A stretch of 64,000 nucleotides of DNA from Gemmatimonadaceae bacterium (GTDB taxonomy: Bacteria > Gemmatimonadota > Gemmatimonadetes > Gemmatimonadales > Gemmatimonadaceae): the NCBI GenBank assembly GCA_019637445.1, contig JAHBVS010000001.1, positions 903,586 to 967,585 on the forward strand. Direction: 5' to 3'. Below are positions 1 to 64,000 of the stretch, piece by piece. The position numbers and the translations under genes were made by a program. The notes under the pieces are model-generated. The model was not told the origin of the DNA, searched no databases, and saw nothing but the letters and a program-made list of their open reading frames with translations. Positions within the stretch are counted from its first letter, which is position 1. Each line of letters opens with the position of its first letter.

Positions 1-3000
1 TGAACGTGTAGCGGAAGCCGAGCTGCATGCGCCAGACGTCGTTCACGCCGGCGGTCTTCTGGAAGGTCTTGTTCATCAGCTGGCCGCCCACCACACGCAT
101 CTGATAGCGCGGCTCGCCCGCCTTCGGGCCCGTCGTCGCCGGGGTGCGGACGATCAGCGGGGAGTTGCTGACCGCGGTCTGGGCCAGACCCCAGTCCTTG
201 TTCAGCATGTTGGTGAAGTTCAGGATGTCCAGGCGGATCTGCAGGGTGTTCTTGGAGCCCGACACGAGGCGGCTCACGTCCTGCGAGAGCGAGAGGTCCA
301 TCCGGGTGACGTTCGGCAGGAGCAGGCCGCCACGCTCCGCATACTGGCCGCGACGCGAACGGAGGTACGAGTCCTGGTTGATGTACGCCTCGAACGCGGC
401 TTCCTGCTGCGCCACCGAGAAGGGCGTCGAACCCGTGATGGCCTCGAAGTTCATCTCCGCGATGCTGGCCGGGATGTACATCAGGTCATTCGAGGTGCCG
501 CCGTCGCCATTCAGGTCGCCGGAGGTCACGTAGCTCGTGTTGCCGATCGTGAAGTTCTCGAGGAAGGCCGAGAACATCGTATTGCCCCAACCGAAGAAGT
601 CGCGCGTGTACGACGCGACCATGAAGCTGCGGCGGCCCTGATAGTTGCCGGAGAAACCAACGCCCGGGTTGTTCGGGTCGCCAGTGTGCTGGTTGTTGTT
701 CCAGCTACCGAAGGCGATCGAGCCCGGATCCACGGTGTTCTCGGCGGTGCCGTAGGCCGTGGCGATCTTCGTGTAGAAGCCGTTCATGAAGTTGCGCTCC
801 AGCGTGAAGGCCGCGTTCATCGTGCGGCCGACATCCTGGTTCTTCAGGACGATCGCGCTGGTGATGTTGCAGTTGATGCGGTTGGCCTGGGTGCAGGCGT
901 CGCCGACCTGGCTGAAGTAGCGCGGGCGGTTGTCCGGGCCCGGGAAGTTGCCGTCAGCCGCCGGCAGGTTGGCGTTGATGTAGTACACGCCGTTGACGTC
1001 CTGGCCCCAGATGAACTCGATCGTGGAGCGCCAGCCGCTCTCGAACTTGTGGTCGATGGCCAGGTTCGAACGCCAGACCTGCGGGAACTTGAAGCCCTTG
1101 TCCGTCAGCGCGAGCTCATACGACGGGGCGGGCGCGCCCGAGGGGCTGGCCGGCTTGTAGTGGTCCGGATCCGGGTGCCAGGGGCGGTTGAACGTGTTGT
1201 CCTGCTGCTCGAAGCCCGTCAGGATGCCGTTGTTGCCGATCTGGTTGGAGATCCAGACATACGCCGGGCGGCCGGTGAAGACGCCGGTACCACCGCGGAG
1301 GATGGTCTGGCCGTTGCCGCGCACGTCGTAGTTGAAGCCGAGGCGCGGCGAGAACAGCGGCGTCGCGTCGGGCAGCTTCTGCGTGTTGTACTGCACGCTC
1401 TGTCCGTTCTCGTCGCGGAACGTCATCGCGTTCGCGGCGGTGTTCGTGAAGCCCGTGTTGCCGAACGAAGCCATATCGATGCGCAGGCCGCCGGTCACGG
1501 TGAGGTTGTTCCGCACGCGCCATTCATCCTGCACATACACGCCCGAGAAGTTCACTTCGAGCGGCTGCACCGGCTTGGTCTGGCCCGGGATGTTGGCGTA
1601 GCGGACCTGGAAGCGGCGGAGGTCCACGGGGGACGTCGGACGCGAGCAGGTGGACCAGGTCGCGGCGTTGGTGCCGCACTGCGTCAGGAAGTCGTTCGCG
1701 TCCGTGTAGAAGTCGCTCAGTGAGCGATACACGTAGGCGCTCTGACTGCCCGGGAAGAACACGTTCTCCGACTCGTAGAGCTCGACGCTGAGTCCGAAGG
1801 TCAGGTCGTGCCGGTTGCCGTAGATCGTGAAGTTGTTCTGGAACTGGAAGCTGTTGTACCGCAGCTCGTTGTTCGGCGTGAAGGGCTCCGAGCCGAACGA
1901 GGTGTAGGTCGTGCTGCCACCGCCCGGGATGTCGCCGCCGAGGATGTCCACGAAGGGGAACAGGTTGCTGATCGCGCCACGGCTCTCGTCCTGCTTGGTG
2001 TAGCCGATGATCATCTGGTTCGACATCCGGTCCGTCAGCAGCGAGTTCCACTCACCGACCACCGAGTTGATCTTCTCGAGGATGGTGTAGTTGGAGTTCT
2101 GGAAGCCGAGCCAGTTGTTGTTGCGGGTGCGGCCGAAGCCGAGCGACGACGAGGTCGACGTCAGCACGTCCGTCTCGGAGTCGAGGTTCGTCCAGCGCAC
2201 CGAGAACTTGTTCCGCTGGCTGAGCGCGTAGTCGACCTTCGCGGTGATGCGCGTCGACGGCGTCAGGCCCGGATAGCCCTCGTAGCCACCGGTGTTGTAG
2301 CCGAAGTTCGTGCCGAGGTAGTTGCTCAGCGTGTTCATGTCCGACTGCAGAACGCGCGTGACGTTGCCGACCGGCGCCTCGCCGCCGAGGTTCGAGCGGA
2401 ACGTCGTGGCGGGGGACGACAGCTCGTCCGTCTCGTAGCTCACGAAGAAGAACAGCTTGTCCTTGAGGATTGGGCCGCCGACACGGAAGCCCCACTGGTC
2501 GAAGGAGAACGACCCTGGGCTGAAGGTATTCGAACCCGCCTTCGTGCCGACGAAATCGTTCGAGCGCGTGAGGTAGTAGAGCGAGCCCGTGAAATCGTTG
2601 GTGCCGGACTTGGTCACCGTGTTCACCGCGGCGCCGACGAAGGCACCCTGGCGCACGTCATAGGGCGCGATGTTCACCTGCACGGCCTCGATCGCGTCGA
2701 GCGAGATCGGGGCGACGCCGGTGCGGTCACCGGGCTGCCCGCCGAGGCCGAACGAGTTGTTGAAGTACGAACCGTCCACCGTGATGTTGTTCAGGCGGTT
2801 GTCCTGGCCGGCGAACGAGCTGCCGCTCGACTGCGGCGTCAGGCGCGTGAAGTCGGCGAGACGACGCGTGATGGTCGGCAGCTGCTCCAGCTGGTCGCGA
2901 CGGATGCTGGTCGCGGCACCAGTACGCGTCGAGCTCAGCTCGCCGCCCTCCGAGGTGATGGTCACCTGGCTCAGCTGCGTCGCCACGGCCGACATCCGGA

Positions 3001-3331
3001 ACTCGAGGTCCACCGCGACGCCGAGCGTCACGGTCACATCCTCGCGGGCCTGGCGGGCGAAGCCGATCATCGTCGCGGCCACGCTGTAGGGGCCGCCGAT
3101 ACGCATGCCCGGAATGTTGAACCGTCCATCGGCGCGGGTCACGGCCACGTACTGCGTGCCGGAGGGCAGATGGACGGCTAGGACTCGAGCGCCTTCAATA
3201 GGCTGGTTCTCGTCGTTCGTCACGGTGCCACGCATAGAGCCGGTGGTCACCTGCGCCGACGCGAGGTGGGTGAACGCGCCGGCGGCGAGGGCCGCGACAG
3301 CGAGTGTCACCCGGAAGATCCAACGCTTCAT
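1..3331 (-). CDS. TonB-dependent receptor, Oar/OmpA-like with carboxypeptidase regulatory-like domain (3' end cut by window)
   Basis: Outer-membrane TonB-dependent transporter, probably for oligosaccharide, peptide or siderophore uptake. The ATG at 3331-3329 follows a GAGGAA ribosome-binding site. A signal peptide of about 26 residues ends in an ASA-Q cleavage motif. Next comes a CarboxypepD_reg-like beta-sandwich (TGSMRGTVTNDENQPIEGAR, about residues 29-100), then a plug domain (RRDQLEQLPTITRRLADF onward), then a long beta-barrel rich in aromatic and Asn residues. The frame is open to base 2, about 1110 codons. The last visible residues are RYTF, a typical barrel terminus, so only a few codons are probably missing. 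Large antisense open frames over this gene are composition shadows. The family is clear; the substrate cannot be read from sequence. Confidence 0.93.
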   Translation of the reverse strand, partial: MKRWIFRVTLAVAALAAGAFTHLASAQVTTGSMRGTVTNDENQPIEGARVLAVHLPSGTQYVAVTRADGRFNIPGMRIGGPYSVAATMIGFARQAREDVTVTLGVAVDLEFRMSAVATQLSQVTITSEGGELSSTRTGAATSIRRDQLEQLPTITRRLADFTRLTPQSSGSSFAGQDNRLNNITVDGSYFNNSFGLGGQPGDRTGVAPISLDAIEAVQVNIAPYDVRQGAFVGAAVNTVTKSGTNDFTGSLYYLTRSNDFVGTKAGSNTFSPGSFSFDQWGFRVGGPILKDKLFFFVSYETDELSSPATTFRSNLGGEAPVGNVTRVLQSDMNTLSNYLGTNFGYNTGGYEGYPGLTPSTRITAKVDYALSQRNKFSVRWTNLDSETDVLTSTSSSLGFGRTRNNNWLGFQNSNYTILEKINSVVGEWNSLLTDRMSNQMIIGYTKQDESRGAISNLFPFVDILGGDIPGGGSTTYTSFGSEPFTPNNELRYNSFQFQNNFTIYGNRHDLTFGLSVELYESENVFFPGSQSAYVYRSLSDFYTDANDFLTQCGTNAATWSTCSRPTSPVDLRRFQVRYANIPGQTKPVQPLEVNFSGVYVQDEWRVRNNLTVTGGLRIDMASFGNTGFTNTAANAMTFRDENGQSVQYNTQKLPDATPLFSPRLGFNYDVRGNGQTILRGGTGVFTGRPAYVWISNQIGNNGILTGFEQQDNTFNRPWHPDPDHYKPASPSGAPAPSYELALTDKGFKFPQVWRSNLAIDHKFESGWRSTIEFIWGQDVNGVYYINANLPAADGNFPGPDNRPRYFSQVGDACTQANRINCNITSAIVLKNQDVGRTMNAAFTLERNFMNGFYTKIATAYGTAENTVDPGSIAFGSWNNNQHTGDPNNPGVGFSGNYQGRRSFMVASYTRDFFGWGNTMFSAFLENFTIGNTSYVTSGDLNGDGGTSNDLMYIPASIAEMNFEAITGSTPFSVAQQEAAFEAYINQDSYLRSRRGQYAERGGLLLPNVTRMDLSLSQDVSRLVSGSKNTLQIRLDILNFTNMLNKDWGLAQTAVSNSPLIVRTPATTGPKAGEPRYQMRVVGGQLMNKTFQKTAGVNDVWRMQLGFRYTF

Positions 3332-3482
3332 CTTTTGTGTTCCTCGGTGGTTGGGATCCATCGATCCAACACCGGCCCCCGCCCTTGGCGAGGCTACCGG
3401 ACTTGGCGCGAAAAATATAGCGCGAAGCTCGCCAGTTCGCCGCTATGCGGTCAACGCCAGCCCACCGAGTGCAACCGAACCG
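3332..3482. other. Intergenic region upstream of the TonB receptor
   Basis: A 150-bp gap between the start of the receptor and the stop of the permease, both on the minus strand. It is locally AT-richer than its surroundings (for example gcgaaaaatatagcgcgaag near 3400-3425), consistent with a promoter for the receptor. I see no recognised operator or riboswitch. Confidence 0.4.
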
Positions 3483-4832
3483 TTACCGGTTGCGCCCGAC
3501 GGTCAGCCAATAGACCGGTGCACCGGCTAGGCAGACCCCCAGCACCCCAATGGTCTGCCAGCGACTCGCGGGGTTCAGGATGGCATTCCCAAGCAGGTAG
3601 AGCACGGCGAGCATAAACACCAGCGGCACCACCGGATAGCCCGGCACACGGAAACTCGGCGCGTAGTCCGCACGCTTCCGCAGCCTGAAAATCGACGCTA
3701 CTGCCAAGAAATAGAACGGCAGGAAGGCGGTCACGAAGGCGTCCGCCAACTGCTCGAAGGTCCGCATCAGCACGAAGAGCGCGCCGAGGGCCGCGGTGAG
3801 CAGGATGGCCACCCAGGGCGTGCCCAGCTTGGGGTGCACGCTGGCCACCGGGCGGAAGAACAGCCCATCGGATGCCATCGCGAAGAAGATGCGCGGGCTC
3901 GTGAACAGCACGGCGTTCAAGGTGCCGAAGGTGGACACCATCACCGTCACGGAGACGAACACGACGCCGCCGGCGCCGATCACGATCTCCGCCACGTCAG
4001 CCGCGACCAATCGCGAGGTCCGCATCTCCTCGATCGGAAGCACCGTGAGATACGCGACGTTCGCCAGCAGATAGATCGCCATCACCATCAGCGTGCCACC
4101 GATCAGCGCCCGCGGCAGGTTGCGCTGCGGGTCCTGCACCTCGCCACCGTTGTAGGCCACGTCGGCCCAGCCATCAAAGGCCCAGAGCGTGCTGACCAGC
4201 GCGAGCCCGAACGCCGGGATGCTGATGCTCTCGGGCGGCACCGCCGGCGTGAAGTGCGAGAAGCCGTTGGCCGGCAGGCCCACGATCAGCGCCACGACGA
4301 CGATAAACAGCAGGCCGCCGTACTTGGCCAGCACGGTCACGTTGGTGAACGTCGCGCCCACCCTCGCGCCGGCGATGTTGAACGTGGCCGTCAGCAGGAT
4401 GGCCGTCGCCGCCGCGTAGCGCACGGGCATCACCGCGTTCAGGTCCCAGCCCATCACGCGGAAGAAGTACTCGGCGCAGGTGATGGCGATGGCTCCCAGC
4501 GAGGCCGCGCGGATCATCACCAGCTGGCTCCAGCCGAAGAGGAAGGCCGCAAGGTCGCCCCAGGCCTCCTTCAGGAACACGTAGATGCCGCCTGTCTTCG
4601 GCAGCGCGCTCGCCACCTCGGCGATCGTCAGCGCGCCGCAGATGGCAAAGATGCCCCCGGCGATCCACGCCGAGAGCATTGGGAGGGGGCCGGGCAGTCG
4701 GTCCGCGATGCCCGCCGGCGAGCGGAAGATGCCCGAGCCGATGGTGGAGCCGATGACGACGGCGATGGCGCTCCAGAGGCCGATGCTGCGCTGCAGCTCA
4801 GGGGCGCGGGGCGCCGCGGGAGTGGAAGACAT
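3483..4832 (-). CDS. APC-superfamily amino acid permease
   Basis: Inner-membrane amino acid/polyamine transporter of 449 residues with about 12 predicted membrane segments. The APC signature in TM1 is present (VVIGSTIGSGIFRSPAGIA, about residues 26-44). Overall layout resembles the LAT/SteT exchanger branch: a TM2 region GGIFAICGALTIAEVASALP and a PKTGGIYVFLKEAWG stretch. The ATG at 4832 directly follows an in-frame GTG at 4835, so the exact start is ambiguous by one codon. It lies divergent from the small membrane protein/ctaB pair, whose start is 41 bp away. The substrate is not determinable, though neutral or cationic amino acids are likely from the family. Confidence 0.88.
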   Translation of the reverse strand: MSSTPAAPRAPELQRSIGLWSAIAVVIGSTIGSGIFRSPAGIADRLPGPLPMLSAWIAGGIFAICGALTIAEVASALPKTGGIYVFLKEAWGDLAAFLFGWSQLVMIRAASLGAIAITCAEYFFRVMGWDLNAVMPVRYAAATAILLTATFNIAGARVGATFTNVTVLAKYGGLLFIVVVALIVGLPANGFSHFTPAVPPESISIPAFGLALVSTLWAFDGWADVAYNGGEVQDPQRNLPRALIGGTLMVMAIYLLANVAYLTVLPIEEMRTSRLVAADVAEIVIGAGGVVFVSVTVMVSTFGTLNAVLFTSPRIFFAMASDGLFFRPVASVHPKLGTPWVAILLTAALGALFVLMRTFEQLADAFVTAFLPFYFLAVASIFRLRKRADYAPSFRVPGYPVVPLVFMLAVLYLLGNAILNPASRWQTIGVLGVCLAGAPVYWLTVGRNR

Positions 4833-4873
4833 CACGCGAAACTACGCGCGAGGGCTCCCTGAAGGGAGGTGGT

Positions 4874-5146
4874 ATGGCGATAATTCACCCGATGTCCGCG
4901 CCGCTCCCGACCCTCATCTTCGTTGTCGCCGCGCTGGCCGTCGTCCTCGGACAGATCATGATCCTGCGGTCGACGGCCCGTGCCTGGCAGGCCGCCGGCG
5001 GCCCCGTGCCGCTCATCGAGCGCGCCTTTGCCTGGCTGCCGGCGCTGGTGCTCGTGCTCGTGCTCTGGTTGTCGTGGCGGGCCACCGTCGCGCCGCCGGT
5101 GATGGAACTGGAGTTCGCGGCCACGGCCTCCGGGGCGGGGCTGTGA
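4874..5146 (+). CDS. Small two-TM membrane protein co-translated with heme O synthase
   Basis: A 90-residue protein of unknown family. A strong Shine-Dalgarno sequence (AGGGAGGT, 4863-4870) lies 3 nt before the ATG. Two hydrophobic helices (about residues 13-31 and 50-67) are joined by a short loop, followed by a polar tail beginning with PPVMELEF. Its stop overlaps the GTG start of ctaB (GTGA, 5143-5146), so the two are probably co-translated. The hairpin topology recalls the membrane anchor of cytochrome oxidase subunit II, but there is no CuA domain. A role in oxidase or heme A/O assembly is inferred from context only. Confidence 0.65.
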   Translation: MAIIHPMSAPLPTLIFVVAALAVVLGQIMILRSTARAWQAAGGPVPLIERAFAWLPALVLVLVLWLSWRATVAPPVMELEFAATASGAGL

Positions 5147-6042
5147 CCGCACCCGCAACTACGCCGGCGCCGCGAAGCCTCGCGAACGACCTGATCGCGC
5201 TGACCAAGCCGCGCATCATTTCGCTGCTGCTGGTCACCACCGTGGCGCCGATGTATGTGGCGGGCGTTCCCACGCTTGGCACGGTGCTGCTCGTGATGCT
5301 CGGCGGCTACCTGATGGCCGGCGGCGCGAACGCCGTGAACATGTACATCGACCGCGACATCGATCCGTTGATGGCGCGCACGAAGCTGCGGCCGATCCCC
5401 AGCGGGCGGATGCACGCCACCGCGGTGCTGGCCTTCGGCGTGTTGATCGCCACGGCGGCCACCTGGATGCTGGCGCGCTATGTCAACGTGCTCACGGCGG
5501 CGTTGGCATTGGCGGGCTTCTACTTCTACGTGTTCATCTACACGCGCTGGCTCAAGCGCGCGTCGCCGCAGAACATCGTGATCGGCGGTGCGGCCGGTGC
5601 CTTCCCGCCGCTCGTCGGCTGGGCAGCGGTGACGGGGCGGCTGGATCTCACGGCCTGGTTCCTGTTCCTCATCGTCTTCTATTGGACGCCGCCGCACTTC
5701 TGGGCTTTGGCGCTCAACAAGCAGCGCGACTACGGCACGGCCGGCGTGCCGATGGCGCCCCTCGTGTGGGGCGAGCGCGAGACGATCGAGCAGATGTGGT
5801 GGTACAGCGTGCTGCTCGTGGGGCTGACGCTGATGCCGGTGGCGTTTGGCGCCTTCGGGTGGTTCTACCTGGCGAGCGCGGCGCTGCTGGGCGCCCTGCT
5901 GCTGCGCGGCGTCTGGCGCGTGCGCTCCGCGACCGCCGAGGCGCGCGTGAAGCCCTCGTGGTGGGTGTACGGCTACTCGCTGCTGTATCTGGCGCTGCTG
6001 TTCCTCGCGATGGCGCTGGACCACCGCGTGTTCGGCGCCTGA
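5143..6042 (+). CDS. ctaB: Protoheme IX farnesyltransferase (heme O synthase)
   Basis: Transfers the farnesyl group from farnesyl diphosphate to heme B to form heme O for terminal oxidases; an inner-membrane UbiA-superfamily enzyme. 299 residues from the GTG that overlaps the upstream stop. The prenyl-diphosphate motif NMYIDRDIDPLMARTKLRPI (an N-x3-D-x3-D type) and the second conserved loop DYGTAGVPMAPLV are both present, with about nine hydrophobic helices. The open frame extends upstream of 5143, but those residues are non-homologous arginine-rich translation. The stop abuts, with no spacer, the stop of the convergent M24 peptidase at 6043. Confidence 0.93.
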   Translation: MTAPATTPAPRSLANDLIALTKPRIISLLLVTTVAPMYVAGVPTLGTVLLVMLGGYLMAGGANAVNMYIDRDIDPLMARTKLRPIPSGRMHATAVLAFGVLIATAATWMLARYVNVLTAALALAGFYFYVFIYTRWLKRASPQNIVIGGAAGAFPPLVGWAAVTGRLDLTAWFLFLIVFYWTPPHFWALALNKQRDYGTAGVPMAPLVWGERETIEQMWWYSVLLVGLTLMPVAFGAFGWFYLASAALLGALLLRGVWRVRSATAEARVKPSWWVYGYSLLYLALLFLAMALDHRVFGA

Positions 6043-7233
6043 TCAGATCACGATCAGCTCGCGCTGGATCTCTCCCGGCGTGATGACGAGTCCGTCGGGT
6101 CCGAGGAACGCATTCACCTCGGTGCGCATCCCGAACTCGCCCGGCAGGTAGATCCCGGGCTCGATCGAGAAGCCGACGCCCGGCAGCAGCACGCGTTCGT
6201 CGCGCGTCTCGAGGTCGTCGAGGTTCGGCCCCATCCCGTGCAGGCCCCGCGCGTCGATCGAGTGCCCCGTGCGGTGCGTGAAGTACTTCCCGAAGCCACG
6301 CGCCTCGATCACTGCACGACTGGCCGCATCCGCCTCTCGACCGGCAATCGGCTTTCCTGCGCCGACCCGCTCCCTCAGCACGGCGATAGCCGCATCGCGC
6401 GCGTCGCGAATTGCCGCCCAGACTTCCTGATGCCTCGCGGCGGGCGTTCCGACGACCGCCATCCAGGTCTGGTCCGCCCACATCGCGCCGGGTCGATTGT
6501 CGGGCTCGGTGGCCCAGAGGTCAATCAACACCACGTCGCCCGCCACGATGCGTCGCGGCGCATCCGCCGAGGGCTCATAGTGCGGGTTCGCGGCGTTCTC
6601 GCTGGCTGAGACGTTGGGGCCGTGGTCGGTCCAGAGACCGTCGACGGCGAAGCGCTCCTGGATGAACGCCATCACCTCGTGCTCGTGGATGGCCTTGCCC
6701 GCCTTGATTGCGTCGCCGATGCGGGCAAAGGCGGCGTGGGCGTAGGTCCGCAGCAGTTCCGCGTGCTTGCGGTGCGAGGCCATCTCCTCGGCGCTCCAGA
6801 CCGCGAAGAACTGCGTGACCAGCCCGCCGCTGGTCACCACCTCCGCGCCGGCGGCGCGGATCATCTCCAGCACGCCGGCCGGCACGCGGTCCACCACCGG
6901 CACGGCATCGCCGGGCGAGTACTCCATCGCGATGCGCTTGCCCTTGACCAACGTGGGCAGCTCCTGCTCCAGCGCGCGCCAGGCGCTGTACACGCGCTTC
7001 TCCCAGGCCGCTGGCCACTGGGCCCAGGGGCTCTGCTCGATGGCGTGCGTGATGGCCACCGGCGTCCCCTCGGCAGGAAGCCACGCGAAGATCCGTCGTG
7101 AGACCATGCCGCGCAGGCCGAGGACAGACGAGGCCACGGGGTTGAGCCCGCGGAAGTCGTAGATGAGCCAGCCATCGAGGCCGGCGCCACGGAGCGCCGC
7201 CTGCACGGCGGGGAGCGAGCGTTCGCTGAGCAT
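6043..7233 (-). CDS. M24 family metallopeptidase (Xaa-Pro aminopeptidase / PepQ-like)
   Basis: Cytoplasmic two-metal peptidase of 396 residues with a creatinase-like N-terminal domain (about 1-150) and a pita-bread catalytic domain. All five expected metal ligands are visible: D238 (VVLIDLWA), D254 (MWADQTW), H324 (HRTGHSID), E358 (FSIEPGIY) and E372 (MRTEVN). Auxiliary His residues near 320 and 332 are also present. The ATG at 7233 lies 2 nt after the stop of the upstream gene; an in-frame start at 7296 would lie inside that gene. Probably a dipeptidase/aminopeptidase releasing X-Pro products; exact specificity is unknown. Confidence 0.9.
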   Translation of the reverse strand: MLSERSLPAVQAALRGAGLDGWLIYDFRGLNPVASSVLGLRGMVSRRIFAWLPAEGTPVAITHAIEQSPWAQWPAAWEKRVYSAWRALEQELPTLVKGKRIAMEYSPGDAVPVVDRVPAGVLEMIRAAGAEVVTSGGLVTQFFAVWSAEEMASHRKHAELLRTYAHAAFARIGDAIKAGKAIHEHEVMAFIQERFAVDGLWTDHGPNVSASENAANPHYEPSADAPRRIVAGDVVLIDLWATEPDNRPGAMWADQTWMAVVGTPAARHQEVWAAIRDARDAAIAVLRERVGAGKPIAGREADAASRAVIEARGFGKYFTHRTGHSIDARGLHGMGPNLDDLETRDERVLLPGVGFSIEPGIYLPGEFGMRTEVNAFLGPDGLVITPGEIQRELIVI

Positions 7234-7235
7234 CG

Positions 7236-7856
7236 TTAGGCCACCACGCGCCACTGGGCGCGCCATTCGCAGGTTCCCTCGCCACGCGAGGCGCACCTGA
7301 CGTGTTCGACTGCGCCCACGCCGTCCACGAGCCGCTGCATCAGCTCGCGAAGGTAGGCCTCGTAGAAGCTGCAGCCCGCCAGCTTGGGCGCGGCATCGCG
7401 CGTCACGGAACCCTTCACCTCGAGATGCACCGAACTGCCGACACGCGTGACCTCGCCGCCCACGTAGCGTCGGCTGATGCTGCGCACCTGCCCGAGCGCC
7501 AGCGGCCGGGCCAGCGCACCGGGCAGGATTCGGAGCAACCGTCGCGTGAAGGCGGGGGCGCGCTCGTAGGTGCGTCGCGCCATCCCGCGCCCAGCCTCGC
7601 GGAACACCGCCTCCGCGTCGGGACGGCGCCCGATCAACTTGGCGATGCCCGCCGCCTCCTCGAAGCTCACGCGCTGCCCGCGCTTGAGGGCCTCGGCGTA
7701 GCGCCGCATCTGGGCGTGCACCGTATCGCTGAGCCCGAAACGCTTCACCTTGAGTTCATCCACGAACTCGGTCTCGAGCGCGTCGTCGGGGAGGTCCACC
7801 GTGCGGATGGCCTCGAGCAGGGAGAGCGGAACAAGCGGGTCGACCGTGGCGGACAT
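7236..7856 (-). CDS. Uncharacterised protein, possibly V4R/TIGR02265-like
   Basis: 206 residues, no signal peptide. The N-terminal half is helical and charged. The C-terminal half carries a Cys-containing ending HVRCASRGEGTCEW that resembles the last strand of V4R/heme-NO-binding-type ligand domains and of the myxobacterial TIGR02265 family. I regard that as a fold-level hint, not an assignment. It sits 2 nt upstream of the M24 peptidase and is probably co-transcribed with it. No catalytic motif is recognised. Confidence 0.6.
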   Translation of the reverse strand: MSATVDPLVPLSLLEAIRTVDLPDDALETEFVDELKVKRFGLSDTVHAQMRRYAEALKRGQRVSFEEAAGIAKLIGRRPDAEAVFREAGRGMARRTYERAPAFTRRLLRILPGALARPLALGQVRSISRRYVGGEVTRVGSSVHLEVKGSVTRDAAPKLAGCSFYEAYLRELMQRLVDGVGAVEHVRCASRGEGTCEWRAQWRVVA

Positions 7857-7964
7857 TCAGCGGGGGAGGCTGGTGGGAACCGATGGCAAAGTTAATGGCT
7901 GCGTCGTGCGGGAGGCACGGTCGGCTCTGCCACGGGTTCGGCCCAATTCGCTAGTTTCTGACGC

Positions 7965-8435
7965 GTGAACCCCTCCGACTTCCGCGCCGCCCTCTCACGA
8001 TTCGCATCCGGTGTCACGATCATCACCGCGCGCGACGCCAAGGGACGCGATGTGGGGATGACGGTGAGCGCGTTTTCCTCGCTGTCGCTGGAGCCGCCGC
8101 TGGTGCTGGCCTGCGTGGACGACACCGCATCCGTCGCACCCGTGCTGGCGCAGTGCGAGCACTTCGCGGTCAACATCCTCGCGGCGGACCAGTCTGAGCT
8201 CTCGCGGCGCTTCGCCCGCCAGGACGTGGACCGCTTCGAGGGCATCGACCTGACACGCGGCGTTGAGGGGCTTCCGCTGCTCAGCGGCGCGCTGGCGCAG
8301 CTCAGCTGCGCCGTCGAGGCCCGCCACCCTGGCGGCGACCACACGATTCTCGTGGGTAGGGTGCTGGAGGTCGAGACGAGGGACGCGAATCCCCTGCTCT
8401 ACTTCCGCGGTGCCTACGGCGAGTACCGTCGCTAG
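7965..8435 (+). CDS. Flavin reductase-like domain protein (FMN-binding)
   Basis: 156-residue NAD(P)H:flavin oxidoreductase family protein (split-barrel FMN-binding, HpaC/RutF-like). The diagnostic N-terminal block is present: FRAALSRFASGVTIITA, then GMTVSAFSSLSLEPPLVLAC, then FAVNILAADQSELSRRFA, with a C-terminal GDHTILVGRVLEVE. Such proteins supply reduced flavin to a partner monooxygenase or act as stand-alone reductases; no monooxygenase is nearby. The start is GTG at 7965. The next gene follows after 9 nt, suggesting an operon. Confidence 0.88.
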   Translation: MNPSDFRAALSRFASGVTIITARDAKGRDVGMTVSAFSSLSLEPPLVLACVDDTASVAPVLAQCEHFAVNILAADQSELSRRFARQDVDRFEGIDLTRGVEGLPLLSGALAQLSCAVEARHPGGDHTILVGRVLEVETRDANPLLYFRGAYGEYRR

Positions 8436-8444
8436 CTTCTCGGC

Positions 8445-9104
8445 ATGAGCCTCGACCTTGAGCGCGAGCGCATTGTGCAGGCGCTGTGCTCCCACTACGC
8501 GCAGGACCATCTCACGACCGGCGAACTCGAACGACGCTTCGAGCTCGTGTACGCCGCGCAGGATCGCCAGGCCCTGGTCACCGTGCTCGAGGGCTTGCCG
8601 GCGATCTCGCGGAACGCAGCGCTGGCGCCGAACGCACCAGCGCCGATGCCGACGTATGACGCGCCGGCGCGCTCCAGCGGACTCCGCGATTCCGAGAAGC
8701 GCTACGTCGCCTTCTTCGCCGAGGTGAAGAAGGAAGGCGCCTGGCGCGCGCCGTCGTTCGCCCGCGTGCGGGCCGTGCTCGGCACGGTGGTGCTGGACCT
8801 GCGCGAGGCCGATATCCCGCCCGAGGGCATGGACATCGACGCCGAGGCCATCCTCGGCGAGGTGAAGGTGATCCTGCCGCTTGGCATCGGCGCAGACGTG
8901 GACTGCACCGCGATGCTGGCCGAGGTCGTGGACAAGGCGCAGGCAGGCGCCGCCGGCCTGCCGATGGTGCGCGTGCGAGGTGGCGCGACGCTGGGCACGA
9001 TCAGTGTGGTCACCAAGCTGCCGAAGAAGGACCGGCTTGAGGAGTGGCGACTGCAACTGCGTAGTTGGTTCGGCGGGCCGTCGGACCCTCCGCGGCTTCG
9101 GTAG
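8445..9104 (+). CDS. DUF1707 / LiaF-like C-terminal domain protein
   Basis: 219 residues. The N-terminus is a DUF1707 SHOCT-like helical module (RERIVQALCSHYAQDHLTTG, ELERRFELVYAAQD). After a Pro/Ala linker comes a beta-rich domain similar to the C-terminal part of LiaF/YvqF cell-wall-stress proteins (VRAVLGTVVLDLREADIP, AILGEVKVILPLGIGADVD). No membrane helices are evident, unlike LiaF proper. It probably takes part in envelope-stress sensing or protein-protein interaction. Convergent with ppa, with 41 bp between the stops. Confidence 0.8.
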   Translation: MSLDLERERIVQALCSHYAQDHLTTGELERRFELVYAAQDRQALVTVLEGLPAISRNAALAPNAPAPMPTYDAPARSSGLRDSEKRYVAFFAEVKKEGAWRAPSFARVRAVLGTVVLDLREADIPPEGMDIDAEAILGEVKVILPLGIGADVDCTAMLAEVVDKAQAGAAGLPMVRVRGGATLGTISVVTKLPKKDRLEEWRLQLRSWFGGPSDPPRLR

Positions 9105-9145
9105 GCGATCGCGGCCAGCCTCGCGGCCGCCGTCCCGGCTGCTGC

Positions 9146-9688
9146 CTAGGGCCCCTGCGAGAGATACGCCGCCGCGTACCGCGTGATGCTCTCGTCCACC
9201 ACACGCATTGCCTCCTCGCTCTTGCCCCAGCCGAGGATCTCCACGCGCTTGCCCTCAAGGTCCTTGTAGATCGCGAAGAAGTGCTCGATCTCCTTGAGCT
9301 GATGCGTCGGCAGGTCGGCGATGTCGAAGATCTCGCCGTGGAGCGGGTCGTCCGTCGGAACCGCGAGGATCTTGTCGTCGGGCTCGCCCTTGTCGAGCAT
9401 GCGCAGCACGCCCACAGGGCGCACGTCAATCAGGCAGCCGGTGAAGGTCGGCTCCTTGATCATCACCAGCACGTCGAGCGGGTCGTTGTCCTCGTGGAGC
9501 GTGCGCGGGATCAGCCCGTAGTCGCCGGGATAGTGCACGGCGCTGTACAGCACACGGTCGAGCCGGAAGAGCCCGGAGTCCTTGTCGAGTTCGTACTTGT
9601 TGCGCGCGCCCTGTGGGATCTCGATCACCGCCGTCACGCGCTCGGGCGGCTGCGGCCCGGGCTCCAGGTCCTTCCAGGGATGGATCAC
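9146..9688 (-). CDS. ppa: Inorganic pyrophosphatase (family I)
   Basis: Soluble Mg-dependent pyrophosphatase, 180 residues, driving biosynthetic reactions by hydrolysing PPi. The family signature DNDPLDV is intact, preceded by YPGDYGLIPRTL and followed by the conserved KEIEHFF and GKRVEILGWG blocks. The start is GTG at 9688, overlapping the ccmD stop as GTGA (9685-9688). It is therefore the last gene of the cytochrome c maturation block, an unusual translational coupling. Confidence 0.95.
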   Translation of the reverse strand: MIHPWKDLEPGPQPPERVTAVIEIPQGARNKYELDKDSGLFRLDRVLYSAVHYPGDYGLIPRTLHEDNDPLDVLVMIKEPTFTGCLIDVRPVGVLRMLDKGEPDDKILAVPTDDPLHGEIFDIADLPTHQLKEIEHFFAIYKDLEGKRVEILGWGKSEEAMRVVDESITRYAAAYLSQGP

Positions 9689-9819
9689 GGAGACGGCCGA
9701 CCCGCCTCGCGGCGGCGTGCGAGGGCGCGGCGACGCCAGCCGATGGAAATCGCGTATCCGACGAACATCGCGATCAAGACTCCGTAGGCGACCTGGTAAT
9801 AGATGGCGTTGTCAGGCAT
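9685..9819 (-). CDS. ccmD: CcmD-like heme exporter subunit
   Basis: A 44-residue single-TM protein beginning MPDNAIYYQVAYGVLIAMFV and ending in an Arg-rich tail (GWRRRALARRREAG). Size, topology (short periplasmic N-terminus, one helix, basic cytoplasmic tail) and position after ccmC fit CcmD, which helps release holo-CcmE from the CcmABC complex. The ATG at 9819 is 4 nt after the ccmC stop. Sequence conservation in this family is weak, so the call rests on context. Confidence 0.75.
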   Translation of the reverse strand: MPDNAIYYQVAYGVLIAMFVGYAISIGWRRRALARRREAGRPSP

Positions 9820-9823
9820 CGGC

Positions 9824-10513
9824 TCAGGCCTCCGCGGCGTCGAGGAGTTCGTCGCGCTCGCGGGCCAGCGCCATCCGCGCGCGCACCAGCGCCACGTAGA
9901 GCACCGTGAACGCGAACAAGGCAAGGAACAGCGTGGTCGTCATCGACGCCGGCATCTGAATACCCGTCGGGTTCGCCACGATCGGCATCGGGTGCTGCGT
10001 GCGGAACAGGTACACGCTGAGGTGGATGAACGGGATCAACAGCGCCCCGAGGATCCCTACGACCGCCGAGTAGCGCGCGCGCGCCGTGCGGTCGTCCACC
10101 GCGCCGCGCAGCACGAGGTACCCAAGGTAGAGGAACCAGAGGAACAGCGTGAGCGTGAGCCGCGCATCCCAGACCCACCAAGCGCCCCAGATCGGCCTGC
10201 CCCAGAGTGGCCCCGAGATGAGCACGCCCGTGGTGAAGATCACGCCAACCTCGGCCGAGGACTCGGCGAAGCGATCCAGCCGCGGGTCCTTGAGGAACAG
10301 CCACACGCCGCCGGCGATGGCCGTGAGCCCGAAGGCGAGGAACGCCACCCAGGCCGAGGGCAGGTGCACGTAGAAGATCTTCTGGGCGAGGCCCTGCAGC
10401 CGGTCGGGCGGCGTGAACCAGATGGCGCGCACGAAGGCCGCGGCCATCAGGACGATGGCGGCGATGCCGAAGGCATCGAGGCCGCGCGGGCGCGCCGGGG
10501 AGTCGGAAGTCAC
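9824..10513 (-). CDS. ccmC: Cytochrome c maturation heme-handling protein CcmC
   Basis: Inner-membrane heme-handling protein of 229 residues with six predicted helices. It carries the tryptophan-rich WWD-type motif (IWGAWWVWDARLT) that presents heme to CcmE. Conserved His residues occur in FYVHLPSAW and IHLSVYLFRTQHP, matching the flanking axial-ligand positions of the family. The start was chosen as GTG at 10513 (MTSDSPARPRG), 7 nt after the ccmB stop; the longer open frame upstream is a shadow of ccmB. Confidence 0.92.
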   Translation of the reverse strand: MTSDSPARPRGLDAFGIAAIVLMAAAFVRAIWFTPPDRLQGLAQKIFYVHLPSAWVAFLAFGLTAIAGGVWLFLKDPRLDRFAESSAEVGVIFTTGVLISGPLWGRPIWGAWWVWDARLTLTLFLWFLYLGYLVLRGAVDDRTARARYSAVVGILGALLIPFIHLSVYLFRTQHPMPIVANPTGIQMPASMTTTLFLALFAFTVLYVALVRARMALARERDELLDAAEA

Positions 10514-10520
10514 GTCAGGG

Positions 10521-11243
10521 TCAGTCGTCGAGCGTGAAGGGGAACGCGATCGTGCACGCGTACAGGAAGACGAGGTCGAAGGCGAGCAGGATACGCAGCC
10601 AGGCCATGCTCTCGGCCAGCGGCCGGCCCGCCAGCAGTCTGGCCGTCGCGCTGGCCGCGGGCAACACGACCGGCACGAAGAATGGCAGGGCCAGCACCGG
10701 AAGCAGCAGCTCGGCCATTCGCGTATTCGACGTGATCCCGGCGAACAACGTTCCAATGCAGGCCAGACCGATCGCCGCCAGCAGCATCACGCCGGCCAGC
10801 GGTCCGAAGATGACGCCGAAGGGCAGGTTGTAGAACAGCGCGACGGCGGGCAGCGCCACCGCCTGCACCCCGAGCACGAAGACGAGGTTGGCCAGCGCCT
10901 TACCGAGGAAGATGGACTCGCGCGGCACGGGGGCGACGAGCAGCGCATCCATCGCGCGCTCCTGCGCCTCGACCTCGAACGAGCGGTGCAGTCCCAGCAG
11001 CCCGGAGAACGTGAAGGTCACCCAGAGCACGCCCGGCGCGATGTCCAGCGGCGTGACCGCGGTAGCGTCCCAGGTGAAATAGAAAATCACCACCGCGAGC
11101 AGCGAGACCACCAGCGCCGAGAGGTAGGCGCTGCGCGTGCGGAACTCGATGGCGAGGTCCTTCCGGGCGATGAGCCAGGCGGCGGCGAGCGTGCCCGGAT
11201 GGGCAGCGGCTGCCTTTGGCGGGCCAGCGACGGGCGCGGTCAC
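10521..11243 (-). CDS. ccmB: Heme exporter permease CcmB
   Basis: 240-residue ABC-type permease with six hydrophobic segments. It carries the typical CcmB stretch RKDLAIEFRTRSAYLSALVV near the N-terminus, then LHRSFEVEAQERAMDALLVA and PRESIFLGKALANL. It forms the CcmAB(CD) complex that releases heme-loaded CcmE. The GTG start overlaps the ccmA stop (GTGA, 11240-11243). Confidence 0.92.
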   Translation of the reverse strand: MTAPVAGPPKAAAAHPGTLAAAWLIARKDLAIEFRTRSAYLSALVVSLLAVVIFYFTWDATAVTPLDIAPGVLWVTFTFSGLLGLHRSFEVEAQERAMDALLVAPVPRESIFLGKALANLVFVLGVQAVALPAVALFYNLPFGVIFGPLAGVMLLAAIGLACIGTLFAGITSNTRMAELLLPVLALPFFVPVVLPAASATARLLAGRPLAESMAWLRILLAFDLVFLYACTIAFPFTLDD

Positions 11244-11938
11244 GAGAGGAGCTCCCGATACTCGGCGGCGTAGGCAGACGCATCGAGGCCGGAGGTGTCG
11301 TCGTGGCGCACGAACCGTCCGCCGCGCATCACCGCCGCCTGTGAGGCCACCGCCAGGCCCTCCTGGAGATGGTGCGTGACCACGATCAGCGCGGCGCCTG
11401 CCTCACGTCGTTCTCGAAGCAGCGCCGTGAGTGCGACGCTGCCGAGTTCATCGAGTCCAGTGTAGGGTTCGTCGGCCAGCAACACATCCGGCGCGTGCAC
11501 GATGGCGCGGGCGATGGCCACGCGCTGCTGCAGTCCGCGCGACAGCGCGCGGACGGGGACGTCCGCGCGGTCGGCGACACGAAGTGCATCGAGCGACGCC
11601 TGCACTTTCGCGTCCGGATCAGGCAGTGCGTGCAGCTGCGCGGCAAAGCGAACGTTCTCGCGCGCCGTCAGCGCGTCGTAGAGCATCGTCCGGTGGCTGA
11701 TCAGCCCAACCCGGCTGCGGGCCTCAACCGCCGGCAGCGTGCGACCGGCCACCGCGGCGCGACCGGCGCTGGGCTTGAGCAGGCCGGCCAACAAGCGCAG
11801 TAGGGTGGTCTTGCCGGCGCCGTTCGGGCCGAAGAGCGCGAGGGCGTCACCCGGCCCGAGGTCCAGACTGACGCCGTCTACCGCGCGCCGCGCCCCGAAG
11901 GCGCGCTGCAGGCCCTCGGCCTGGATCAGCGGAGTCAC
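11240..11938 (-). CDS. ccmA: Heme exporter ATP-binding protein CcmA
   Basis: ABC ATPase of 232 residues. Walker A is FGPNGAGKTTLL and Walker B is VLLADEP, followed by YTGLDELG (D-loop) and a switch His in VVTHH. The signature helix reads LSRGLQQRVAIARA in place of LSGGQ, a variation common in CcmA-type proteins. The chosen start is GTG at 11938 (MTPLIQAEGL). An in-frame GTG at 11995 would add 19 residues with no family resemblance. The gap to the upstream STAS gene is 116 nt, so co-transcription from the riboswitch-controlled promoter is possible but unproven. Confidence 0.9.
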   Translation of the reverse strand: MTPLIQAEGLQRAFGARRAVDGVSLDLGPGDALALFGPNGAGKTTLLRLLAGLLKPSAGRAAVAGRTLPAVEARSRVGLISHRTMLYDALTARENVRFAAQLHALPDPDAKVQASLDALRVADRADVPVRALSRGLQQRVAIARAIVHAPDVLLADEPYTGLDELGSVALTALLRERREAGAALIVVTHHLQEGLAVASQAAVMRGGRFVRHDDTSGLDASAYAAEYRELLS

Positions 11939-12054
11939 GGCCTCGGTCGGCGGCAGATTCCCATACGGGAAGGCTACCGACTCGGCGGGCCGCACGGAAC
12001 GGGCAGGGGCCGTCGCAGGACAAGCGCGCTTCGGGTTCGCCTTGGCACAAGCAG

Positions 12055-12363
12055 CTATCGACGCCGCTCGACCTCAAACAGCGTGTACAGCCTTGTCGAG
12101 TCCAACAGCGTGGCGATGTCGGCAGAAACCTGAGAAAGCCGCGTGCGCATCCCACGCTCGCGCGCCCGCTTCTGGAGGAGGATCAGGCAGCCGAGTCCGG
12201 AGGCGTCGATCTCGCGGGTGGCGAGCATATCGACCACGACCACGTGGTCCCCGCGGCGCGCGGCGCCTTCAACGGCGGATAGTACGGCATCACGACAGGA
12301 CGCGCGCTCACGGTTGGTAAGCGACGGCGGAGCTACATATGTGGTGGATCGCTCTTCTGGCAT
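12055..12363 (-). CDS. STAS-domain protein (anti-sigma factor antagonist-like)
   Basis: 102-residue single STAS domain (SpoIIAA/RsbV-like). The conserved phospho-acceptor segment is IDASGLGCLILLQKRA, with the regulatory Ser at S55. The preceding strand HVVVVDML and the closing ADIATLLDSTRLYTLFEV fit the fold. Such proteins bind anti-sigma or other switch kinases in a phosphorylation-dependent manner. The ATG at 12363 has AGGGGA about 9 nt upstream. The mRNA leader contains a GEMM-I riboswitch ending 92 nt upstream of the ATG, so expression is likely tuned by a cyclic dinucleotide. No partner anti-sigma kinase is adjacent. Confidence 0.88.
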   Translation of the reverse strand: MPEERSTTYVAPPSLTNRERASCRDAVLSAVEGAARRGDHVVVVDMLATREIDASGLGCLILLQKRARERGMRTRLSQVSADIATLLDSTRLYTLFEVERRR

Positions 12364-12426
12364 TGTTGGGTTCCCCTGCTGGTGCAGAGGCCACGGTCGA
12401 TGCCAGGTGCTGTCGAATACAGCTCT

Positions 12427-12450
12427 CCCATCGGGGCGCTGCCCCGTGGG
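12427..12450 (-). promoter_or_regulatory. Candidate expression-platform hairpin of the riboswitch
   Basis: On the minus strand, CCCA-CGGGGC-AGC-GCCCCG-A-TGGG folds into a ten-pair stem with one bulged A, 5 nt after the aptamer. Between them, GGTG (12459-12456, the 3' strand of P1) can alternatively pair with CACC (12452-12449). P1 formation and this downstream pairing are therefore mutually exclusive. No U-tract follows the hairpin, so classical intrinsic termination is not supported; Rho-dependent or translational control is equally possible. Confidence 0.5.
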
Positions 12451-12455
12451 TGAAC

Positions 12456-12540
12456 CACCTTCGGCAACCGGACGATCTCGAACGTTCCGAGACTCCTGGC
12501 TTTGCGTCCCCGCCTCGCGACGGGTTTGCTCTTATCGGTG
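12456..12540 (-). ncRNA. GEMM-I class cyclic-dinucleotide riboswitch, A20 variant
   Basis: The minus strand shows the hallmark elements of the GEMM-I (c-di-GMP-I) aptamer in order. These are GCAAACC (12529-12523); a perfect six-pair P2 (CCCGTC/GGCGGG) capped by a GCGA GNRA tetraloop (12524-12509); the invariant GACGCAAAGCC (12508-12498); a P3 stem built on TCTCG/CGAGA and GGA/TCC; and the closing GGTTGCCG with the ligand-pairing C at 12464. P1 is CACC/GGTG. Aligned to the Vibrio Vc2 aptamer, A18, G21, C46, A47 and C92 are conserved, but the base equivalent to G20 is A (12530). That is the signature of the GEMM-Ib riboswitches that sense 3',3'-cyclic AMP-GMP. The class is secure; the ligand is inference. 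Confidence 0.87.
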
Positions 12541-12858
12541 TGGCGTACTGCGCGTTTGCTGGTTCTGATAAGCCAGAGCCGTGCCACGCGCACTCGAACT
12601 GTAAGTGATTGCCGCTAGGCGTGTTATACGCTCGTCACGCTGTGACGGATCTCCCGCGTCGGTGCGCCTTGCAAGGGAGTCGGCAAATCACGCGTCACTG
12701 TCGCGCCTTGAGACGGCACCTGTAGCCGCCGTGGTCGGTCGGCGGGCCAACCCGTCGGCGCTCCTTAGCCGCGCCGTAGCCGCGCCGTAGCCGCACCGTA
12801 GCCGCACCGTAGCCGCACCGCGGTAGCCAGCGGCCGTCCGCCGACCTAGCATTGGGCC
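12541..12858. other. Intergenic control region between the riboswitch and acs
   Basis: 318 bp separating the divergent STAS/riboswitch transcript from acs. It must hold the promoter for the riboswitch leader and probably that for acs. Apart from the tandem repeat at 12766-12820 I recognise no protein motif, tRNA or consensus promoter. Short plus-strand open frames here lack family resemblance and ribosome-binding sites. Confidence 0.5.
12766..12820. repeat. Five tandem copies of an 11-bp unit
   Basis: Units TAGCCGCGCCG (x2, 12766-12787) then TAGCCGCACCG (x3, 12788-12820), contiguous, differing by one G/A change. A partial copy (GTAGCCGCCG) lies near 12721. The array ends 38 bp before the acs ATG. 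An 11-bp period is close to one helical turn, which would place any bound protein on one DNA face; equally it may be slippage expansion. It is not CRISPR (no spacers). Confidence 0.9.
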
Positions 12859-14823
<1,965 letters not shown>

Positions 14824-14830
14824 ACTGCTT

Positions 14831-15015
14831 GCCACAGAGGCACAGAGACACAGAGGGCTGAGCGAGCACGAGCGACTCTGTGCCCAGTCCGACAGAATTC
14901 TTAAGGGGGCGTGGCGGACATAGCTGTCCGCCACGCCCCCTTGGAAGTTGTGGTTGGAGCCGACACAGAGGCCTACGCCCGTCCCGACACCTCAGTGTCT
15001 CTGTGCCTCTGTGGC
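14831..15015. repeat. MITE-like inverted-repeat element, copy 1
   Basis: A 185-bp stretch bounded by perfect 21-bp inverted repeats (14831-14851 and 14995-15015, motif GCCACAGAGGCACAGAGACA plus C). It encodes nothing. The same terminal repeats and about 30 bp of internal flank recur at 16302-16493. The left ends of both copies share the sequence onward into CAGAGGG-TGAGCG. It fills the acs/dsbA-like convergent gap. No target-site duplication could be confirmed by eye. Confidence 0.85.
14903..14942. terminator. Perfect 18-bp hairpin, likely bidirectional terminator
   Basis: AAGGGGGCGTGGCGGACA (14903-14920), loop TAGC, then the exact reverse complement to 14942. It is flanked by short A/T on both sides (ttcttaag... 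and ...ccttgg). It lies inside repeat copy 1 between the convergent acs and thiol oxidoreductase genes, where it could stop transcription from both directions. The U-tract is short, so termination efficiency is uncertain. Confidence 0.6.
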
Positions 15016-15024
15016 CAGCAGTTA

Positions 15025-15750
15025 TCAGGGCACCGAAACCTTGGTCACCCCATCGCCAGGCTTGTCGAGCTCAGCCTGCACCTTGGCCTCGAGCACCATC
15101 GCACGGAACTGGTCGTAGGGAATCGCCCCCGCGATCATGCGCCCGCCGATGATGAAGGTCGGCGTCGAGCCCACGCGCAGGCGGTTGGCCTCGTTCCGGT
15201 TGGCGAGGATCTGCGGCAGCATCTTCTCGGAGTCGTAGCACTCGTTCCACCGACGCACGTCGAGGCTCAGGTCGCGGGCGTAGCGCTCGAAGACCCGCTT
15301 CGGCGAGCGCGTGGCCTGCGTATTCCACTCGTACTGGCCCTGGAACAGGCGGTCGTGCATCTCCCAGAACTTGCCCTGCTCGTTGGCACAGTGGGCCGCG
15401 TTGTGAGCCGGCACCGAGTTCGGATGGATGTCGAGCGGAAGGTCGAAGAAGCGGAAGGACACCTCGCCCGTCTCGACAAGCCGCTTCATCACGTCAGGGC
15501 CCGTGACGGTGGCGTAGTAGGCACAGCCCGGGCATTCGAAGTCGCCGAACTCGATGACCTGCACCGGGGCGTCCGGGTTGCCCTTGAGGATGCCCGCCGC
15601 GTCCACGGCCGGCAGCGTCGCCGGATCCAGCGTGAGCACCGTTCCCTGGCGCGACATCACCCAACCGATCGCCCCGACGCCGACGACGGCGACGACGGCG
15701 AGGATAGCGACAAAGGAACCATTGTTGGCCTTGAGGGACTTCTTGGACAC
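15025..15750 (-). CDS. Membrane-anchored DsbA-family thiol:disulfide oxidoreductase
   Basis: 241 residues: a cytoplasmic basic start, one signal-anchor helix (about residues 13-31), then a thioredoxin-like DsbA domain. The redox site is FECPGCAYY with C73-P-G-C76; the cis-proline loop is GSTPTFIIGG. Likely function is disulfide oxidation or isomerisation of exported proteins. It could also reduce apocytochrome thiols, given the ccm genes 3 kb away, but that is speculative. The start was chosen as GTG at 15750, which has GGAG 7 nt upstream; a TTG at 15792 would add 14 residues. Confidence 0.88.
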   Translation of the reverse strand: MSKKSLKANNGSFVAILAVVAVVGVGAIGWVMSRQGTVLTLDPATLPAVDAAGILKGNPDAPVQVIEFGDFECPGCAYYATVTGPDVMKRLVETGEVSFRFFDLPLDIHPNSVPAHNAAHCANEQGKFWEMHDRLFQGQYEWNTQATRSPKRVFERYARDLSLDVRRWNECYDSEKMLPQILANRNEANRLRVGSTPTFIIGGRMIAGAIPYDQFRAMVLEAKVQAELDKPGDGVTKVSVP

Positions 15751-15847
15751 GGGCGTCTCCGGAGCGCGAGCGTTGTGACGGGAATCTCGCAATGTATCCG
15801 CTTCGCGTGGGGTATGAGAATGGGGCGCAAGGGGTTATCTTTCGCGG

Positions 15848-16231
15848 ATGGGCGGAAAGTCCTCCCATCCGAACCTTAAGCCGGACGAAATGAGCAGACA
15901 GCGTAATCGCGGCCGCCCGATGGCCGCGGCCCCGACGCCGTTCGACCAGGCGCGAGACGAGCTGTTCCAGCACGTGATGCGCTGTGGGGTGATCGGCTCG
16001 GCGCCGGAACACCAGAAGGAATGGTTCGACGAGACGATGAAGTTTCTCGCGGACCGCTACCACGAGTTGAGCCAGAAGCAGGTCGCGGAGTTGCGAGTCC
16101 TGGGCGAGCGGTTTGCCGCCCCGACGGTGAAGCAGCCGGCCCCGTCGCCGGCCCCCTCCGCAGAGGCCGAGTCGGACGCCGACGCGAAGGACGCTCCCGA
16201 AGACGAGCTCGACGCGGTCAGCGCGGTTTGA
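15848..16231 (+). CDS. Conserved-looking hypothetical protein with disordered acidic tail
   Basis: 127 residues, no recognised family. The core (about residues 25-90) is helical (QARDELFQHVMRCGVIGS, EWFDETMKFLADRYHELS). The tail is Pro/Ala/Asp/Glu-rich (about 93-127), suggesting a disordered C-terminus. Starts at 15848, 15890 or 15920 are all possible; none has a clear ribosome-binding site. A strong intrinsic terminator follows 15 nt after the stop, which supports it being a real transcription unit. Confidence 0.7.
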   Translation: MGGKSSHPNLKPDEMSRQRNRGRPMAAAPTPFDQARDELFQHVMRCGVIGSAPEHQKEWFDETMKFLADRYHELSQKQVAELRVLGERFAAPTVKQPAPSPAPSAEAESDADAKDAPEDELDAVSAV

Positions 16232-16245
16232 TCAGCAGGACTTCG

Positions 16246-16282
16246 AAGCCCCGGCGAGCACGCCGGGGCTTTGTTGTTTTTT
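16246..16282 (+). terminator. Rho-independent terminator
   Basis: AGCCCCGGCG (16247-16256), loop AGCA, CGCCGGGGCT (16261-16270), followed immediately by TTGTTGTTTTTT. A ten-pair GC-rich stem with a U-tract is the textbook intrinsic terminator for the upstream gene, and the clearest one in the window. Confidence 0.93.
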
Positions 16283-16301
16283 GGGGATGCGGGGGAACTG
16301 C

Positions 16302-16493
16302 TTTGCCACAGAGGCACAGAGACACAGAGGGTTGAGCGCGCACGGTGGCCTCTGTGTCTAGTCCAACGGCAACTTCTTTGGGGGCTCGGCGAAGAGATTT
16401 CTCCGTCAAGACCCCCTTCAGTTCCATAGAGAGAAGGCACAGAGGTGTCGGCTCGCGAATGAGCCCTCTGTGTCTCTGTGCCTCTGTGGCAAA
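16302..16493. repeat. MITE-like inverted-repeat element, copy 2
   Basis: 192 bp bounded by perfect 30-bp inverted repeats (16302-16331 and 16464-16493), containing the same core as copy 1 at 14831-15015. The interior differs from copy 1 after the first 60 bp or so but again holds a G5...C5 imperfect hairpin (about 16380-16416). No open reading frame of interest. It lies between the terminator at 16246-16282 and the next minus-strand gene. Confidence 0.87.
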
Positions 16494-16515
16494 TTTTCGG
16501 CGCGCCGATCTCGAA

Positions 16516-17010
16516 TCAGCGCGTGCCAGACTGCCGCGTCCGGCGCAGCGCCACGCCGAGCCGCAGGCCGCCGCCCATGGACAGCTCGGCCGCGGGGATC
16601 CAGGCGCCGCGGCGCGCGCCTTCGACGCCCACGTGCAGCGTGAGCACCGGGTCGGCGCGGCCTTCGACGAAGCGGGCGCTGACCCCCGCCCCACCGTAGA
16701 GGCCGCGCGGCCGCTCACCGAAGGGGTCCAGGTGGAAGCGAACCGCGAAGTCTGCTCGCTGCGCGCCGCGCCAGACGTCGTCGCGGCCGCGCACCGCGCC
16801 AGCTGAGACCAGGCCCGCGACGCGCACGTACCAGCCCGCGCGCAGGTTCACACCAGCACCGGCGAAGGCGTCCGGTGTGCGGGAGGCCCCGGCGTCCGCG
16901 AACAGCTCCCACTGGGGGTTCGCACTCACGGCGCGCGGGTCGGCTCGCTGGGCCTTGGCGGGGGCCGCCCAGCAGAGAACGAGCGCGGCCAGGCCGAAGT
17001 TCAGTCGCAT
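16516..17010 (-). CDS. Secreted protein, probable small outer-membrane beta-barrel
   Basis: 164 residues with a signal peptide (MRLNFGLAALVLCWAAPAKA, cleavage before Q). The mature part alternates polar and hydrophobic residues with many Gly/Ala/Arg (GAGVNLRAGWYVRVAGLV, YGGAGVSARFV). It ends in a strand-rich segment (ELSMGGGLRLGVALRR), as in eight-stranded OmpX/OmpA-like barrels. No specific family was recognised. The ATG at 17010 is preferred because the signal peptide starts there; an upstream in-frame start at 17046 adds 12 residues before it. Confidence 0.7.
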   Translation of the reverse strand: MRLNFGLAALVLCWAAPAKAQRADPRAVSANPQWELFADAGASRTPDAFAGAGVNLRAGWYVRVAGLVSAGAVRGRDDVWRGAQRADFAVRFHLDPFGERPRGLYGGAGVSARFVEGRADPVLTLHVGVEGARRGAWIPAAELSMGGGLRLGVALRRTRQSGTR

Positions 17011-17114
17011 GGGGGCGGAAGCTACAGCCGCTCCCCGCTGGCCCAAAGCTTGCGACCCCCCGTTTTCGTGGGGTAGGTTCCGTTTCCGGCCCTTCCGACC
17101 CAGACGAGGATTCG

Positions 17115-17579
17115 ATGACCGACACGGTCGCGCTGCTGCGCGGCGTCGCCATCTTCCAGGACCTTGATGACGGCGAACTCGCCCGCGTGGCGGAGGTCTG
17201 CAAGACTAAGGACTTCGTCTCCGGGGAGTACATCTTCAAGGAGGGCGAGGCCGGCAGCCGCCTGTTCCTGATCGTCGAGGGTGACGTGCGCATCTCGCGC
17301 ATGGTGCCCGGCAGCGGCGAGGAGGCCCTGGCCGTGCTCAAGCCCGGCGCCCTGTTCGGCGAGATGTCCGTGTTCGACCGCTCCGAGCGCTCCACGGACG
17401 CCATCTCCAACGGCGGCACCAAGGTGCTGACCATCTCGCGCAGCGACTTCGAGCTGTTGCTCGACTTCAACCGCGAGATCGCCTACAAGGTGCTGTGGAG
17501 TTGCGTGCGGCTCCTTTCCGGCCGACTGAGGGCAACGAACGACTCGCTTCGTTCGTTTCTTGCGATGTCGATGTTCTAG
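17115..17579 (+). CDS. Stand-alone cyclic nucleotide-binding domain protein
   Basis: 154 residues: a single CAP-ED/cNMP-binding domain without a helix-turn-helix. The phosphate-binding cassette is FGEMSVFDRSERSTD, with the conserved Gly-Glu (82-83) and Arg-Ser (R92-S93) pair that contacts the cyclic phosphate. The preceding strand block is YIFKEGEAGSRLFLIVEGDV. A GAGG ribosome-binding site precedes the ATG at 17115; the open frame further upstream is not coding. It probably acts as a cNMP-responsive adaptor or regulatory subunit; no catalytic partner is evident beside it. Confidence 0.88.
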   Translation: MTDTVALLRGVAIFQDLDDGELARVAEVCKTKDFVSGEYIFKEGEAGSRLFLIVEGDVRISRMVPGSGEEALAVLKPGALFGEMSVFDRSERSTDAISNGGTKVLTISRSDFELLLDFNREIAYKVLWSCVRLLSGRLRATNDSLRSFLAMSMF

Positions 17580-17640
17580 CACCGCCCGCTCGCGGCGGTG
17601 CCGGACCACAGCCCGCGACCCCAACCGACGGTCCCTGCCC

Positions 17641-19047
17641 GTGATCCAGATTCGTTCCGCCATCCTGCGCGGTGCGCTTGCGTTCAGCGCCGCCTTCGCA
17701 CCTGCCGCCACGCTGGCGCTGAGCACCGGCCTGAGCCTCGCGTTCGCACCCACACTCGGCGCGCAATCGACGGCTTCCACCCTCGGCTTCCAGCGCGACC
17801 CACGCATCGCCGCCGCGATTCGGGAAGTGGATCCGGCTCGTCTTAGAGCGATGGATTCGGTGCTCGTGTCCTTCGGCACACGGCACACGCTGAGCGACAC
17901 TGTCTCGCAGACGCGCGGTATCGGCGCCGCGCGACGCTGGATCCACAGCCAGCTCACGCAGTTCTCCAAGGACTGCGGCAACTGCCTGCGCATCGAGTAC
18001 GACACCGGCTCGGCCGTCATCACGCGGCACCCGGAGCGCCCGACCTGGCACCTGGTGAACGTCGTGGCGTGGCTGCCGGGCCGCGATACGTCGCGGGTGG
18101 TCGTGATCGGCGGGCATTTCGATTCCTGCATCTGCTCCGTCAACTCGATGGACGCCACCAGTGATGCGCCGGGCGCGGACGATGACGGCTCCGGCACCGT
18201 CGCCGTGATGGAGCTGGCGCGGGTCGTCGGCAAGCAATTCCCGCAGGGTCTTGAGCAGACCGTGGCCTTCGTGCTCTACACGGGCGAGGAACTGGGACTG
18301 CTGGGCTCGGGCATCTTCGCCGACCGGCTGGAGCGCGAGGGCAAGACGGTGACGGCGGCGTTCACCGATGACATCGTCGGCAACGTGGTCGCCGACGACG
18401 GGCGCGTGGACTCGACCTCAGTGCGCGTGTTCGCGGTGGACTCGCTGGCGCTGGGCGGCAGTGAGCTGGCGCGATACGTCTGGGCGGCTGGCGCACTGTA
18501 TCAGCCGGACTTCGAGGTGATTCCCGTGCTGCGGCTCGACCGGCTTGGCCGTGGTGGCGACCACGCGCCGTTCCATCGCAAGGGTCTTCCAGCCCTGCGC
18601 TTCAGCGAGCGGTTGGAGAACTACAAGCAGCAGCACCTGCCGACCGACGAGCTGCAATACGTGAACTTCGGCTACGTGGCCAAGGTGGCGCGGCTCAACC
18701 TCGCCACGGTCGTCTCGCTGGCCTCGGCGCCATCACGGCCCACGCGCACCGCGTACGCGCGCGACCGCGCCTCTGGCGGACAGTCGTTCACGATCCGCTG
18801 GGACGCCGTTCCCGGCGCGGCGAGCTATGAACTGCTCGTGCGCCGCACCACCGCGCCGACCTACACGCGCATCGTGCCCGCCGGCAACGTCACGGAGTTC
18901 CTGCTGGACGAGCAGCTCGACGACGTGTGGGTGGGCGTGCGCGCGGTAGGCGCCAACGGGCACCGCTCGCTGACCACCGTGGTCGGCGCGCCCGGCGGCG
19001 CGCGGCTCCCGAACCCGAACGCAAGACGGCCGGGCGGCCAGCCGTGA
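17641..19047 (+). CDS. Secreted M28 family zinc aminopeptidase with C-terminal Fn3-like domain
   Basis: 468 residues from a GTG start. A long hydrophobic export segment (about residues 1-40) ends near LGAQ. The peptidase domain shows the M28 zinc ligands: H159 and D161 (IGGHFDS), the bridging Asp in GADDDGSG, the general base in TGEELGLLGS, the Asp in FTDDIVGN and the His in QQHLPTDEL. Residues about 370-460 form a fibronectin type III-like domain (SFTIRWDAVPGAASYELLVR). Likely periplasmic or extracellular peptide scavenging. The start is favoured because upstream residues are not signal-like. Confidence 0.9.
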   Translation: MIQIRSAILRGALAFSAAFAPAATLALSTGLSLAFAPTLGAQSTASTLGFQRDPRIAAAIREVDPARLRAMDSVLVSFGTRHTLSDTVSQTRGIGAARRWIHSQLTQFSKDCGNCLRIEYDTGSAVITRHPERPTWHLVNVVAWLPGRDTSRVVVIGGHFDSCICSVNSMDATSDAPGADDDGSGTVAVMELARVVGKQFPQGLEQTVAFVLYTGEELGLLGSGIFADRLEREGKTVTAAFTDDIVGNVVADDGRVDSTSVRVFAVDSLALGGSELARYVWAAGALYQPDFEVIPVLRLDRLGRGGDHAPFHRKGLPALRFSERLENYKQQHLPTDELQYVNFGYVAKVARLNLATVVSLASAPSRPTRTAYARDRASGGQSFTIRWDAVPGAASYELLVRRTTAPTYTRIVPAGNVTEFLLDEQLDDVWVGVRAVGANGHRSLTTVVGAPGGARLPNPNARRPGGQP

Positions 19048-19084
19048 AGTCACGGCGGCTGCAGGGCACTCCTGGGCGCTCGCG

Positions 19085-19810
19085 GTGAGCGCCTTCGGCG
19101 GCTTTTCTCCAGAGGCCTTCAAGTTCCTCAGGGGCCTGAAGCGCAACAACAACAAGCCCTGGTTCGAGGAGAACCGTGGGCTGTATGAACGCGCGATCAA
19201 GCAGCCGCTGCAGCATCTGGCGGAAGAACTGGATGTGCAGTTCGCCAAGCTGGCGCCCGAGTTCGTGGCGCCGCCGAAGCGGGCGCTCTTCCGCATCTAC
19301 CGCGACGTGCGCTTCTCGAAGGACAAGTCGCCGTACAAGACGCACGCGGCGCTGTGGGTCTTCCATCGCGATGCCGGCCGCGGCGTGGGGCGGGAGGCGC
19401 ACGGCGGCGCGGGGTTCTACTTCCACCTGGAACCGGGCGCGTCGATGGTCGCGGGTGGTTTCTGGATGCCGGCGCGACCCGAGCTTAACGTGCTGCGCGA
19501 GGCAATCGCCGAGGACCATCGGCCGTTCGCTCGGATCGTGAAGGCGGCGGCGTTCACCAAGCGCTTCGGCGGGCTCACCGATGATGAGGCCGGCGTGCGT
19601 TTGACGCGCGTACCGCGCGGATTCGCGCCCGATCATCCCGCCGCCGACTGGCTGCGCTTCGCGTCGTTCACCGCGTCGCGTGAGTTGACGGATGCGGAAG
19701 CGCTGTCGCCGAAGCTGGTGCCGACGATCCTGAAGGACTACGCAGCGCTGCTGCCGTTGGTGCGCTGGCTGAACGCGACGCTGGGCCACCCGCCTGCCAA
19801 GTCGCGCTGA
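19085..19810 (+). CDS. DUF2461 (TIGR02453) family protein
   Basis: 241 residues from GTG 19085. The family hallmarks are clear: FKFLRGLKRNNNKPWFEENR at the start, FRIYRDVRFSKDKSPYKTH, and GAGFYFHLEPGASMVAGGFW. Function of this widespread family is unknown. Convergent with the M16 peptidase gene, with 45 bp between stops. Confidence 0.9.
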   Translation: MSAFGGFSPEAFKFLRGLKRNNNKPWFEENRGLYERAIKQPLQHLAEELDVQFAKLAPEFVAPPKRALFRIYRDVRFSKDKSPYKTHAALWVFHRDAGRGVGREAHGGAGFYFHLEPGASMVAGGFWMPARPELNVLREAIAEDHRPFARIVKAAAFTKRFGGLTDDEAGVRLTRVPRGFAPDHPAADWLRFASFTASRELTDAEALSPKLVPTILKDYAALLPLVRWLNATLGHPPAKSR

Positions 19811-19855
19811 ACGCGAACGGGCAGCCGCCGTGGCGCGCCCGACGACGCGAGACTG

Positions 19856-22474
19856 CTAGGCGCGACCGCGCACGATCCCCTCAAAACGCCGCGCCGGATC
19901 GAACAAGCGCGCCGCCGTCTCGCGCATCGACCCTGGCGTGACGCGCGAAAGCTCCTGCGGATAGCGCGCCAGGTCCTCAAGCGCGCCCCAGAGGTACGCG
20001 TCCGCCACGTCGCTGAGCACGGCCGCCCCCGATGACTGGCGGATCTGCCAGGCACCGATGGCGTATTGCCGCGCACGCTCGAGCTCCACGTCGCTGACCG
20101 CTGTCTCGCAAAGCTTGGCGAACTCACGCAGGAGGCCCTCGCGCGCAATGTCCTCCTTGTCCGGCGACGTGGCGATGTAGGCGGCAAAGGTCCCGCCCAC
20201 GGCACGCGCGTAGGGCCGCGCCATCACGGTGTAGGCCAGCGATTGCCGGTCGCGTAGCTCCTCGAAGAAGCGGCCCCCCAATCCGCTGGCCACGCCGCTC
20301 AGCATCTCGGCGTCGAATCGGGCCGCGTCCTGGCGATCCGGTCCCTCGAAGAGCAACGCCATCGCCGTCTGCTTCTTCTCCCGTGCGTCCACACTGCTCC
20401 CACCCTGCGCGGGCCACTGCGGCCGTGCAATTCCGGGCCGCGGCATCTCCTCGAGCCGCGCGAACCACGACGCGAGCAGCTCCGCTGTCTCGCGCGGATC
20501 GACGTCGCCGACCACGGCGATGGCGGCATTGCCGCGCAGCACCTGCTCCCGATGCCAAGCGGCGAGTGCCTCGGGTGTGAACGCGCGCACGGACTCCTCG
20601 GACCCAAGGGTCGAACGTCCGTACGGGTGATTCGGCCAGGCGAGCTCGGCGGCCAGCCGCATCGGCTGGCGATACATATCGTCACGCAGTGCGCCGAGCG
20701 AGGCGATGGCCACCGCACGCTCGGCCTCAACGCCGTCGCTGGGGAAGGTCGGGGCAATCACGAGATCGCCCAGCAGTTCCGCCGCGTCGCTGAGACGTCC
20801 GCCCGGGACGCCGATGGTCCACTGCATGCTCTCCGTGCCCACGCTCGCCACCGGAACGCCGCCCAAGCGCTCGGCATCCTCGGCCAGTTGTGTGGCGCTG
20901 CGTCGCTGCGTGCCACGCAGCATCGCACGGGCCATCAACGTGGAGATGCCGCTGTTGCCCACCGACTCGGCGATGACGCCGCCGGCGACAAACACCCCAA
21001 GGTGCGCGAGCGAGGCGCCAGGCCTCGGGCGCACGAGGATGGGAAGTCCGGTGCGCGTGCGATACACGTGCACGCCATCCACCTCGCGCTCGAGCGTGGC
21101 GCCCAAGGGCGGCGGCGTCCGCGGGCGCGACGGCGAGGGACTTGGCTCCAACGGCTTGATGCCAGGTGCGGCGAGCGTGGCACGTACCGCCGCAGAGTCG
21201 GCGCCGAGCGGCTCCGCCCCGCGCGGGCGATACGCCACCAGCGCGAAGTTGTCGAGGTCCAGCCACTGCTGCGCCACGCGCGTGAGCTCGGCGACATCTG
21301 CCGAGAGCACGGCATCCTGATAACGCAGGCCTGCTTCCCAATCGCCCATCAGCTGCCAGGCGCCGAGGAAATTGGCCTGGCCGTCGGCGCTCTCGAGGCG
21401 TCGCAGCCACTGCGCCTCGATCAACCGCTTGGCACGCTCGACCTCGGCAGGCGTGATTTCGCCGGCGCGCACGCGGGCAATCTGGTCGTAGATCGTCCGT
21501 GCGGCTTCGGTAGCGTGCTCTGGGCGCGCCGAGGCGTGGATGACGAACACGCCCATCTCGGTCGGCACGTAGTCGTAGGCCGAGATGTTCGAGACCAGAC
21601 GGCGATCGCGCGTCGCGCGCACGAGGCGTCCCGCGCGTCCGCCGGCCAACACCGTCGACAACAGGTCCAACACCGGCGAGTCGGGGTGGTCGACGTCCGG
21701 CGTCCGCCACCCGAAGATGAGCTCCGTCTGCGTGATGTCGCCTTCCCACTCGCGCAGGCGGAAGCCGGAAGGCCTCTCCTCACGCGGGCCCGGCGTACGC
21801 GCCACCGGCGCATCCTCGAGATGCCCGTATCGCTTCAGCGCCTCGGCGATGGCCTGGTCTGGATCCACGTCGCCGACGATGGCGAGGACGGTGTTCGAGG
21901 GCCGGTAGTAGTTCCTATAGAACGCGACGAGCTGCTCGCGGGACAGCGCCCGGAGCTCGTCGGCCCGTCCCATGCGCCAACGACGGATGCGGTGCCTGTC
22001 GTGCAGCAGCGCGAACATCGTCTCCAGTGAGAGGGGACCCGCCGAGTCGGCCTTGCGCTTGGTCTCCTCGATGATGACCTCGAGCTCGCGCCTGAGCTCC
22101 TCGGCGTCGATCACCGAATTGGCGTAGGCGTCGGCCTGCACTTCGAGCGCGGCGGCGAAGCCGCTGGCCGGCAGCACTGCGTAGTAGTGCGTGTGGTCGT
22201 AGATGGTGCCGGCATTGAGATAGCCGCCGGCGGCCTTCGTGGCCCGCGCGATCTCGCCGACCCCGCGCGTGGGCGTGCCCTTGAAGTACATATGCTCGAG
22301 CACGTGGGCGATGCCCACCGTGTCGTCAGGCTCGTCGAAGTAGCCGGCCTTTACCCAGGTGACGATGGCCACCACGGGCGCCGTGGTGTCGCGGCGGGCC
22401 AGCACGGTGAGCCCGTTGGGCAGGCGTTCGCGGCGGACACTGTCCGGCGGCAGGAGCGCGCTGGGGGCGGGCAT
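19856..22474 (-). CDS. M16 family zinc peptidase, full-length two-half form
   Basis: 872 residues, with tandem N- and C-terminal M16 halves as in pitrilysin/insulinase or PqqL-like proteins. The inverted zinc motif is H57-VLE-H61 (HVLEHMYFKGTPTRG) and the third ligand is in the ELEVIIEETKRK helix (about residue 136). The second half (from about 460) lacks HxxEH and has the R/Y-type partner sequence near its end (FFEELRDRQSLAYTV). No signal peptide is visible. The ATG at 22474 is 4 nt after the permease stop, so it is the last gene of a TPR-ABC-ABC-peptidase operon. Possibly processes or degrades peptides handled by that transporter. Confidence 0.9.
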   Translation of the reverse strand: MPAPSALLPPDSVRRERLPNGLTVLARRDTTAPVVAIVTWVKAGYFDEPDDTVGIAHVLEHMYFKGTPTRGVGEIARATKAAGGYLNAGTIYDHTHYYAVLPASGFAAALEVQADAYANSVIDAEELRRELEVIIEETKRKADSAGPLSLETMFALLHDRHRIRRWRMGRADELRALSREQLVAFYRNYYRPSNTVLAIVGDVDPDQAIAEALKRYGHLEDAPVARTPGPREERPSGFRLREWEGDITQTELIFGWRTPDVDHPDSPVLDLLSTVLAGGRAGRLVRATRDRRLVSNISAYDYVPTEMGVFVIHASARPEHATEAARTIYDQIARVRAGEITPAEVERAKRLIEAQWLRRLESADGQANFLGAWQLMGDWEAGLRYQDAVLSADVAELTRVAQQWLDLDNFALVAYRPRGAEPLGADSAAVRATLAAPGIKPLEPSPSPSRPRTPPPLGATLEREVDGVHVYRTRTGLPILVRPRPGASLAHLGVFVAGGVIAESVGNSGISTLMARAMLRGTQRRSATQLAEDAERLGGVPVASVGTESMQWTIGVPGGRLSDAAELLGDLVIAPTFPSDGVEAERAVAIASLGALRDDMYRQPMRLAAELAWPNHPYGRSTLGSEESVRAFTPEALAAWHREQVLRGNAAIAVVGDVDPRETAELLASWFARLEEMPRPGIARPQWPAQGGSSVDAREKKQTAMALLFEGPDRQDAARFDAEMLSGVASGLGGRFFEELRDRQSLAYTVMARPYARAVGGTFAAYIATSPDKEDIAREGLLREFAKLCETAVSDVELERARQYAIGAWQIRQSSGAAVLSDVADAYLWGALEDLARYPQELSRVTPGSMRETAARLFDPARRFEGIVRGRA

Positions 22475-22478
22475 CGCC

Positions 22479-23222
22479 TCAACGCACCATCGGGCCGCGG
22501 CGAACCAACGCCATCGCGGCCCCCAGCATGCCGGCCGTCCACAGACCCACGCCCCAGAGCGGCATCGGATCGCGGCCAATCCGTCCCCCGAGCAGGAAGC
22601 GGATGTGGTCGCCCACGTCATTCACGGGCGGCATGATCGTCGCGATGATGCGCACCAGTTGCGGCGCGGTGTCGGCCGCGGTCAGCTGCTGCGTCACGCT
22701 GCCCACGAGGAAGACACCGATGACCAACGCGCCGTCCTTCGCGGTCACGGCGCCCGCCAGCATCGTCAGCGCGCCATAGAACAGGCAGCTCAGCACGATG
22801 GCCTGCAGCGCGCCCCACACGGGCACCTCGATGACCGCGGACGAATACACCGCTGGCCCAATCACAAAGAGCGCCGACACGGCGAGCGTCCCGACGATGT
22901 AGCGCTGCAGGTAGAACGCCAATGGTGAGACAGGATGGGCGAAGAGGAAGCGCACGTGCTGGCGCTCGCGGTCCGTGGAGATCGTGCCGTTGGCGACCAC
23001 GAGACCGCCGATGAGCACGCAGAGACCCGCCATGCTCTGGAACAGGTTCAGCTTCATCATCTGCAGCGACGCGTCGGAGCCATCCGTTCCCGCGTTCGTG
23101 CCGGCCGCGGCCCACAAGGGCAGCGATACCAACAGGGCGAAGACCAGCAACGGCGACAGGGCCTTCACGGACATCTCGCGCAGTTGCCAGGGCGCGTAGG
23201 CAAGCAAGGGGCGGAGCGTCAC
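22479..23222 (-). CDS. ABC-2 type transporter permease
   Basis: 247-residue integral membrane protein with about six helices, starting MTLRPLLAYAPWQLREMSVK. Features typical of the NosY/ABC-2 group include the amphipathic N-terminus and the cytoplasmic stretch NGTISTDRERQHVRFLFAHP, followed by VSPLAFYLQRYIVGTLAVSA. The GTG start overlaps the stop of the ATPase gene (GTGA, 23219-23222), implying 1:1 translation. Substrate is unknown. Confidence 0.82.
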   Translation of the reverse strand: MTLRPLLAYAPWQLREMSVKALSPLLVFALLVSLPLWAAAGTNAGTDGSDASLQMMKLNLFQSMAGLCVLIGGLVVANGTISTDRERQHVRFLFAHPVSPLAFYLQRYIVGTLAVSALFVIGPAVYSSAVIEVPVWGALQAIVLSCLFYGALTMLAGAVTAKDGALVIGVFLVGSVTQQLTAADTAPQLVRIIATIMPPVNDVGDHIRFLLGGRIGRDPMPLWGVGLWTAGMLGAAMALVRRGPMVR

Positions 23223-24121
23223 CGGGCCGTCACCGCGTTGCGGAAGGCCTCTTCCAACGACGACTCCGCGGGCACGATGGCCGAGATGAGCGTTCCCCCA
23301 GCGATGGCAACGGCCAACGCCCTGTTGAGCGACACGAGGTCGGTGGCACAGCTGACATCGTTGCCCTCGACCCGTGCGTCCAGCAGCTGCGCGGCCAGTG
23401 CCTCGGCGCCCGCGGCGCAGCGGATGCGCCACCTGCGGACTTCGGACGAGACCTGCGCGCCGCGCATCTCCACCACGCGCTGGATGCGGCCGGCGTCGAT
23501 GATGGCCACGCGATCACACAGCCGCTCCAGCTCGTCGAGGTTGTGCGAGGCGATGAGCATCGCGCGGTCCGGACGGCGCAGGCCGGCGACGATGTCCCGA
23601 AAGCGCGCCGTCCACACCGGGTCGAGCCCGTGCGTGGGCTCGTCGAAGATCATCACGCGCCGTTCGGTGAGCAGCGACTGCGCGAGACCCACGCGCTGCA
23701 GGTTGCCCTTGGACAGGGTCTTCAGCTTCTTGCGCCGGTGCTCCCCGATGCCCACGGCATCGATGACGCGAGTGACGACGGCGCTGCGCTCCACCGCCGG
23801 CACGTCCGCGAGCGCGGCCAGGCGCTGCAGGGTCTCCTCCGTGCGCCAAGTGAGCGGCAGCGTCATCAGTTCGGGCAGGTAGCCGATGCCCTCGCGCTCC
23901 ACGAAGGCACGCGGGGCCAGGCCGTCGATCGAGATGCTGCCGCCGTCCGGCGCGATGAACCCCATCAGCATGGCGATCAGCGTGCTCTTCCCCGCCCCGT
24001 TCGGTCCGGCGATGCCCACGACCTCGCCGGCGGCGACGTCGAGGTCCACCTCCGCGACGGCGCGCACCGGCGCGCCGAGGAGCGGACGGTACGTCTTCCC
24101 GACGTTCCGCAGCGCGATCAG
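23219..24121 (-). CDS. ABC transporter ATP-binding protein (probable CTG start)
   Basis: ABC ATPase with Walker A GPNGAGKSTLIAML, signature LSKGNLQRVGLAQ and Walker B VMIFDEPTHGLDP, then SHNLDELERLCDRV (H-switch). The C-terminal 80 residues form an accessory beta domain like that of NosF/NatA ATPases. The first standard start (GTG 24067) would cut off the first beta-strand and the A-loop Tyr. Reading back in frame gives LIALRNVGKTYRPLLGAPV from a CTG at 24121, which overlaps the TPR gene stop as CTGA. I therefore annotate CTG as the likely start (300 residues). Confidence 0.83.
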   Translation of the reverse strand: MIALRNVGKTYRPLLGAPVRAVAEVDLDVAAGEVVGIAGPNGAGKSTLIAMLMGFIAPDGGSISIDGLAPRAFVEREGIGYLPELMTLPLTWRTEETLQRLAALADVPAVERSAVVTRVIDAVGIGEHRRKKLKTLSKGNLQRVGLAQSLLTERRVMIFDEPTHGLDPVWTARFRDIVAGLRRPDRAMLIASHNLDELERLCDRVAIIDAGRIQRVVEMRGAQVSSEVRRWRIRCAAGAEALAAQLLDARVEGNDVSCATDLVSLNRALAVAIAGGTLISAIVPAESSLEEAFRNAVTAR

Positions 24122-25230
24122 TGGAGGATCCGGAGAAGGCCGGCGTCGGCGCTCGCGCGCAGGAAGCTCTCGGCGTCGCGCGTGGGAATCAGGATGCCGG
24201 TGAGCGCGAAGCCACGCCGCGCCTCGGCCTGCATGAACTCCTCGAGCGTGCGGTCGGGCGGCCCCATCGCGGCGTCCCGCATTTCGGTGACGATCTCCGT
24301 CCAGCTGCCTTCATAGCTGCGCCCGTCGCGGCCCACGACCTTGTGGCGCTCCACACCTTCCTTCTGGCCCGTGAGGTCGGTGAGCAAGGCACCGAAGAGC
24401 TCGAGCTGCGAGCGCGCCTGCTGCTGCTCGCGGTCCGCGGCCCGCTGCTCGATCTCCGAGAGCATCTCGTCGAGCGGGTCCGGCGTGGGCGCGAGTTCAC
24501 CAAGCCGCTCCGTCCAGATGGCCAGCGAGGGATCGTCGTCCTTCACGCGCAGGTGCGACTTCTTGAGTTCCAGCAGGCGCCAGATGCCGAGTTCGTCCCA
24601 GTGCTCCTCGGGCTTGGTGCGGTCGAGCTGGTAGAGCGCGGCCTCGTACTCACCCTGGTCGTAGAGGATGTTGCCGAGGTAGATGCGCGCCTCGGCGTGC
24701 TCGGGGTCCAGCTGCAGCGCGCGGCGCAGCGTGTCCACCGCCGCGTCCTCCTCGCCCAGCCGGTGCTGCGCGTAGCCGACCATCGCCACGGCCTCGGCGT
24801 TGTCGGGGGTCTGCTGCACCGCGACATCGAAGTACTCCTTGGCGTCTTCCATCAGCCCCTCGCGAAAGAGCGCGCGGCCGACCTGCAGCATCAGTTCGAT
24901 GTCGTCGGCGTAGCCCAGCTCGAGGATGCGGCGGAACGACTTGAGCGCGGCCGCCGTCTGGCCGAGGCGCAGCAGCACCTCGCCGAGTCCGGCGAGGGCG
25001 TCCTCGTGCTCGGGATCGAGCACCAAGCCCTCCTCAAAGGAGCGGCGGGCCCAGGCGAACTCGTCGCGGGCCAGGCGCGCGTAGCCGACGCCCACGTGCA
25101 GCTCGACGGCGTTCGGATACAAACCGAGGCCCTCGCGCAGCAACGCGAGTGCCTCGTCGTAGTTGCCTTCGTTGTACAGCTGGTGCGCGCGCTCGTCGTA
25201 CTCCTCGGAACTCAGGAACGGAGAGGGCAT
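24118..25230 (-). CDS. TPR-repeat protein
   Basis: 370 residues, cytoplasmic (no signal peptide). About six tetratricopeptide repeats span residues 8-215 (for example QLYNEGNYDEALALLREGLG, YARLARDEFAWARRSFEEGL, YAQHRLGEEDAAVDTLRRAL). A charged helical C-terminal region (about 240-370) ends GLLRILH. First gene of the operon with the ABC transporter and M16 peptidase; its stop overlaps the ATPase start. Likely a scaffold; function unknown. Confidence 0.85.
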   Translation of the reverse strand: MPSPFLSSEEYDERAHQLYNEGNYDEALALLREGLGLYPNAVELHVGVGYARLARDEFAWARRSFEEGLVLDPEHEDALAGLGEVLLRLGQTAAALKSFRRILELGYADDIELMLQVGRALFREGLMEDAKEYFDVAVQQTPDNAEAVAMVGYAQHRLGEEDAAVDTLRRALQLDPEHAEARIYLGNILYDQGEYEAALYQLDRTKPEEHWDELGIWRLLELKKSHLRVKDDDPSLAIWTERLGELAPTPDPLDEMLSEIEQRAADREQQQARSQLELFGALLTDLTGQKEGVERHKVVGRDGRSYEGSWTEIVTEMRDAAMGPPDRTLEEFMQAEARRGFALTGILIPTRDAESFLRASADAGLLRILH

Positions 25231-25313
25231 CGTGCGTCAGGCCTCCAGCTCGTGAGGGGTTCTGCCTAACCTATATCACGGTACGCCGCACCAACAGCGG
25301 GGTTTCGTGCCAA

Positions 25314-26228
25314 TCAGGGGTCGCCGGCCAGGGCCACCGCGATGTCGGCGGCAATGGCAGCGTTTGACTCCAGCAGGGCGAGGTTGGCGTCCAACGACCG
25401 GCCTTCGGTGGCCTGCTCCACGGCGGCGAGCAGGCGGGGCGTCACTGCCGCGCCGCGTACCCCTTCCGCGCGGGCCGCGGCGAGCGCCTGCTCCACCGCG
25501 CGTTCGACGTCCTCGCGCGGCAGCGCGTGCTCGGCCGGCGGCGGCACGCAGACAAGCACGCCAGTCCTGCGTCCTAGGGCGTCCGCCGCCCGGACGATGG
25601 CAGCGACCTCCGCCGCGCTCTCCACACGCGCGGGCACCGCGAGACCCGTCTCCCGGGTGAAGAAGCCGGGGAGTTCGTCCGTGCCGAAACCAAGCACGGT
25701 GACACCGAGCGTCTCGAGCCGTTCGAGCGTCGCACCGAGGTCGAGGATGCTCTTGGCTCCGGCACAGACCGTGACGATGGGATGTCGTGCAAGTTCGACA
25801 AGGTCCGCCGATTCGTCGAAGGGCGCGTCGCGGTGCACGCCGCCGATTCCGCCGGTGGCGAATACGCGCACGTTGGCCTTGGCGCAGATGGCCAATGAGG
25901 CGGCAACGGTGGTGGCGCCGTCGAGTTTCTGGGCGATCGCCACCGGCAGGTCGCGCGCCGAGACTTTGTGGATGCCCTCGCGCAGCAGGAAGCGCGACAG
26001 GTCGTCGCCGTCGAGACCGAGGGTCAGCTTGCCCTTCACGACGGCGGTGATGGCGGGGACCGCGCCGCGCGCCCGGACGGCGGCGCGGACCCGCACATTG
26101 GCCTCGCGATTGGCGGGGATGGGCAGCCCCTGCGCGAAGACCGAACTCTCCAGCCCGACAATCGGGCGACGGGCGCTGCGCGCGGCCGCGACCGATGCGT
26201 GCTCCCGGATGGCGGAAGGACCGGCCAC
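25314..26228 (-). CDS. psuG: Pseudouridine-5'-phosphate glycosidase
   Basis: 304 residues. Reversibly cleaves pseudouridine 5'-phosphate to uracil and ribose 5-phosphate. Family blocks are intact: VGLESSVFAQGLPIPANREA, HKVSARDLPVAIA, FATGGIGGVHRDA (active-site loop), VCAGAKSILDLGATLE and LGFGTDELPGFFTRETGLAV. The start is GTG at 26228, 12 nt after the upstream stop. The usual partner pseudouridine kinase (PsuK) is not in the immediate neighbourhood. Confidence 0.92.
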   Translation of the reverse strand: MAGPSAIREHASVAAARSARRPIVGLESSVFAQGLPIPANREANVRVRAAVRARGAVPAITAVVKGKLTLGLDGDDLSRFLLREGIHKVSARDLPVAIAQKLDGATTVAASLAICAKANVRVFATGGIGGVHRDAPFDESADLVELARHPIVTVCAGAKSILDLGATLERLETLGVTVLGFGTDELPGFFTRETGLAVPARVESAAEVAAIVRAADALGRRTGVLVCVPPPAEHALPREDVERAVEQALAAARAEGVRGAAVTPRLLAAVEQATEGRSLDANLALLESNAAIAADIAVALAGDP

Positions 26229-26240
26229 CGGGTCCGTCAG

Positions 26241-26468
26241 TTACGCGTCGTCGAAGTCGTCGGCGCGCTTCGTCTCCACCAGGTCGCGCTCGCGCGCGTC
26301 GGGATCGAACACCGCGAGAATCTTGACGTTCTCGCCGGCATAGCAGTCGAAGGTCTTGCCCGTGCCGCGCTTGACGGCAATCTCGTGGCCGTCCTCGAAG
26401 CGCAGGATAGCCGTGGGGTACTCGCTGTTGAGGTACTGCTTGCGAAGCTTCTTCGGCGGCTGGGGCAT
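26241..26468 (-). CDS. Small hypothetical protein (75 aa)
   Basis: 75 residues, MPQPPKKLRKQYLNSEYPTA followed by a short beta-rich core (ILRFEDGHEIAVKRGTGKTF, then CYAGENVKILAVFDPDAR) and an acidic tail. No family recognised. It is in line with psuG (12-nt gap) and probably co-transcribed. The composition is normal for the window and it looks like a genuine small protein. Confidence 0.68.
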   Translation of the reverse strand: MPQPPKKLRKQYLNSEYPTAILRFEDGHEIAVKRGTGKTFDCYAGENVKILAVFDPDARERDLVETKRADDFDDA

Positions 26469-26531
26469 CGGTGGCGTTGGTGGTGGGGAGCTACAGGCGA
26501 AACTACGCCGCGCGGACGGGTGGCGAAAGGG

Positions 26532-27722
26532 TCAGGTGACGGTTGGCGTCAGCGCCGCGAAGGGCTTCCACGCCCCGGTCGCGAGGATATCGTCGATCTC
26601 GTGCACCACGCGATCGACTTCGTCGTCGGTCGAGTAGAAGTGCGGGGCGACGCGGATGCCGGCGCCCGGGCGGTAGTCGATGACCACGTCACGCGTCAGC
26701 AACGCCTGCGCCACTGCCGCGCCGTTGGGGACGTCGAATGCCACCGTGCCGCCGCGCCGCGCCGCATCACGCGGCGCACTCACGCGATACCCGCGCGCAT
26801 CGGCCAACGCAATCAACCGTGCGGTCTGCCGTTCGCTCTTGGCGCGCACGTTGGCCATGCCCGCCGCGGCCACGATGCGCGGGCCCTCGGTGGCCGCGTA
26901 CAGCGCCGGCACCACCGGGGTGCCGCCCAGCCAGCGCTGGATGCCGGGCGCAAAGTCCATGGGCGAGCTGAACGCGAAGGGCCTCGTGTGCGCCTGCCAG
27001 CCGGTGAGCGCAGGGGCGAAGCGTTCGCTCGCGCTCGGGCTCGCGTAGAGGAAGCAACCGCCCGGCCCACCGCACAACCACTTGAGCACACCGCCGGTCA
27101 GGAAATCCACGCCGCTTCGCTTCACGTCCACGGGAATCACGCCGACCGAGTGGTAGGCATCCAGCGAGACGACCGCGCCCACCGCGTGCGCGTACGCACA
27201 GAGCGCGTCCGCATCAATGATGTACGCCGAGCGGAACAGCACGTGTGAGACCGACACCAGGGCCGTGCGCTGGTCGATCGCCGCGTGCAGGCGCTGCTGG
27301 TCGATCGAGATGCCATCGTCGCTGGGCACCACGACCACACGCGCGCCCAGCCTCGGCGCGAGCGCCTCGATGGCGTAGCGGACGCTCGGGAAATCCAGCT
27401 CCGTCATCACCACGGTGTCGCGGGCCTTCGTGAACGGCATCGCCGTGAGGATCTGCGACTGGGCGAGGGTCACGGTCGGCACCATCCCCACCTCGCCCGC
27501 CGACGCCCCGATCAGCGGCGCGATCACATCACCGACCGAGACCGGCATCTCCCACCAACCCTTGGCCCAGGCGCGCACGCCCTCGCTGCGCCAGGCATCG
27601 GCGTAGGCCTGCAGACGTTCAGGCACCGTGCGCGGCATCGCGCCCAAGGAGTTGGACACGAGATACGTGCAGCGCTCGAGGATCGGGAACTCGGCGCGGT
27701 AGCTGAGCAGCGGGTCGGTCAC
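26532..27722 (-). CDS. PLP-dependent aminotransferase class V-fold enzyme, kynureninase-like
   Basis: 396 residues from a GTG at 27722. The N-terminus YLVSNSLGAMPRTVPERLQA matches the kynureninase-type entry strand. The PLP-binding region shows ALVSVSHVLFRSAYIIDADA, then SLDAYHSVGVIPVDVKRSGV. The Schiff-base Lys is in GGVLKWLCGGPGGCFLY. The C-terminal domain ends VAPHFYSTDDEVDRVVHEID. It may be a kynureninase, cysteine desulfurase-like or epimerase-like enzyme; no kynurenine pathway neighbours are present, so only the class is safe. Confidence 0.83.
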   Translation of the reverse strand: MTDPLLSYRAEFPILERCTYLVSNSLGAMPRTVPERLQAYADAWRSEGVRAWAKGWWEMPVSVGDVIAPLIGASAGEVGMVPTVTLAQSQILTAMPFTKARDTVVMTELDFPSVRYAIEALAPRLGARVVVVPSDDGISIDQQRLHAAIDQRTALVSVSHVLFRSAYIIDADALCAYAHAVGAVVSLDAYHSVGVIPVDVKRSGVDFLTGGVLKWLCGGPGGCFLYASPSASERFAPALTGWQAHTRPFAFSSPMDFAPGIQRWLGGTPVVPALYAATEGPRIVAAAGMANVRAKSERQTARLIALADARGYRVSAPRDAARRGGTVAFDVPNGAAVAQALLTRDVVIDYRPGAGIRVAPHFYSTDDEVDRVVHEIDDILATGAWKPFAALTPTVT

Positions 27723-27780
27723 GGCGCGATGGCGATGGTCACGGGATGACGCGGAATCTACGCATCGCAGCCGCGCGTGC

Positions 27781-30700
27781 TCAGTCGTCGAAGTGGCGCT
27801 TGGCCTCCCACCGCGCGAGCGACTGGTAGAGCATTGGGAGCACAAAGAGCGTCAGGAACGTCGCCGTGACAAGCCCGCCGATTACCACGCTGGCGAGCGG
27901 CCGCTGCACCTCCGCGCCCGCGCTCGTCGCCAAGGCCATCGGCACAAAGCCGAGACTGGCCACCAACGCTGTCATCAGCACCGGCCGCAAGCGGTCCACC
28001 GCACCCTCGCGCACCGCGGACTCCAAGTCGCGCCCCTTCTCGCGCAGCGCGTTGATGTGCTCCACCATCACCACGCCGTTCAGCACCGCGATGCCAAACA
28101 GCGCGATGAACCCGATGCTCGCCGAGAGCGAGAGGTTGAGCCCGCGCAACCAGAGTGCCGCAACGCCACCGACGAGCGCGAACGGCACGTTGAGCAGCAC
28201 CAGTCCGGCCTGCGTGACCGACCCGAAGGAGAGAAAGAGCAGCAGGTAGATGATCAACACCACGGCCGGCACCACGAGTGCAAGCCGGCCCAATGCGCGC
28301 GTCTGGTTCTCGTACTGCCCGCCCCACTCGAGGAAGACGCCGGCTGGGATCTGCACCTCGCGCGCCACGCGATCGCGCACCTCCTGCACAAAGCTGCCGA
28401 GGTCGCGCCCGCGCACGTTGGACATCACCAAGGTCCGGCGCTGCGCATCCTCGTGGGCAATCAGCTCCGGGCCCATCACTGTTTCGATCGCCGCGAGCGT
28501 GCCGAGCGGCACGCGTGCGCCGCTGGCCGTGCGCACCGTGATGCGGCGCAGCGACTCAAGATCGTGGCGTGCGTCCTCCGGCAGCCGCACCGCCACGCCG
28601 ATCCGCCGCGGGCCGTCCACGAGTTCCGTGGCGACTTCGACACCGGTGCCGAGGTCCAGCGCCTCCTGCACCTGCGCCACCGTGACGCCGTAGCGCGCGA
28701 GCGCCTCACGGTCCACGGCGACACGGAACTGCCCGCTGCCGTCGGCGATCTCCACCGACACGTCCGCCGCACCCTCCACCTGCGCAACGATGCCACGGAT
28801 GCGTTCGCCCAGTGCCTCGTTCACCTCGCGGTCGGGTCCCACGACCTTGATGCCCAGATCCGTGCGGATGCCACTCTCGGCCTCGTCGAGCCGCATCGCC
28901 AGCGGCTGCGTGAACGCGACCTCGAGCCCTGGGATCACGGCCAACGCCGAGTCCAGCTTCTCCACCAGGCCTTCGTTGTCGTGCGCCGTGACCCACTCGT
29001 CGCGCGGCTTGAGGATCACGTAGGTGTCGCCCTCGAAGAGACCCATCGCCTCGGTGGCGAGATCCGGCCGGCCCTCCTTGGTCACCACGGTGATGACCTC
29101 GGGGAAGCTTCGGATGATGCGCTCGGCTTCCGTGGAGAGCCGGGTCGCCTCCGCCAGCGAGATGCTCGGTAGGCGTCGCGTGGTGATGAGGATGTTGCCC
29201 TCGTCGAGCTTGGGCATGAACTCGGTGCCGATCCAGAGCAGGGAGCCGAGCGCGCCAAGCACCGCGACCGATGCGGCGCCGACGACGGCCCCCTGCCTCG
29301 CCATCGCCCAGGTGAGGGCAGCGCCATAGCGCGCGCGCAGGGTCTCCAGCCAGGCGGCGGGCTTTTCGTGCGCGTGTCGCAACACCATCGCCGACACGCT
29401 GGGCACGAAGGTCAGCGCGAGCAGCAGCGAACCCAGCACCGCCGTCACCACGGTGAAGGCCATGGGTCGGAACATCCGACCTTCCATGCCATCGAGCGTG
29501 AAGATGGGGATGTAGACCGCAACGATGATGGCGACGCCGAAGAGGATCGGTCGCCCGACCTCGGTGGCGGCGGAGAGGAAGATCGTGCGCCGGTCCTCGC
29601 CACTGCCCTGCTCCAATCGTCGGATGAAGTTCTCGACCATCACCACCGAAGCGTCCACGATGAGGCCGAAGTCGAGCGCGCCCAGCGACATCAGGTTGGC
29701 GCCGAACCCGAACAGGTGCATGCCGCCGAAGGCGAACAACATCGACAGCGGGATCACCGACGCGACAATCAACGACGCCCGCCAGTTGCGCAGGAACAGG
29801 AAGAGCACGGCAATGACGAGCAGGCCGCCCTCGATCAGGTTCTTGGTGATCGTCTTGGTCGTGCGGGCGATGAGCTCGGTCTGGTCGTAGAACGGCGTGA
29901 TCATCACGTGCCCGGGCAGGCCCTCGCGAATCTCGTCGAGCCGCGCCCGCACGTCGCGAATGACACGACGCGAGTCGGCGCCCTTGAGCTTGAGCACCAT
30001 GCCGGTGACGACCTCACCCTCGCCGTCCTGCGTGACGGCACCCTGGCGCGGCAGCGCGCCCATCTCCACCCGCGCGATGTCGCGCACGAGCACCGGCGCA
30101 CCACCACGCGTGGCGACCACCATGCGCTCGATCTCGGCCAGCGACTCCGCGCGGCCCATGCCACGGATGGTGAAGCGTTCGCCGGCCGACTCCACGTAGG
30201 CGCCACCGAAGGTGCGGTTGTTGGCGTCGAGCGCCGCGTGCAGGTCGGACAGCGTGAGGTCGCGCGCGGCGAGGCGGGCCGGATCGGCCAGCACCTGCAC
30301 CTGCTCGATGAAGCCGCCCCAGGAGTTCACCTCCGAGACGCCCGTCACGGTGCGCAGGCGCGGCCGGATGGTGTAGTCGTGCAGCGTCTTGAGTTCGGCC
30401 AGCGACATGGAGTCGCTGGTGACCGTGTACTGGTAGAGCTCGCCCATCGGCGTGCTGACCGGGCCCAGCGAGGGCTCGATTCCCGCAGGCAGCGCGCCCT
30501 TGGCGTCGGCGAGCCGCTGCTGCACCAACGTGCGCGCGAAGTACACGTCCACGCGGTCGGGGAACGACACCGTCACCAACGAGAGGCCGAGCTTGGACAC
30601 CGAGCGCACGTTCTCGGCGTCCTGAATGCCCATCAGCGAGGACTCGACCGGATACGTGACCAGGCGTTCGACGTCCTCTGGCGGCATGCCGGGCGCCGAG

Positions 30701-30849
30701 GTGATCACCTCGACCCGCGTGCCCGTCAGGTCCGGGTAGGCATCGAAGGGGATGTGCGTGAGCGCGTAGAAGCCGAACGCCGCGATGGTCGCGACGCCAC
30801 CGAGGACGAAGAACCGCTGGTGGAGCGCAAAATCAACGAGGCGTCTCAA
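27781..30849 (-). CDS. Heavy-metal efflux RND pump (CusA/CzcA family)
   Basis: 1022 residues, typical of HME-RND inner-membrane proton antiporters: TM1 at the N-terminus followed by IPFDAYPDLTGTRVEVIT, the porter domains, and TM4 with DFGLIVDASVVMVENFIRRL bearing the charged residues of the proton relay. The second half repeats the fold (VLIIYLLLFLSFGSVTQAGL, ASIGFIALFGIAVLNGVVMV). It starts with TTG at 30849, overlapping the adaptor stop (TTGA). Substrate is probably Cu/Ag or Zn/Co/Cd divalent cations; the sequence alone does not decide. Confidence 0.93.
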   Translation of the reverse strand: MRRLVDFALHQRFFVLGGVATIAAFGFYALTHIPFDAYPDLTGTRVEVITSAPGMPPEDVERLVTYPVESSLMGIQDAENVRSVSKLGLSLVTVSFPDRVDVYFARTLVQQRLADAKGALPAGIEPSLGPVSTPMGELYQYTVTSDSMSLAELKTLHDYTIRPRLRTVTGVSEVNSWGGFIEQVQVLADPARLAARDLTLSDLHAALDANNRTFGGAYVESAGERFTIRGMGRAESLAEIERMVVATRGGAPVLVRDIARVEMGALPRQGAVTQDGEGEVVTGMVLKLKGADSRRVIRDVRARLDEIREGLPGHVMITPFYDQTELIARTTKTITKNLIEGGLLVIAVLFLFLRNWRASLIVASVIPLSMLFAFGGMHLFGFGANLMSLGALDFGLIVDASVVMVENFIRRLEQGSGEDRRTIFLSAATEVGRPILFGVAIIVAVYIPIFTLDGMEGRMFRPMAFTVVTAVLGSLLLALTFVPSVSAMVLRHAHEKPAAWLETLRARYGAALTWAMARQGAVVGAASVAVLGALGSLLWIGTEFMPKLDEGNILITTRRLPSISLAEATRLSTEAERIIRSFPEVITVVTKEGRPDLATEAMGLFEGDTYVILKPRDEWVTAHDNEGLVEKLDSALAVIPGLEVAFTQPLAMRLDEAESGIRTDLGIKVVGPDREVNEALGERIRGIVAQVEGAADVSVEIADGSGQFRVAVDREALARYGVTVAQVQEALDLGTGVEVATELVDGPRRIGVAVRLPEDARHDLESLRRITVRTASGARVPLGTLAAIETVMGPELIAHEDAQRRTLVMSNVRGRDLGSFVQEVRDRVAREVQIPAGVFLEWGGQYENQTRALGRLALVVPAVVLIIYLLLFLSFGSVTQAGLVLLNVPFALVGGVAALWLRGLNLSLSASIGFIALFGIAVLNGVVMVEHINALREKGRDLESAVREGAVDRLRPVLMTALVASLGFVPMALATSAGAEVQRPLASVVIGGLVTATFLTLFVLPMLYQSLARWEAKRHFDD

Positions 30850-32048
30850 TGCCCGTCGCCTCCCTCACCGCCGGCCTTCCGCTTGGCGATCTCCGCCTTG
30901 CCGACCGCGGCGCCCTGCACCAACACCGAGTCGCCGACGCCAAGCCCAGCCAGGATCTCCGTGCGCAGGCTGCTGCGCCGGCCCACGCGCACGGGGACGG
31001 CCTCCAACAGCATGCCCTCGCCCAACCGCGCGGCGCGTACGACGACGGTGTCGCCCTCGTACAGCTGCACCGACTCATTGGGCACGCTGAGCACGCTGCC
31101 CTCGGCGGCGCCCAACAGCTCGGCGTCCGCCGTCATCTCCGCGCGCAGCAGGCGCTGGGACTCGCCCGACGCCCGCGCCCAAGCCTCGATGGCGCGGCTC
31201 ATCGAATCCACCACCGGCGACACACGCGTGATCCGCGCGGCGAAGTAGCGACCGGGAAATGCGGGGACTGTGAAGCGCACGTCCTCGCCCACGCGCACCT
31301 GGGAGGACGCGACTTCGGGGAGCTGCAGCAGCAAGCCGAGTCCGACATCGCGCGCGACGGTCACCAGTGGTTGTCCGACCAGCACCACCTGCCCCGGTTG
31401 AGCCTGTCGCGCCGTGAGCACGCCGTCGAACGGCGCACGATGCAACGCGGCATGCTCATCGGTGCCGGGCGGCGTGCCGTCGCCAACCAAGTGCTCCACA
31501 AAGGCCAGCGCCCGATCGCGCTCGGCGTGGGCGGCCTCGCGCGAGGCGACGGCCGACGCGCGCGCCGCGCGCGCGCGCTCAACGTCCGCCACGGACACGG
31601 CCTTGGCCGCCAGCAGGCGCTCCGCCCGCTCGGCTGCCGACACGGCCACCGCGGCGGCGGAGTCCGCGCTGATGGCGGCGGCGACGGCGGCGACCGCTTG
31701 CTGTCGCGCATCCATCACCTCGTGCGAATGCACGACGACAATGATCTCTCCCTCGCGAACGCGGTCGCCGGGTGCGTGGCGCACCTCCAGCACGCGCCCT
31801 TCGACGATGCTGCCCAAGGGCTGCACCGCCGACGGGTCGTGCGTCACTCGCGCGGGCACCCGCCAAGCTTCGCGCCACGGCGCCGACTCGGCGGCGGCCA
31901 GCGTGAAGCCCCCGATGCGCACGGCATCCGCGGAGAGCAAGGCGGTGTCCGGCGCCACCGCCATCATCTCCTCCTGCGGCGGCGCATCGCCACCGCAGGC
32001 GACGAAGGCGAGTGGCAGCAACAGGGGCAAGAGTCGAACTGCGGTCAT
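30846..32048 (-). CDS. RND efflux periplasmic adaptor lipoprotein (CusB/CzcB-like)
   Basis: 400 residues with a lipoprotein signal (LLPLAFVACGGD, acylated Cys at the lipobox). The order is: membrane-proximal barrel half and lipoyl half (LGSIVEGRVLEVRHAPGDRV), a long alpha hairpin rich in Ala (about residues 115-185), the second lipoyl half (APFDGVLTARQAQPGQVVLV), then the beta-barrel. Together with the TolC-like protein and the pump it forms a tripartite export channel. The ATG at 32048 shares bases with the preceding stop (TGATG); an in-frame GTG one codon earlier is also possible. Confidence 0.91.
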   Translation of the reverse strand: MTAVRLLPLLLPLAFVACGGDAPPQEEMMAVAPDTALLSADAVRIGGFTLAAAESAPWREAWRVPARVTHDPSAVQPLGSIVEGRVLEVRHAPGDRVREGEIIVVVHSHEVMDARQQAVAAVAAAISADSAAAVAVSAAERAERLLAAKAVSVADVERARAARASAVASREAAHAERDRALAFVEHLVGDGTPPGTDEHAALHRAPFDGVLTARQAQPGQVVLVGQPLVTVARDVGLGLLLQLPEVASSQVRVGEDVRFTVPAFPGRYFAARITRVSPVVDSMSRAIEAWARASGESQRLLRAEMTADAELLGAAEGSVLSVPNESVQLYEGDTVVVRAARLGEGMLLEAVPVRVGRRSSLRTEILAGLGVGDSVLVQGAAVGKAEIAKRKAGGEGGDGH

Positions 32049-33286
32049 CACGGCATCTCCACGGGGGACGCGCCGAGGGCGCGACGGAGGTCAAGGCGTA
32101 CCAGCGCGCGGTCGGCGAGCGCACGCAGCGTGGCGAGACGAAGGTCGGTCACGGCGCGCAGCGCCTCGAGGGTTTCGGTGAGCGTGGCGGCGCCTTCGCG
32201 GTACGACGCCTCGGCGGCCGCCGCGACTTCGTCGGCCTGGGCCAGCCGCGTGGCGTCGAGTCCGCCGAGGGCGTCGTCCATCGCGCGCGCCGCGACGAGG
32301 GCAGCGCGGACATCGGCGCTGGCGCGTAGCTCGGTGGCACGGCGGTCGGCGTCGGCGAGCAGCCACTCGCCGAAGGCACGTTCGCGCGCGCCGCCGTTGG
32401 CGTTAAGCAGCGGCGGTGTGAGGATCACGCCGAACTGCGCGGTGGAGTAGCCACCGGTACCCTTGTAGCCACCGGAGAGCCCGACATCGGGCAGCGTGTT
32501 GCGACGCTCCGCCGTGCGGCGGCGCTCGGCTTCCTCGGCGGCGGCGCGCGCGGCGAGCACGTCGGGCCGACTGGCCAGCGCCTCGTCCATCGCGGCGGCG
32601 TCGCCCGGCAGGCTGGCGGTGGCCACGGCGAAGTCCGGCGCGCCGAGTACGAGCGCTGCCGGATCGTCGAGGCCGAGCAGCGCGGCGAGGCTGCCGCGGC
32701 TGCGTGCCTCGTGGGCCACGGCGGTCGCGGCGGCGTAGGCGGCGCGATCCGCCTCGAGCCGCGTGCGAAGCGCCGCCGCCTCGGCCACTGCGCCCTCGGC
32801 GGCACGCAGGGAATCGAAGCGCGCGAGTTCACTGAATCGCTCGGACTGCGCGCGCGCGGCACGCAACTGCTCGCCGGCGACCCACGCCTCCCACCACGCA
32901 CGCGCCGCGCCGTGCTGCGCGCCGCGGATGACGGCCAGTGAGTCGGCATCGGCGCGCGTGCGCGCCGCAGCCAGCGCATCGCGCAGCGCGAAGCGGCGCC
33001 CGGTCACACTCACCGGCAGCGTGAGCGTGATGAAGTCGTCGTAGGGGATCGGCGCGCCTTCGTTCTCGCGCCGGATCTCAAGCATCGGGTTGGCGAACTG
33101 CGCATCGGCGCGGGCCCGCCCGACGATGACGGCGCGTGTGCCTGCCGCGGCCTGGGCGGCGGGGCCGAGCGTCGCGGCCCGTTCGACCGCCTGCGTAAGT
33201 GTCAGCGGCTCCTGCGCAGCGACACCCTCAGGTAGTACGAGGGCAAGCAGCGCGAGCGCCAGCAACGAAGAGTGTGGTCGTGGCAT
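32048..33286 (-). CDS. TolC-family outer membrane efflux protein
   Basis: 412 residues with a signal peptide (MPRPHSSLLALALLALVL, cleavage near VAAQ). Two internally repeated Ala-rich helical halves are typical of the OEP fold: TLTQAVERAATLGPAAQAAA starts the first; SRPDVLAARAAAEEAERRRT starts the second. The barrel strand FGVILTPPLLNANGGARERA is conserved in CusC/CzcC relatives. First gene of the three-gene efflux set, with translational overlap to the adaptor. Confidence 0.9.
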   Translation of the reverse strand: MPRPHSSLLALALLALVLPEGVAAQEPLTLTQAVERAATLGPAAQAAAGTRAVIVGRARADAQFANPMLEIRRENEGAPIPYDDFITLTLPVSVTGRRFALRDALAAARTRADADSLAVIRGAQHGAARAWWEAWVAGEQLRAARAQSERFSELARFDSLRAAEGAVAEAAALRTRLEADRAAYAAATAVAHEARSRGSLAALLGLDDPAALVLGAPDFAVATASLPGDAAAMDEALASRPDVLAARAAAEEAERRRTAERRNTLPDVGLSGGYKGTGGYSTAQFGVILTPPLLNANGGARERAFGEWLLADADRRATELRASADVRAALVAARAMDDALGGLDATRLAQADEVAAAAEASYREGAATLTETLEALRAVTDLRLATLRALADRALVRLDLRRALGASPVEMP

Positions 33287-33338
33287 TGCCGGCAAGCTAT
33301 TCCCGGCAGATGAACCCACGATGAACACGCCAGGCGCG

Positions 33339-33836
33339 CTACCGCGCGGGCTCGAACACCCCGAGCTCGCGGTTCTTGCGCACGTTGTCCCAAGGGAAGC
33401 AACGACCATTCATCGCCACGTACACACCGGCCGGCAAGGCCTGCGCAAACGACAGCGCGCTGCCGAGGTTGAACAGCCCATCCGAGCTGCCGAACGCAAA
33501 CGGGATCATCGCGCCGGTAATCACGATGGTCTTGTCGAGGCCGGCGGCGGCCAGCACCCGCGCCGTCTCGACCATGGTGTCCGTGCCGTGCGTGACCACC
33601 AGGTGTCGCTCGCTGCAGTCGCGGGCAGCGGCCACGATGCGCGCGCGATCGTCGTCGCTGAGGTCCAGCGAATCCTTGAGCATCAGCACCTCGACTTCGA
33701 GCGGCAGGCGACAGCGCCCGCGGGCCAGCACGGCGGGTACGTTCGTCTCGTGGAAGGCGAGCGTGCCGCTCAGCTCGTCGTAGTGCTTGTCGAAGGTGCC
33801 TCCGGTGACGAGGAGGCGGATGGTCGGTGCAGGCAT
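33339..33836 (-). CDS. Asparaginase N-terminal-domain protein (half-length)
   Basis: About 165 residues equal to the N-terminal domain of type I/II L-asparaginase. It carries the first catalytic Thr motif TGGTFDK (residues 11-17), the second motif THGTDTMVETARVL (Thr-Asp of the HGTDT box), and a Lys-bearing helix ending DKTIVITGAMIP. The C-terminal domain (about 150 residues) that completes the active site between subunits is absent, and the stop is clean. Short asparaginase-domain proteins of this size exist as a family, so this is probably not a broken gene. A GTG at 33851 is an alternative start. It sits between the two-component system and the metal efflux genes. Confidence 0.83.
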   Translation of the reverse strand: MPAPTIRLLVTGGTFDKHYDELSGTLAFHETNVPAVLARGRCRLPLEVEVLMLKDSLDLSDDDRARIVAAARDCSERHLVVTHGTDTMVETARVLAAAGLDKTIVITGAMIPFAFGSSDGLFNLGSALSFAQALPAGVYVAMNGRCFPWDNVRKNRELGVFEPAR

Positions 33837-33876
33837 CGGGTGGCTGGACACGGTGCTCGGAATCTACGGTAAGCCG

Positions 33877-35208
33877 TCAGGCCGGCGGAAAGTGCACGTT
33901 GGCCACGGTGCCTCGCGGTGCGCGCGGCCTGAGCGCGATCTCTGCCCCGTGGCGCTGCGCGATCGCCTGCGCGATGGCGAGGCCGAGGCCGCTGCCGTCC
34001 GGCGCCTGCTGCCGGGCCGCGGCGCCGCGGAAGAAGCGTTCGAACAGGCGCGGGCGTTCCGCCTCCGGGATGCCGATGCCCTCGTCCTCGACCGTCAACT
34101 GCGGCCGCAGGCCGTCCGCCGAGACGCGCACGAGCACGCTGCCACCAGCCGGCGAGTAGCGAATGGCGTTGTCCACCAGCACGCCCACGAGGCGGCGCAG
34201 CGAGAGCGGATCCAACTGCGCGGGGACTTCCTGGGGCACGTCGAGTCGGAGCGCGACGCCCTGACGCCGCGCGAAGGGCTCGAAGGCGCGCACGACCTCC
34301 GCCACTTCGTCGTCGAGGAACCCCGGTTGCAGGTCGACCACCGCCTGCCCCGCGTCGGCGCGCGCCAGCTCCATGAGCTCGTCGACCAACCGCGACATAG
34401 TCTCCAGCTCCTGCTGCGTGCGCTCGAGGGCCTCGCGGTCGTCGCCACCGCCGGAGGTCGAGAGCGCCAGTTCGCCGGCACCGCGGGCCCGGGCAATGGG
34501 CGTGCGCAGCTCGTGCGCCGCGTCGGCCAGGAAGCGGCGTTGGTGCGTGAGGGCTCCGTCGAGGCGATCCAACAACGCGTTGAAGCGTGCCCCGAGCCGG
34601 CCGAGTTCGTCGTCGGGCACGGCAACAGGGATGCGCCCGCTGGCGGTCGCCGAGATGCGGTCCGCGGCATCGGCCATTGCCGCCACCGGCCGCAACGTCC
34701 GGCCGGTGAGCACCCAGCCGGCCGTCACCGCGAGCAGCAGCGCCACCGGCAGGGCGAGCAGCGCCCAGCGATCCACGGCCCGGAGCTGCGCGGCGAGCGG
34801 CGCGGCCGTGGCCTCGAGTTCGATGGTCCACCCCGGCGCGAGCTCGCGGTCGAGTGGGGCCGTGATCTTCCGCAGTGGTGGATCAAGCGTCGGCAGTGGT
34901 AGCGGGCGCGAGCCGGGCGGCGGCACGAAGGCTGCGCCGTCGGGCCTGAGGAAGCGCAGCCGGCGGTCGGGCATCGCGAGTTCGCCGCTGATGTGCACGA
35001 GCGTGGCCTCGACGTGCCGGTATTCCTGCACCTCCACGCGGAAGAATCCACGCACCAGCGAGAGTGCGGTGTCCTGTGAACGCGAGAACTCCGCTTCCAG
35101 CGAGCCGCGAATCAGCCCGCGGGCCACCAACGCGCCGCCCAGGAGCAGCACGAGGATAGACGTGGCGTACCAGCCCGTGAGCCGCAGGCGGATGCTCGAA
35201 CCGGCCAC
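33877..35208 (-). CDS. Sensor histidine kinase
   Basis: 443 residues. TM1 is about residues 14-33, a short periplasmic sensor spans about 35-147, TM2 about 148-168, then a HAMP domain (TLRPVAAMADAADRIS). The HisKA helix carries H232 (DAAHELRTPIARARG). The ATPase domain shows the N box (LVDNAIRYSPAGG), G1 (VEDEGIGIPEAERPRLFERF) and G2 (DGSGLGLAIAQAIAQRHG). Pairs with the response regulator 2 nt upstream. By position (head of an HME-RND operon) it resembles CusS/CzcS metal sensors. GTG start. Confidence 0.92.
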   Translation of the reverse strand: MAGSSIRLRLTGWYATSILVLLLGGALVARGLIRGSLEAEFSRSQDTALSLVRGFFRVEVQEYRHVEATLVHISGELAMPDRRLRFLRPDGAAFVPPPGSRPLPLPTLDPPLRKITAPLDRELAPGWTIELEATAAPLAAQLRAVDRWALLALPVALLLAVTAGWVLTGRTLRPVAAMADAADRISATASGRIPVAVPDDELGRLGARFNALLDRLDGALTHQRRFLADAAHELRTPIARARGAGELALSTSGGGDDREALERTQQELETMSRLVDELMELARADAGQAVVDLQPGFLDDEVAEVVRAFEPFARRQGVALRLDVPQEVPAQLDPLSLRRLVGVLVDNAIRYSPAGGSVLVRVSADGLRPQLTVEDEGIGIPEAERPRLFERFFRGAAARQQAPDGSGLGLAIAQAIAQRHGAEIALRPRAPRGTVANVHFPPA

Positions 35209-35210
35209 GC

Positions 35211-35909
35211 TCAGCGCCCCTCGCCGGCGGCGGCCGGCGTGTCGGACGCGAGGCGATACCCCGCCCCACGCATCGTCTCGACCATTGGCGGCTCGCCGGG
35301 CGCGTCGATCTTCTTTCGCAAGCGGCCCACGTACACATCGATCACGTTGCTCAGCGGGTCGTAGTTGTCGTCCCAGGCGTGCGCGCTGATCTGTTCGCGC
35401 GTGAGGACGGCGCCGGGATGCCGCATCAGCACCTCGAGCACGGCGAACTCCTTAGCCGTGAGCGGGATCTCGCGCGTGCCGCGCCGGGCGAGGCGGGTGG
35501 CGGTGTCCAGCGACAGCGATCCAATGTGTAGCACCGTCGGCAGGGACTCGGCCGGCCGGCGCAACACCGCCCGCAGGCGCGCCAGCAGTTCTCCCAGCGC
35601 GTAGGGTTTGACGATATAATCGTCGGCGCCGGTATCGAGGCCTTCGATGCGGTCGTCCACCGCATCGCGGGCGGTGGCCATGACGATGCGCATGGGATGT
35701 CCGGCGGCGCGGAGTCGGCGGCAGACTTCGAGCCCGTTCATGTCCGGCAATCCGAGGTCGAGCACGGCCGCGTCGTACGTGGCGCGCTCGGCCAGGCGCA
35801 GGGCCGTGGCACCGTCGGCGGCGTGGTCCACCGCGAAGCCGGCGGCACGCAGGAACCGGTCGGCCGTGTCGGCCATCCGGGGGTCGTCTTCCACGAGGAG
35901 CAGTCGCAT
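35211..35909 (-). CDS. OmpR/PhoB-family response regulator
   Basis: 232 residues: receiver domain with acidic pair E7/D8/D9, phospho-acceptor D51 (AAVLDLGLPDMNG) and K101 (IVKPYALGELLARL), followed by a winged-helix DNA-binding domain (TAKEFAVLEVLMRHPGAVLT, NVIDVYVGRLRKKID, RGAGYRLASD). Its ATG at 35909 is only 36 bp from the divergent patatin gene. Likely controls the downstream efflux operon in response to the cognate kinase. Confidence 0.94.
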   Translation of the reverse strand: MRLLLVEDDPRMADTADRFLRAAGFAVDHAADGATALRLAERATYDAAVLDLGLPDMNGLEVCRRLRAAGHPMRIVMATARDAVDDRIEGLDTGADDYIVKPYALGELLARLRAVLRRPAESLPTVLHIGSLSLDTATRLARRGTREIPLTAKEFAVLEVLMRHPGAVLTREQISAHAWDDNYDPLSNVIDVYVGRLRKKIDAPGEPPMVETMRGAGYRLASDTPAAAGEGR

Positions 35910-35945
35910 CCTGACGCCAATCTACGCGCCGCGGCGCGAGGCACG

Positions 35946-37082
35946 ATGACGCAGCGCCCGGCGACCGGCTTCGCCCTTCCCCCCAAGGTGGCCCTCGTCC
36001 TCGGTGGCGGCGGCCTCAAAGGCTTCGCGCACATCGGCGTCCTCAAGGTCTTCGAGGAACGCGGCATCCGCCCCACCGTCGTGGCCGGCACGAGCATCGG
36101 CTCGCTCATCGCGGCCGCCAGCGTTGGCGAGATGCCGATCGACGAGATGATCCACCGGGCGAAGACGCTGAAGAAGGCGGATCTCTTTCGCATCAACCAC
36201 GTGGGCATGGTCACCAAGCGCATGCTCTCGCCGTCGCTGTACCTCGCGCGGCCGCTGCAGGCGCTGATTGACGACATCGTGCCGCCGGGGACCTTCCGCG
36301 ACCAGAAGCGGCGTCTGCTGGTGAACACCGTGGACCTTGAGTCGGCCTCCCAGGTGCTTTGGGGCCTGCCGGGCCTCCAAGATGTTCGCGTCCGCGAGGC
36401 GGTCTACGCGTCGTGTGCCCTGCCGGGTTTCTTCCCGCCGGGCGTGATTGGCGGCCGCACCTGCGCGGACGGCGGCATCGCCGACAACGTGCCGGCCCTC
36501 GCCGCCTCGCACGGCATGGATGCCGTGATCGCGGTGGATGTGGGCTCGTCGAACATCGCCCGGGCGCGGCGGATCGCCCAGAAAGGCTTCGCCTCGATCT
36601 ACGTGCGCTCCGCGCAAATCATGATGAAGTCATTGCAGGCCCTGCAGCTCCAGGACTGGCACCGCCCGCCGCTGCTGTTGGTGCGGCCGGCCGTCTGGCA
36701 CTTCAACTGGTTCAACTTCGGCCACGTGGAGCGGATGATCGAGCTGGGCTACGAGGCCGCGGTGGACGCGCTGGATCGCGTGGGCACCTCGCTGCTGCTC
36801 GGCGGCGTGTGGCCGCGGCGGATGGTCGAGGTCTCCGTGGACCGCGCCAAGTGTACGGGTTGCACGCTGTGCGCCACGCTGGCCCCCCGGATGATGGTGA
36901 TGGACCAGGACGGCAAGGCCCAGGTGCAGCACAGCCCGGTGGAGTGGTCGCGCGCCGACGGCGACTTCGTGCACCAGTGCCCGACCAACGCCATCAAGGT
37001 CGAGGCGCTGGAGGGCGACGAGCGCCGGCCGACCCAGGAGATGCCGGTGCAGCTGGACGAAGAGGAAGACGAGACGCCCTGA
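35946..37082 (+). CDS. Patatin-like phospholipase fused to a C-terminal ferredoxin domain
   Basis: 378 residues. The patatin domain (about 12-275) has the oxyanion Gly-rich loop GGGGLKGFAHIG (20-31), nucleophile S50 in GTSIGSL, and catalytic Asp D175 in CADGGIADN: a complete Ser-Asp dyad. Residues about 293-352 form a single-cluster ferredoxin-like module with C303, C306, C309 (KCTGCTLCATLAP) and C345 (HQCPTNAI), enough for one [4Fe-4S] cluster. The two domains are continuous in one frame. The tail is acidic. No signal peptide; likely cytoplasmic or membrane-associated lipid hydrolase with possible redox control. ATG 35946 chosen; upstream frame is shadow. Confidence 0.9.
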   Translation: MTQRPATGFALPPKVALVLGGGGLKGFAHIGVLKVFEERGIRPTVVAGTSIGSLIAAASVGEMPIDEMIHRAKTLKKADLFRINHVGMVTKRMLSPSLYLARPLQALIDDIVPPGTFRDQKRRLLVNTVDLESASQVLWGLPGLQDVRVREAVYASCALPGFFPPGVIGGRTCADGGIADNVPALAASHGMDAVIAVDVGSSNIARARRIAQKGFASIYVRSAQIMMKSLQALQLQDWHRPPLLLVRPAVWHFNWFNFGHVERMIELGYEAAVDALDRVGTSLLLGGVWPRRMVEVSVDRAKCTGCTLCATLAPRMMVMDQDGKAQVQHSPVEWSRADGDFVHQCPTNAIKVEALEGDERRPTQEMPVQLDEEEDETP

Positions 37083-37102
37083 GGCGTTAGATTAGATGCA
37101 GC

Positions 37103-37164
37103 CTGCCGGCCACCGCCGGCAGTGGCTCAGGCGCACACCCACCCGCCGGGCACGACCCGGGCGG
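37103..37164 (+). promoter_or_regulatory. Two consecutive hairpins in the acnA leader
   Basis: CTGCCGGC-CACC-GCCGGCAG (37103-37122) is a perfect eight-pair hairpin. It is followed by an imperfect GC-rich hairpin (about 37142-37164, CCGCCGGG/CCCGGGCGG type with one bulge). Both lie between the patatin stop and the acnA ATG. The first could terminate the upstream gene (no U-tract follows); both could act in the acnA 5' leader. Weak evidence. Confidence 0.35.
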
Positions 37165-37181
37165 GCACCCCAAGGGTCCAG

Positions 37182-39940
<2,759 letters not shown>

Positions 39941-39944
<4 letters not shown>

Positions 39945-40840
39945 TCCGGGTCCTCTGGAATCCGGCCTCTGGCCGTGGGCGCGGCGCGCGGATGCACGAG
40001 CATCTGCGCGCCGCGTTTGCCGAGGTGGGCATCACGGACCTGAGGGCCTCGCAGGCGCCGGGTGACGAGGCGCGGCTGGTGCACGAGGCCATCGCCGACG
40101 GTGTGCAGACCATCGTCGTCGCCGGCGGCGATGGCACTTGGGGAAAGTCGGCGGTGGCGCTGGCCAAGGCGGGTTCACCGGCACGGATGGCCTTCGTGGC
40201 CGCGGGCACGGGCAATGACTTCGCCAAGAACCTGCGCGCACCCTGCCGCGACCTGCGGGCGATGGCGCGACTCGTCGCGTCAGGAGGCGTTGAGCGACGC
40301 GTCGACCTGGGGCGGGTCAACGACAGCTGGTTCGCCAACTGTGCCGGATTCGGATTCGACGTGGCCGTCATCCACGCCACTAAGCGCTTCCCAGCGCTGC
40401 GCGGCCCGACCGTCTACGTCGCGGCCGCGCTCCGCGAGTTGATGGCCTACGGCGGGCTCGACGCGCGACTCGAAGGCGTTGACGGCGAGTCGAGCACGCG
40501 CTGGGCGAGGCGGCTGATGATCATCTTCGCCAACGGACGGGTGTTCGGCGGCACGTTTCCCATCGCGCCCGGCGCGGCGGTCGACGATGGACAGCTCGAC
40601 GCGGTGGTGTTTGACGAGTCGACCTTGCTGGGTCGCGTCCCCCTGCTCCTGCGCGCGCTGCGGGGCACGCACGCCGCGCATCCGCGGGTGCGGCACAGCA
40701 CCGGCGCGCGTTGGCTCCTCGAATGCCGCGAGCCACCCTGGTTTGAACTCGACGGCGACCTCAGCCGCGCGCCGTCTTCCACGGTGGAGATTGCCGTCGT
40801 GCCGCGCGCCCTACGTGTTGTGGACGTGGCCAGTCGCTAG
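39941..40840 (+). CDS. Diacylglycerol kinase catalytic-domain lipid kinase (YegS/DgkB-like), probable CTG start
   Basis: 299 residues. The N-terminal DAGK fold is recognised from LIRVLWNPASGRGRGARMHE, the nucleotide motif VAGGDGTWGKSA, and FVAAGTGNDFAKNL. The C-terminal domain contains NCAGFGFDVAV and the substrate-side block DDGQLDAVVF. The conserved NPASG strand lies upstream of any ATG/GTG/TTG, so translation most plausibly starts at the CTG (39941) that overlaps the acnA stop (CTGA, 39941-39944). Probably phosphorylates diacylglycerol or a related lipid. Translational coupling to aconitase is unexplained. Confidence 0.85.
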
Positions 40841-40906
40841 CACGGCCGAAGCTGCACGTACGGCGACACTGCCATCCCGCTCGACCCGCACGCACGCGCC
40901 TCGCCG

Positions 40907-41389
40907 TCAGGCGACGAGCATCGGCGCGGTAGCCCCGCAGCGCGCGACTGCATTGGCGTGATGCCTCAGGAGCATTTCCGCGTCCTGCCGTGACTTCACG
41001 CGCAGCCGCGACAGCAGGCCTTCCACGTGGCGTCGAACGGTGTGGACGCTGATGCCCAGGCGCGCGGACATCGCCGTGTTGTCGAGTCCCTCGGCGATGA
41101 GCGCCAGCACCGCGCGATGGCGCGGCGTCAGGTCCAGGCTGTCGCCCCGCGCGCCCTCGGAGGTCACGCAGAGCGTCACGTCGCCGAGGCACACGCGCAG
41201 GCTCTGCATTCCGATCACGCCCCGGCGCGCGAGGGCGGCATCGGCGCCCTTCGTCGCGAAGAGCAGTTCGCCCTTCCCGTTGCAGATGAGCGCCGGCACC
41301 TCGAGGCGTTCAAGCAAGCCACCCACGTCTTCGGCGAGCGCCCCTTCGAGGCCCGGCAGGGGGAAATCCAACGACCGTCGAGTCTTCAC
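40907..41389 (-). CDS. LuxR-type HTH regulator (paralogue 1)
   Basis: 160 residues. The C-terminal HTH is of the GerE/LuxR type (LTPRHRAVLALIAEGLDNTA, then ARLGISVHTVRRHVEGLLSR), about residues 87-140. The N-terminal 85 residues are a short PAS-like or degenerate sensor segment (LERLEVPALICNGKGELLFA). There is no receiver domain. It sits 28 nt downstream of a clear paralogue and is probably co-transcribed with it. Confidence 0.82.
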   Translation of the reverse strand: MKTRRSLDFPLPGLEGALAEDVGGLLERLEVPALICNGKGELLFATKGADAALARRGVIGMQSLRVCLGDVTLCVTSEGARGDSLDLTPRHRAVLALIAEGLDNTAMSARLGISVHTVRRHVEGLLSRLRVKSRQDAEMLLRHHANAVARCGATAPMLVA

Positions 41390-41417
41390 GAGTTCCTCCA
41401 GGGTGGGCGAGCGCTGC

Positions 41418-41924
41418 CTAGAGCTTGATCGTTCCCTTCCGAAGTTCGGCAGCCGCAGCCGTGCGATTCTGCACGTGCAGGCGGCGGAAGATGCTTTCGA
41501 GGTGCCGGCGCACCGTGTGGGTCGAGATCTTCAGCTCCTCGGCGATCACCGTGTTGGGCTTCCCCGCGACCAGCAGCCGCGCCACCGCCCGTTGGCGCGG
41601 CGTGAGGGCGGCAGGCTCCTCGAGCTCCGTGCGCACGATCTCCACTCGAACGACGGCTCCGGCGACCTTGGCGGAGGCGACCCGAACCGCCGCTGGATCG
41701 GCGGCGAGCAGCTGCGACTCTCCGTCATCGCTTGCCCCGATCACCTCGGCGGTGTCTGGATCCCGGACAACAACAGAAAACCCCAGCTTGTCGAACAATT
41801 CGACGAGCTGGGACACAACGGTCACCATCGAAATTCCTGACGCAATTAGGTCGATTTTCGACATAACGCGGAATATTCGCTCCCCAAGTGACCGCGCGGA
41901 ATGGGATGTTTGACCTATATCCAT
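41418..41924 (-). CDS. LuxR-type HTH regulator (paralogue 2)
   Basis: 168 residues. HTH about residues 107-165 (LTPRQRAVARLLVAGKPNTV, ISTHTVRRHLESIFRRLHVQ) matches the neighbouring paralogue closely. The N-terminal part (LVELFDKLGFSVVVRDPDTA) is a short sensor-like domain aligned with that of its neighbour. An ATG at 41864 (MSKIDL) is an alternative start. Divergently transcribed from the selenoprotein peroxiredoxin with a 79-bp gap, so it is a candidate regulator of that gene. Confidence 0.82.
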   Translation of the reverse strand: MDIGQTSHSARSLGERIFRVMSKIDLIASGISMVTVVSQLVELFDKLGFSVVVRDPDTAEVIGASDDGESQLLAADPAAVRVASAKVAGAVVRVEIVRTELEEPAALTPRQRAVARLLVAGKPNTVIAEELKISTHTVRRHLESIFRRLHVQNRTAAAAELRKGTIKL

Positions 41925-42003
41925 ACATTAGAGTGGACGTTCGGCTGGGGCTCCAAGCTGTCCGGCGTTGCGTCCGCGCCAGCGATGCGCGAGACTAGTG
42001 GCC
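41925..42003. promoter_or_regulatory. Divergent promoter region, luxR / peroxiredoxin
   Basis: A 79-bp spacer between the divergent starts. It must contain promoters in one or both directions. It is AT-richer at the luxR side (tatatccatacattagag, 41916-41933). I see no convincing palindromic operator. Confidence 0.4.
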
Positions 42004-42570
42004 ATGCCCACCACCTATAGACTCCTCGCGGCTGCCCTTCTCCTCGCCGCGGCCGTGCCGGCCGCCGCGCAGGATGCGGCGCCGCAGGGCGGCCCGAGCG
42101 TCGGGGACCTGGCTCCCGACTTCGAGCTGCAGGCCGCAACAATGACGGGGCCGAGTCAAACGCCCGTCCGACTCTCCGACTTCAGGGGACAGACCGTCGT
42201 CATCGCCTTCTTCCCGAAGGCCAGGACCGGTGGCTGAACGGCCCAAATGGAGGCGTACCGTGATCAGTACGCCACGATCTTCAAGAACGGCCAGGGCGTG
42301 AAGGTGCTGGCGATCAGCACTGATGACGTCGCCACGCTGGCCGACTGGGCGGCGGAAAAGTCCTTCCCCGTCACCTTCCTGAGCGACAAGGACGCCGAGG
42401 TCGGTCGCGCCTACGACGTGAAGGCCCCGGCCGTGAACATCAACCGACGCGTCGTGTTCGTCGTGGGACCCGATGGACGGGTGACGCACGTGATGCGTCC
42501 CTTCCGCGAGCTCTCGGCGGACGCATACACCGAACTTGGTGAAGCCGTGAAGCGGGCTTCCGGAGGCTGA
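42004..42570 (+). CDS. Selenocysteine-containing exported peroxiredoxin (TGA recoded at residue 78)
   Basis: 188 residues, AhpC-TSA/BCP-type thioredoxin-fold peroxidase. A signal peptide (MPTTYRLLAAALLLAAAVPA, cleavage near AAAQ) directs it outside the cytoplasm. The family core is VGDLAPDFELQA, then VRLSDFRGQTVVIAFFPKA. An in-frame TGA (42235-42237) then stands exactly at the peroxidatic residue: PKARTGG-Sec-TAQMEAYRD, where relatives have T-x-x-C-T. The frame continues without shift through VKVLAISTDDVATLADWAAE and VVFVVGPDGRVTHVM to the stop. There is no Cys elsewhere, so it would act as a one-Sec peroxidase relying on external thiols. A SECIS-like hairpin follows the TGA. Read naively, the gene would be split into 78- and 107-residue pieces. 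Confidence 0.9.
42252..42273 (+). promoter_or_regulatory. Candidate bacterial SECIS element
   Basis: GGCGTAC (42252-42258), loop CGTGATCA (42259-42266), GTACGCC (42267-42273): a perfect seven-pair stem inside the coding sequence. The apical loop starts 21 nt after the TGA and has G as its second base. Both values fit the published bacterial SECIS model (loop 16-37 nt downstream, short loop, G within the first two positions). It would recruit SelB with Sec-tRNA. SelABC genes are not in this window. Confidence 0.75.
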
Positions 42571-43883
42571 TGGCGCTTCGCGATGCGGCGCAGGACCTGC
42601 GGGACTGCTTCGCCGCTGCGTTGGTGGCGGCGGATCCCGCGAAGGCCGTACGCGACGGACTCTCGGCCCGCGAAGTCGCGCTCGAACTGGGGCGCGACCG
42701 CCCGCACTGGATCATCGCGATCGGCAAGGCCGCCGCTGCCATGGCAGCGGCGGCCTTGTCGCATTGTGACCGCCACCAGCGGACGGTCGCCGGCGGCTTG
42801 GTCGTGGCGACCGCGGTCCCGACCGGAGACGGCGCCGACGGTCGCCTCGACTGGCTCGTCGGCGACCACCCGGTGCCCGGCGTGCGCTCGGCGCAGGCAG
42901 CTGAGCGCCTCGGGGCGCTGAGTGACCGGGTGGGTCGCCAGGACGTCGTGCTCCTCCTGCTGTCCGGCGGCACGTCCAGCCTGATAGGTGCGCCGATTGA
43001 TGGCGTGCGCGCCGAGGATCTCGCGGCGCTGCACGCCGTGCTGCTCGGCGCGGGCGTGCCGATTGCCCGCATCAACGCCGTACGCAAGCGGTTCTCCCGC
43101 TGGGGGGCCGGACGGTTGGCCGCGGCGCTGGACTGCTGGCAGATCATCCCCATAATGCTCGCGGACGTGCCGAACGAAGACCCGGCGATGATCGGGTCGG
43201 GCCCTGTCTCCCCGGACCCGCTCGAGGCTTGGCACGTGGAGCGCATCCTGCGCGACGCCGGCATCGCGGTGCGGGTGCCACTCTCGGTGGCCTCAACGCT
43301 TGGCGCCATGCGCGCCGGCGTCCTGCCGGAGACTCCGAAACCAGGTGACCCGGCGTTCACGCGGGTGGAGGAACCCTTCGTTGTCGGCAACACCGCGGCG
43401 CTCGAGCGCGCCGCTGCCGAGGCGCACGCTCGTGGCTATGCGCCGGTGCTCCTCTCGCGGACCAGCCTGACCGGCGATGCGACCGCGGCCGGCCGGGTGC
43501 TCGCGCACACGCTCTCGCGCGCCACGCCCGGCACCTGTCTGGTTTGGGGCGGCGAGACCACGGTGCGCCTGCCGGAGCGACACGGACTCGGTGGACGCTG
43601 TCAGCAGTTGGCATTGGCCGCCGCCGAGGCGCTGCACGACATCGGCGCCGCGGACGCGTGGCTCTTGGCGGCGGGCTCGGATGGGCGGGACGGGCCAGCG
43701 CCCGCTGCCGGCGCGCTCGTGAACAGCGAGACCTGGCGGCAGAGCGCCGACGCGGGCGGCAATCCTCTGCGCGCCCTCCGCGACTGCGACGCCTTCGGCG
43801 CGCTGCGCGATGCCGACGCGCTGCTGCCGGCGTCGGAGACGGGCACCAACGTGATGGACATCGTGGTAGCGGTGCGCGCGTGA
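42570..43883 (+). CDS. Glycerate 2-kinase (GckA/TtuD, MOFRL family)
   Basis: 437 residues; phosphorylates D-glycerate at C2. The N-terminal DUF4147 domain shows WIIAIGKAAAAMAAAAL, GDHPVPGVRSAQAAERL and LLLLSGGTSSLIGAP. The KRFSRWGAGRLAAAL and PNEDPAMIGSGPVSPDP stretches are family-specific. The C-terminal MOFRL domain ends WLLAAGSDGRDGPAPAAGAL and ASETGTNVMDIVVAV. The ATG shares a base with the peroxiredoxin stop (TGATG), so its translation depends on ribosomes that read through the Sec codon upstream. Confidence 0.92.
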   Translation: MALRDAAQDLRDCFAAALVAADPAKAVRDGLSAREVALELGRDRPHWIIAIGKAAAAMAAAALSHCDRHQRTVAGGLVVATAVPTGDGADGRLDWLVGDHPVPGVRSAQAAERLGALSDRVGRQDVVLLLLSGGTSSLIGAPIDGVRAEDLAALHAVLLGAGVPIARINAVRKRFSRWGAGRLAAALDCWQIIPIMLADVPNEDPAMIGSGPVSPDPLEAWHVERILRDAGIAVRVPLSVASTLGAMRAGVLPETPKPGDPAFTRVEEPFVVGNTAALERAAAEAHARGYAPVLLSRTSLTGDATAAGRVLAHTLSRATPGTCLVWGGETTVRLPERHGLGGRCQQLALAAAEALHDIGAADAWLLAAGSDGRDGPAPAAGALVNSETWRQSADAGGNPLRALRDCDAFGALRDADALLPASETGTNVMDIVVAVRA

Positions 43884-43901
43884 GCGGGTGAAATTCCGCG
43901 G

Positions 43902-44840
43902 ATGAGCGCCCGCGCCCCGTTTACCGTCGCCGTCCTCCAGGACGGCGTGCTGCCGACTACCGAAGACACGCTGAAGGCGACGATATCGCGCATCCGCGAT
44001 GCCGCCGCCAAGGGCGCGCAGGTCATCCTGCTCAAGGAACTGTTCAACGCGCCGTACTTCTGCAAGAAGCTCGATGCGTCGCGCTTTGACCTCGCAGAGC
44101 CCGTGCCCGGCCCCACGGTCGACACGCTGGCCAAGCTCGCCAAGGAGCTGCAGGTCGTGCTCGTCGTGCCGATCTACGAGAAGCAGGCGGCGGGCGTGTA
44201 TCGCAACAGCGCGGTGGTGATCGACGCCGACGGCACGCCGCTGGGCGTGTATCGCAAGATGCACATCCCGCACGACCCGATGTTCGAGGAGAAGTACTAC
44301 TTCGCCCCCGGCGAGAGCGACCGCCCGGTGCAGCCGGCGGGCATGCGTGGGCCGGACGCCGAGGCCGGCGGCTTCATGGTCTGGAAGACGCGCTACGCGA
44401 CCATCGGCGTGCTGATCTGCTGGGACCAGTGGTATCCCGAGGGCGCGCGCATCACGTCGCTGCTGGGCGCGGACCTCCTTGTGTATCCCACGGCCATCGG
44501 CTGGCATCCGGCGGAAAAGGCCGAGTGGGGCGCGGCGCAGGTGGATGCCTGGCGCACGGCGCAGCGCGCGCACGCCATCGCGAACGGCGTGTTTGTCGCC
44601 GCACCCAACCGCGTGGGGCTCGAGCCCGAGGCCGGCACGGACGGCATCGAGTTCTTTGGGCATTCGTTCATCGTGGATCCCTACGGGCGCTACCTCGCGC
44701 AGGCCGAGACCGGCGAGACCACGTTGATCGCCAAGTGCGACCCGGCGCTGATCGAGTACACGCGGCGCAATTGGCCCTTCCTGCGCGACCGGCGCGTGGA
44801 CGCCTACGAGCCGATCCTCGCGCGTTGGCTTGGTAGCTGA
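43902..44840 (+). CDS. aguB: N-carbamoylputrescine amidase
   Basis: 312-residue nitrilase-superfamily hydrolase converting N-carbamoylputrescine to putrescine, CO2 and ammonia. The catalytic triad is E46 (LLKELFNAPYF), K119 (YRKMHIPHDPMFEEKYYF) and C173 (GVLICWDQWYPE). The YFAPGESD and HPAEKAEWGAAQVDAW stretches are typical of AguB. It lies directly before aguA, giving the complete agmatine-to-putrescine route. Confidence 0.94.
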   Translation: MSARAPFTVAVLQDGVLPTTEDTLKATISRIRDAAAKGAQVILLKELFNAPYFCKKLDASRFDLAEPVPGPTVDTLAKLAKELQVVLVVPIYEKQAAGVYRNSAVVIDADGTPLGVYRKMHIPHDPMFEEKYYFAPGESDRPVQPAGMRGPDAEAGGFMVWKTRYATIGVLICWDQWYPEGARITSLLGADLLVYPTAIGWHPAEKAEWGAAQVDAWRTAQRAHAIANGVFVAAPNRVGLEPEAGTDGIEFFGHSFIVDPYGRYLAQAETGETTLIAKCDPALIEYTRRNWPFLRDRRVDAYEPILARWLGS

Positions 44841-44850
44841 GCGCTCCCCG

Positions 44851-45939
44851 ATGACGACGAAGAAGGCAGCAGGCGGCCTGCGCTGGCCGGCCGAATGGGA
44901 GCGCCACGACGCCACGTGGATTGCCTGGCCGCACCACGAGCCCGACTGGCCAGGCAAGTTCGGGCCCATCCCCTGGGTGTACGCGGAGATCGCCCGCGCT
45001 CTGGCGGCGCACGAGCGCGTGCACATCCTCGTGCACGACGAGCGCACGGAGGAGGAGGCCTGGCACTGCCTGCGGATGCACGAGGTGAAGCAGTCGCGCA
45101 TCCACCTGCATCAGTGCCCGACGGACCGCGTGTGGCTGCGCGACTCGGCACCGACGATGGTGCACGATGCCGACGGGAACGTGCGGCACGTGAACTGGGC
45201 GTTCAATGCCTGGGCCAAGTACGACAACTACGCGCTTGATGCGAAGATCGGTGCCTTCATCGCCGACCACACGGGCATCCCGCGTGACGAGCCGCAGCGC
45301 CCCGACGGCAAGGGCCGCGTGGTGCTCGAGGGCGGCGGCATCGAGACCGACGGTCGCGGCACGATGCTGGTGACCGAGGAGTGGCTGCTTTCCGACGTGC
45401 AGGTACGGAATCCCGGACTCGATCGCGCCGACTACGAACGCATCTTCGCCGAGCAGTTGGGCTGCACGAAGACCATCTGGCTGGGCGAGGGCTGCGTGGG
45501 CGACGACACGCACGGCCACGTGGACGACATCGCCCGCTTCGTGGCGCCAGGCGTGATGGTCGTGGCCCACGAGGAGGATCCGAGCGACGAGAACCACGCG
45601 CGGTCGGCGGACAACCTCGCACGGCTGAAGAACGTGACGGACGCCGAGGGCGAGCCGATCCGCGTCGTGACGCTTCCCTATCCGCGCCCCGTCGTGATGG
45701 ACGGCGCCCGGCTGCCCGCGAGCTACGCGAACTTCTACATCGCCAACGGCGTCGTGCTGGTGCCCACGTTCAATGACGCCAACGACCGCTTGGCCCTCAA
45801 CACCCTCGCGGAACTGATGCCCGACCGGCAGGTTGTGGGTATCCACGCGGTGGACCTTGTCTGGGGGCTGGGCACCTTGCATTGCCTCACGCAGCAGCAG
45901 CCGGCGGCGCGCAAGTCGCGCGGGCGGAAGACGACGTGA
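44851..45939 (+). CDS. aguA: Agmatine deiminase
   Basis: 362 residues, guanidino-modifying enzyme that hydrolyses agmatine to N-carbamoylputrescine. Conserved blocks include HDATWIAWPHHEPDWPGKF, DRVWLRDSAPTMV, NAWAKYDNYALD, VLEGGGIETDGRGTMLVTEE, GDDTHGHVDDIARFV and the catalytic Cys in LGTLHCLTQQQP near the C-terminus. The ATG at 44851 is 10 nt after aguB. Its stop overlaps the GTG start of the following kinase (GTGA). Confidence 0.94.
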   Translation: MTTKKAAGGLRWPAEWERHDATWIAWPHHEPDWPGKFGPIPWVYAEIARALAAHERVHILVHDERTEEEAWHCLRMHEVKQSRIHLHQCPTDRVWLRDSAPTMVHDADGNVRHVNWAFNAWAKYDNYALDAKIGAFIADHTGIPRDEPQRPDGKGRVVLEGGGIETDGRGTMLVTEEWLLSDVQVRNPGLDRADYERIFAEQLGCTKTIWLGEGCVGDDTHGHVDDIARFVAPGVMVVAHEEDPSDENHARSADNLARLKNVTDAEGEPIRVVTLPYPRPVVMDGARLPASYANFYIANGVVLVPTFNDANDRLALNTLAELMPDRQVVGIHAVDLVWGLGTLHCLTQQQPAARKSRGRKTT

Positions 45940-48900
45940 ACGGCGACGCGCTGCGCGCGGCGCTGGAGGCACGACTTGGGTCTCAGTACGAGATCGAAGG
46001 CCTGCTCGGCCAGGGCGGCATGGGCAGCGTCTTCCGCGCCCTGGACCGCACGCTGCACCGGCCGGTGGCCATCAAGGTCATCAGCGCCGACGTCGCGACG
46101 AACCCCGAGCTGAAGGAGCGCTTCCTCCTCGAGGCGCGCACGGTCGCCAAGCTGCGGCATCCAAACATCGTCGCCGTGTACAGCGCGGGCGACGCCGAGG
46201 GGCTGCTCTACTTCGTGATGGAGCTGGTGCCGGGCGAATCGCTGCGCGACCTGCTGTCGCGGGAAGGCAAGGTCGAACCCGCGCGGGCCGAACGCATCCT
46301 GCACGAGCTGGCGCTGGCACTGGACTACGCGCACCAGAGCGGCATCGTGCACCGCGACGTGAAGCCGGAGAACATCCTGCTCGACCGGGAGACCGGCCGT
46401 GCGATGCTCACGGACTTCGGCGTGGCGCGCGCGCTCGAGGGCAGCGGCAACATCACGGGCACGGGGATGATCCTCGGCAGCCCACGCTATATGAGCCCGG
46501 AGCAGGCCACCGGCGAGTCCACGCTCGACGGTCGCTCGGACCTCTATGCGCTGGCGCTGGTCGGCCACGAGATGTTCACGGGCAAGCCCGTGGTCGAGAG
46601 CGGCAACGTCGCGGGGATGTTGGTCAAGCATCTGACCGAGACGCCGAAGCCGATTGCCGAAGCGGCCGTGGAGGTGCCCGAAGGCGCCGCGGTGGCCATC
46701 GACCGCGCGCTCGCCAAGAACCGTGAGGAGCGTTGGGCCAGCGGCCGCGAGATGGCCGAGGTCATCGGGATGGCGTGGACGCCGACACCGGGCAGCGGCG
46801 TCACGCGCGCCATCGCCGCCGGTGGGCGGAAGCGCCAGAACCTCGCCTTCGCGCTCGGCGGCGCCGTGGTGATCGCCGGTGTGCTCGTCGGGATGGGGCT
46901 CAAGGCCCTCGGCAACCGCGCGGCCGGCGATCCGCGCAAGAGCTACGCGGTGCTTCCCTTCGAGATTCAGACGGGGAACGCCGAGGTGCAGTGGCTGCGC
47001 GACGGCGCGGTCAACATGCTGACGTTGGCGCTCGGCCAGTGGAGCGACCTCCGCGTCGTGGACTACGAGCGCACCCTCGCGCTGGTGCGCGACGCCGGCG
47101 TGGAGTCGCAGCGCGTCGGGTTGGAGGAGGCGCAGGGCATCGCCCGTCGTGGGGGCGCCGGCACCTTGGTGATGGGCCAGGTCTCGACGACCACCGACTC
47201 ACTGCTCGTGGTGGCGCGCCTGTACGACGTGCGCAGCGGTGACGCCTTGCAGACGGCCACGCGCGCCACAGCCCTGGGGGCAGACCCGCGCCCGCTGTTC
47301 GACGATCTCGCGCGTTATCTCCTGGACGTGGCCGGCGGCGCGCCCTCGGCCTCGGTGGAGATCGCCCGCGCGACGACGACCTCGATCGAGGCCTACCGCG
47401 CCTACCTGGATGGCGTGCGGCTGTTGCAATCGTGGCAGTTGGGACCGGCGGACTCGGCCTTCCAGGTCGCCATTCGCGCGGACTCCACGTTCGCCTTGGC
47501 CTGGCACAAGCGGGCCCTGGCCCTGGGTTGGGGCGACGCGTTCGGCGGCACCTATCAGCAGTCGGCGCAGCGCGCCGCGGACCTGTCTGATCGCCTGCCG
47601 GCGCGCGAGCGGGCCTTGGTACTTGGACATCGGGAGCTCTCGCTGGGGTTGCGGAGCGCCGGTGCAGGGGCGGCCAACGTGTCGGGGCGCGAGCACTACC
47701 AGGAATCCGCGCGCATCTACCGCACGCTGCTCGACACGGATTCGCTGGTCGCGGAGGCCTGGTATGGACTGGGCGACGCCTTGTTCCACGACGGCGGTCC
47801 GGGCGACTCGCTCAGCCAGGTGGTCAGGCGTCTCAGCGGCAGTGTGCGTGCATTCCAGCGCACGCTCGCCATCGACTCGACCTTCCACCTGGCGTACTCG
47901 CACCTGTTGCAGCAGTACCTGCAGTTCTCGTCGCCGCAGAGCAACCTCGTGCTCGTCGGAGACTCGGTACGCGCCGTGGTCGACGAGGCGACCATCCGTT
48001 CACTCGGCGGACAGGCAGGCATCCAGGCCATTCGCGACCGCACCAGAGCCCGCGGCATCGAATTGGCGCGCGGCTGGGTCCGTGCCGACGGACGGGCCAT
48101 CCAACCGCACGTCGCGCTGGCACAGGGGTTCGCCAACGCGGGCGAGCCAGACTCGGCCCTCGCGGCGATCCGCCGTGCACAGGCAGTGCCTGAACTCGAC
48201 AGACACGTACTGCGGATGCACGCCTCGCTGTTCCTGCATCTGGCCGACCGACCGGCCGAGGCCGCCCGCGAGATGCAGGAGTCGCTGCGAACCCTGCGTC
48301 CGGCCGACGTGTCGGCTTGGTCCGTGACCGATCGCATCACCTCTGTCATCGTCGGCACGACGGTCATGTCGGAGGTCGGCAACGTGACCGACGCGACGCG
48401 TGTGCTGGACCTCTTCGCCGCCGATGGCATGGGATCCAGCCCGCTGCCGCCGGCGAGCACACTCCGGTACTTCCTGATCGGTTCGCGCATCGCGAACGGC
48501 GTGCCGCTCACCGGCGCGCTGCGGGACACGCTGCTGCGCGGCATCGCCGTGGGAGACACGATGCAGGGCGGCGCGGGGCAGCAGATGCGCAGCGGCGCCA
48601 CGCCGATCCTCTACGTCGCATATCTCGCCACGCGCGACACCGTGTTCTCCAATGCTGTGCGACGCTTCGCGACGCCCGGCATGCGCCACAATGACCTCGA
48701 CGCGCTCGAGGCCCTGGCGCGCGGTGACACGGCGTCGGCCCGTCGCATCGCGGCGGAGTACACGGCCGTCGCGGACCTCGCCAACGGCGGCTTCTCGCTC
48801 GGCGGCATGCGCGCGGTGGCGCGGGCAGAGGTGCTGGCGGCGGTGGGCGAGCGGGAGAAGGCCATCGGCTACTTCGAGTCGCTCACACCGGCGCGGATGA

Positions 48901-49109
48901 ACTTCAACTTCATCGAGCCAGGCTTCGCCGTGTACACGCGCTCCTACCTGGCGCGCGCACGGCTGTATGAGGAGGCGGGAGACTACGCCAAGGCAATCAC
49001 CGCCATCGAGGAGTTCCTCGCGCGGACGGAACCCGGCGACTCATCCATCGAACCCGAGCGCCGCCAGGCGCGCGCCCAGCTGAATCGCCTGCGCGACCGC
49101 GGCCGATAA
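45936..49109 (+). CDS. Membrane Ser/Thr protein kinase with C-terminal TPR-like ectodomain
   Basis: 1057 residues from a GTG overlapping the aguA stop. The PknB-type kinase domain (about 15-280) is complete: P-loop LGQGGMGSVFRALD, Lys in PVAIKVISA, HRDVKPENILLD with D141, DFG at D160, and SPRYMSPEQATGES (activation/P+1 loop). One TM helix follows (FALGGAVVIAGVLVGMGLKA, near residue 300). Then comes a TolB-N-like segment (YAVLPFEIQTGNAEVQWLRD) and a long helical TPR-like region to the end (for example YRTLLDTDSLVAEAWYGLGD). This kinase-TM-TPR layout is common in Gemmatimonadota and Acidobacteriota. Substrates are unknown. Confidence 0.92.
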   Translation: MNGDALRAALEARLGSQYEIEGLLGQGGMGSVFRALDRTLHRPVAIKVISADVATNPELKERFLLEARTVAKLRHPNIVAVYSAGDAEGLLYFVMELVPGESLRDLLSREGKVEPARAERILHELALALDYAHQSGIVHRDVKPENILLDRETGRAMLTDFGVARALEGSGNITGTGMILGSPRYMSPEQATGESTLDGRSDLYALALVGHEMFTGKPVVESGNVAGMLVKHLTETPKPIAEAAVEVPEGAAVAIDRALAKNREERWASGREMAEVIGMAWTPTPGSGVTRAIAAGGRKRQNLAFALGGAVVIAGVLVGMGLKALGNRAAGDPRKSYAVLPFEIQTGNAEVQWLRDGAVNMLTLALGQWSDLRVVDYERTLALVRDAGVESQRVGLEEAQGIARRGGAGTLVMGQVSTTTDSLLVVARLYDVRSGDALQTATRATALGADPRPLFDDLARYLLDVAGGAPSASVEIARATTTSIEAYRAYLDGVRLLQSWQLGPADSAFQVAIRADSTFALAWHKRALALGWGDAFGGTYQQSAQRAADLSDRLPARERALVLGHRELSLGLRSAGAGAANVSGREHYQESARIYRTLLDTDSLVAEAWYGLGDALFHDGGPGDSLSQVVRRLSGSVRAFQRTLAIDSTFHLAYSHLLQQYLQFSSPQSNLVLVGDSVRAVVDEATIRSLGGQAGIQAIRDRTRARGIELARGWVRADGRAIQPHVALAQGFANAGEPDSALAAIRRAQAVPELDRHVLRMHASLFLHLADRPAEAAREMQESLRTLRPADVSAWSVTDRITSVIVGTTVMSEVGNVTDATRVLDLFAADGMGSSPLPPASTLRYFLIGSRIANGVPLTGALRDTLLRGIAVGDTMQGGAGQQMRSGATPILYVAYLATRDTVFSNAVRRFATPGMRHNDLDALEALARGDTASARRIAAEYTAVADLANGGFSLGGMRAVARAEVLAAVGEREKAIGYFESLTPARMNFNFIEPGFAVYTRSYLARARLYEEAGDYAKAITAIEEFLARTEPGDSSIEPERRQARAQLNRLRDRGR

Positions 49110-49141
49110 TCGTTAGGATTGGCCGTACCTCAATCCCCCAC

Positions 49142-50230
49142 ATGATTCGCAAGACCCTTCTCAGCCTCGCGCTGCCTCTCGTGGCGGCCTGTGGCGGCGG
49201 CGATGCGGCCGTACGCCTCGGGATGGCCGGCCCCTTCACCGAGGGATTTGGCCGCGCCAACCAACTGGGCGCGGAGCTCGCGGTGGAGCAAATCAACGCC
49301 GCCGGCGGCATTGACGGACGGATGTTGGCGCTCGTGCTGCGCGACGATGCCGGCGACGGCGCGCGGGCGGCGGCCATCGCCGAGGAGTTCGTGGCGGACG
49401 CCAGCATCGCCGCCGTGGTCGGGCACGTGACCTCGGGCGCAATGATGGCCGCCGCCGGCATCTACGACGGCGAGATGGTCGCGCTCGCCACGACGGCCTC
49501 GTCGGCAGCGATCACCGGCATCTCTCCCTGGGTCTTCCGCGTCATTTCCAGTGACTCGGCCAACGGCGCCGACCTCGCGCGATTCGCCGAGCGCCTGGGA
49601 CGCCGGCGCGTCGCCATCCTCTACGAGAACGACGCGTACGGCCGCGGCCTCGCCGCCGCCTTCCGCGGCAACTTCGGTGGCGAGGTGCTGACGATGGATC
49701 CCATCGACGCCGACGCCAGCGATTCCACCATCTACGCCGACTGGCTCGCGGCCCGCGCGCCGGACCTTGTGTTCGTCGCGGGCACCGAGCGCTCCGGCCT
49801 GGCACTGCTCGCAGCGGCGCGGCGGGCCGGCGTGCGCGCCGACTTCCTCGGTGGCGATGGATGGACGGGCGTCACGGTGGACACGGCCTTGGCCGAAGGC
49901 GCGCTGGTCGGCGCGCCATTCACCGCCGAGGACACGCGCGAGGCCGCCCAGGCCTTCGTGCGCGCCTTTCGCGAGAAGCACGGCTACGATCCCGACGGCA
50001 ACGCCGCGCTGGCCTACGACGCCGTCCAGGTGCTCGCGACGGCAATCCGCGCGGTGGGCAGCGAGCGCGGCCGCATCAGGGATTGGCTCGCGTCCCGCAG
50101 CACCGAGACTGCGATTCCAGGCGTCACGGGCGCCATCGCCTTCCAGGCCAGCGGCGACCCGATCGGCAAGTCGTTCACGATGACCCGCGTGCGCGGCGGC
50201 GCGCTGGTCCCCGTGGAGGGCAACCGCTGA
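49142..50230 (+). CDS. Periplasmic ligand-binding lipoprotein (Peripla_BP_6, LivJ-like)
   Basis: 362 residues. Lipoprotein signal ends [11 protein letters not shown] (lipobox Cys). The mature part has the type I bilobed fold: [60 protein letters not shown], and [20 protein letters not shown]. No ABC permease or ATPase genes follow. Instead the stop shares a base with the start of a chemoreceptor (TGATG). It may therefore serve as a ligand-binding partner for taxis rather than transport. Confidence 0.9.
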
Positions 50231-51924
50231 TGCGCTTTGGCAGCATCCGTGTCCGGCTCATCGCCGGCCTCTCGCTGATGATCGTGCTGCTCTTCGCGGC
50301 GGGACTCGTCGGGCGTGCCTCCATCGCCAGCCTGGGCGATGAGCTGACCGCGACGGTTGAGAACGTGCAGCGTGAGGGGTCGGCCACCGCCGCGTTGGGC
50401 ACCAACGTCGCCTTGGCGCTCGCAGCGGGGCAGCGCTACCTGGACCGGCTTGAGGCGGCCGACCGCGACGCCTTCCGCAACGCCGGCTGGTCCGCGCACG
50501 AGGCCCAGCGGCGCATCACCGCCTCGGGTGGGCTGACGGCGATGGAGATCGGGCTCGTCGCGGAGATCGACGGGCGACTCTCGCGCATCGAGACCGGTCT
50601 CGCCGCGGCGCACCGACTGCGCGAACTCGGACGCACGCCGGAGGCCGCGGCCCGCGCGGCGCAGTTGCGCGACGAGGAGCGCGCGCTGACAGCGGAGATC
50701 GAGCAGTTGGGCGCGTTGCGCGCCACCCAAGTGGAGCTGACGCTCGAGCGCGCCCGACTCCTCGCCGCAGAACGGCGCCAGGTCCTGCTGATCGTCGTGC
50801 TTGGCGCCATCGTGCTCGGCGTCGTGGTGGTCAGCACCACGACCCGCAGCATCACGCGCCCACTGGACCTGCTCGTGCGGCACGCGCACGCGCTGAGCCG
50901 CGGCAACCTCGAGGCCCGCACCGACGGTGACCTCCCCGGCGAGTTCCAGGAACTCGCCGAGGCGATGAACCACACCGCCGCCTCGCTCACGCGCGTGTCC
51001 GGCGTGGCGAACTCCACCGCAGAGGACGTCGCCACCTCGGCACAGCAGCTCACCAGCGCTGCCGAGCAGGTGGCGATGGCCGCGTCGCAGACGGCGACGG
51101 CGATGGCCGAGGTCACCGAAGGCGCCGAGACACAGGTCAGTGTGCTGCGCGAGGCCGACGACGCGCTGTCCGGCGTGCGCGCCCGAGCCAACGACGTGCA
51201 GATGGGCGCCGAGGAAGTAGCTGAGTTGGCGCGCGCGATCGAGGCCGAGGCCAAGCAGAAGCGCAGCGAGCTCGACCGTGCCCGCGTGCTGCTGGGGGAG
51301 ATCCGCAGTTCAGTGGAGACCGCCGCCGTCGAAGTGGCCGAGTTGACGACCACCACCACGCGCATCAACGGATTCGTGGAGATCGTCAGCCGCATCGCCG
51401 AGCAGACGAACCTGCTGGCGCTGAATGCGGCGATCGAGGCCACGCGGGCGGGCGCGGCGGGACGCGGATTCTCGAACGTCGCCGAGGAAGTGCGCAAGCT
51501 GGCCGACCAGGCGCAGTCCGCGGCGGACGACGTGGTGCGCCTCACGGCTGCCGTGACGCGTCGCATCAAGGCCACCACCGAGGCGATGGCCACCGGCACC
51601 ACGCGCGTGGGTGAGATTGACTCGGTCAGCGCGGGCATCAACACCGCGCTCACCTCGATCTCCGGTTCGGCGGAGTTGACGCGGCAGGCAGCATCCGTGG
51701 TGGGCGAGGCAGCCAAGCAGAACGCGACGGCCACCGAGGCCGCCGCCGCGGGTATCGCCGCAGCCGTGCGCGCCGCCGAGGGGCACGCCGCCGCCGCGCA
51801 GCAGGTCAGCGCGTCCACCGAGGAGCAGAGCGCAGCCTGCGAGGAGATGTCCTCGGCGGCCAACGCGCTGCAGCAGGGCTCCGTGCACCTCAAGGACATC
51901 GTGTCGGGGCTGCGCGGCGGATGA
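50230..51924 (+). CDS. Methyl-accepting chemotaxis protein
   Basis: 564 residues. TM1 is about residues 10-30; a helical periplasmic domain spans about 31-182; TM2 is about 183-203 ([16 protein letters not shown]). A HAMP domain follows ([20 protein letters not shown]), then the cytoplasmic coiled coil. The signalling hairpin tip is [20 protein letters not shown] followed by [20 protein letters not shown], the universal MCP signature that binds CheA/CheW. Its ATG overlaps the binding-protein stop and its own stop overlaps queC (ATGA). Confidence 0.94.
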
Positions 51925-52619
51925 CGGCGGCTGCGGCGTTGTTGGAGCCGGTCGCCGAGGGCACACCGGGCGTGGTGCTGCTCAGCGGCGGGCTCGATTC
52001 CACCACCGTGCTGGCCGCGGCCAGCACGGCCGGCTACGCGGTCAACGCGCTGACCTTCCGCTACGGGCAGCGCCACGACATCGAGATCGCGAAGGCTGCG
52101 GCGCTCGCGACACATTGGAGGGTCGCACGGCACGTGGTCGCCAACATCGACCTGCGGCTCTTCGGCGGCTCGGCGCTCACCGCCGACATCGCCGTGCCGA
52201 AGGACCGCGAGCACGAGGCGATTGGCGAGGGCATTCCCATCACCTACGTGCCGGCGCGCAATACGATTTTCCTGTCCTATGCCTTGGCCTGGGCGGAGAC
52301 CTTGGGTGCCGGGGACATCCTGATCGGCGTGAACGCGCTGGACTACAGCGGCTATCCCGACTGCCGGCCGGAGTACATCGCGGCGTTCGAACGCATGGCC
52401 AACCTGGCAACGAAGGCGGGCGTGGAGGGCACGGTGCGGACCCGCATCCTCACGCCGCTGATGCAGCTCGACAAGGCAGGGATCATCCGGGCGGGCCGGG
52501 CGCTGGGCGTGGACTATGAAATGACCATCTCCTGCTACGACCCGTCGCCGGCCGGGGAGCCCTGCGGGCGATGCGATGCCTGCCTGCTCCGGGCCAAGGG
52601 ATTCGCCGAGGCCGGTTAG
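51921..52619 (+). CDS. queC: 7-cyano-7-deazaguanine (preQ0) synthase
   Basis: 232 residues; ATP-dependent conversion of 7-carboxy-7-deazaguanine to preQ0 in queuosine/archaeosine-type biosynthesis. The PP-loop is [15 protein letters not shown] (residues 21-35). The zinc site near the C-terminus has the C-x8+-CGRCDAC pattern ([18 protein letters not shown]). The [18 protein letters not shown] and [16 protein letters not shown] blocks are diagnostic. ATGA overlap with the chemoreceptor gene suggests a shared transcript despite unrelated function. Confidence 0.95.
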
Positions 52620-52642
52620 ATTGCGCGGGGGTCCAACGCGCC

Positions 52643-53272
52643 ATGTATACCGTCAAGGAAATCTTCTATACGCTGCAGGGCGAGGGCTTTCACGCCGGTC
52701 GCCCGGCCGTGTTCTGCCGCTTCTCGGGCTGCAACCTCTGGACGGGGCGCGAGGAGGATCGCGCCTCGGCCGTTTGCACGTTCTGCGACACGGACTTCGT
52801 GGGCGTGGGGCCGGACGGCGGGAAGTTCGCGACGGCGGAGGAGCTGGCAGACGCCGTGGCTCGGCAGTGGCCGACCAGTGCCGGTGGCCGCCCGTTCGTG
52901 GTCTGCACTGGCGGCGAACCCCTGCTGCAGCTGGACGAGCCGGCGATTGCCGCACTGCACGCGCGGGGCTTCGAGGTGGCCGTGGAGACCAACGGCACAC
53001 AGGAGGTGCCGCCGAGCCTCGACTGGGTCTGCGTCAGCCCCAAGGCCGAGGCTACGCTACGGGCGACGTCGGGCAACGAGCTCAAGCTGGTGTTCCCGCA
53101 GCCCACGGCGCCCCCGGAGCGCTTCGAGGGCTACGCGTTTGCGCACTTCTTCCTGCAGCCGATGGACGGGCCGCAGGTGGCGGAGGCCACGGCAGCTGCG
53201 GTGGCCTACTGCCTGGCGAACCCCAAGTGGCGCCTCTCGGTCCAGACCCACAAGGCCCTGGGGATCCGATAG
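52643..53272 (+). CDS. queE: 7-carboxy-7-deazaguanine synthase (radical SAM)
   Basis: 209 residues. Starts MYTVKEIFYTLQGEGFHAGR, a QueE hallmark. The cluster-binding Cys set is CRFSGCNLWTG...CTFCDTDF: the first Cys pair is followed by an inserted loop before CxxC, as in compact QueE enzymes. Next come VCTGGEPLLQLD (SAM-binding GGEP) and VAVETNGTQEVP. It acts one step before QueC. ATG at 52643, 23 nt after the queC stop; the frame upstream is a shadow. QueD is not in the window. Confidence 0.94.
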   Translation: MYTVKEIFYTLQGEGFHAGRPAVFCRFSGCNLWTGREEDRASAVCTFCDTDFVGVGPDGGKFATAEELADAVARQWPTSAGGRPFVVCTGGEPLLQLDEPAIAALHARGFEVAVETNGTQEVPPSLDWVCVSPKAEATLRATSGNELKLVFPQPTAPPERFEGYAFAHFFLQPMDGPQVAEATAAAVAYCLANPKWRLSVQTHKALGIR

Positions 53273-53320
53273 GCCGTCCGGAAGCATTGACGGATGCGCC
53301 ACCTATACGGATGTTTGAGC

Positions 53321-53353
53321 GTCCTTCGGGACGGTGACGTCCGTCACCGTCCC
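53321..53353 (+). promoter_or_regulatory. Overlapping alternative hairpins upstream of the second TonB receptor
   Basis: GTCC-TTCG-GGAC (53321-53332) is a TTCG-tetraloop hairpin. It overlaps the left arm of a stronger perfect hairpin GGGACGGTGAC-GTCC-GTCACCGTCCC (53328-53353). The two cannot form together. They lie between queE and the receptor ATG; the larger one may end the que transcript (no U-tract) or modulate the receptor leader. Confidence 0.4.
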
Positions 53354-53410
53354 GGACTGGGGTCCAAGCGGGGCCCTGCCGAATCCCTTCCGCTTCGAGG
53401 GCAGTCTCGT

Positions 53411-56284
53411 ATGCGCATTCGTTTCGTCAGCAGGTTGCTCGCGGTCGCCGCCTTCCTCGCCGCCGCCGGTGCCGCCGACGCACAGTCGGGCATTGTCACG
53501 GGTCTGGTGCGCGATGCCGACAGCGGCCAGCCGCTGCAAGGCGTCCAGGTGCAGGTGATGACGGGCACGACGGCCGTCGGCAGCGGGGCCACCGCAGCTG
53601 ATGGCCGTTATCGCATCGCGAACGTTCCGGCGGGCACCTATGCCGTGACCGCGCGCAGCGTGGGCTACGCCCAGCGGCGCGTCGAGGGTGTCTCGGTGAC
53701 ATCCGGTCAGACGACGACCCTCGACATCTCGATGTCGCTGAGCGCGACGGTGCTGAACCCGGTGACGACGACCGGTACGCGCGGCGCCGAGCCCGAGAAG
53801 GTGTTGGACTCGCCGAACTCGATCTCGCTGGTGAGCTCGGAGCGCATCGCTGAGCGTCCGGCGGCGACGGTGACCGATCACCTCAAGGGCCAGCCGGGCC
53901 TGTCGATCTCGAACGGCGGCATCGTGCAGGCCAACATCGTCTCGCGTGGCTTCAACAACGCCTTCTCGACGTCGATGCTGATGCTGCAGGACTACCGCTT
54001 CGCCGGCGTGCCGTCGCTGCGCGTCAACGTGCCCTTCCTGTTCACGGGCACCGGCGAGGACATCGACCGCATCGAGGTGCTGCAGGGTCCGGCCTCGGCG
54101 CTCTACGGCCCGAACTCGGGCAACGGCGTGCTGCACGTGATCACGAAGTCGCCGTTCCAGAGCCAGGGGACGTCGCTGACGCTGGACGGCGGCGAGCGCT
54201 CGCTGTTCCGCGTCGCCGGCCGCCACGCGGGCGTGTTCGGCAACAACAAGTTCGGCTACAAGCTCTCGGGCGAGTTCTTCCGGGCGAATGACTTTGAGTA
54301 CAACGACCCGAACGAGCCGGCGACGTACTCGGCGACGGACACGCGCATTCCGACCTCGCGCCGCGGCCAGGCCGTCGCGCGCGACTTCGACCTCTCGAAG
54401 ATCGGCATGGAGGCGCGGCTCGACTGGCGCCCGAACGAGGACACCGAGGCCATCACGACCTTCGGTTATTCCAAGATCGGCAACGCCATCGAGATCACGA
54501 CGACCTTTGGCGCCGCGCAGGCGCAGAACTGGAGCTACACCAACTTCCAGCAGCGCTTCCGCCACAAGAAGTTCTTCGCGCAGGTGTTCTACAACGCGTC
54601 GAACTCGGGCAACGCGGACGCCAATGACGACAATGGCACCTTCTACCTCCGCAGCGGCATCCCGGTGGTGGACAAGTCGACGGTCCTGGTCGGCCAGGTG
54701 CAGCAGGGCCTGCAGCTGGGCAGCACGAAGCTGACCGCCGGCCTCGACGTGATCAGCACCACGCCGCAGACGGAAGGCACGATCATGGGCCGCAACGAGG
54801 ACGATGACGGCATCCTCGAGACCGGCGCCTACCTGCAGGTGACGCAGCCGCTGTCCGAGAAGTTCGACTTCCTCGGCGCGGTGCGTGCGGACGCCAACTC
54901 GCGCATCGAGGGCACGCAGTTCTCGCCGCGTGCGGCGATCCTCTACAAGGCGACGCCGACGCAGAACTTCCGCTTCACGTTCAACCGCGCGTTTGGCTCG
55001 CCGGCCTCGTTCTCGATGTTCCTCGACCAGTGGTCGGGCCAGACGGCCAACCTCGGACCGGCCGTCAACAACCCGGCCACGGGCAACACCGAGGTCCGCA
55101 TCTTCGGCAACCCGTCCAAGGAAGGCTGGCAGTACAATCGCAGCTGCACGACGGGCCAGGCCAGCGCGCTCGGCCTCTGCATGCGCAACAACGCCTACGG
55201 TGCGGCGCCGGGCGCCATCGCCGGCTCGGCGGTCTTCCCGCAGCTGATGGGCACCCTTGTCGCGCCGGGCACGCCGCTGGCGCTGGCCTTGGCTGCTGGC
55301 ATCCCGGGCCTTCCGGCGCCGCAGGTCGCCAACATCGCGGCCGGCCTTGGCGCGCTGGTGCCGACGAACACGCAGGCACCGCTGCTCCTCCGCAATGTCC
55401 TCGCCGGCAACGCGGTCACGCCGTTCAGCTCGGCGGTTGACCTCTCCCCGCTCGGCGCAAACTTCTCCAATACCTGGGAGATCGGCTACAAGGGCATCAT
55501 CGGCGACAAGATGCGCCTGGCCATCGACTACTGGTACCAGATCCGTCCCGCCGATCCGACGACGCAGGTCGTCAACGGCGACGACGTCCTGTTCATGGAC
55601 CCGGCGGCCCTCGGTGCCTACCTCGGCAACCCGGCCAACGGCGTTGTCGGCCCGGGTGGCCTGCTCGCCAACAACGGCGTGCCCCTCGCCAACCACGGCG
55701 CGATCGTGACGGGCTGGGTAACGCAGATCGCCGGCATCCCGGCCGGCACGTTGGACTTCGCCAACGACCTGTATGACCGCTCGTACCTGGTGTTCACGTA
55801 CCAGAACGCGTCCGGCCAGGTGGACGTGCGCGGAGTGGACGTCGGCTTCGACTACCTGTTCAACGACATGTACAGCGTGGAGGCGTCGTACTCGAACCTC
55901 TCGCGCAACGTGTTCGCCGACGCGACGGGTGCCTCCGCGGCCAACCCGCTCGCAGCCAACACGCCGAAGCACCGCGCGACGCTGACGTTCCGGCGCGTGG
56001 ATGAGATGAAGGGCATGAGCATGGAAGTCCGCGGCCGTTACATGGACGCCTTCCCGGTGAACTCGGGCGTGCTCAACTCCTACAACATCGGCACGCCGAC
56101 GCGCTATCCGGCCGTGCCGGTGAACGCGTTCCTGGATGCCGGTTTCTCCTGGCGCCTGCCGGTGGCCCAGAACATCCGCTGGTCGCTGAACATCCAGAAC
56201 CTGCTGAACAACGAGGTGCAGTCCTTCGCCGGCGTCGCGCCGGTGGGCCGCCTCGCCACGACGCGGGTGCAGTACACCTTCTGA
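53411..56284 (+). CDS. TonB-dependent receptor with carboxypeptidase regulatory-like domain
   Basis: 957 residues. Signal peptide MRIRFVSRLLAVAAFLAAAG, cleavage near ADAQ. A CarboxypepD_reg-like domain (GIVTGLVRDADSGQPLQGVQ, about residues 26-100) is followed by a plug domain containing SISLVSSERIAERPAATVTD and the TonB-receptor signature RIEVLQGPASALYGPNSGNG. The barrel ends LATTRVQYTF with a terminal Phe. The layout is like iron-siderophore/cobalamin receptors, but the substrate cannot be told. A long Ala/Gly/Pro-rich extracellular loop lies near residues 595-660. ATG at 53411 was chosen at the signal peptide; the ORF upstream is a shadow. Confidence 0.93.
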   Translation: MRIRFVSRLLAVAAFLAAAGAADAQSGIVTGLVRDADSGQPLQGVQVQVMTGTTAVGSGATAADGRYRIANVPAGTYAVTARSVGYAQRRVEGVSVTSGQTTTLDISMSLSATVLNPVTTTGTRGAEPEKVLDSPNSISLVSSERIAERPAATVTDHLKGQPGLSISNGGIVQANIVSRGFNNAFSTSMLMLQDYRFAGVPSLRVNVPFLFTGTGEDIDRIEVLQGPASALYGPNSGNGVLHVITKSPFQSQGTSLTLDGGERSLFRVAGRHAGVFGNNKFGYKLSGEFFRANDFEYNDPNEPATYSATDTRIPTSRRGQAVARDFDLSKIGMEARLDWRPNEDTEAITTFGYSKIGNAIEITTTFGAAQAQNWSYTNFQQRFRHKKFFAQVFYNASNSGNADANDDNGTFYLRSGIPVVDKSTVLVGQVQQGLQLGSTKLTAGLDVISTTPQTEGTIMGRNEDDDGILETGAYLQVTQPLSEKFDFLGAVRADANSRIEGTQFSPRAAILYKATPTQNFRFTFNRAFGSPASFSMFLDQWSGQTANLGPAVNNPATGNTEVRIFGNPSKEGWQYNRSCTTGQASALGLCMRNNAYGAAPGAIAGSAVFPQLMGTLVAPGTPLALALAAGIPGLPAPQVANIAAGLGALVPTNTQAPLLLRNVLAGNAVTPFSSAVDLSPLGANFSNTWEIGYKGIIGDKMRLAIDYWYQIRPADPTTQVVNGDDVLFMDPAALGAYLGNPANGVVGPGGLLANNGVPLANHGAIVTGWVTQIAGIPAGTLDFANDLYDRSYLVFTYQNASGQVDVRGVDVGFDYLFNDMYSVEASYSNLSRNVFADATGASAANPLAANTPKHRATLTFRRVDEMKGMSMEVRGRYMDAFPVNSGVLNSYNIGTPTRYPAVPVNAFLDAGFSWRLPVAQNIRWSLNIQNLLNNEVQSFAGVAPVGRLATTRVQYTF

Positions 56285-56313
56285 TCGTTCCCTCACCCGA
56301 TCAGGAGTCACGG

Positions 56314-56344
56314 AGGGGGGTGGGCCGCGAGGCCCGCCCCCCTT
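56314..56344 (+). terminator. Probable transcription terminator after the TonB receptor
   Basis: AGGGGGGTGGGCC-GCGA-GGCCCGCCCCCCTT: a roughly 13-pair GC stem (one G-T pair) with a GNRA-type loop, 30 nt after the receptor stop and 16 nt before the next start. Only a short T stretch follows (TTCGTGTATCTT), so it is a plausible but imperfect intrinsic terminator. Confidence 0.65.
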
Positions 56345-56359
56345 CGTGTATCTTGCGGG

Positions 56360-57139
56360 GTGCTGCTGCTCGACCCTGAACGCCGCCCGGTCATCGCGCA
56401 CCGCGGCAACCGCGCCCACGCGCCCGAGAACACGCTCGTCGCCCTGACGCAGGCCGTGGCCTTGGGTGCGGACGCGGTGGAGTTCGACGTGCACCTCTCA
56501 CGCGACGGCGTGCCCGTGGTGATGCACGACGAGACGCTGGACCGCACCACCGATGCGAGCGGCCTCGTGCGGGAGCGGTGTGCCGCCGAACTCGCCGCCG
56601 TGGACGCCGGCGCCCGCTTCTCCGCTGACGGCGGCCAGAGCTTTCCCTACCGCGGACAGGGCATCCACGTGCCCACGCTCGAGGAGGCGGTCTCGGCGCT
56701 GCCGGCCGCGATGCCCTTCATCCTGGAGTTGAAGACGCTCGAGGTCGCAGCCCCAGCGCTGGACACCCTCGACCGACTCGGCGTGCTGGATCGCGTGCTG
56801 GTTGGCAGTTTCGTCGATGCGGCGCTGCTTCCGTTCCGTGACGTCGGCGTGCCCACCAGCCCCGGCGCCCGCACCCTCGGACGCGGCTACCTCGGTGCCC
56901 TGCTCGGCCGCCGCGGCGGCCGCGTGGCGCATCGCGCGCTGTGCATCCCCCGCTTCCACCGCGGCCTGCCGCTGCCGGTGGCCGGCTTCGCCGCGCAGAT
57001 GCGCGCCGTGGGCGGGCCCACGCACGTGTGGACCATCAACGAACCCGCCATCGCCTCGCGCCTCTGGGCGCGCGGCGTGAACGGCATCATCACGGACGAC
57101 CCTGCCACGATGCTTTCCCACCGCCAGGCGGCCGCGTGA
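56360..57139 (+). CDS. Glycerophosphodiester phosphodiesterase family protein
   Basis: 259 residues, TIM-barrel GDPD. Catalytic/metal elements are visible: PVIAHRGNRAHAPENTLVAL (HR and E/N), VEFDVHLSRDGVPVVMHDET (E-x-D and H-D), and FILELKTLE (E-x-K). It ends THVWTINEPAIASRLWARGV and IITDDP. Hydrolyses glycerophosphodiesters to glycerol 3-phosphate and alcohol; no signal peptide. GTG start at 56360. Its stop overlaps the ABC exporter start (GTGA), suggesting joint function in lipid turnover or export. Confidence 0.91.
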   Translation: MLLLDPERRPVIAHRGNRAHAPENTLVALTQAVALGADAVEFDVHLSRDGVPVVMHDETLDRTTDASGLVRERCAAELAAVDAGARFSADGGQSFPYRGQGIHVPTLEEAVSALPAAMPFILELKTLEVAAPALDTLDRLGVLDRVLVGSFVDAALLPFRDVGVPTSPGARTLGRGYLGALLGRRGGRVAHRALCIPRFHRGLPLPVAGFAAQMRAVGGPTHVWTINEPAIASRLWARGVNGIITDDPATMLSHRQAAA

Positions 57140-58968
57140 GCGCCCCCGCCAAGCCCGAGAAGAAGAAGACCAACTACTCCGCCGCCTGGATGGAGGCGCG
57201 GGTCCTGATGTGGCAGCACCGGCGCACGCTGGCCATTGGCCTCGTGCTGATGCTGGTCAATCGTCTCGCCGGTCTCGTGCTGCCAGGCAGCGTGAAGTGG
57301 ATCGTGGACGAGGTGCTGACCAACCGGAACCTCGAACTGCTGATGCCCATCGCCGTGGCGGCCGGTATCGCCACGCTGCTGCAGGCCTCGAGCTCCTTCG
57401 CGCTGTCGCAGGTGATCTCCGTGGCGGCGCAACGCGCCATCACCGAGCTCAGGCGCCGCGTGCAGGCGCGCGTGCTGCGGCTCCCCGTGAGCTTCTTCGA
57501 CGCGACGCAGAGCGGCATCCTGATCAGCCGCGTGATGAGCGATGCCGAAGGCATCCGCAACCTGATCGGCACGGGCATCGTGCAGTTGGTGGGTGGCATC
57601 GTCACCGCGATGCTCGCGCTGGGCTACCTGTTCTACCTGAACTGGGTGCTCACGACGGTCACACTGGTCTTCCTCGCCGTGTTCGGCATCGTGATGTCGG
57701 TGGCCTTCACCAAGCTGCGGCCGATCTTCCGCGAGCGGTCGAAGATCCAGGCCGAGGTCAGCGGCCGGCTGGGCCAGGCGATGGGCGGCGCGCGCGTGGT
57801 GAAGGTGTACACGGCGGAGAAGCGCGAGGAGATCGTGTTCACGCGCGGCGCGCACCGGCTCTTCCGCAACATCGCCAGTACCATCACCGGCACCAGCGCG
57901 ATCGCCGCGGTATCCACCGTGATCATCGGCGCGGTGGGCATCCTGATCTTCACCGTCGGCGGCCGCGCCGTGCTCGCCGGCACGATGACGCTCGGCGACC
58001 TCATCTCGTACATCTTCTTCGTCGGCTTGGTGAGCTTCCCCGTCGTGCAGATGGCCAGCATCGGCACACAGATCACGGAGGCCTTCGCGGGGCTGGACCG
58101 CATCCACGAGATCTTCGAGACGCCCACCGAGGACGATCACGACCTCGAGCGCGAGGAAATGCGCCAGCCCGACGGCGACGTGGCCTTCGACCACGTGTGG
58201 TTCGAGTACCGGCCGGGCATCCCCGTGCTCCGCGATGTGAGCTTCACCGCGCCGGCGGGCTCCACCACGGCGCTGGTCGGCTCCAGCGGCTCGGGCAAGA
58301 GCACGCTGATCTCGCTCATCCTCGCCTTCAACCGCCCGCAGAAGGGGCACATCAGCATCGGCGGGCAGGACTTGGGCGCGCTGCGCCTGCGCGACTACCG
58401 CAGCACGCTGGGCGTCGTGTTGCAGGACAACTTCCTCTTCGATGGCACCGTCGCTGAGAACATCGCGTTCTCGCGGCCGGGGGCGACCCGCGAGGAGATT
58501 CTGGAGGCCGCGCGCATCGCGCATTGCGATGAGTTCGTGCGCGGCTTCCCCGACGGGTACGAGACAATCGTCGGCGAGCGCGGCGTGAAGCTCTCGGGCG
58601 GCCAGCGCCAGCGCGTGGCCATTGCGCGGGCAATCCTCGCGGACCCGTTGATCCTTATCCTCGACGAGGCTACCTCAAGCCTGGACAGCGAGAGCGAAGC
58701 GGAGATCCGTGAGGCCCTGAAGCGGCTGCGCGCGGGCCGCACGACCTTCGTGATCGCCCACCGGCTGTCCACGATCCGCAGCGCCGACCAGATCCTCGTG
58801 CTCGAACAGGGCGAGATCGTCGAGCGCGGCACGCACCGCCAGCTGATGGCGATGGCCGGACGCTACAAGGTCCTGCACGACACGCAGCACGCGGTCGAGC
58901 AGGACCTGTTCATCAACCCCGGCGAGGAGATGCTGCCGGCGGAGACGCGGGGCGAGACGAAGCTGTAG
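57136..58968 (+). CDS. ABC exporter, fused permease-ATPase (MsbA/lipid exporter-like)
   Basis: 610 residues. Six-TM type IV exporter domain (about 25-325; loop RRRVQARVLRLPVSFFDATQ, then SGILISRVMSDAEGIRNLIG). The nucleotide-binding domain has A-loop FEYRPG, Walker A GSSGSGKSTLISLI, Q-loop VLQDNFLFDGTVAENIAF, signature LSGGQRQRVAIARAIL, Walker B LILILDEATSSLD and switch His (IAHRLSTI). Functions as a homodimer, probably flipping lipid or lipopolysaccharide precursors. GTG start overlaps the GDPD gene. Confidence 0.93.
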   Translation: MSAPAKPEKKKTNYSAAWMEARVLMWQHRRTLAIGLVLMLVNRLAGLVLPGSVKWIVDEVLTNRNLELLMPIAVAAGIATLLQASSSFALSQVISVAAQRAITELRRRVQARVLRLPVSFFDATQSGILISRVMSDAEGIRNLIGTGIVQLVGGIVTAMLALGYLFYLNWVLTTVTLVFLAVFGIVMSVAFTKLRPIFRERSKIQAEVSGRLGQAMGGARVVKVYTAEKREEIVFTRGAHRLFRNIASTITGTSAIAAVSTVIIGAVGILIFTVGGRAVLAGTMTLGDLISYIFFVGLVSFPVVQMASIGTQITEAFAGLDRIHEIFETPTEDDHDLEREEMRQPDGDVAFDHVWFEYRPGIPVLRDVSFTAPAGSTTALVGSSGSGKSTLISLILAFNRPQKGHISIGGQDLGALRLRDYRSTLGVVLQDNFLFDGTVAENIAFSRPGATREEILEAARIAHCDEFVRGFPDGYETIVGERGVKLSGGQRQRVAIARAILADPLILILDEATSSLDSESEAEIREALKRLRAGRTTFVIAHRLSTIRSADQILVLEQGEIVERGTHRQLMAMAGRYKVLHDTQHAVEQDLFINPGEEMLPAETRGETKL

Positions 58969-58978
58969 GCGCTGCGCC

Positions 58979-59392
58979 TTACGGCAGCCGGCGGCCGCTC
59001 ACCTTCGAGCCGTCACCGGGCATCGACCAGTCGCCGCTGAAGGTGTCGCCCTCAAAGACGATGTCGAAGCTTGCCGCGTCGCCCGTCGGCGCGGTGACCG
59101 AGACCTTCATCCGGTTTCCCGTCAGCGTCGCCTTGTTGATGTTCATCGGCGGGAACATCTGGCTGCTCACCACGCCGCCGTACTCGGCACCGCTGATCTG
59201 GCGCAGCTCCATCACGAAATCGAAGGGCTGGCCCTGGGCGGTGAGCGCGACGGACCAGCGGCCCGCGGGGTTCACGGCCGGCATCGCCGCGGCCGGCGTG
59301 GCCATCGGCGCCGGTGCGGCGGGTGCGGTCGAGGACTTGGCGCAGGCGCCAAGCGCCACGAGTGCGGCGAGGGCGAGGGCGGAACGGGTCAT
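58979..59392 (-). CDS. Small lipoprotein of unknown function
   Basis: 137 residues. Lipoprotein signal MTRSALALAALVALGAC with the acylated Cys at the lipobox, then an Ala/Pro-rich linker, then a beta-rich domain (GRWSVALTAQGQPFDFVMEL, SFDIVFEGDTFSGDWSM). Probably periplasmic. No family assigned. The ATG at 59392 is chosen because the signal peptide starts there; an in-frame start at 59569 adds an Arg-rich stretch without homology. Confidence 0.75.
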   Translation of the reverse strand: MTRSALALAALVALGACAKSSTAPAAPAPMATPAAAMPAVNPAGRWSVALTAQGQPFDFVMELRQISGAEYGGVVSSQMFPPMNINKATLTGNRMKVSVTAPTGDAASFDIVFEGDTFSGDWSMPGDGSKVSGRRLP

Positions 59393-59535
59393 GCGGGAGA
59401 CTCCGGCGAGGGTTGAAGACCGCGGCACCGAGTAGCGGCGGCGACGGGGATAGGATACCGCCGCGGGCGCGGGGCTGCCACTGGCGTGAGCGATGCGACG
59501 CCCGCGCGCACGAGACGAACCCGGCGTCTGCGCCG

Positions 59536-61026
59536 CTACTCCGCGGGCACCGTCCGTCCGTCGGCCCACAGCCGCAACTGCGTGATCTTCTCGATCATCG
59601 TGCCCGACAGCGGGTTCGTGGTCCGGATCTCACTAAGCAGAACATCTGTGCTCAGCGTCCCCTGGTCGGCGAACACGGCATAGAGGCCATCGACCACGGC
59701 CTGCTCCAACTCCGCGCCACTGAAGCCGTCGCTGGCGCCGGCAAGCGAGACGAGATCGTACTTGGCCGGATCCTGCCCGCGCTTCTGCAGGTGGATGCGC
59801 AGGATCTCCTGGCGCGCCGCCGCCGTCGGCAGGTCCACGAAAAAGACCTCGTCGAAGCGTCCCTTGCGGATGAACTCCGGCGGCAGCGCCGCGATGTCGT
59901 TGGACGTCGCCGCCACGAACACGTCGCCTTTCCGCTCCTGCAGCCAGTTGAGGAAGGTGCCAAAGACGCGGCGTGACACGCCGCCGTCGGCATCGCTGCC
60001 GGTCGAGGCAAAGGCCTTCTCCAACTCGTCGATCCACAGCACCACCGGCGCCATCCGCTCGGCCGTCTGCATGGCCCGCTTGAAGTTCTTCTCGCTGTCG
60101 CCGATGTACTTGTCGTAGAGATTCGCGGGGTCGAGCTTGAGCAGCGGCAGGCCCCACTCGGCGGCAATGGCCTTGGCACAGAGCGACTTGCCGCAGCCTG
60201 GCACGCCGAGCAGCAGCACGCCACGCGGGAAGCCGAGGCCGAACTGCACCGCACGCTGCGGATCGTGCACGACGGCGCGCCGCCGGGCCAGCCACTGCTT
60301 GAGGCCGCTGAGGCCCGCCACCTCGCCCAGGCTCGCGTCGGCGGGCCAGTACTCCAGCAGGCCGTCCTGCTGCACGACCTGTCGCTTGGCGGCCGCCACG
60401 CGCTGCACGTCGTCGCCGCGCAACGCGCCGTCCTCGATGATCAGCCGTGTCACGACCTTCTCGGCCTCGGTGAGCGTGAGGCCCACCAGGTTGTTCACCA
60501 GCCGGGAACGCTCCTCGGGCGTGATCTCCAGCTTCACCGGCATCCGCAGGGACTGCTCGCGGATGATGCGCTCCAGCAACTGCCGATGTTCGTTGTAGCC
60601 CGGCACGGGCAGCGTGAGCGTCACGGCGTGCGGCCGCAATGCATCGGGCAGGTGGATGTCGTGGCCGCTGATCACCAGTGCACCGCGTCGCACGCCAAAC
60701 TGCGCGACGGCGTCGAGCACGTGGCTGATCACAACCGGATCCTCGAGGTGCGCGCCGAGCCCGCGGAAGTGGTAGACGCCCGCGCCTTCGTCGAGAATGC
60801 GCGCCAGCCCCGCAGCGGGCTCCGCCGTGCGTTCGATGAACGGATCGCCGGGCTGGCTGCCGCGTCGCAGGCCACGTGAGCGGCTCCACGAGAAGTACGG
60901 CAATGACAGCCGCGTGGCGATCAAGGCCAGCAGCTCGTCGGCCCGCACCGGCTCCGGTGTTTCCAGCAACACCAGCGCGTACTTGGAGCGGACCAGCAGT
61001 TCGAGTTCGTCGGTCGTATCTTTCAC
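59536..61026 (-). CDS. AAA+ ATPase, Ycf46-like
   Basis: 496 residues. The N-terminal half (about 1-230) is a degenerate or accessory AAA-related region, as in Ycf46 proteins. The C-terminal AAA module has Walker A GVLLLGVPGCGKSLCAKAIA, the pore-loop-like segment LYDKYIGDSEKNFKRAMQTA, Walker B VLWIDELEKAF, sensor 1 FVAATSNDIAALPPEFIRKG and the Arg finger region RKGRFDEVFFVDLP. Likely a remodelling or unfoldase-type ATPase; relatives are poorly characterised. GTG start at 61026, only 3 bp from the divergent MFS start. Confidence 0.88.
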   Translation of the reverse strand: MKDTTDELELLVRSKYALVLLETPEPVRADELLALIATRLSLPYFSWSRSRGLRRGSQPGDPFIERTAEPAAGLARILDEGAGVYHFRGLGAHLEDPVVISHVLDAVAQFGVRRGALVISGHDIHLPDALRPHAVTLTLPVPGYNEHRQLLERIIREQSLRMPVKLEITPEERSRLVNNLVGLTLTEAEKVVTRLIIEDGALRGDDVQRVAAAKRQVVQQDGLLEYWPADASLGEVAGLSGLKQWLARRRAVVHDPQRAVQFGLGFPRGVLLLGVPGCGKSLCAKAIAAEWGLPLLKLDPANLYDKYIGDSEKNFKRAMQTAERMAPVVLWIDELEKAFASTGSDADGGVSRRVFGTFLNWLQERKGDVFVAATSNDIAALPPEFIRKGRFDEVFFVDLPTAAARQEILRIHLQKRGQDPAKYDLVSLAGASDGFSGAELEQAVVDGLYAVFADQGTLSTDVLLSEIRTTNPLSGTMIEKITQLRLWADGRTVPAE

Positions 61027-61029
61027 GCG

Positions 61030-62331
61030 ATGTCTCGTGCCGCGGGTGATGCGCGTCAAGCTACCGTCGCGACCGAACCGGCGCATCCGGACACGGGGCG
61101 CGCGTGGCGGATGCTTGCCCTGGTCTCGGTGGCCGAACTGCTGGGGATGTCGCTGTGGTTTGCCGGCTCCGCCGCCGCGCCGCAGCTCACGCTGCGCTGG
61201 TCACTCACGCCGAGCGAGGTCGGTGGGCTCGCGACGGCGGTGCAGCTGGGCTTCGTGCTCGGCACGGCCATCTCGGCGCTGCTCAATCTGGCCGACATCA
61301 TTCCGGCGCGCCGCCTGTTTGCCACGACTGCCGTACTCGGCGCGGGGGCGAATCTGCTGCTTCTCGCGGCGCCGAGTTACGGCTGGGCCTTAGCCGGCCG
61401 CGCGCTCACAGGCTGCTTCCTCGCGGGCGTGTACCCACCGGCGATGAAGATGGCGTCCACCTGGTTCCGTGCGCGCCGCGGACTCGCGGTGGGCACAGTG
61501 GTCGGTGCGCTCACGGTGGGAAAGGCATCGCCGTATCTGTGGCAGGCTGTTCCAGACGCTACGCTCTCGTTGATCGTGATCGCGGCCTCGCTGTCGGCCC
61601 TGCTCGCCGCTGCGCTCATTCTTGCGGCCTGGGAGGACGGACCGCTGGCCTTCCCCGCCCGCCCGTTCTCGTGGGGGCTGGTGGCGGAGGTGGTCCGCGC
61701 GCCGCGATGGCGGCAGGCCACCGGCGGCTATCTCGGGCACATGGCGGAGCTCTACAGCTACTGGACCTGGATACCCGTGTTCATCGCGGCAAGCGCCGTC
61801 GCTGCCGCCGGCAACGAGAATGCCGCGAAGGCACCGTGGGTTGGTGTGCTCGCCTTTGCGACGATCGCCGTCGGCGGCATCGGCTGCATCTGGGGCGGAC
61901 TCACCGCGGATCGCATCGGTCGCGCGCGGCTGGCGGCTCTGGCGATGGCGGTGAGCGGGGCCTGCGCTTTGCTCATCGGCCTGAGCTTCGGACGTTCGCC
62001 GTGGTTGCTGGCGCCGCTCGCCTTGGTGTGGGGCGCGTTTGTCATCGCCGACTCCGCACAGTTCTCCGTGCTGGTCACCGAGTCGGTGCCGGCGCACGCG
62101 GTGGGCACGGCGCTGACCGTACAGGTCTGCCTCGGCTTCCTGTTGACGACGCTGACCATCCAGGCGATTCCGCCGTTGGTGGCGCGCGTCGGATGGAGCT
62201 GGGCCTTTGCGATGCTTGCGATCGGTCCGGCCATCGGCATCCTTGCCCTGCGGCCGCTGATGGCCGTGGAGCGCGCGGCGCGCGGCCCGGGCGCCGGCCT
62301 CTCCGCCCAAGGCCCCGCTCCCGGCCGATGA
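61030..62331 (+). CDS. MFS transporter (CynX/NarK-like branch)
   Basis: 433 residues with 12 predicted membrane helices. TM1 begins at MLALVSVAELLGMSLWFAGS. The loop 2-3 region carries LADIIPARRLFATTAV, and TM5 carries GRALTGCFLAGVYPPAMKMA and RARRGLAVGTVVGALTVGKA. The loop between helices 8 and 9 has GGLTADRIGRARLAALAM. Substrate is unknown. The ATG at 61030 leaves 27 residues before TM1 and almost no promoter space; the ATG at 61111 would start at TM1 and is a serious alternative. Confidence 0.82.
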   Translation: MSRAAGDARQATVATEPAHPDTGRAWRMLALVSVAELLGMSLWFAGSAAAPQLTLRWSLTPSEVGGLATAVQLGFVLGTAISALLNLADIIPARRLFATTAVLGAGANLLLLAAPSYGWALAGRALTGCFLAGVYPPAMKMASTWFRARRGLAVGTVVGALTVGKASPYLWQAVPDATLSLIVIAASLSALLAAALILAAWEDGPLAFPARPFSWGLVAEVVRAPRWRQATGGYLGHMAELYSYWTWIPVFIAASAVAAAGNENAAKAPWVGVLAFATIAVGGIGCIWGGLTADRIGRARLAALAMAVSGACALLIGLSFGRSPWLLAPLALVWGAFVIADSAQFSVLVTESVPAHAVGTALTVQVCLGFLLTTLTIQAIPPLVARVGWSWAFAMLAIGPAIGILALRPLMAVERAARGPGAGLSAQGPAPGR

Positions 62332-63146
62332 GCAGCGTTGCCGAGTTCCTGCGTGGCTTCGAGACGGGCCGTGAGCGTGCCGAGTTCTATCGCGGCTGGC
62401 GCGCCGGGGTGTCCGCCGGACTGGCGCATCCAACCATCCTGTCCACCGTCGGTGCCTCGAGCGGCTCGACGCGCGACCTGCGGGCGCACCTGCTTGACGG
62501 TACGAACCAGGGCCGCGACATCGCTTCGCTCGTGAAGTCCGGCCGACACTTGCTCGAGCCGTTTGAGTCGGCGCTGCTCACGCTCGGCGAGGAGAGCGGC
62601 CAGCTCGACTTCATCCTCGGACAGCTCGCCGACTTCCATATGCGGCAGTACAAGCTGGTGCTCGCGGTGCGGAAGCAACTCTCGTATCCGATGTTCGTGT
62701 CGTTGGTGGCCGCCGTGTTGCTGCCACTCCCGCTGGTCTTCGCCGGACAGGTCGCGGCCTACTTCGTCGCCGCGGGCCATGGACTCGCCTCGTGGTTTTT
62801 TGTCGGGGGCAGCATCTTCGCGGCGCTCGCGCGCAGCTACCAGCGCCGCCCGGCCTTCGTGCGTGCACGCTTCGCCCGCTCGCTGACCCTGTCCATCTCC
62901 TCAGGGCTCCCCATCGGGCGCTCGGCGCTGTTGGCGGCCGAGGCCAGCGGCGATCCGGCCCTCGTCGCCCACGTCCGACGCATTGGGGAGCGCACGCTGG
63001 TTTCCCAGCCGCTCACCACGTCGCTGGCTGGCGCCCCGCACATGACGGCGGAGCTGCAAAGCGCGCTGATCGTGGCCGAACAGACCGGTGACTTCGCCAC
63101 GACGCTGGGCCGCCTGGCCGACCTGTACGAGGACGGCTTCCGCTAG
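62328..63146 (+). CDS. T2SS/T4P inner-membrane platform (GspF/PilC)-like protein, short form
   Basis: 272 residues. The first T2SSF domain is recognisable: helical bundle FLRGFETGRERAEFYRGWRA, LLTLGEESGQLDFILGQLAD, then a TM pair near residues 120-165. A second T2SSF helical bundle follows (SLTLSISSGLPIGRSALLAA, LIVAEQTGDFATTLGRLADL). It stops before the final TM helix that normally ends GspF/PilC (about 400 residues). ATGA overlap with the MFS gene. No other secretion genes are adjacent. Confidence 0.75.
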   Translation: MSSVAEFLRGFETGRERAEFYRGWRAGVSAGLAHPTILSTVGASSGSTRDLRAHLLDGTNQGRDIASLVKSGRHLLEPFESALLTLGEESGQLDFILGQLADFHMRQYKLVLAVRKQLSYPMFVSLVAAVLLPLPLVFAGQVAAYFVAAGHGLASWFFVGGSIFAALARSYQRRPAFVRARFARSLTLSISSGLPIGRSALLAAEASGDPALVAHVRRIGERTLVSQPLTTSLAGAPHMTAELQSALIVAEQTGDFATTLGRLADLYEDGFR

Positions 63147-63155
63147 ATTCCGGCC

Positions 63156-64000
63156 GTGCCACGAGAGACGAAGTTCTCCCCAGCCCTCGGCGCGATTGCG
63201 CTGGCGACGTTCCTGACGCTGGTGCCGATCACCCTGCTGGTGCCGGGGCTCACCGAGCTCGTGGTGGACCAACACGGGGGTTCGCGCTTCCAGGCGCATC
63301 TGTTCGTCTCGCTGAACCAGCTGACGGGAATCTTCGCGGTGCCCGTGGCCCTGGCCCTGCATCGCCGCTGGCCGGAGACGCGGTGGTGGATGATCGGGTT
63401 GCTGCTGCTCGACGCCGTCTCGTTCCTGGGCATGCGCAATGCGTCATCCCTCGGCGTGCTCTACGCCTGGCGCGCGCTGGACGGCATCGCGCACCTCCCG
63501 GCAGTGACGTTCCTGATGATCTCCGCCAACCGTGTCGGCGGCGCGCGACGCGGGGCGTCGCTGGGCATCGTGGCCAGTGCGCTGATGGTAGGCGTGGGCG
63601 TGGGTGCGCCGCTGGGCGGCGTGCTGATCGACCGCAGTCCGCTCTCGGTGTACAGCGTGGGTGCCGGACTACTGGTGGTTGCGGCGCTCGCATCTGCGAT
63701 GGTGCCCGAGCACGCGACGCCGGCGCGCGATTCGCACGCGCGCTATGCCTGGGATCGCAAGTCGCTGGCAAGCTGGATGCCGCTGGCGTATGGCTTCGCG
63801 GACCGATTCCTGATCGGCGTGTTCGTCTCGAGCTTCACGCTATTCCTGAGCGAGGTGCACGGCGTGGACGCGGCCGCGCGCGGGATGTTGATGTCGCTCT
63901 TCCTGCTGCCCTTCGCCCTGCTCTGCTGGCCCGCGGGCCGCTACGCCGACCGGGTGGGCTGGTACGGGCCGTTGATCTTCGCCAACATCACGTTCGGAAT
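63156..64000 (+). CDS. MFS transporter (3' end cut by window)
   Basis: GTG start at 63156, 9 nt after the T2SSF-like gene; frame open to the window end (281 codons visible). About eight hydrophobic helices are present so far: TM1 GAIALATFLTLVPITLLVPG, TM4 region YAWRALDGIAHLPAVTFLMI, then GASLGIVASALMVGVGVGAP typical of MFS drug or sugar exporters, and SWMPLAYGFADRFLIGVFVS. Substrate unknown. Confidence 0.82.
   Translation, partial: MPRETKFSPALGAIALATFLTLVPITLLVPGLTELVVDQHGGSRFQAHLFVSLNQLTGIFAVPVALALHRRWPETRWWMIGLLLLDAVSFLGMRNASSLGVLYAWRALDGIAHLPAVTFLMISANRVGGARRGASLGIVASALMVGVGVGAPLGGVLIDRSPLSVYSVGAGLLVVAALASAMVPEHATPARDSHARYAWDRKSLASWMPLAYGFADRFLIGVFVSSFTLFLSEVHGVDAAARGMLMSLFLLPFALLCWPAGRYADRVGWYGPLIFANITFG

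Follow-up and report, generated by a model that had tools for sequence, protein, structure and literature searches.

A peroxiredoxin gene of Gemmatimonadota with an in-frame TGA very probably encodes a selenoprotein

A peroxiredoxin gene in a member of the Gemmatimonadaceae carries a single in-frame TGA at the position of its catalytic cysteine, and it almost certainly encodes a selenoprotein, namely a one-selenol peroxiredoxin, probably exported, in which selenocysteine (Sec) would be inserted at UGA 42235 under the direction of SelB and a downstream hairpin. Sec insertion at this codon is what we infer from the comparison of genomes presented here. The gene lies in a window of 64,000 nucleotides, the whole stretch of DNA analyzed (Table 1), and belongs to a genome (G000) of 3.35 Mb in 7 contigs that is 100% complete, where it occupies positions 945589-946152 of contig C1, TGA included. 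Its nearest named relatives are metagenome-assembled genomes of Gemmatimonadaceae/Gemmatimonadota, which places the window in this group. The sequence-only reading had described a frame without frameshift that is interrupted once, and this is borne out: from its ATG the frame is open to a terminal TGA at 42568-42570 except for the one internal TGA. The latter stands in the context FFPKARTGG-U-TAQMEAYRDQY, which is indeed the proposed peroxidatic position, with the motif PxxxTxxU (PxxxTxxC with Sec for Cys); readthrough would yield a product of 188 amino acids with Sec at residue 78. Family sequence had been said to continue in the same frame on both flanks, and one AhpC-TSA domain (PF00578, E = 1.4e-31, 109.5 bits) spans the TGA and covers both halves. 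As foreseen, standard gene calling splits the frame and lists two separate ORFs, 41968-42237 and 42247-42570. The range 42004-42567, without the terminal stop, was the input for alignment, structure modeling and plasmid search.

Table 1. Features at the peroxiredoxin locus, in window coordinates
Feature	Position	Strand	Remarks
Peroxiredoxin gene, predicted to contain Sec	42004..42570	+	Frame with one TGA; AhpC/TSA domain at residues 33-162; probable signal peptide at residues 1-22 (MPTTYRLLAAALLLAAAVPAAA)
In-frame TGA, very probably read as selenocysteine (PKARTGGU)	42235..42237	+	Family homologues at this column: TGA 63/88, TGC/TGT 25/88
Predicted SECIS hairpin	42252..42273	+	7-bp stem 42252-42258/42267-42273; 8-nt loop CGUGAUCA at 42259-42266; begins about 14-15 nt past the TGA
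Glycerate kinase-like gene (DUF4147/MOFRL)	42570..43883	+	ATG overlaps the peroxiredoxin stop by one base (TGATG); neighbor kept in relatives
Divergent LuxR/GerE-type regulator, upstream	41418..41924	-	Only in close relatives

Matches to the peroxiredoxin were obtained in 178 of 179 genomes of the family. An alignment of homologues had been suggested as a check, and among the 88 family homologues aligned the catalytic column carries only Sec or Cys and no other codon than those listed in Table 1. The same TGA is also carried by most of 80 GTDB loci. Such recurrence, in 63 homologues of the family and the majority of these loci, excludes a sequencing error.

The hairpin behind the TGA (GGCGTAC-CGTGATCA-GTACGCC; RNA stem GGCGUAC/GUACGCC) is modest and unexceptional when judged from a single sequence: its folding z is -2.8 for a 31-nt stretch and -1.0 for 51 nt, and 11% of synonymous recodings of this sequence fold equally well. 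The decisive argument for a SECIS element comes from comparing genomes. All 93 distinct Sec sequences retain the six inner pairs, one double-sided change from G-C to A-U included. The outer pair is variable in its bases (G-C 53, C-G 18, T-A 13, A-T 1, unpaired 8), and it is paired in 85 of the 93 sequences against a mean of 40 in shuffles, none of 10,000 of which reaches 85 (sequences counted as independent). Of 33 Cys sequences, nine form the outer pair and eight the next one. For a subset of 23 sequences, 99.4% of the cells are paired; the controls give 93.9% after shuffling and no more than 45% after sliding. Synonymous codons are frozen in the Sec copies only, and within these only over the hairpin stretch: the Gln codon is CAA in 78/93 Sec sequences and CAG in 30/33 Cys sequences, Tyr is TAC in 93/93 versus 15/33 (TAC/TAT in Cys copies), Arg is CGC in 0/93 (CGT/CGG instead) versus 32/33, and Asp is GAT in 89/93 versus 10/33 (GAC/GAT in Cys copies), with P values of 1e-13 to 4e-29 for these contrasts when sequences are counted as independent. 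Bacterial SECIS elements are known for a small apical loop with guanosine (PMC1088965), and the element found here is a stem-loop shortly downstream of the UGA with the loop given in Table 1 and with covariation. The SECIS-like hairpin claimed at the expected distance is thus real, the case for it being carried by the covariation in 93 Sec sequences. Of 395 genomes of the phylum, 239 contain its 20-nt core, GCGTACCGKGAYCAGTACGC, and none contains the reversed control. Since the same gene and the nearly frozen hairpin occur throughout the phylum, we regard the gene as one that very probably encodes a real selenoprotein, not as a broken gene. In one clade of the family (L058, L061, L065, L067, L069, L072, L077, L079), the loop CGGGAUCA replaces CGUGAUCA and CAACATGAG replaces CAAATGGAG, a putative natural SECIS variant common to the whole clade.

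A search of the genome for selA, selB, selC and selD had been set beforehand as the test to refute Sec decoding, and all four are present: selA at C2:598986-600353 (519.8 bits, cut-off 267.9), selB at C3:206986-208803 (338.9 bits, cut-off 242; 624 amino acids), selD at C3:263445-264359 (384 bits), and a tRNA-Sec with anticodon UCA at C3:264485-264583 (ARAGORN; RF01852 75.3 bits, cut-off 47). The proposal that this organism decodes Sec is therefore supported. The selD gene has an in-frame TGA of its own in the catalytic motif MTREQIFRLTQFARCAGUASK (CAGUASK), and SelD is a second selenoprotein of the same genome. It is directly followed by the tRNA-Sec gene, giving a selD-selC pair (L050 1480-2582; contig C3, about 263424-264583). 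When the SECIS covariance model R1 was run on this genome, its sole match was the peroxiredoxin gene, which says little about other selenoproteins because SECIS elements differ between genes. No internal TGA was found in the molybdopterin oxidoreductases of the genome, and thus no Sec formate dehydrogenase was seen.

Sec decoding and the TGA go together among close relatives. Within the genus, all 12 TGA genomes (G000, G001, G004, G006-G011, G013-G015) score above the cut-off for selB and at 72.9 bits or more for tRNA-Sec, whereas the five Cys genomes (G002, G003, G005, G012, G016) have neither selB nor tRNA-Sec (0/5; P = 1.6e-4, Fisher's exact test, genomes counted as independent) and lack selA as well. 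The best RF01852 scores in the five Cys genomes, 43.9 to 49.6, are in the range of other tRNA matches seen in every genome. These absences are not gaps, since G012 consists of a single contig and G005 of three. With G017-G022 and G024 added (five Sec genomes with selB, two Cys genomes without), the match is perfect over 24 genomes, a count that leaves out G023 (82% complete, without a close orthologue). Outside the family, the drafts G025 and G030 have the hairpin core and tRNA-Sec with selB not above its cut-off, and the draft G032 has the core and selB with tRNA-Sec not above its cut-off; these mismatches may well be due to assembly gaps.

Seven changes suffice to explain the Sec/Cys label on a tree of the 88 proteins, compared with 22 in shuffles. 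Two separate Cys groups lie among Sec rows within the clade of the genus (17 rows, support 95). These nested groups fit repeated conversion from Sec to Cys, as far as a count on an unrooted tree, which gives no direction, can suggest. They would point the opposite way from a published peroxiredoxin table with five Cys-to-Sec and zero Sec-to-Cys events (PMC1794560). In some genomes, a second peroxiredoxin copy, mostly of the Cys type, stands in tandem: the pairs consist of two Cys copies in G003 (L034/L108) and G016 (L035/L109), of a Sec and a Cys copy in G006 (L027/L107) and G062 (L040/L110), and of two Sec copies in G071 (L063/L064). The Sec form, again with this SECIS core, was also observed in two metagenome-assembled genomes labeled as other phyla, L159 (Acidobacteria gp6) and L180 (Terrabacteria group ANGP1), by either horizontal transfer or mis-binning. 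A search of a plasmid collection returned distant relatives only, all below 60% identity.

The protein scores 61.2 bits with the NCBIfam model for PrxU (NF040737, cut-off 270) and 76.5 bits, its best NCBIfam score, with that for BCP/PrxQ (NF006960, cut-off 140), and so falls outside both curated groups. The sequence-only reading had likened it to PrxU-type selenoproteins; the replacement of the peroxidatic Cys by Sec stands, and membership in the NCBI PrxU group does not. There is no additional Cys in the protein or its homologues (88 sequences), which makes it a one-Sec (one-Cys) peroxiredoxin. The homologue alignment shows no variation at the active-site residues T75/U78 or at Arg149 further downstream. 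The Pro of PxxxTxxU is less constant, many distant Sec homologues having Phe, Tyr or another residue there. The AlphaFold model has a pLDDT of 90.2, with low confidence before residue 30. Its top match by VIA-align is AhpE of Mycobacterium tuberculosis (Z 24.4, rmsd 1.5 over 148 residues, 29% identity), tied with Bcp4 (Z 23.5) and followed by Prx1-type chains at 22.6. Residues 1-22 are probably a signal peptide and the protein is probably exported, judging from the sequence and the model. The N-termini of homologues are hydrophobic, poorly conserved and often end in AQ. The two further peroxiredoxins that the search turned up in the genome are Cys proteins and lack an N-terminus of this kind.

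Given this fold and motif, we infer peroxidase activity, and the following course is proposed. SelB and Sec-tRNA-Sec would be recruited by the hairpin and Sec would be inserted at the UGA; the N-terminal signal peptide would probably export the product to act outside the cytoplasm; and the selenolate of Sec78 would attack H2O2 or an organic peroxide and be converted to selenenic acid. As there is no cysteine elsewhere in the protein, reduction of the selenenic acid would require an external partner, a thiol or a redoxin.

The split of the frame by gene calling is what one would expect of a pseudogene or of two gene fragments, with the internal TGA acting as a genuine stop or stemming from a sequencing error. 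However, dozens of genomes share the TGA at the same codon with the protein conserved on both sides, and the TGA co-occurs with Sec machinery, which leaves this reading a vanishingly small probability. Decoding of the TGA as an amino acid other than Sec, through a reassigned code or near-cognate readthrough to Trp or Cys, is also very improbable. UGA readthrough by routes other than Sec does exist in nature, but in this organism UGA terminates normal genes, including the peroxiredoxin itself at 42568, and the full set of tRNA-Sec, selA, selB and selD is present. Where the TGA has been replaced, selA, selB and tRNA-Sec are missing and the replacing residue is always Cys. Selection on the hairpin is confined to the copies with TGA. 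The homologues and the machinery thus led us to reject a pseudogene, a sequencing error and a reassigned code.

Whether a selenoprotein of this kind is primarily a peroxidase is a separate matter. Its function is read from fold and motif, and the peroxiredoxin fold might instead serve another role, such as that of an envelope thiol-disulfide oxidoreductase or a sensor. Such a role is unlikely, as T75/U78 and Arg149, invariant here, are those of peroxiredoxins, and the lack of a second Cys in 88 sequences argues against a CxxC-type site, although the motif Pro is exchanged in many distant Sec homologues.

Sec-peroxiredoxins with TxxU (COG1225/Bcp) are an established family, first isolated from Eubacterium acidaminophilum (PMC13188914, PMC1088965, PMC9312934). 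The Sec-peroxiredoxin is listed under COG1225 (PMC9312934), 43 members were counted in the Sargasso Sea set (PMC1088965), and a 2026 review gives PxxxTxxU as the motif (PMC13188914). The Gemmatimonadota protein shares with this family the AhpC/TSA fold, the motif, the predicted replacement of the peroxidatic Cys by Sec and a SECIS element behind the UGA, but differs in being probably exported, in having no other Cys, in its phylum-wide distribution and in its nearly invariant SECIS; from NCBI PrxU it differs by its score below the model cut-off. AhpE (Rv2238c), a 1-Cys peroxiredoxin, is, in a tie with Bcp4, the closest solved fold and likewise has a single catalytic chalcogen residue, which is Cys where the Gemmatimonadota protein would have Sec. 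The M. tuberculosis enzyme is cytoplasmic and has no signal peptide. The BCP/PrxQ thiol peroxidases come nearest by NCBIfam score, although below the cut-off, but a typical PrxQ has the resolving Cys that is absent here. SelD, also a Sec-containing protein of this genome, is part of the machinery and has an unrelated fold. It is possible, if somewhat doubtful, that these proteins form a distinct phylum-wide subfamily of exported one-selenol peroxiredoxins, with no resolving thiol and a nearly invariant SECIS, which would be, besides SelD, the main reason why many Gemmatimonadota keep Sec decoding, so that its loss is paired with conversion to Cys.

No published description of a Sec peroxiredoxin or selenoproteome of Gemmatimonadota was found in the literature searched, mostly open-access papers. 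Words beginning with Gemmatimon are absent from PMC13188914, PMC9312934, PMC1794560 and PMC5029168, and the few papers that mention selenoproteins together with this group, PMC8318568 among them, are by title and abstract on other subjects. The family is thus already known, and it is the probably exported single-chalcogen form and its phylum-wide spread that were not found described. Sec use in Gemmatimonadota is undescribed in this literature, though the hairpin core occurs in well over half of the genomes sampled. Because automated calling splits the gene, a probable envelope peroxide defense of a phylum common in soil and freshwater is missing from annotations, and the core provides a ready search tag. 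The genus is in effect a natural experiment, in which relatives with Sec and the machinery can be set against relatives with Cys and without it at the same conserved locus; therefore, why bacteria keep or drop selenium becomes directly testable.

The TGATG overlap suggests that the peroxiredoxin and the glycerate kinase-like gene are probably cotranscribed. Past the latter lie a carbon-nitrogen hydrolase gene and then an agmatine deiminase-type gene, and upstream of the peroxiredoxin lie an aconitase gene and a diacylglycerol kinase-like gene, all of these neighbors being kept in many relatives. A second short LuxR/GerE regulator (40907-41389, minus strand) is adjacent to the one in Table 1; both are without an obvious receiver domain and occur in a few close relatives only. 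Elsewhere in the window, the only Rfam match at gathering thresholds is a c-di-GMP-I-GGC riboswitch (12459-12539, minus strand, 62.1 bits), which precedes genes for a 102-aa protein (12055-12363, STAS-like by eye) and an ABC transporter ATPase (11240-11995).
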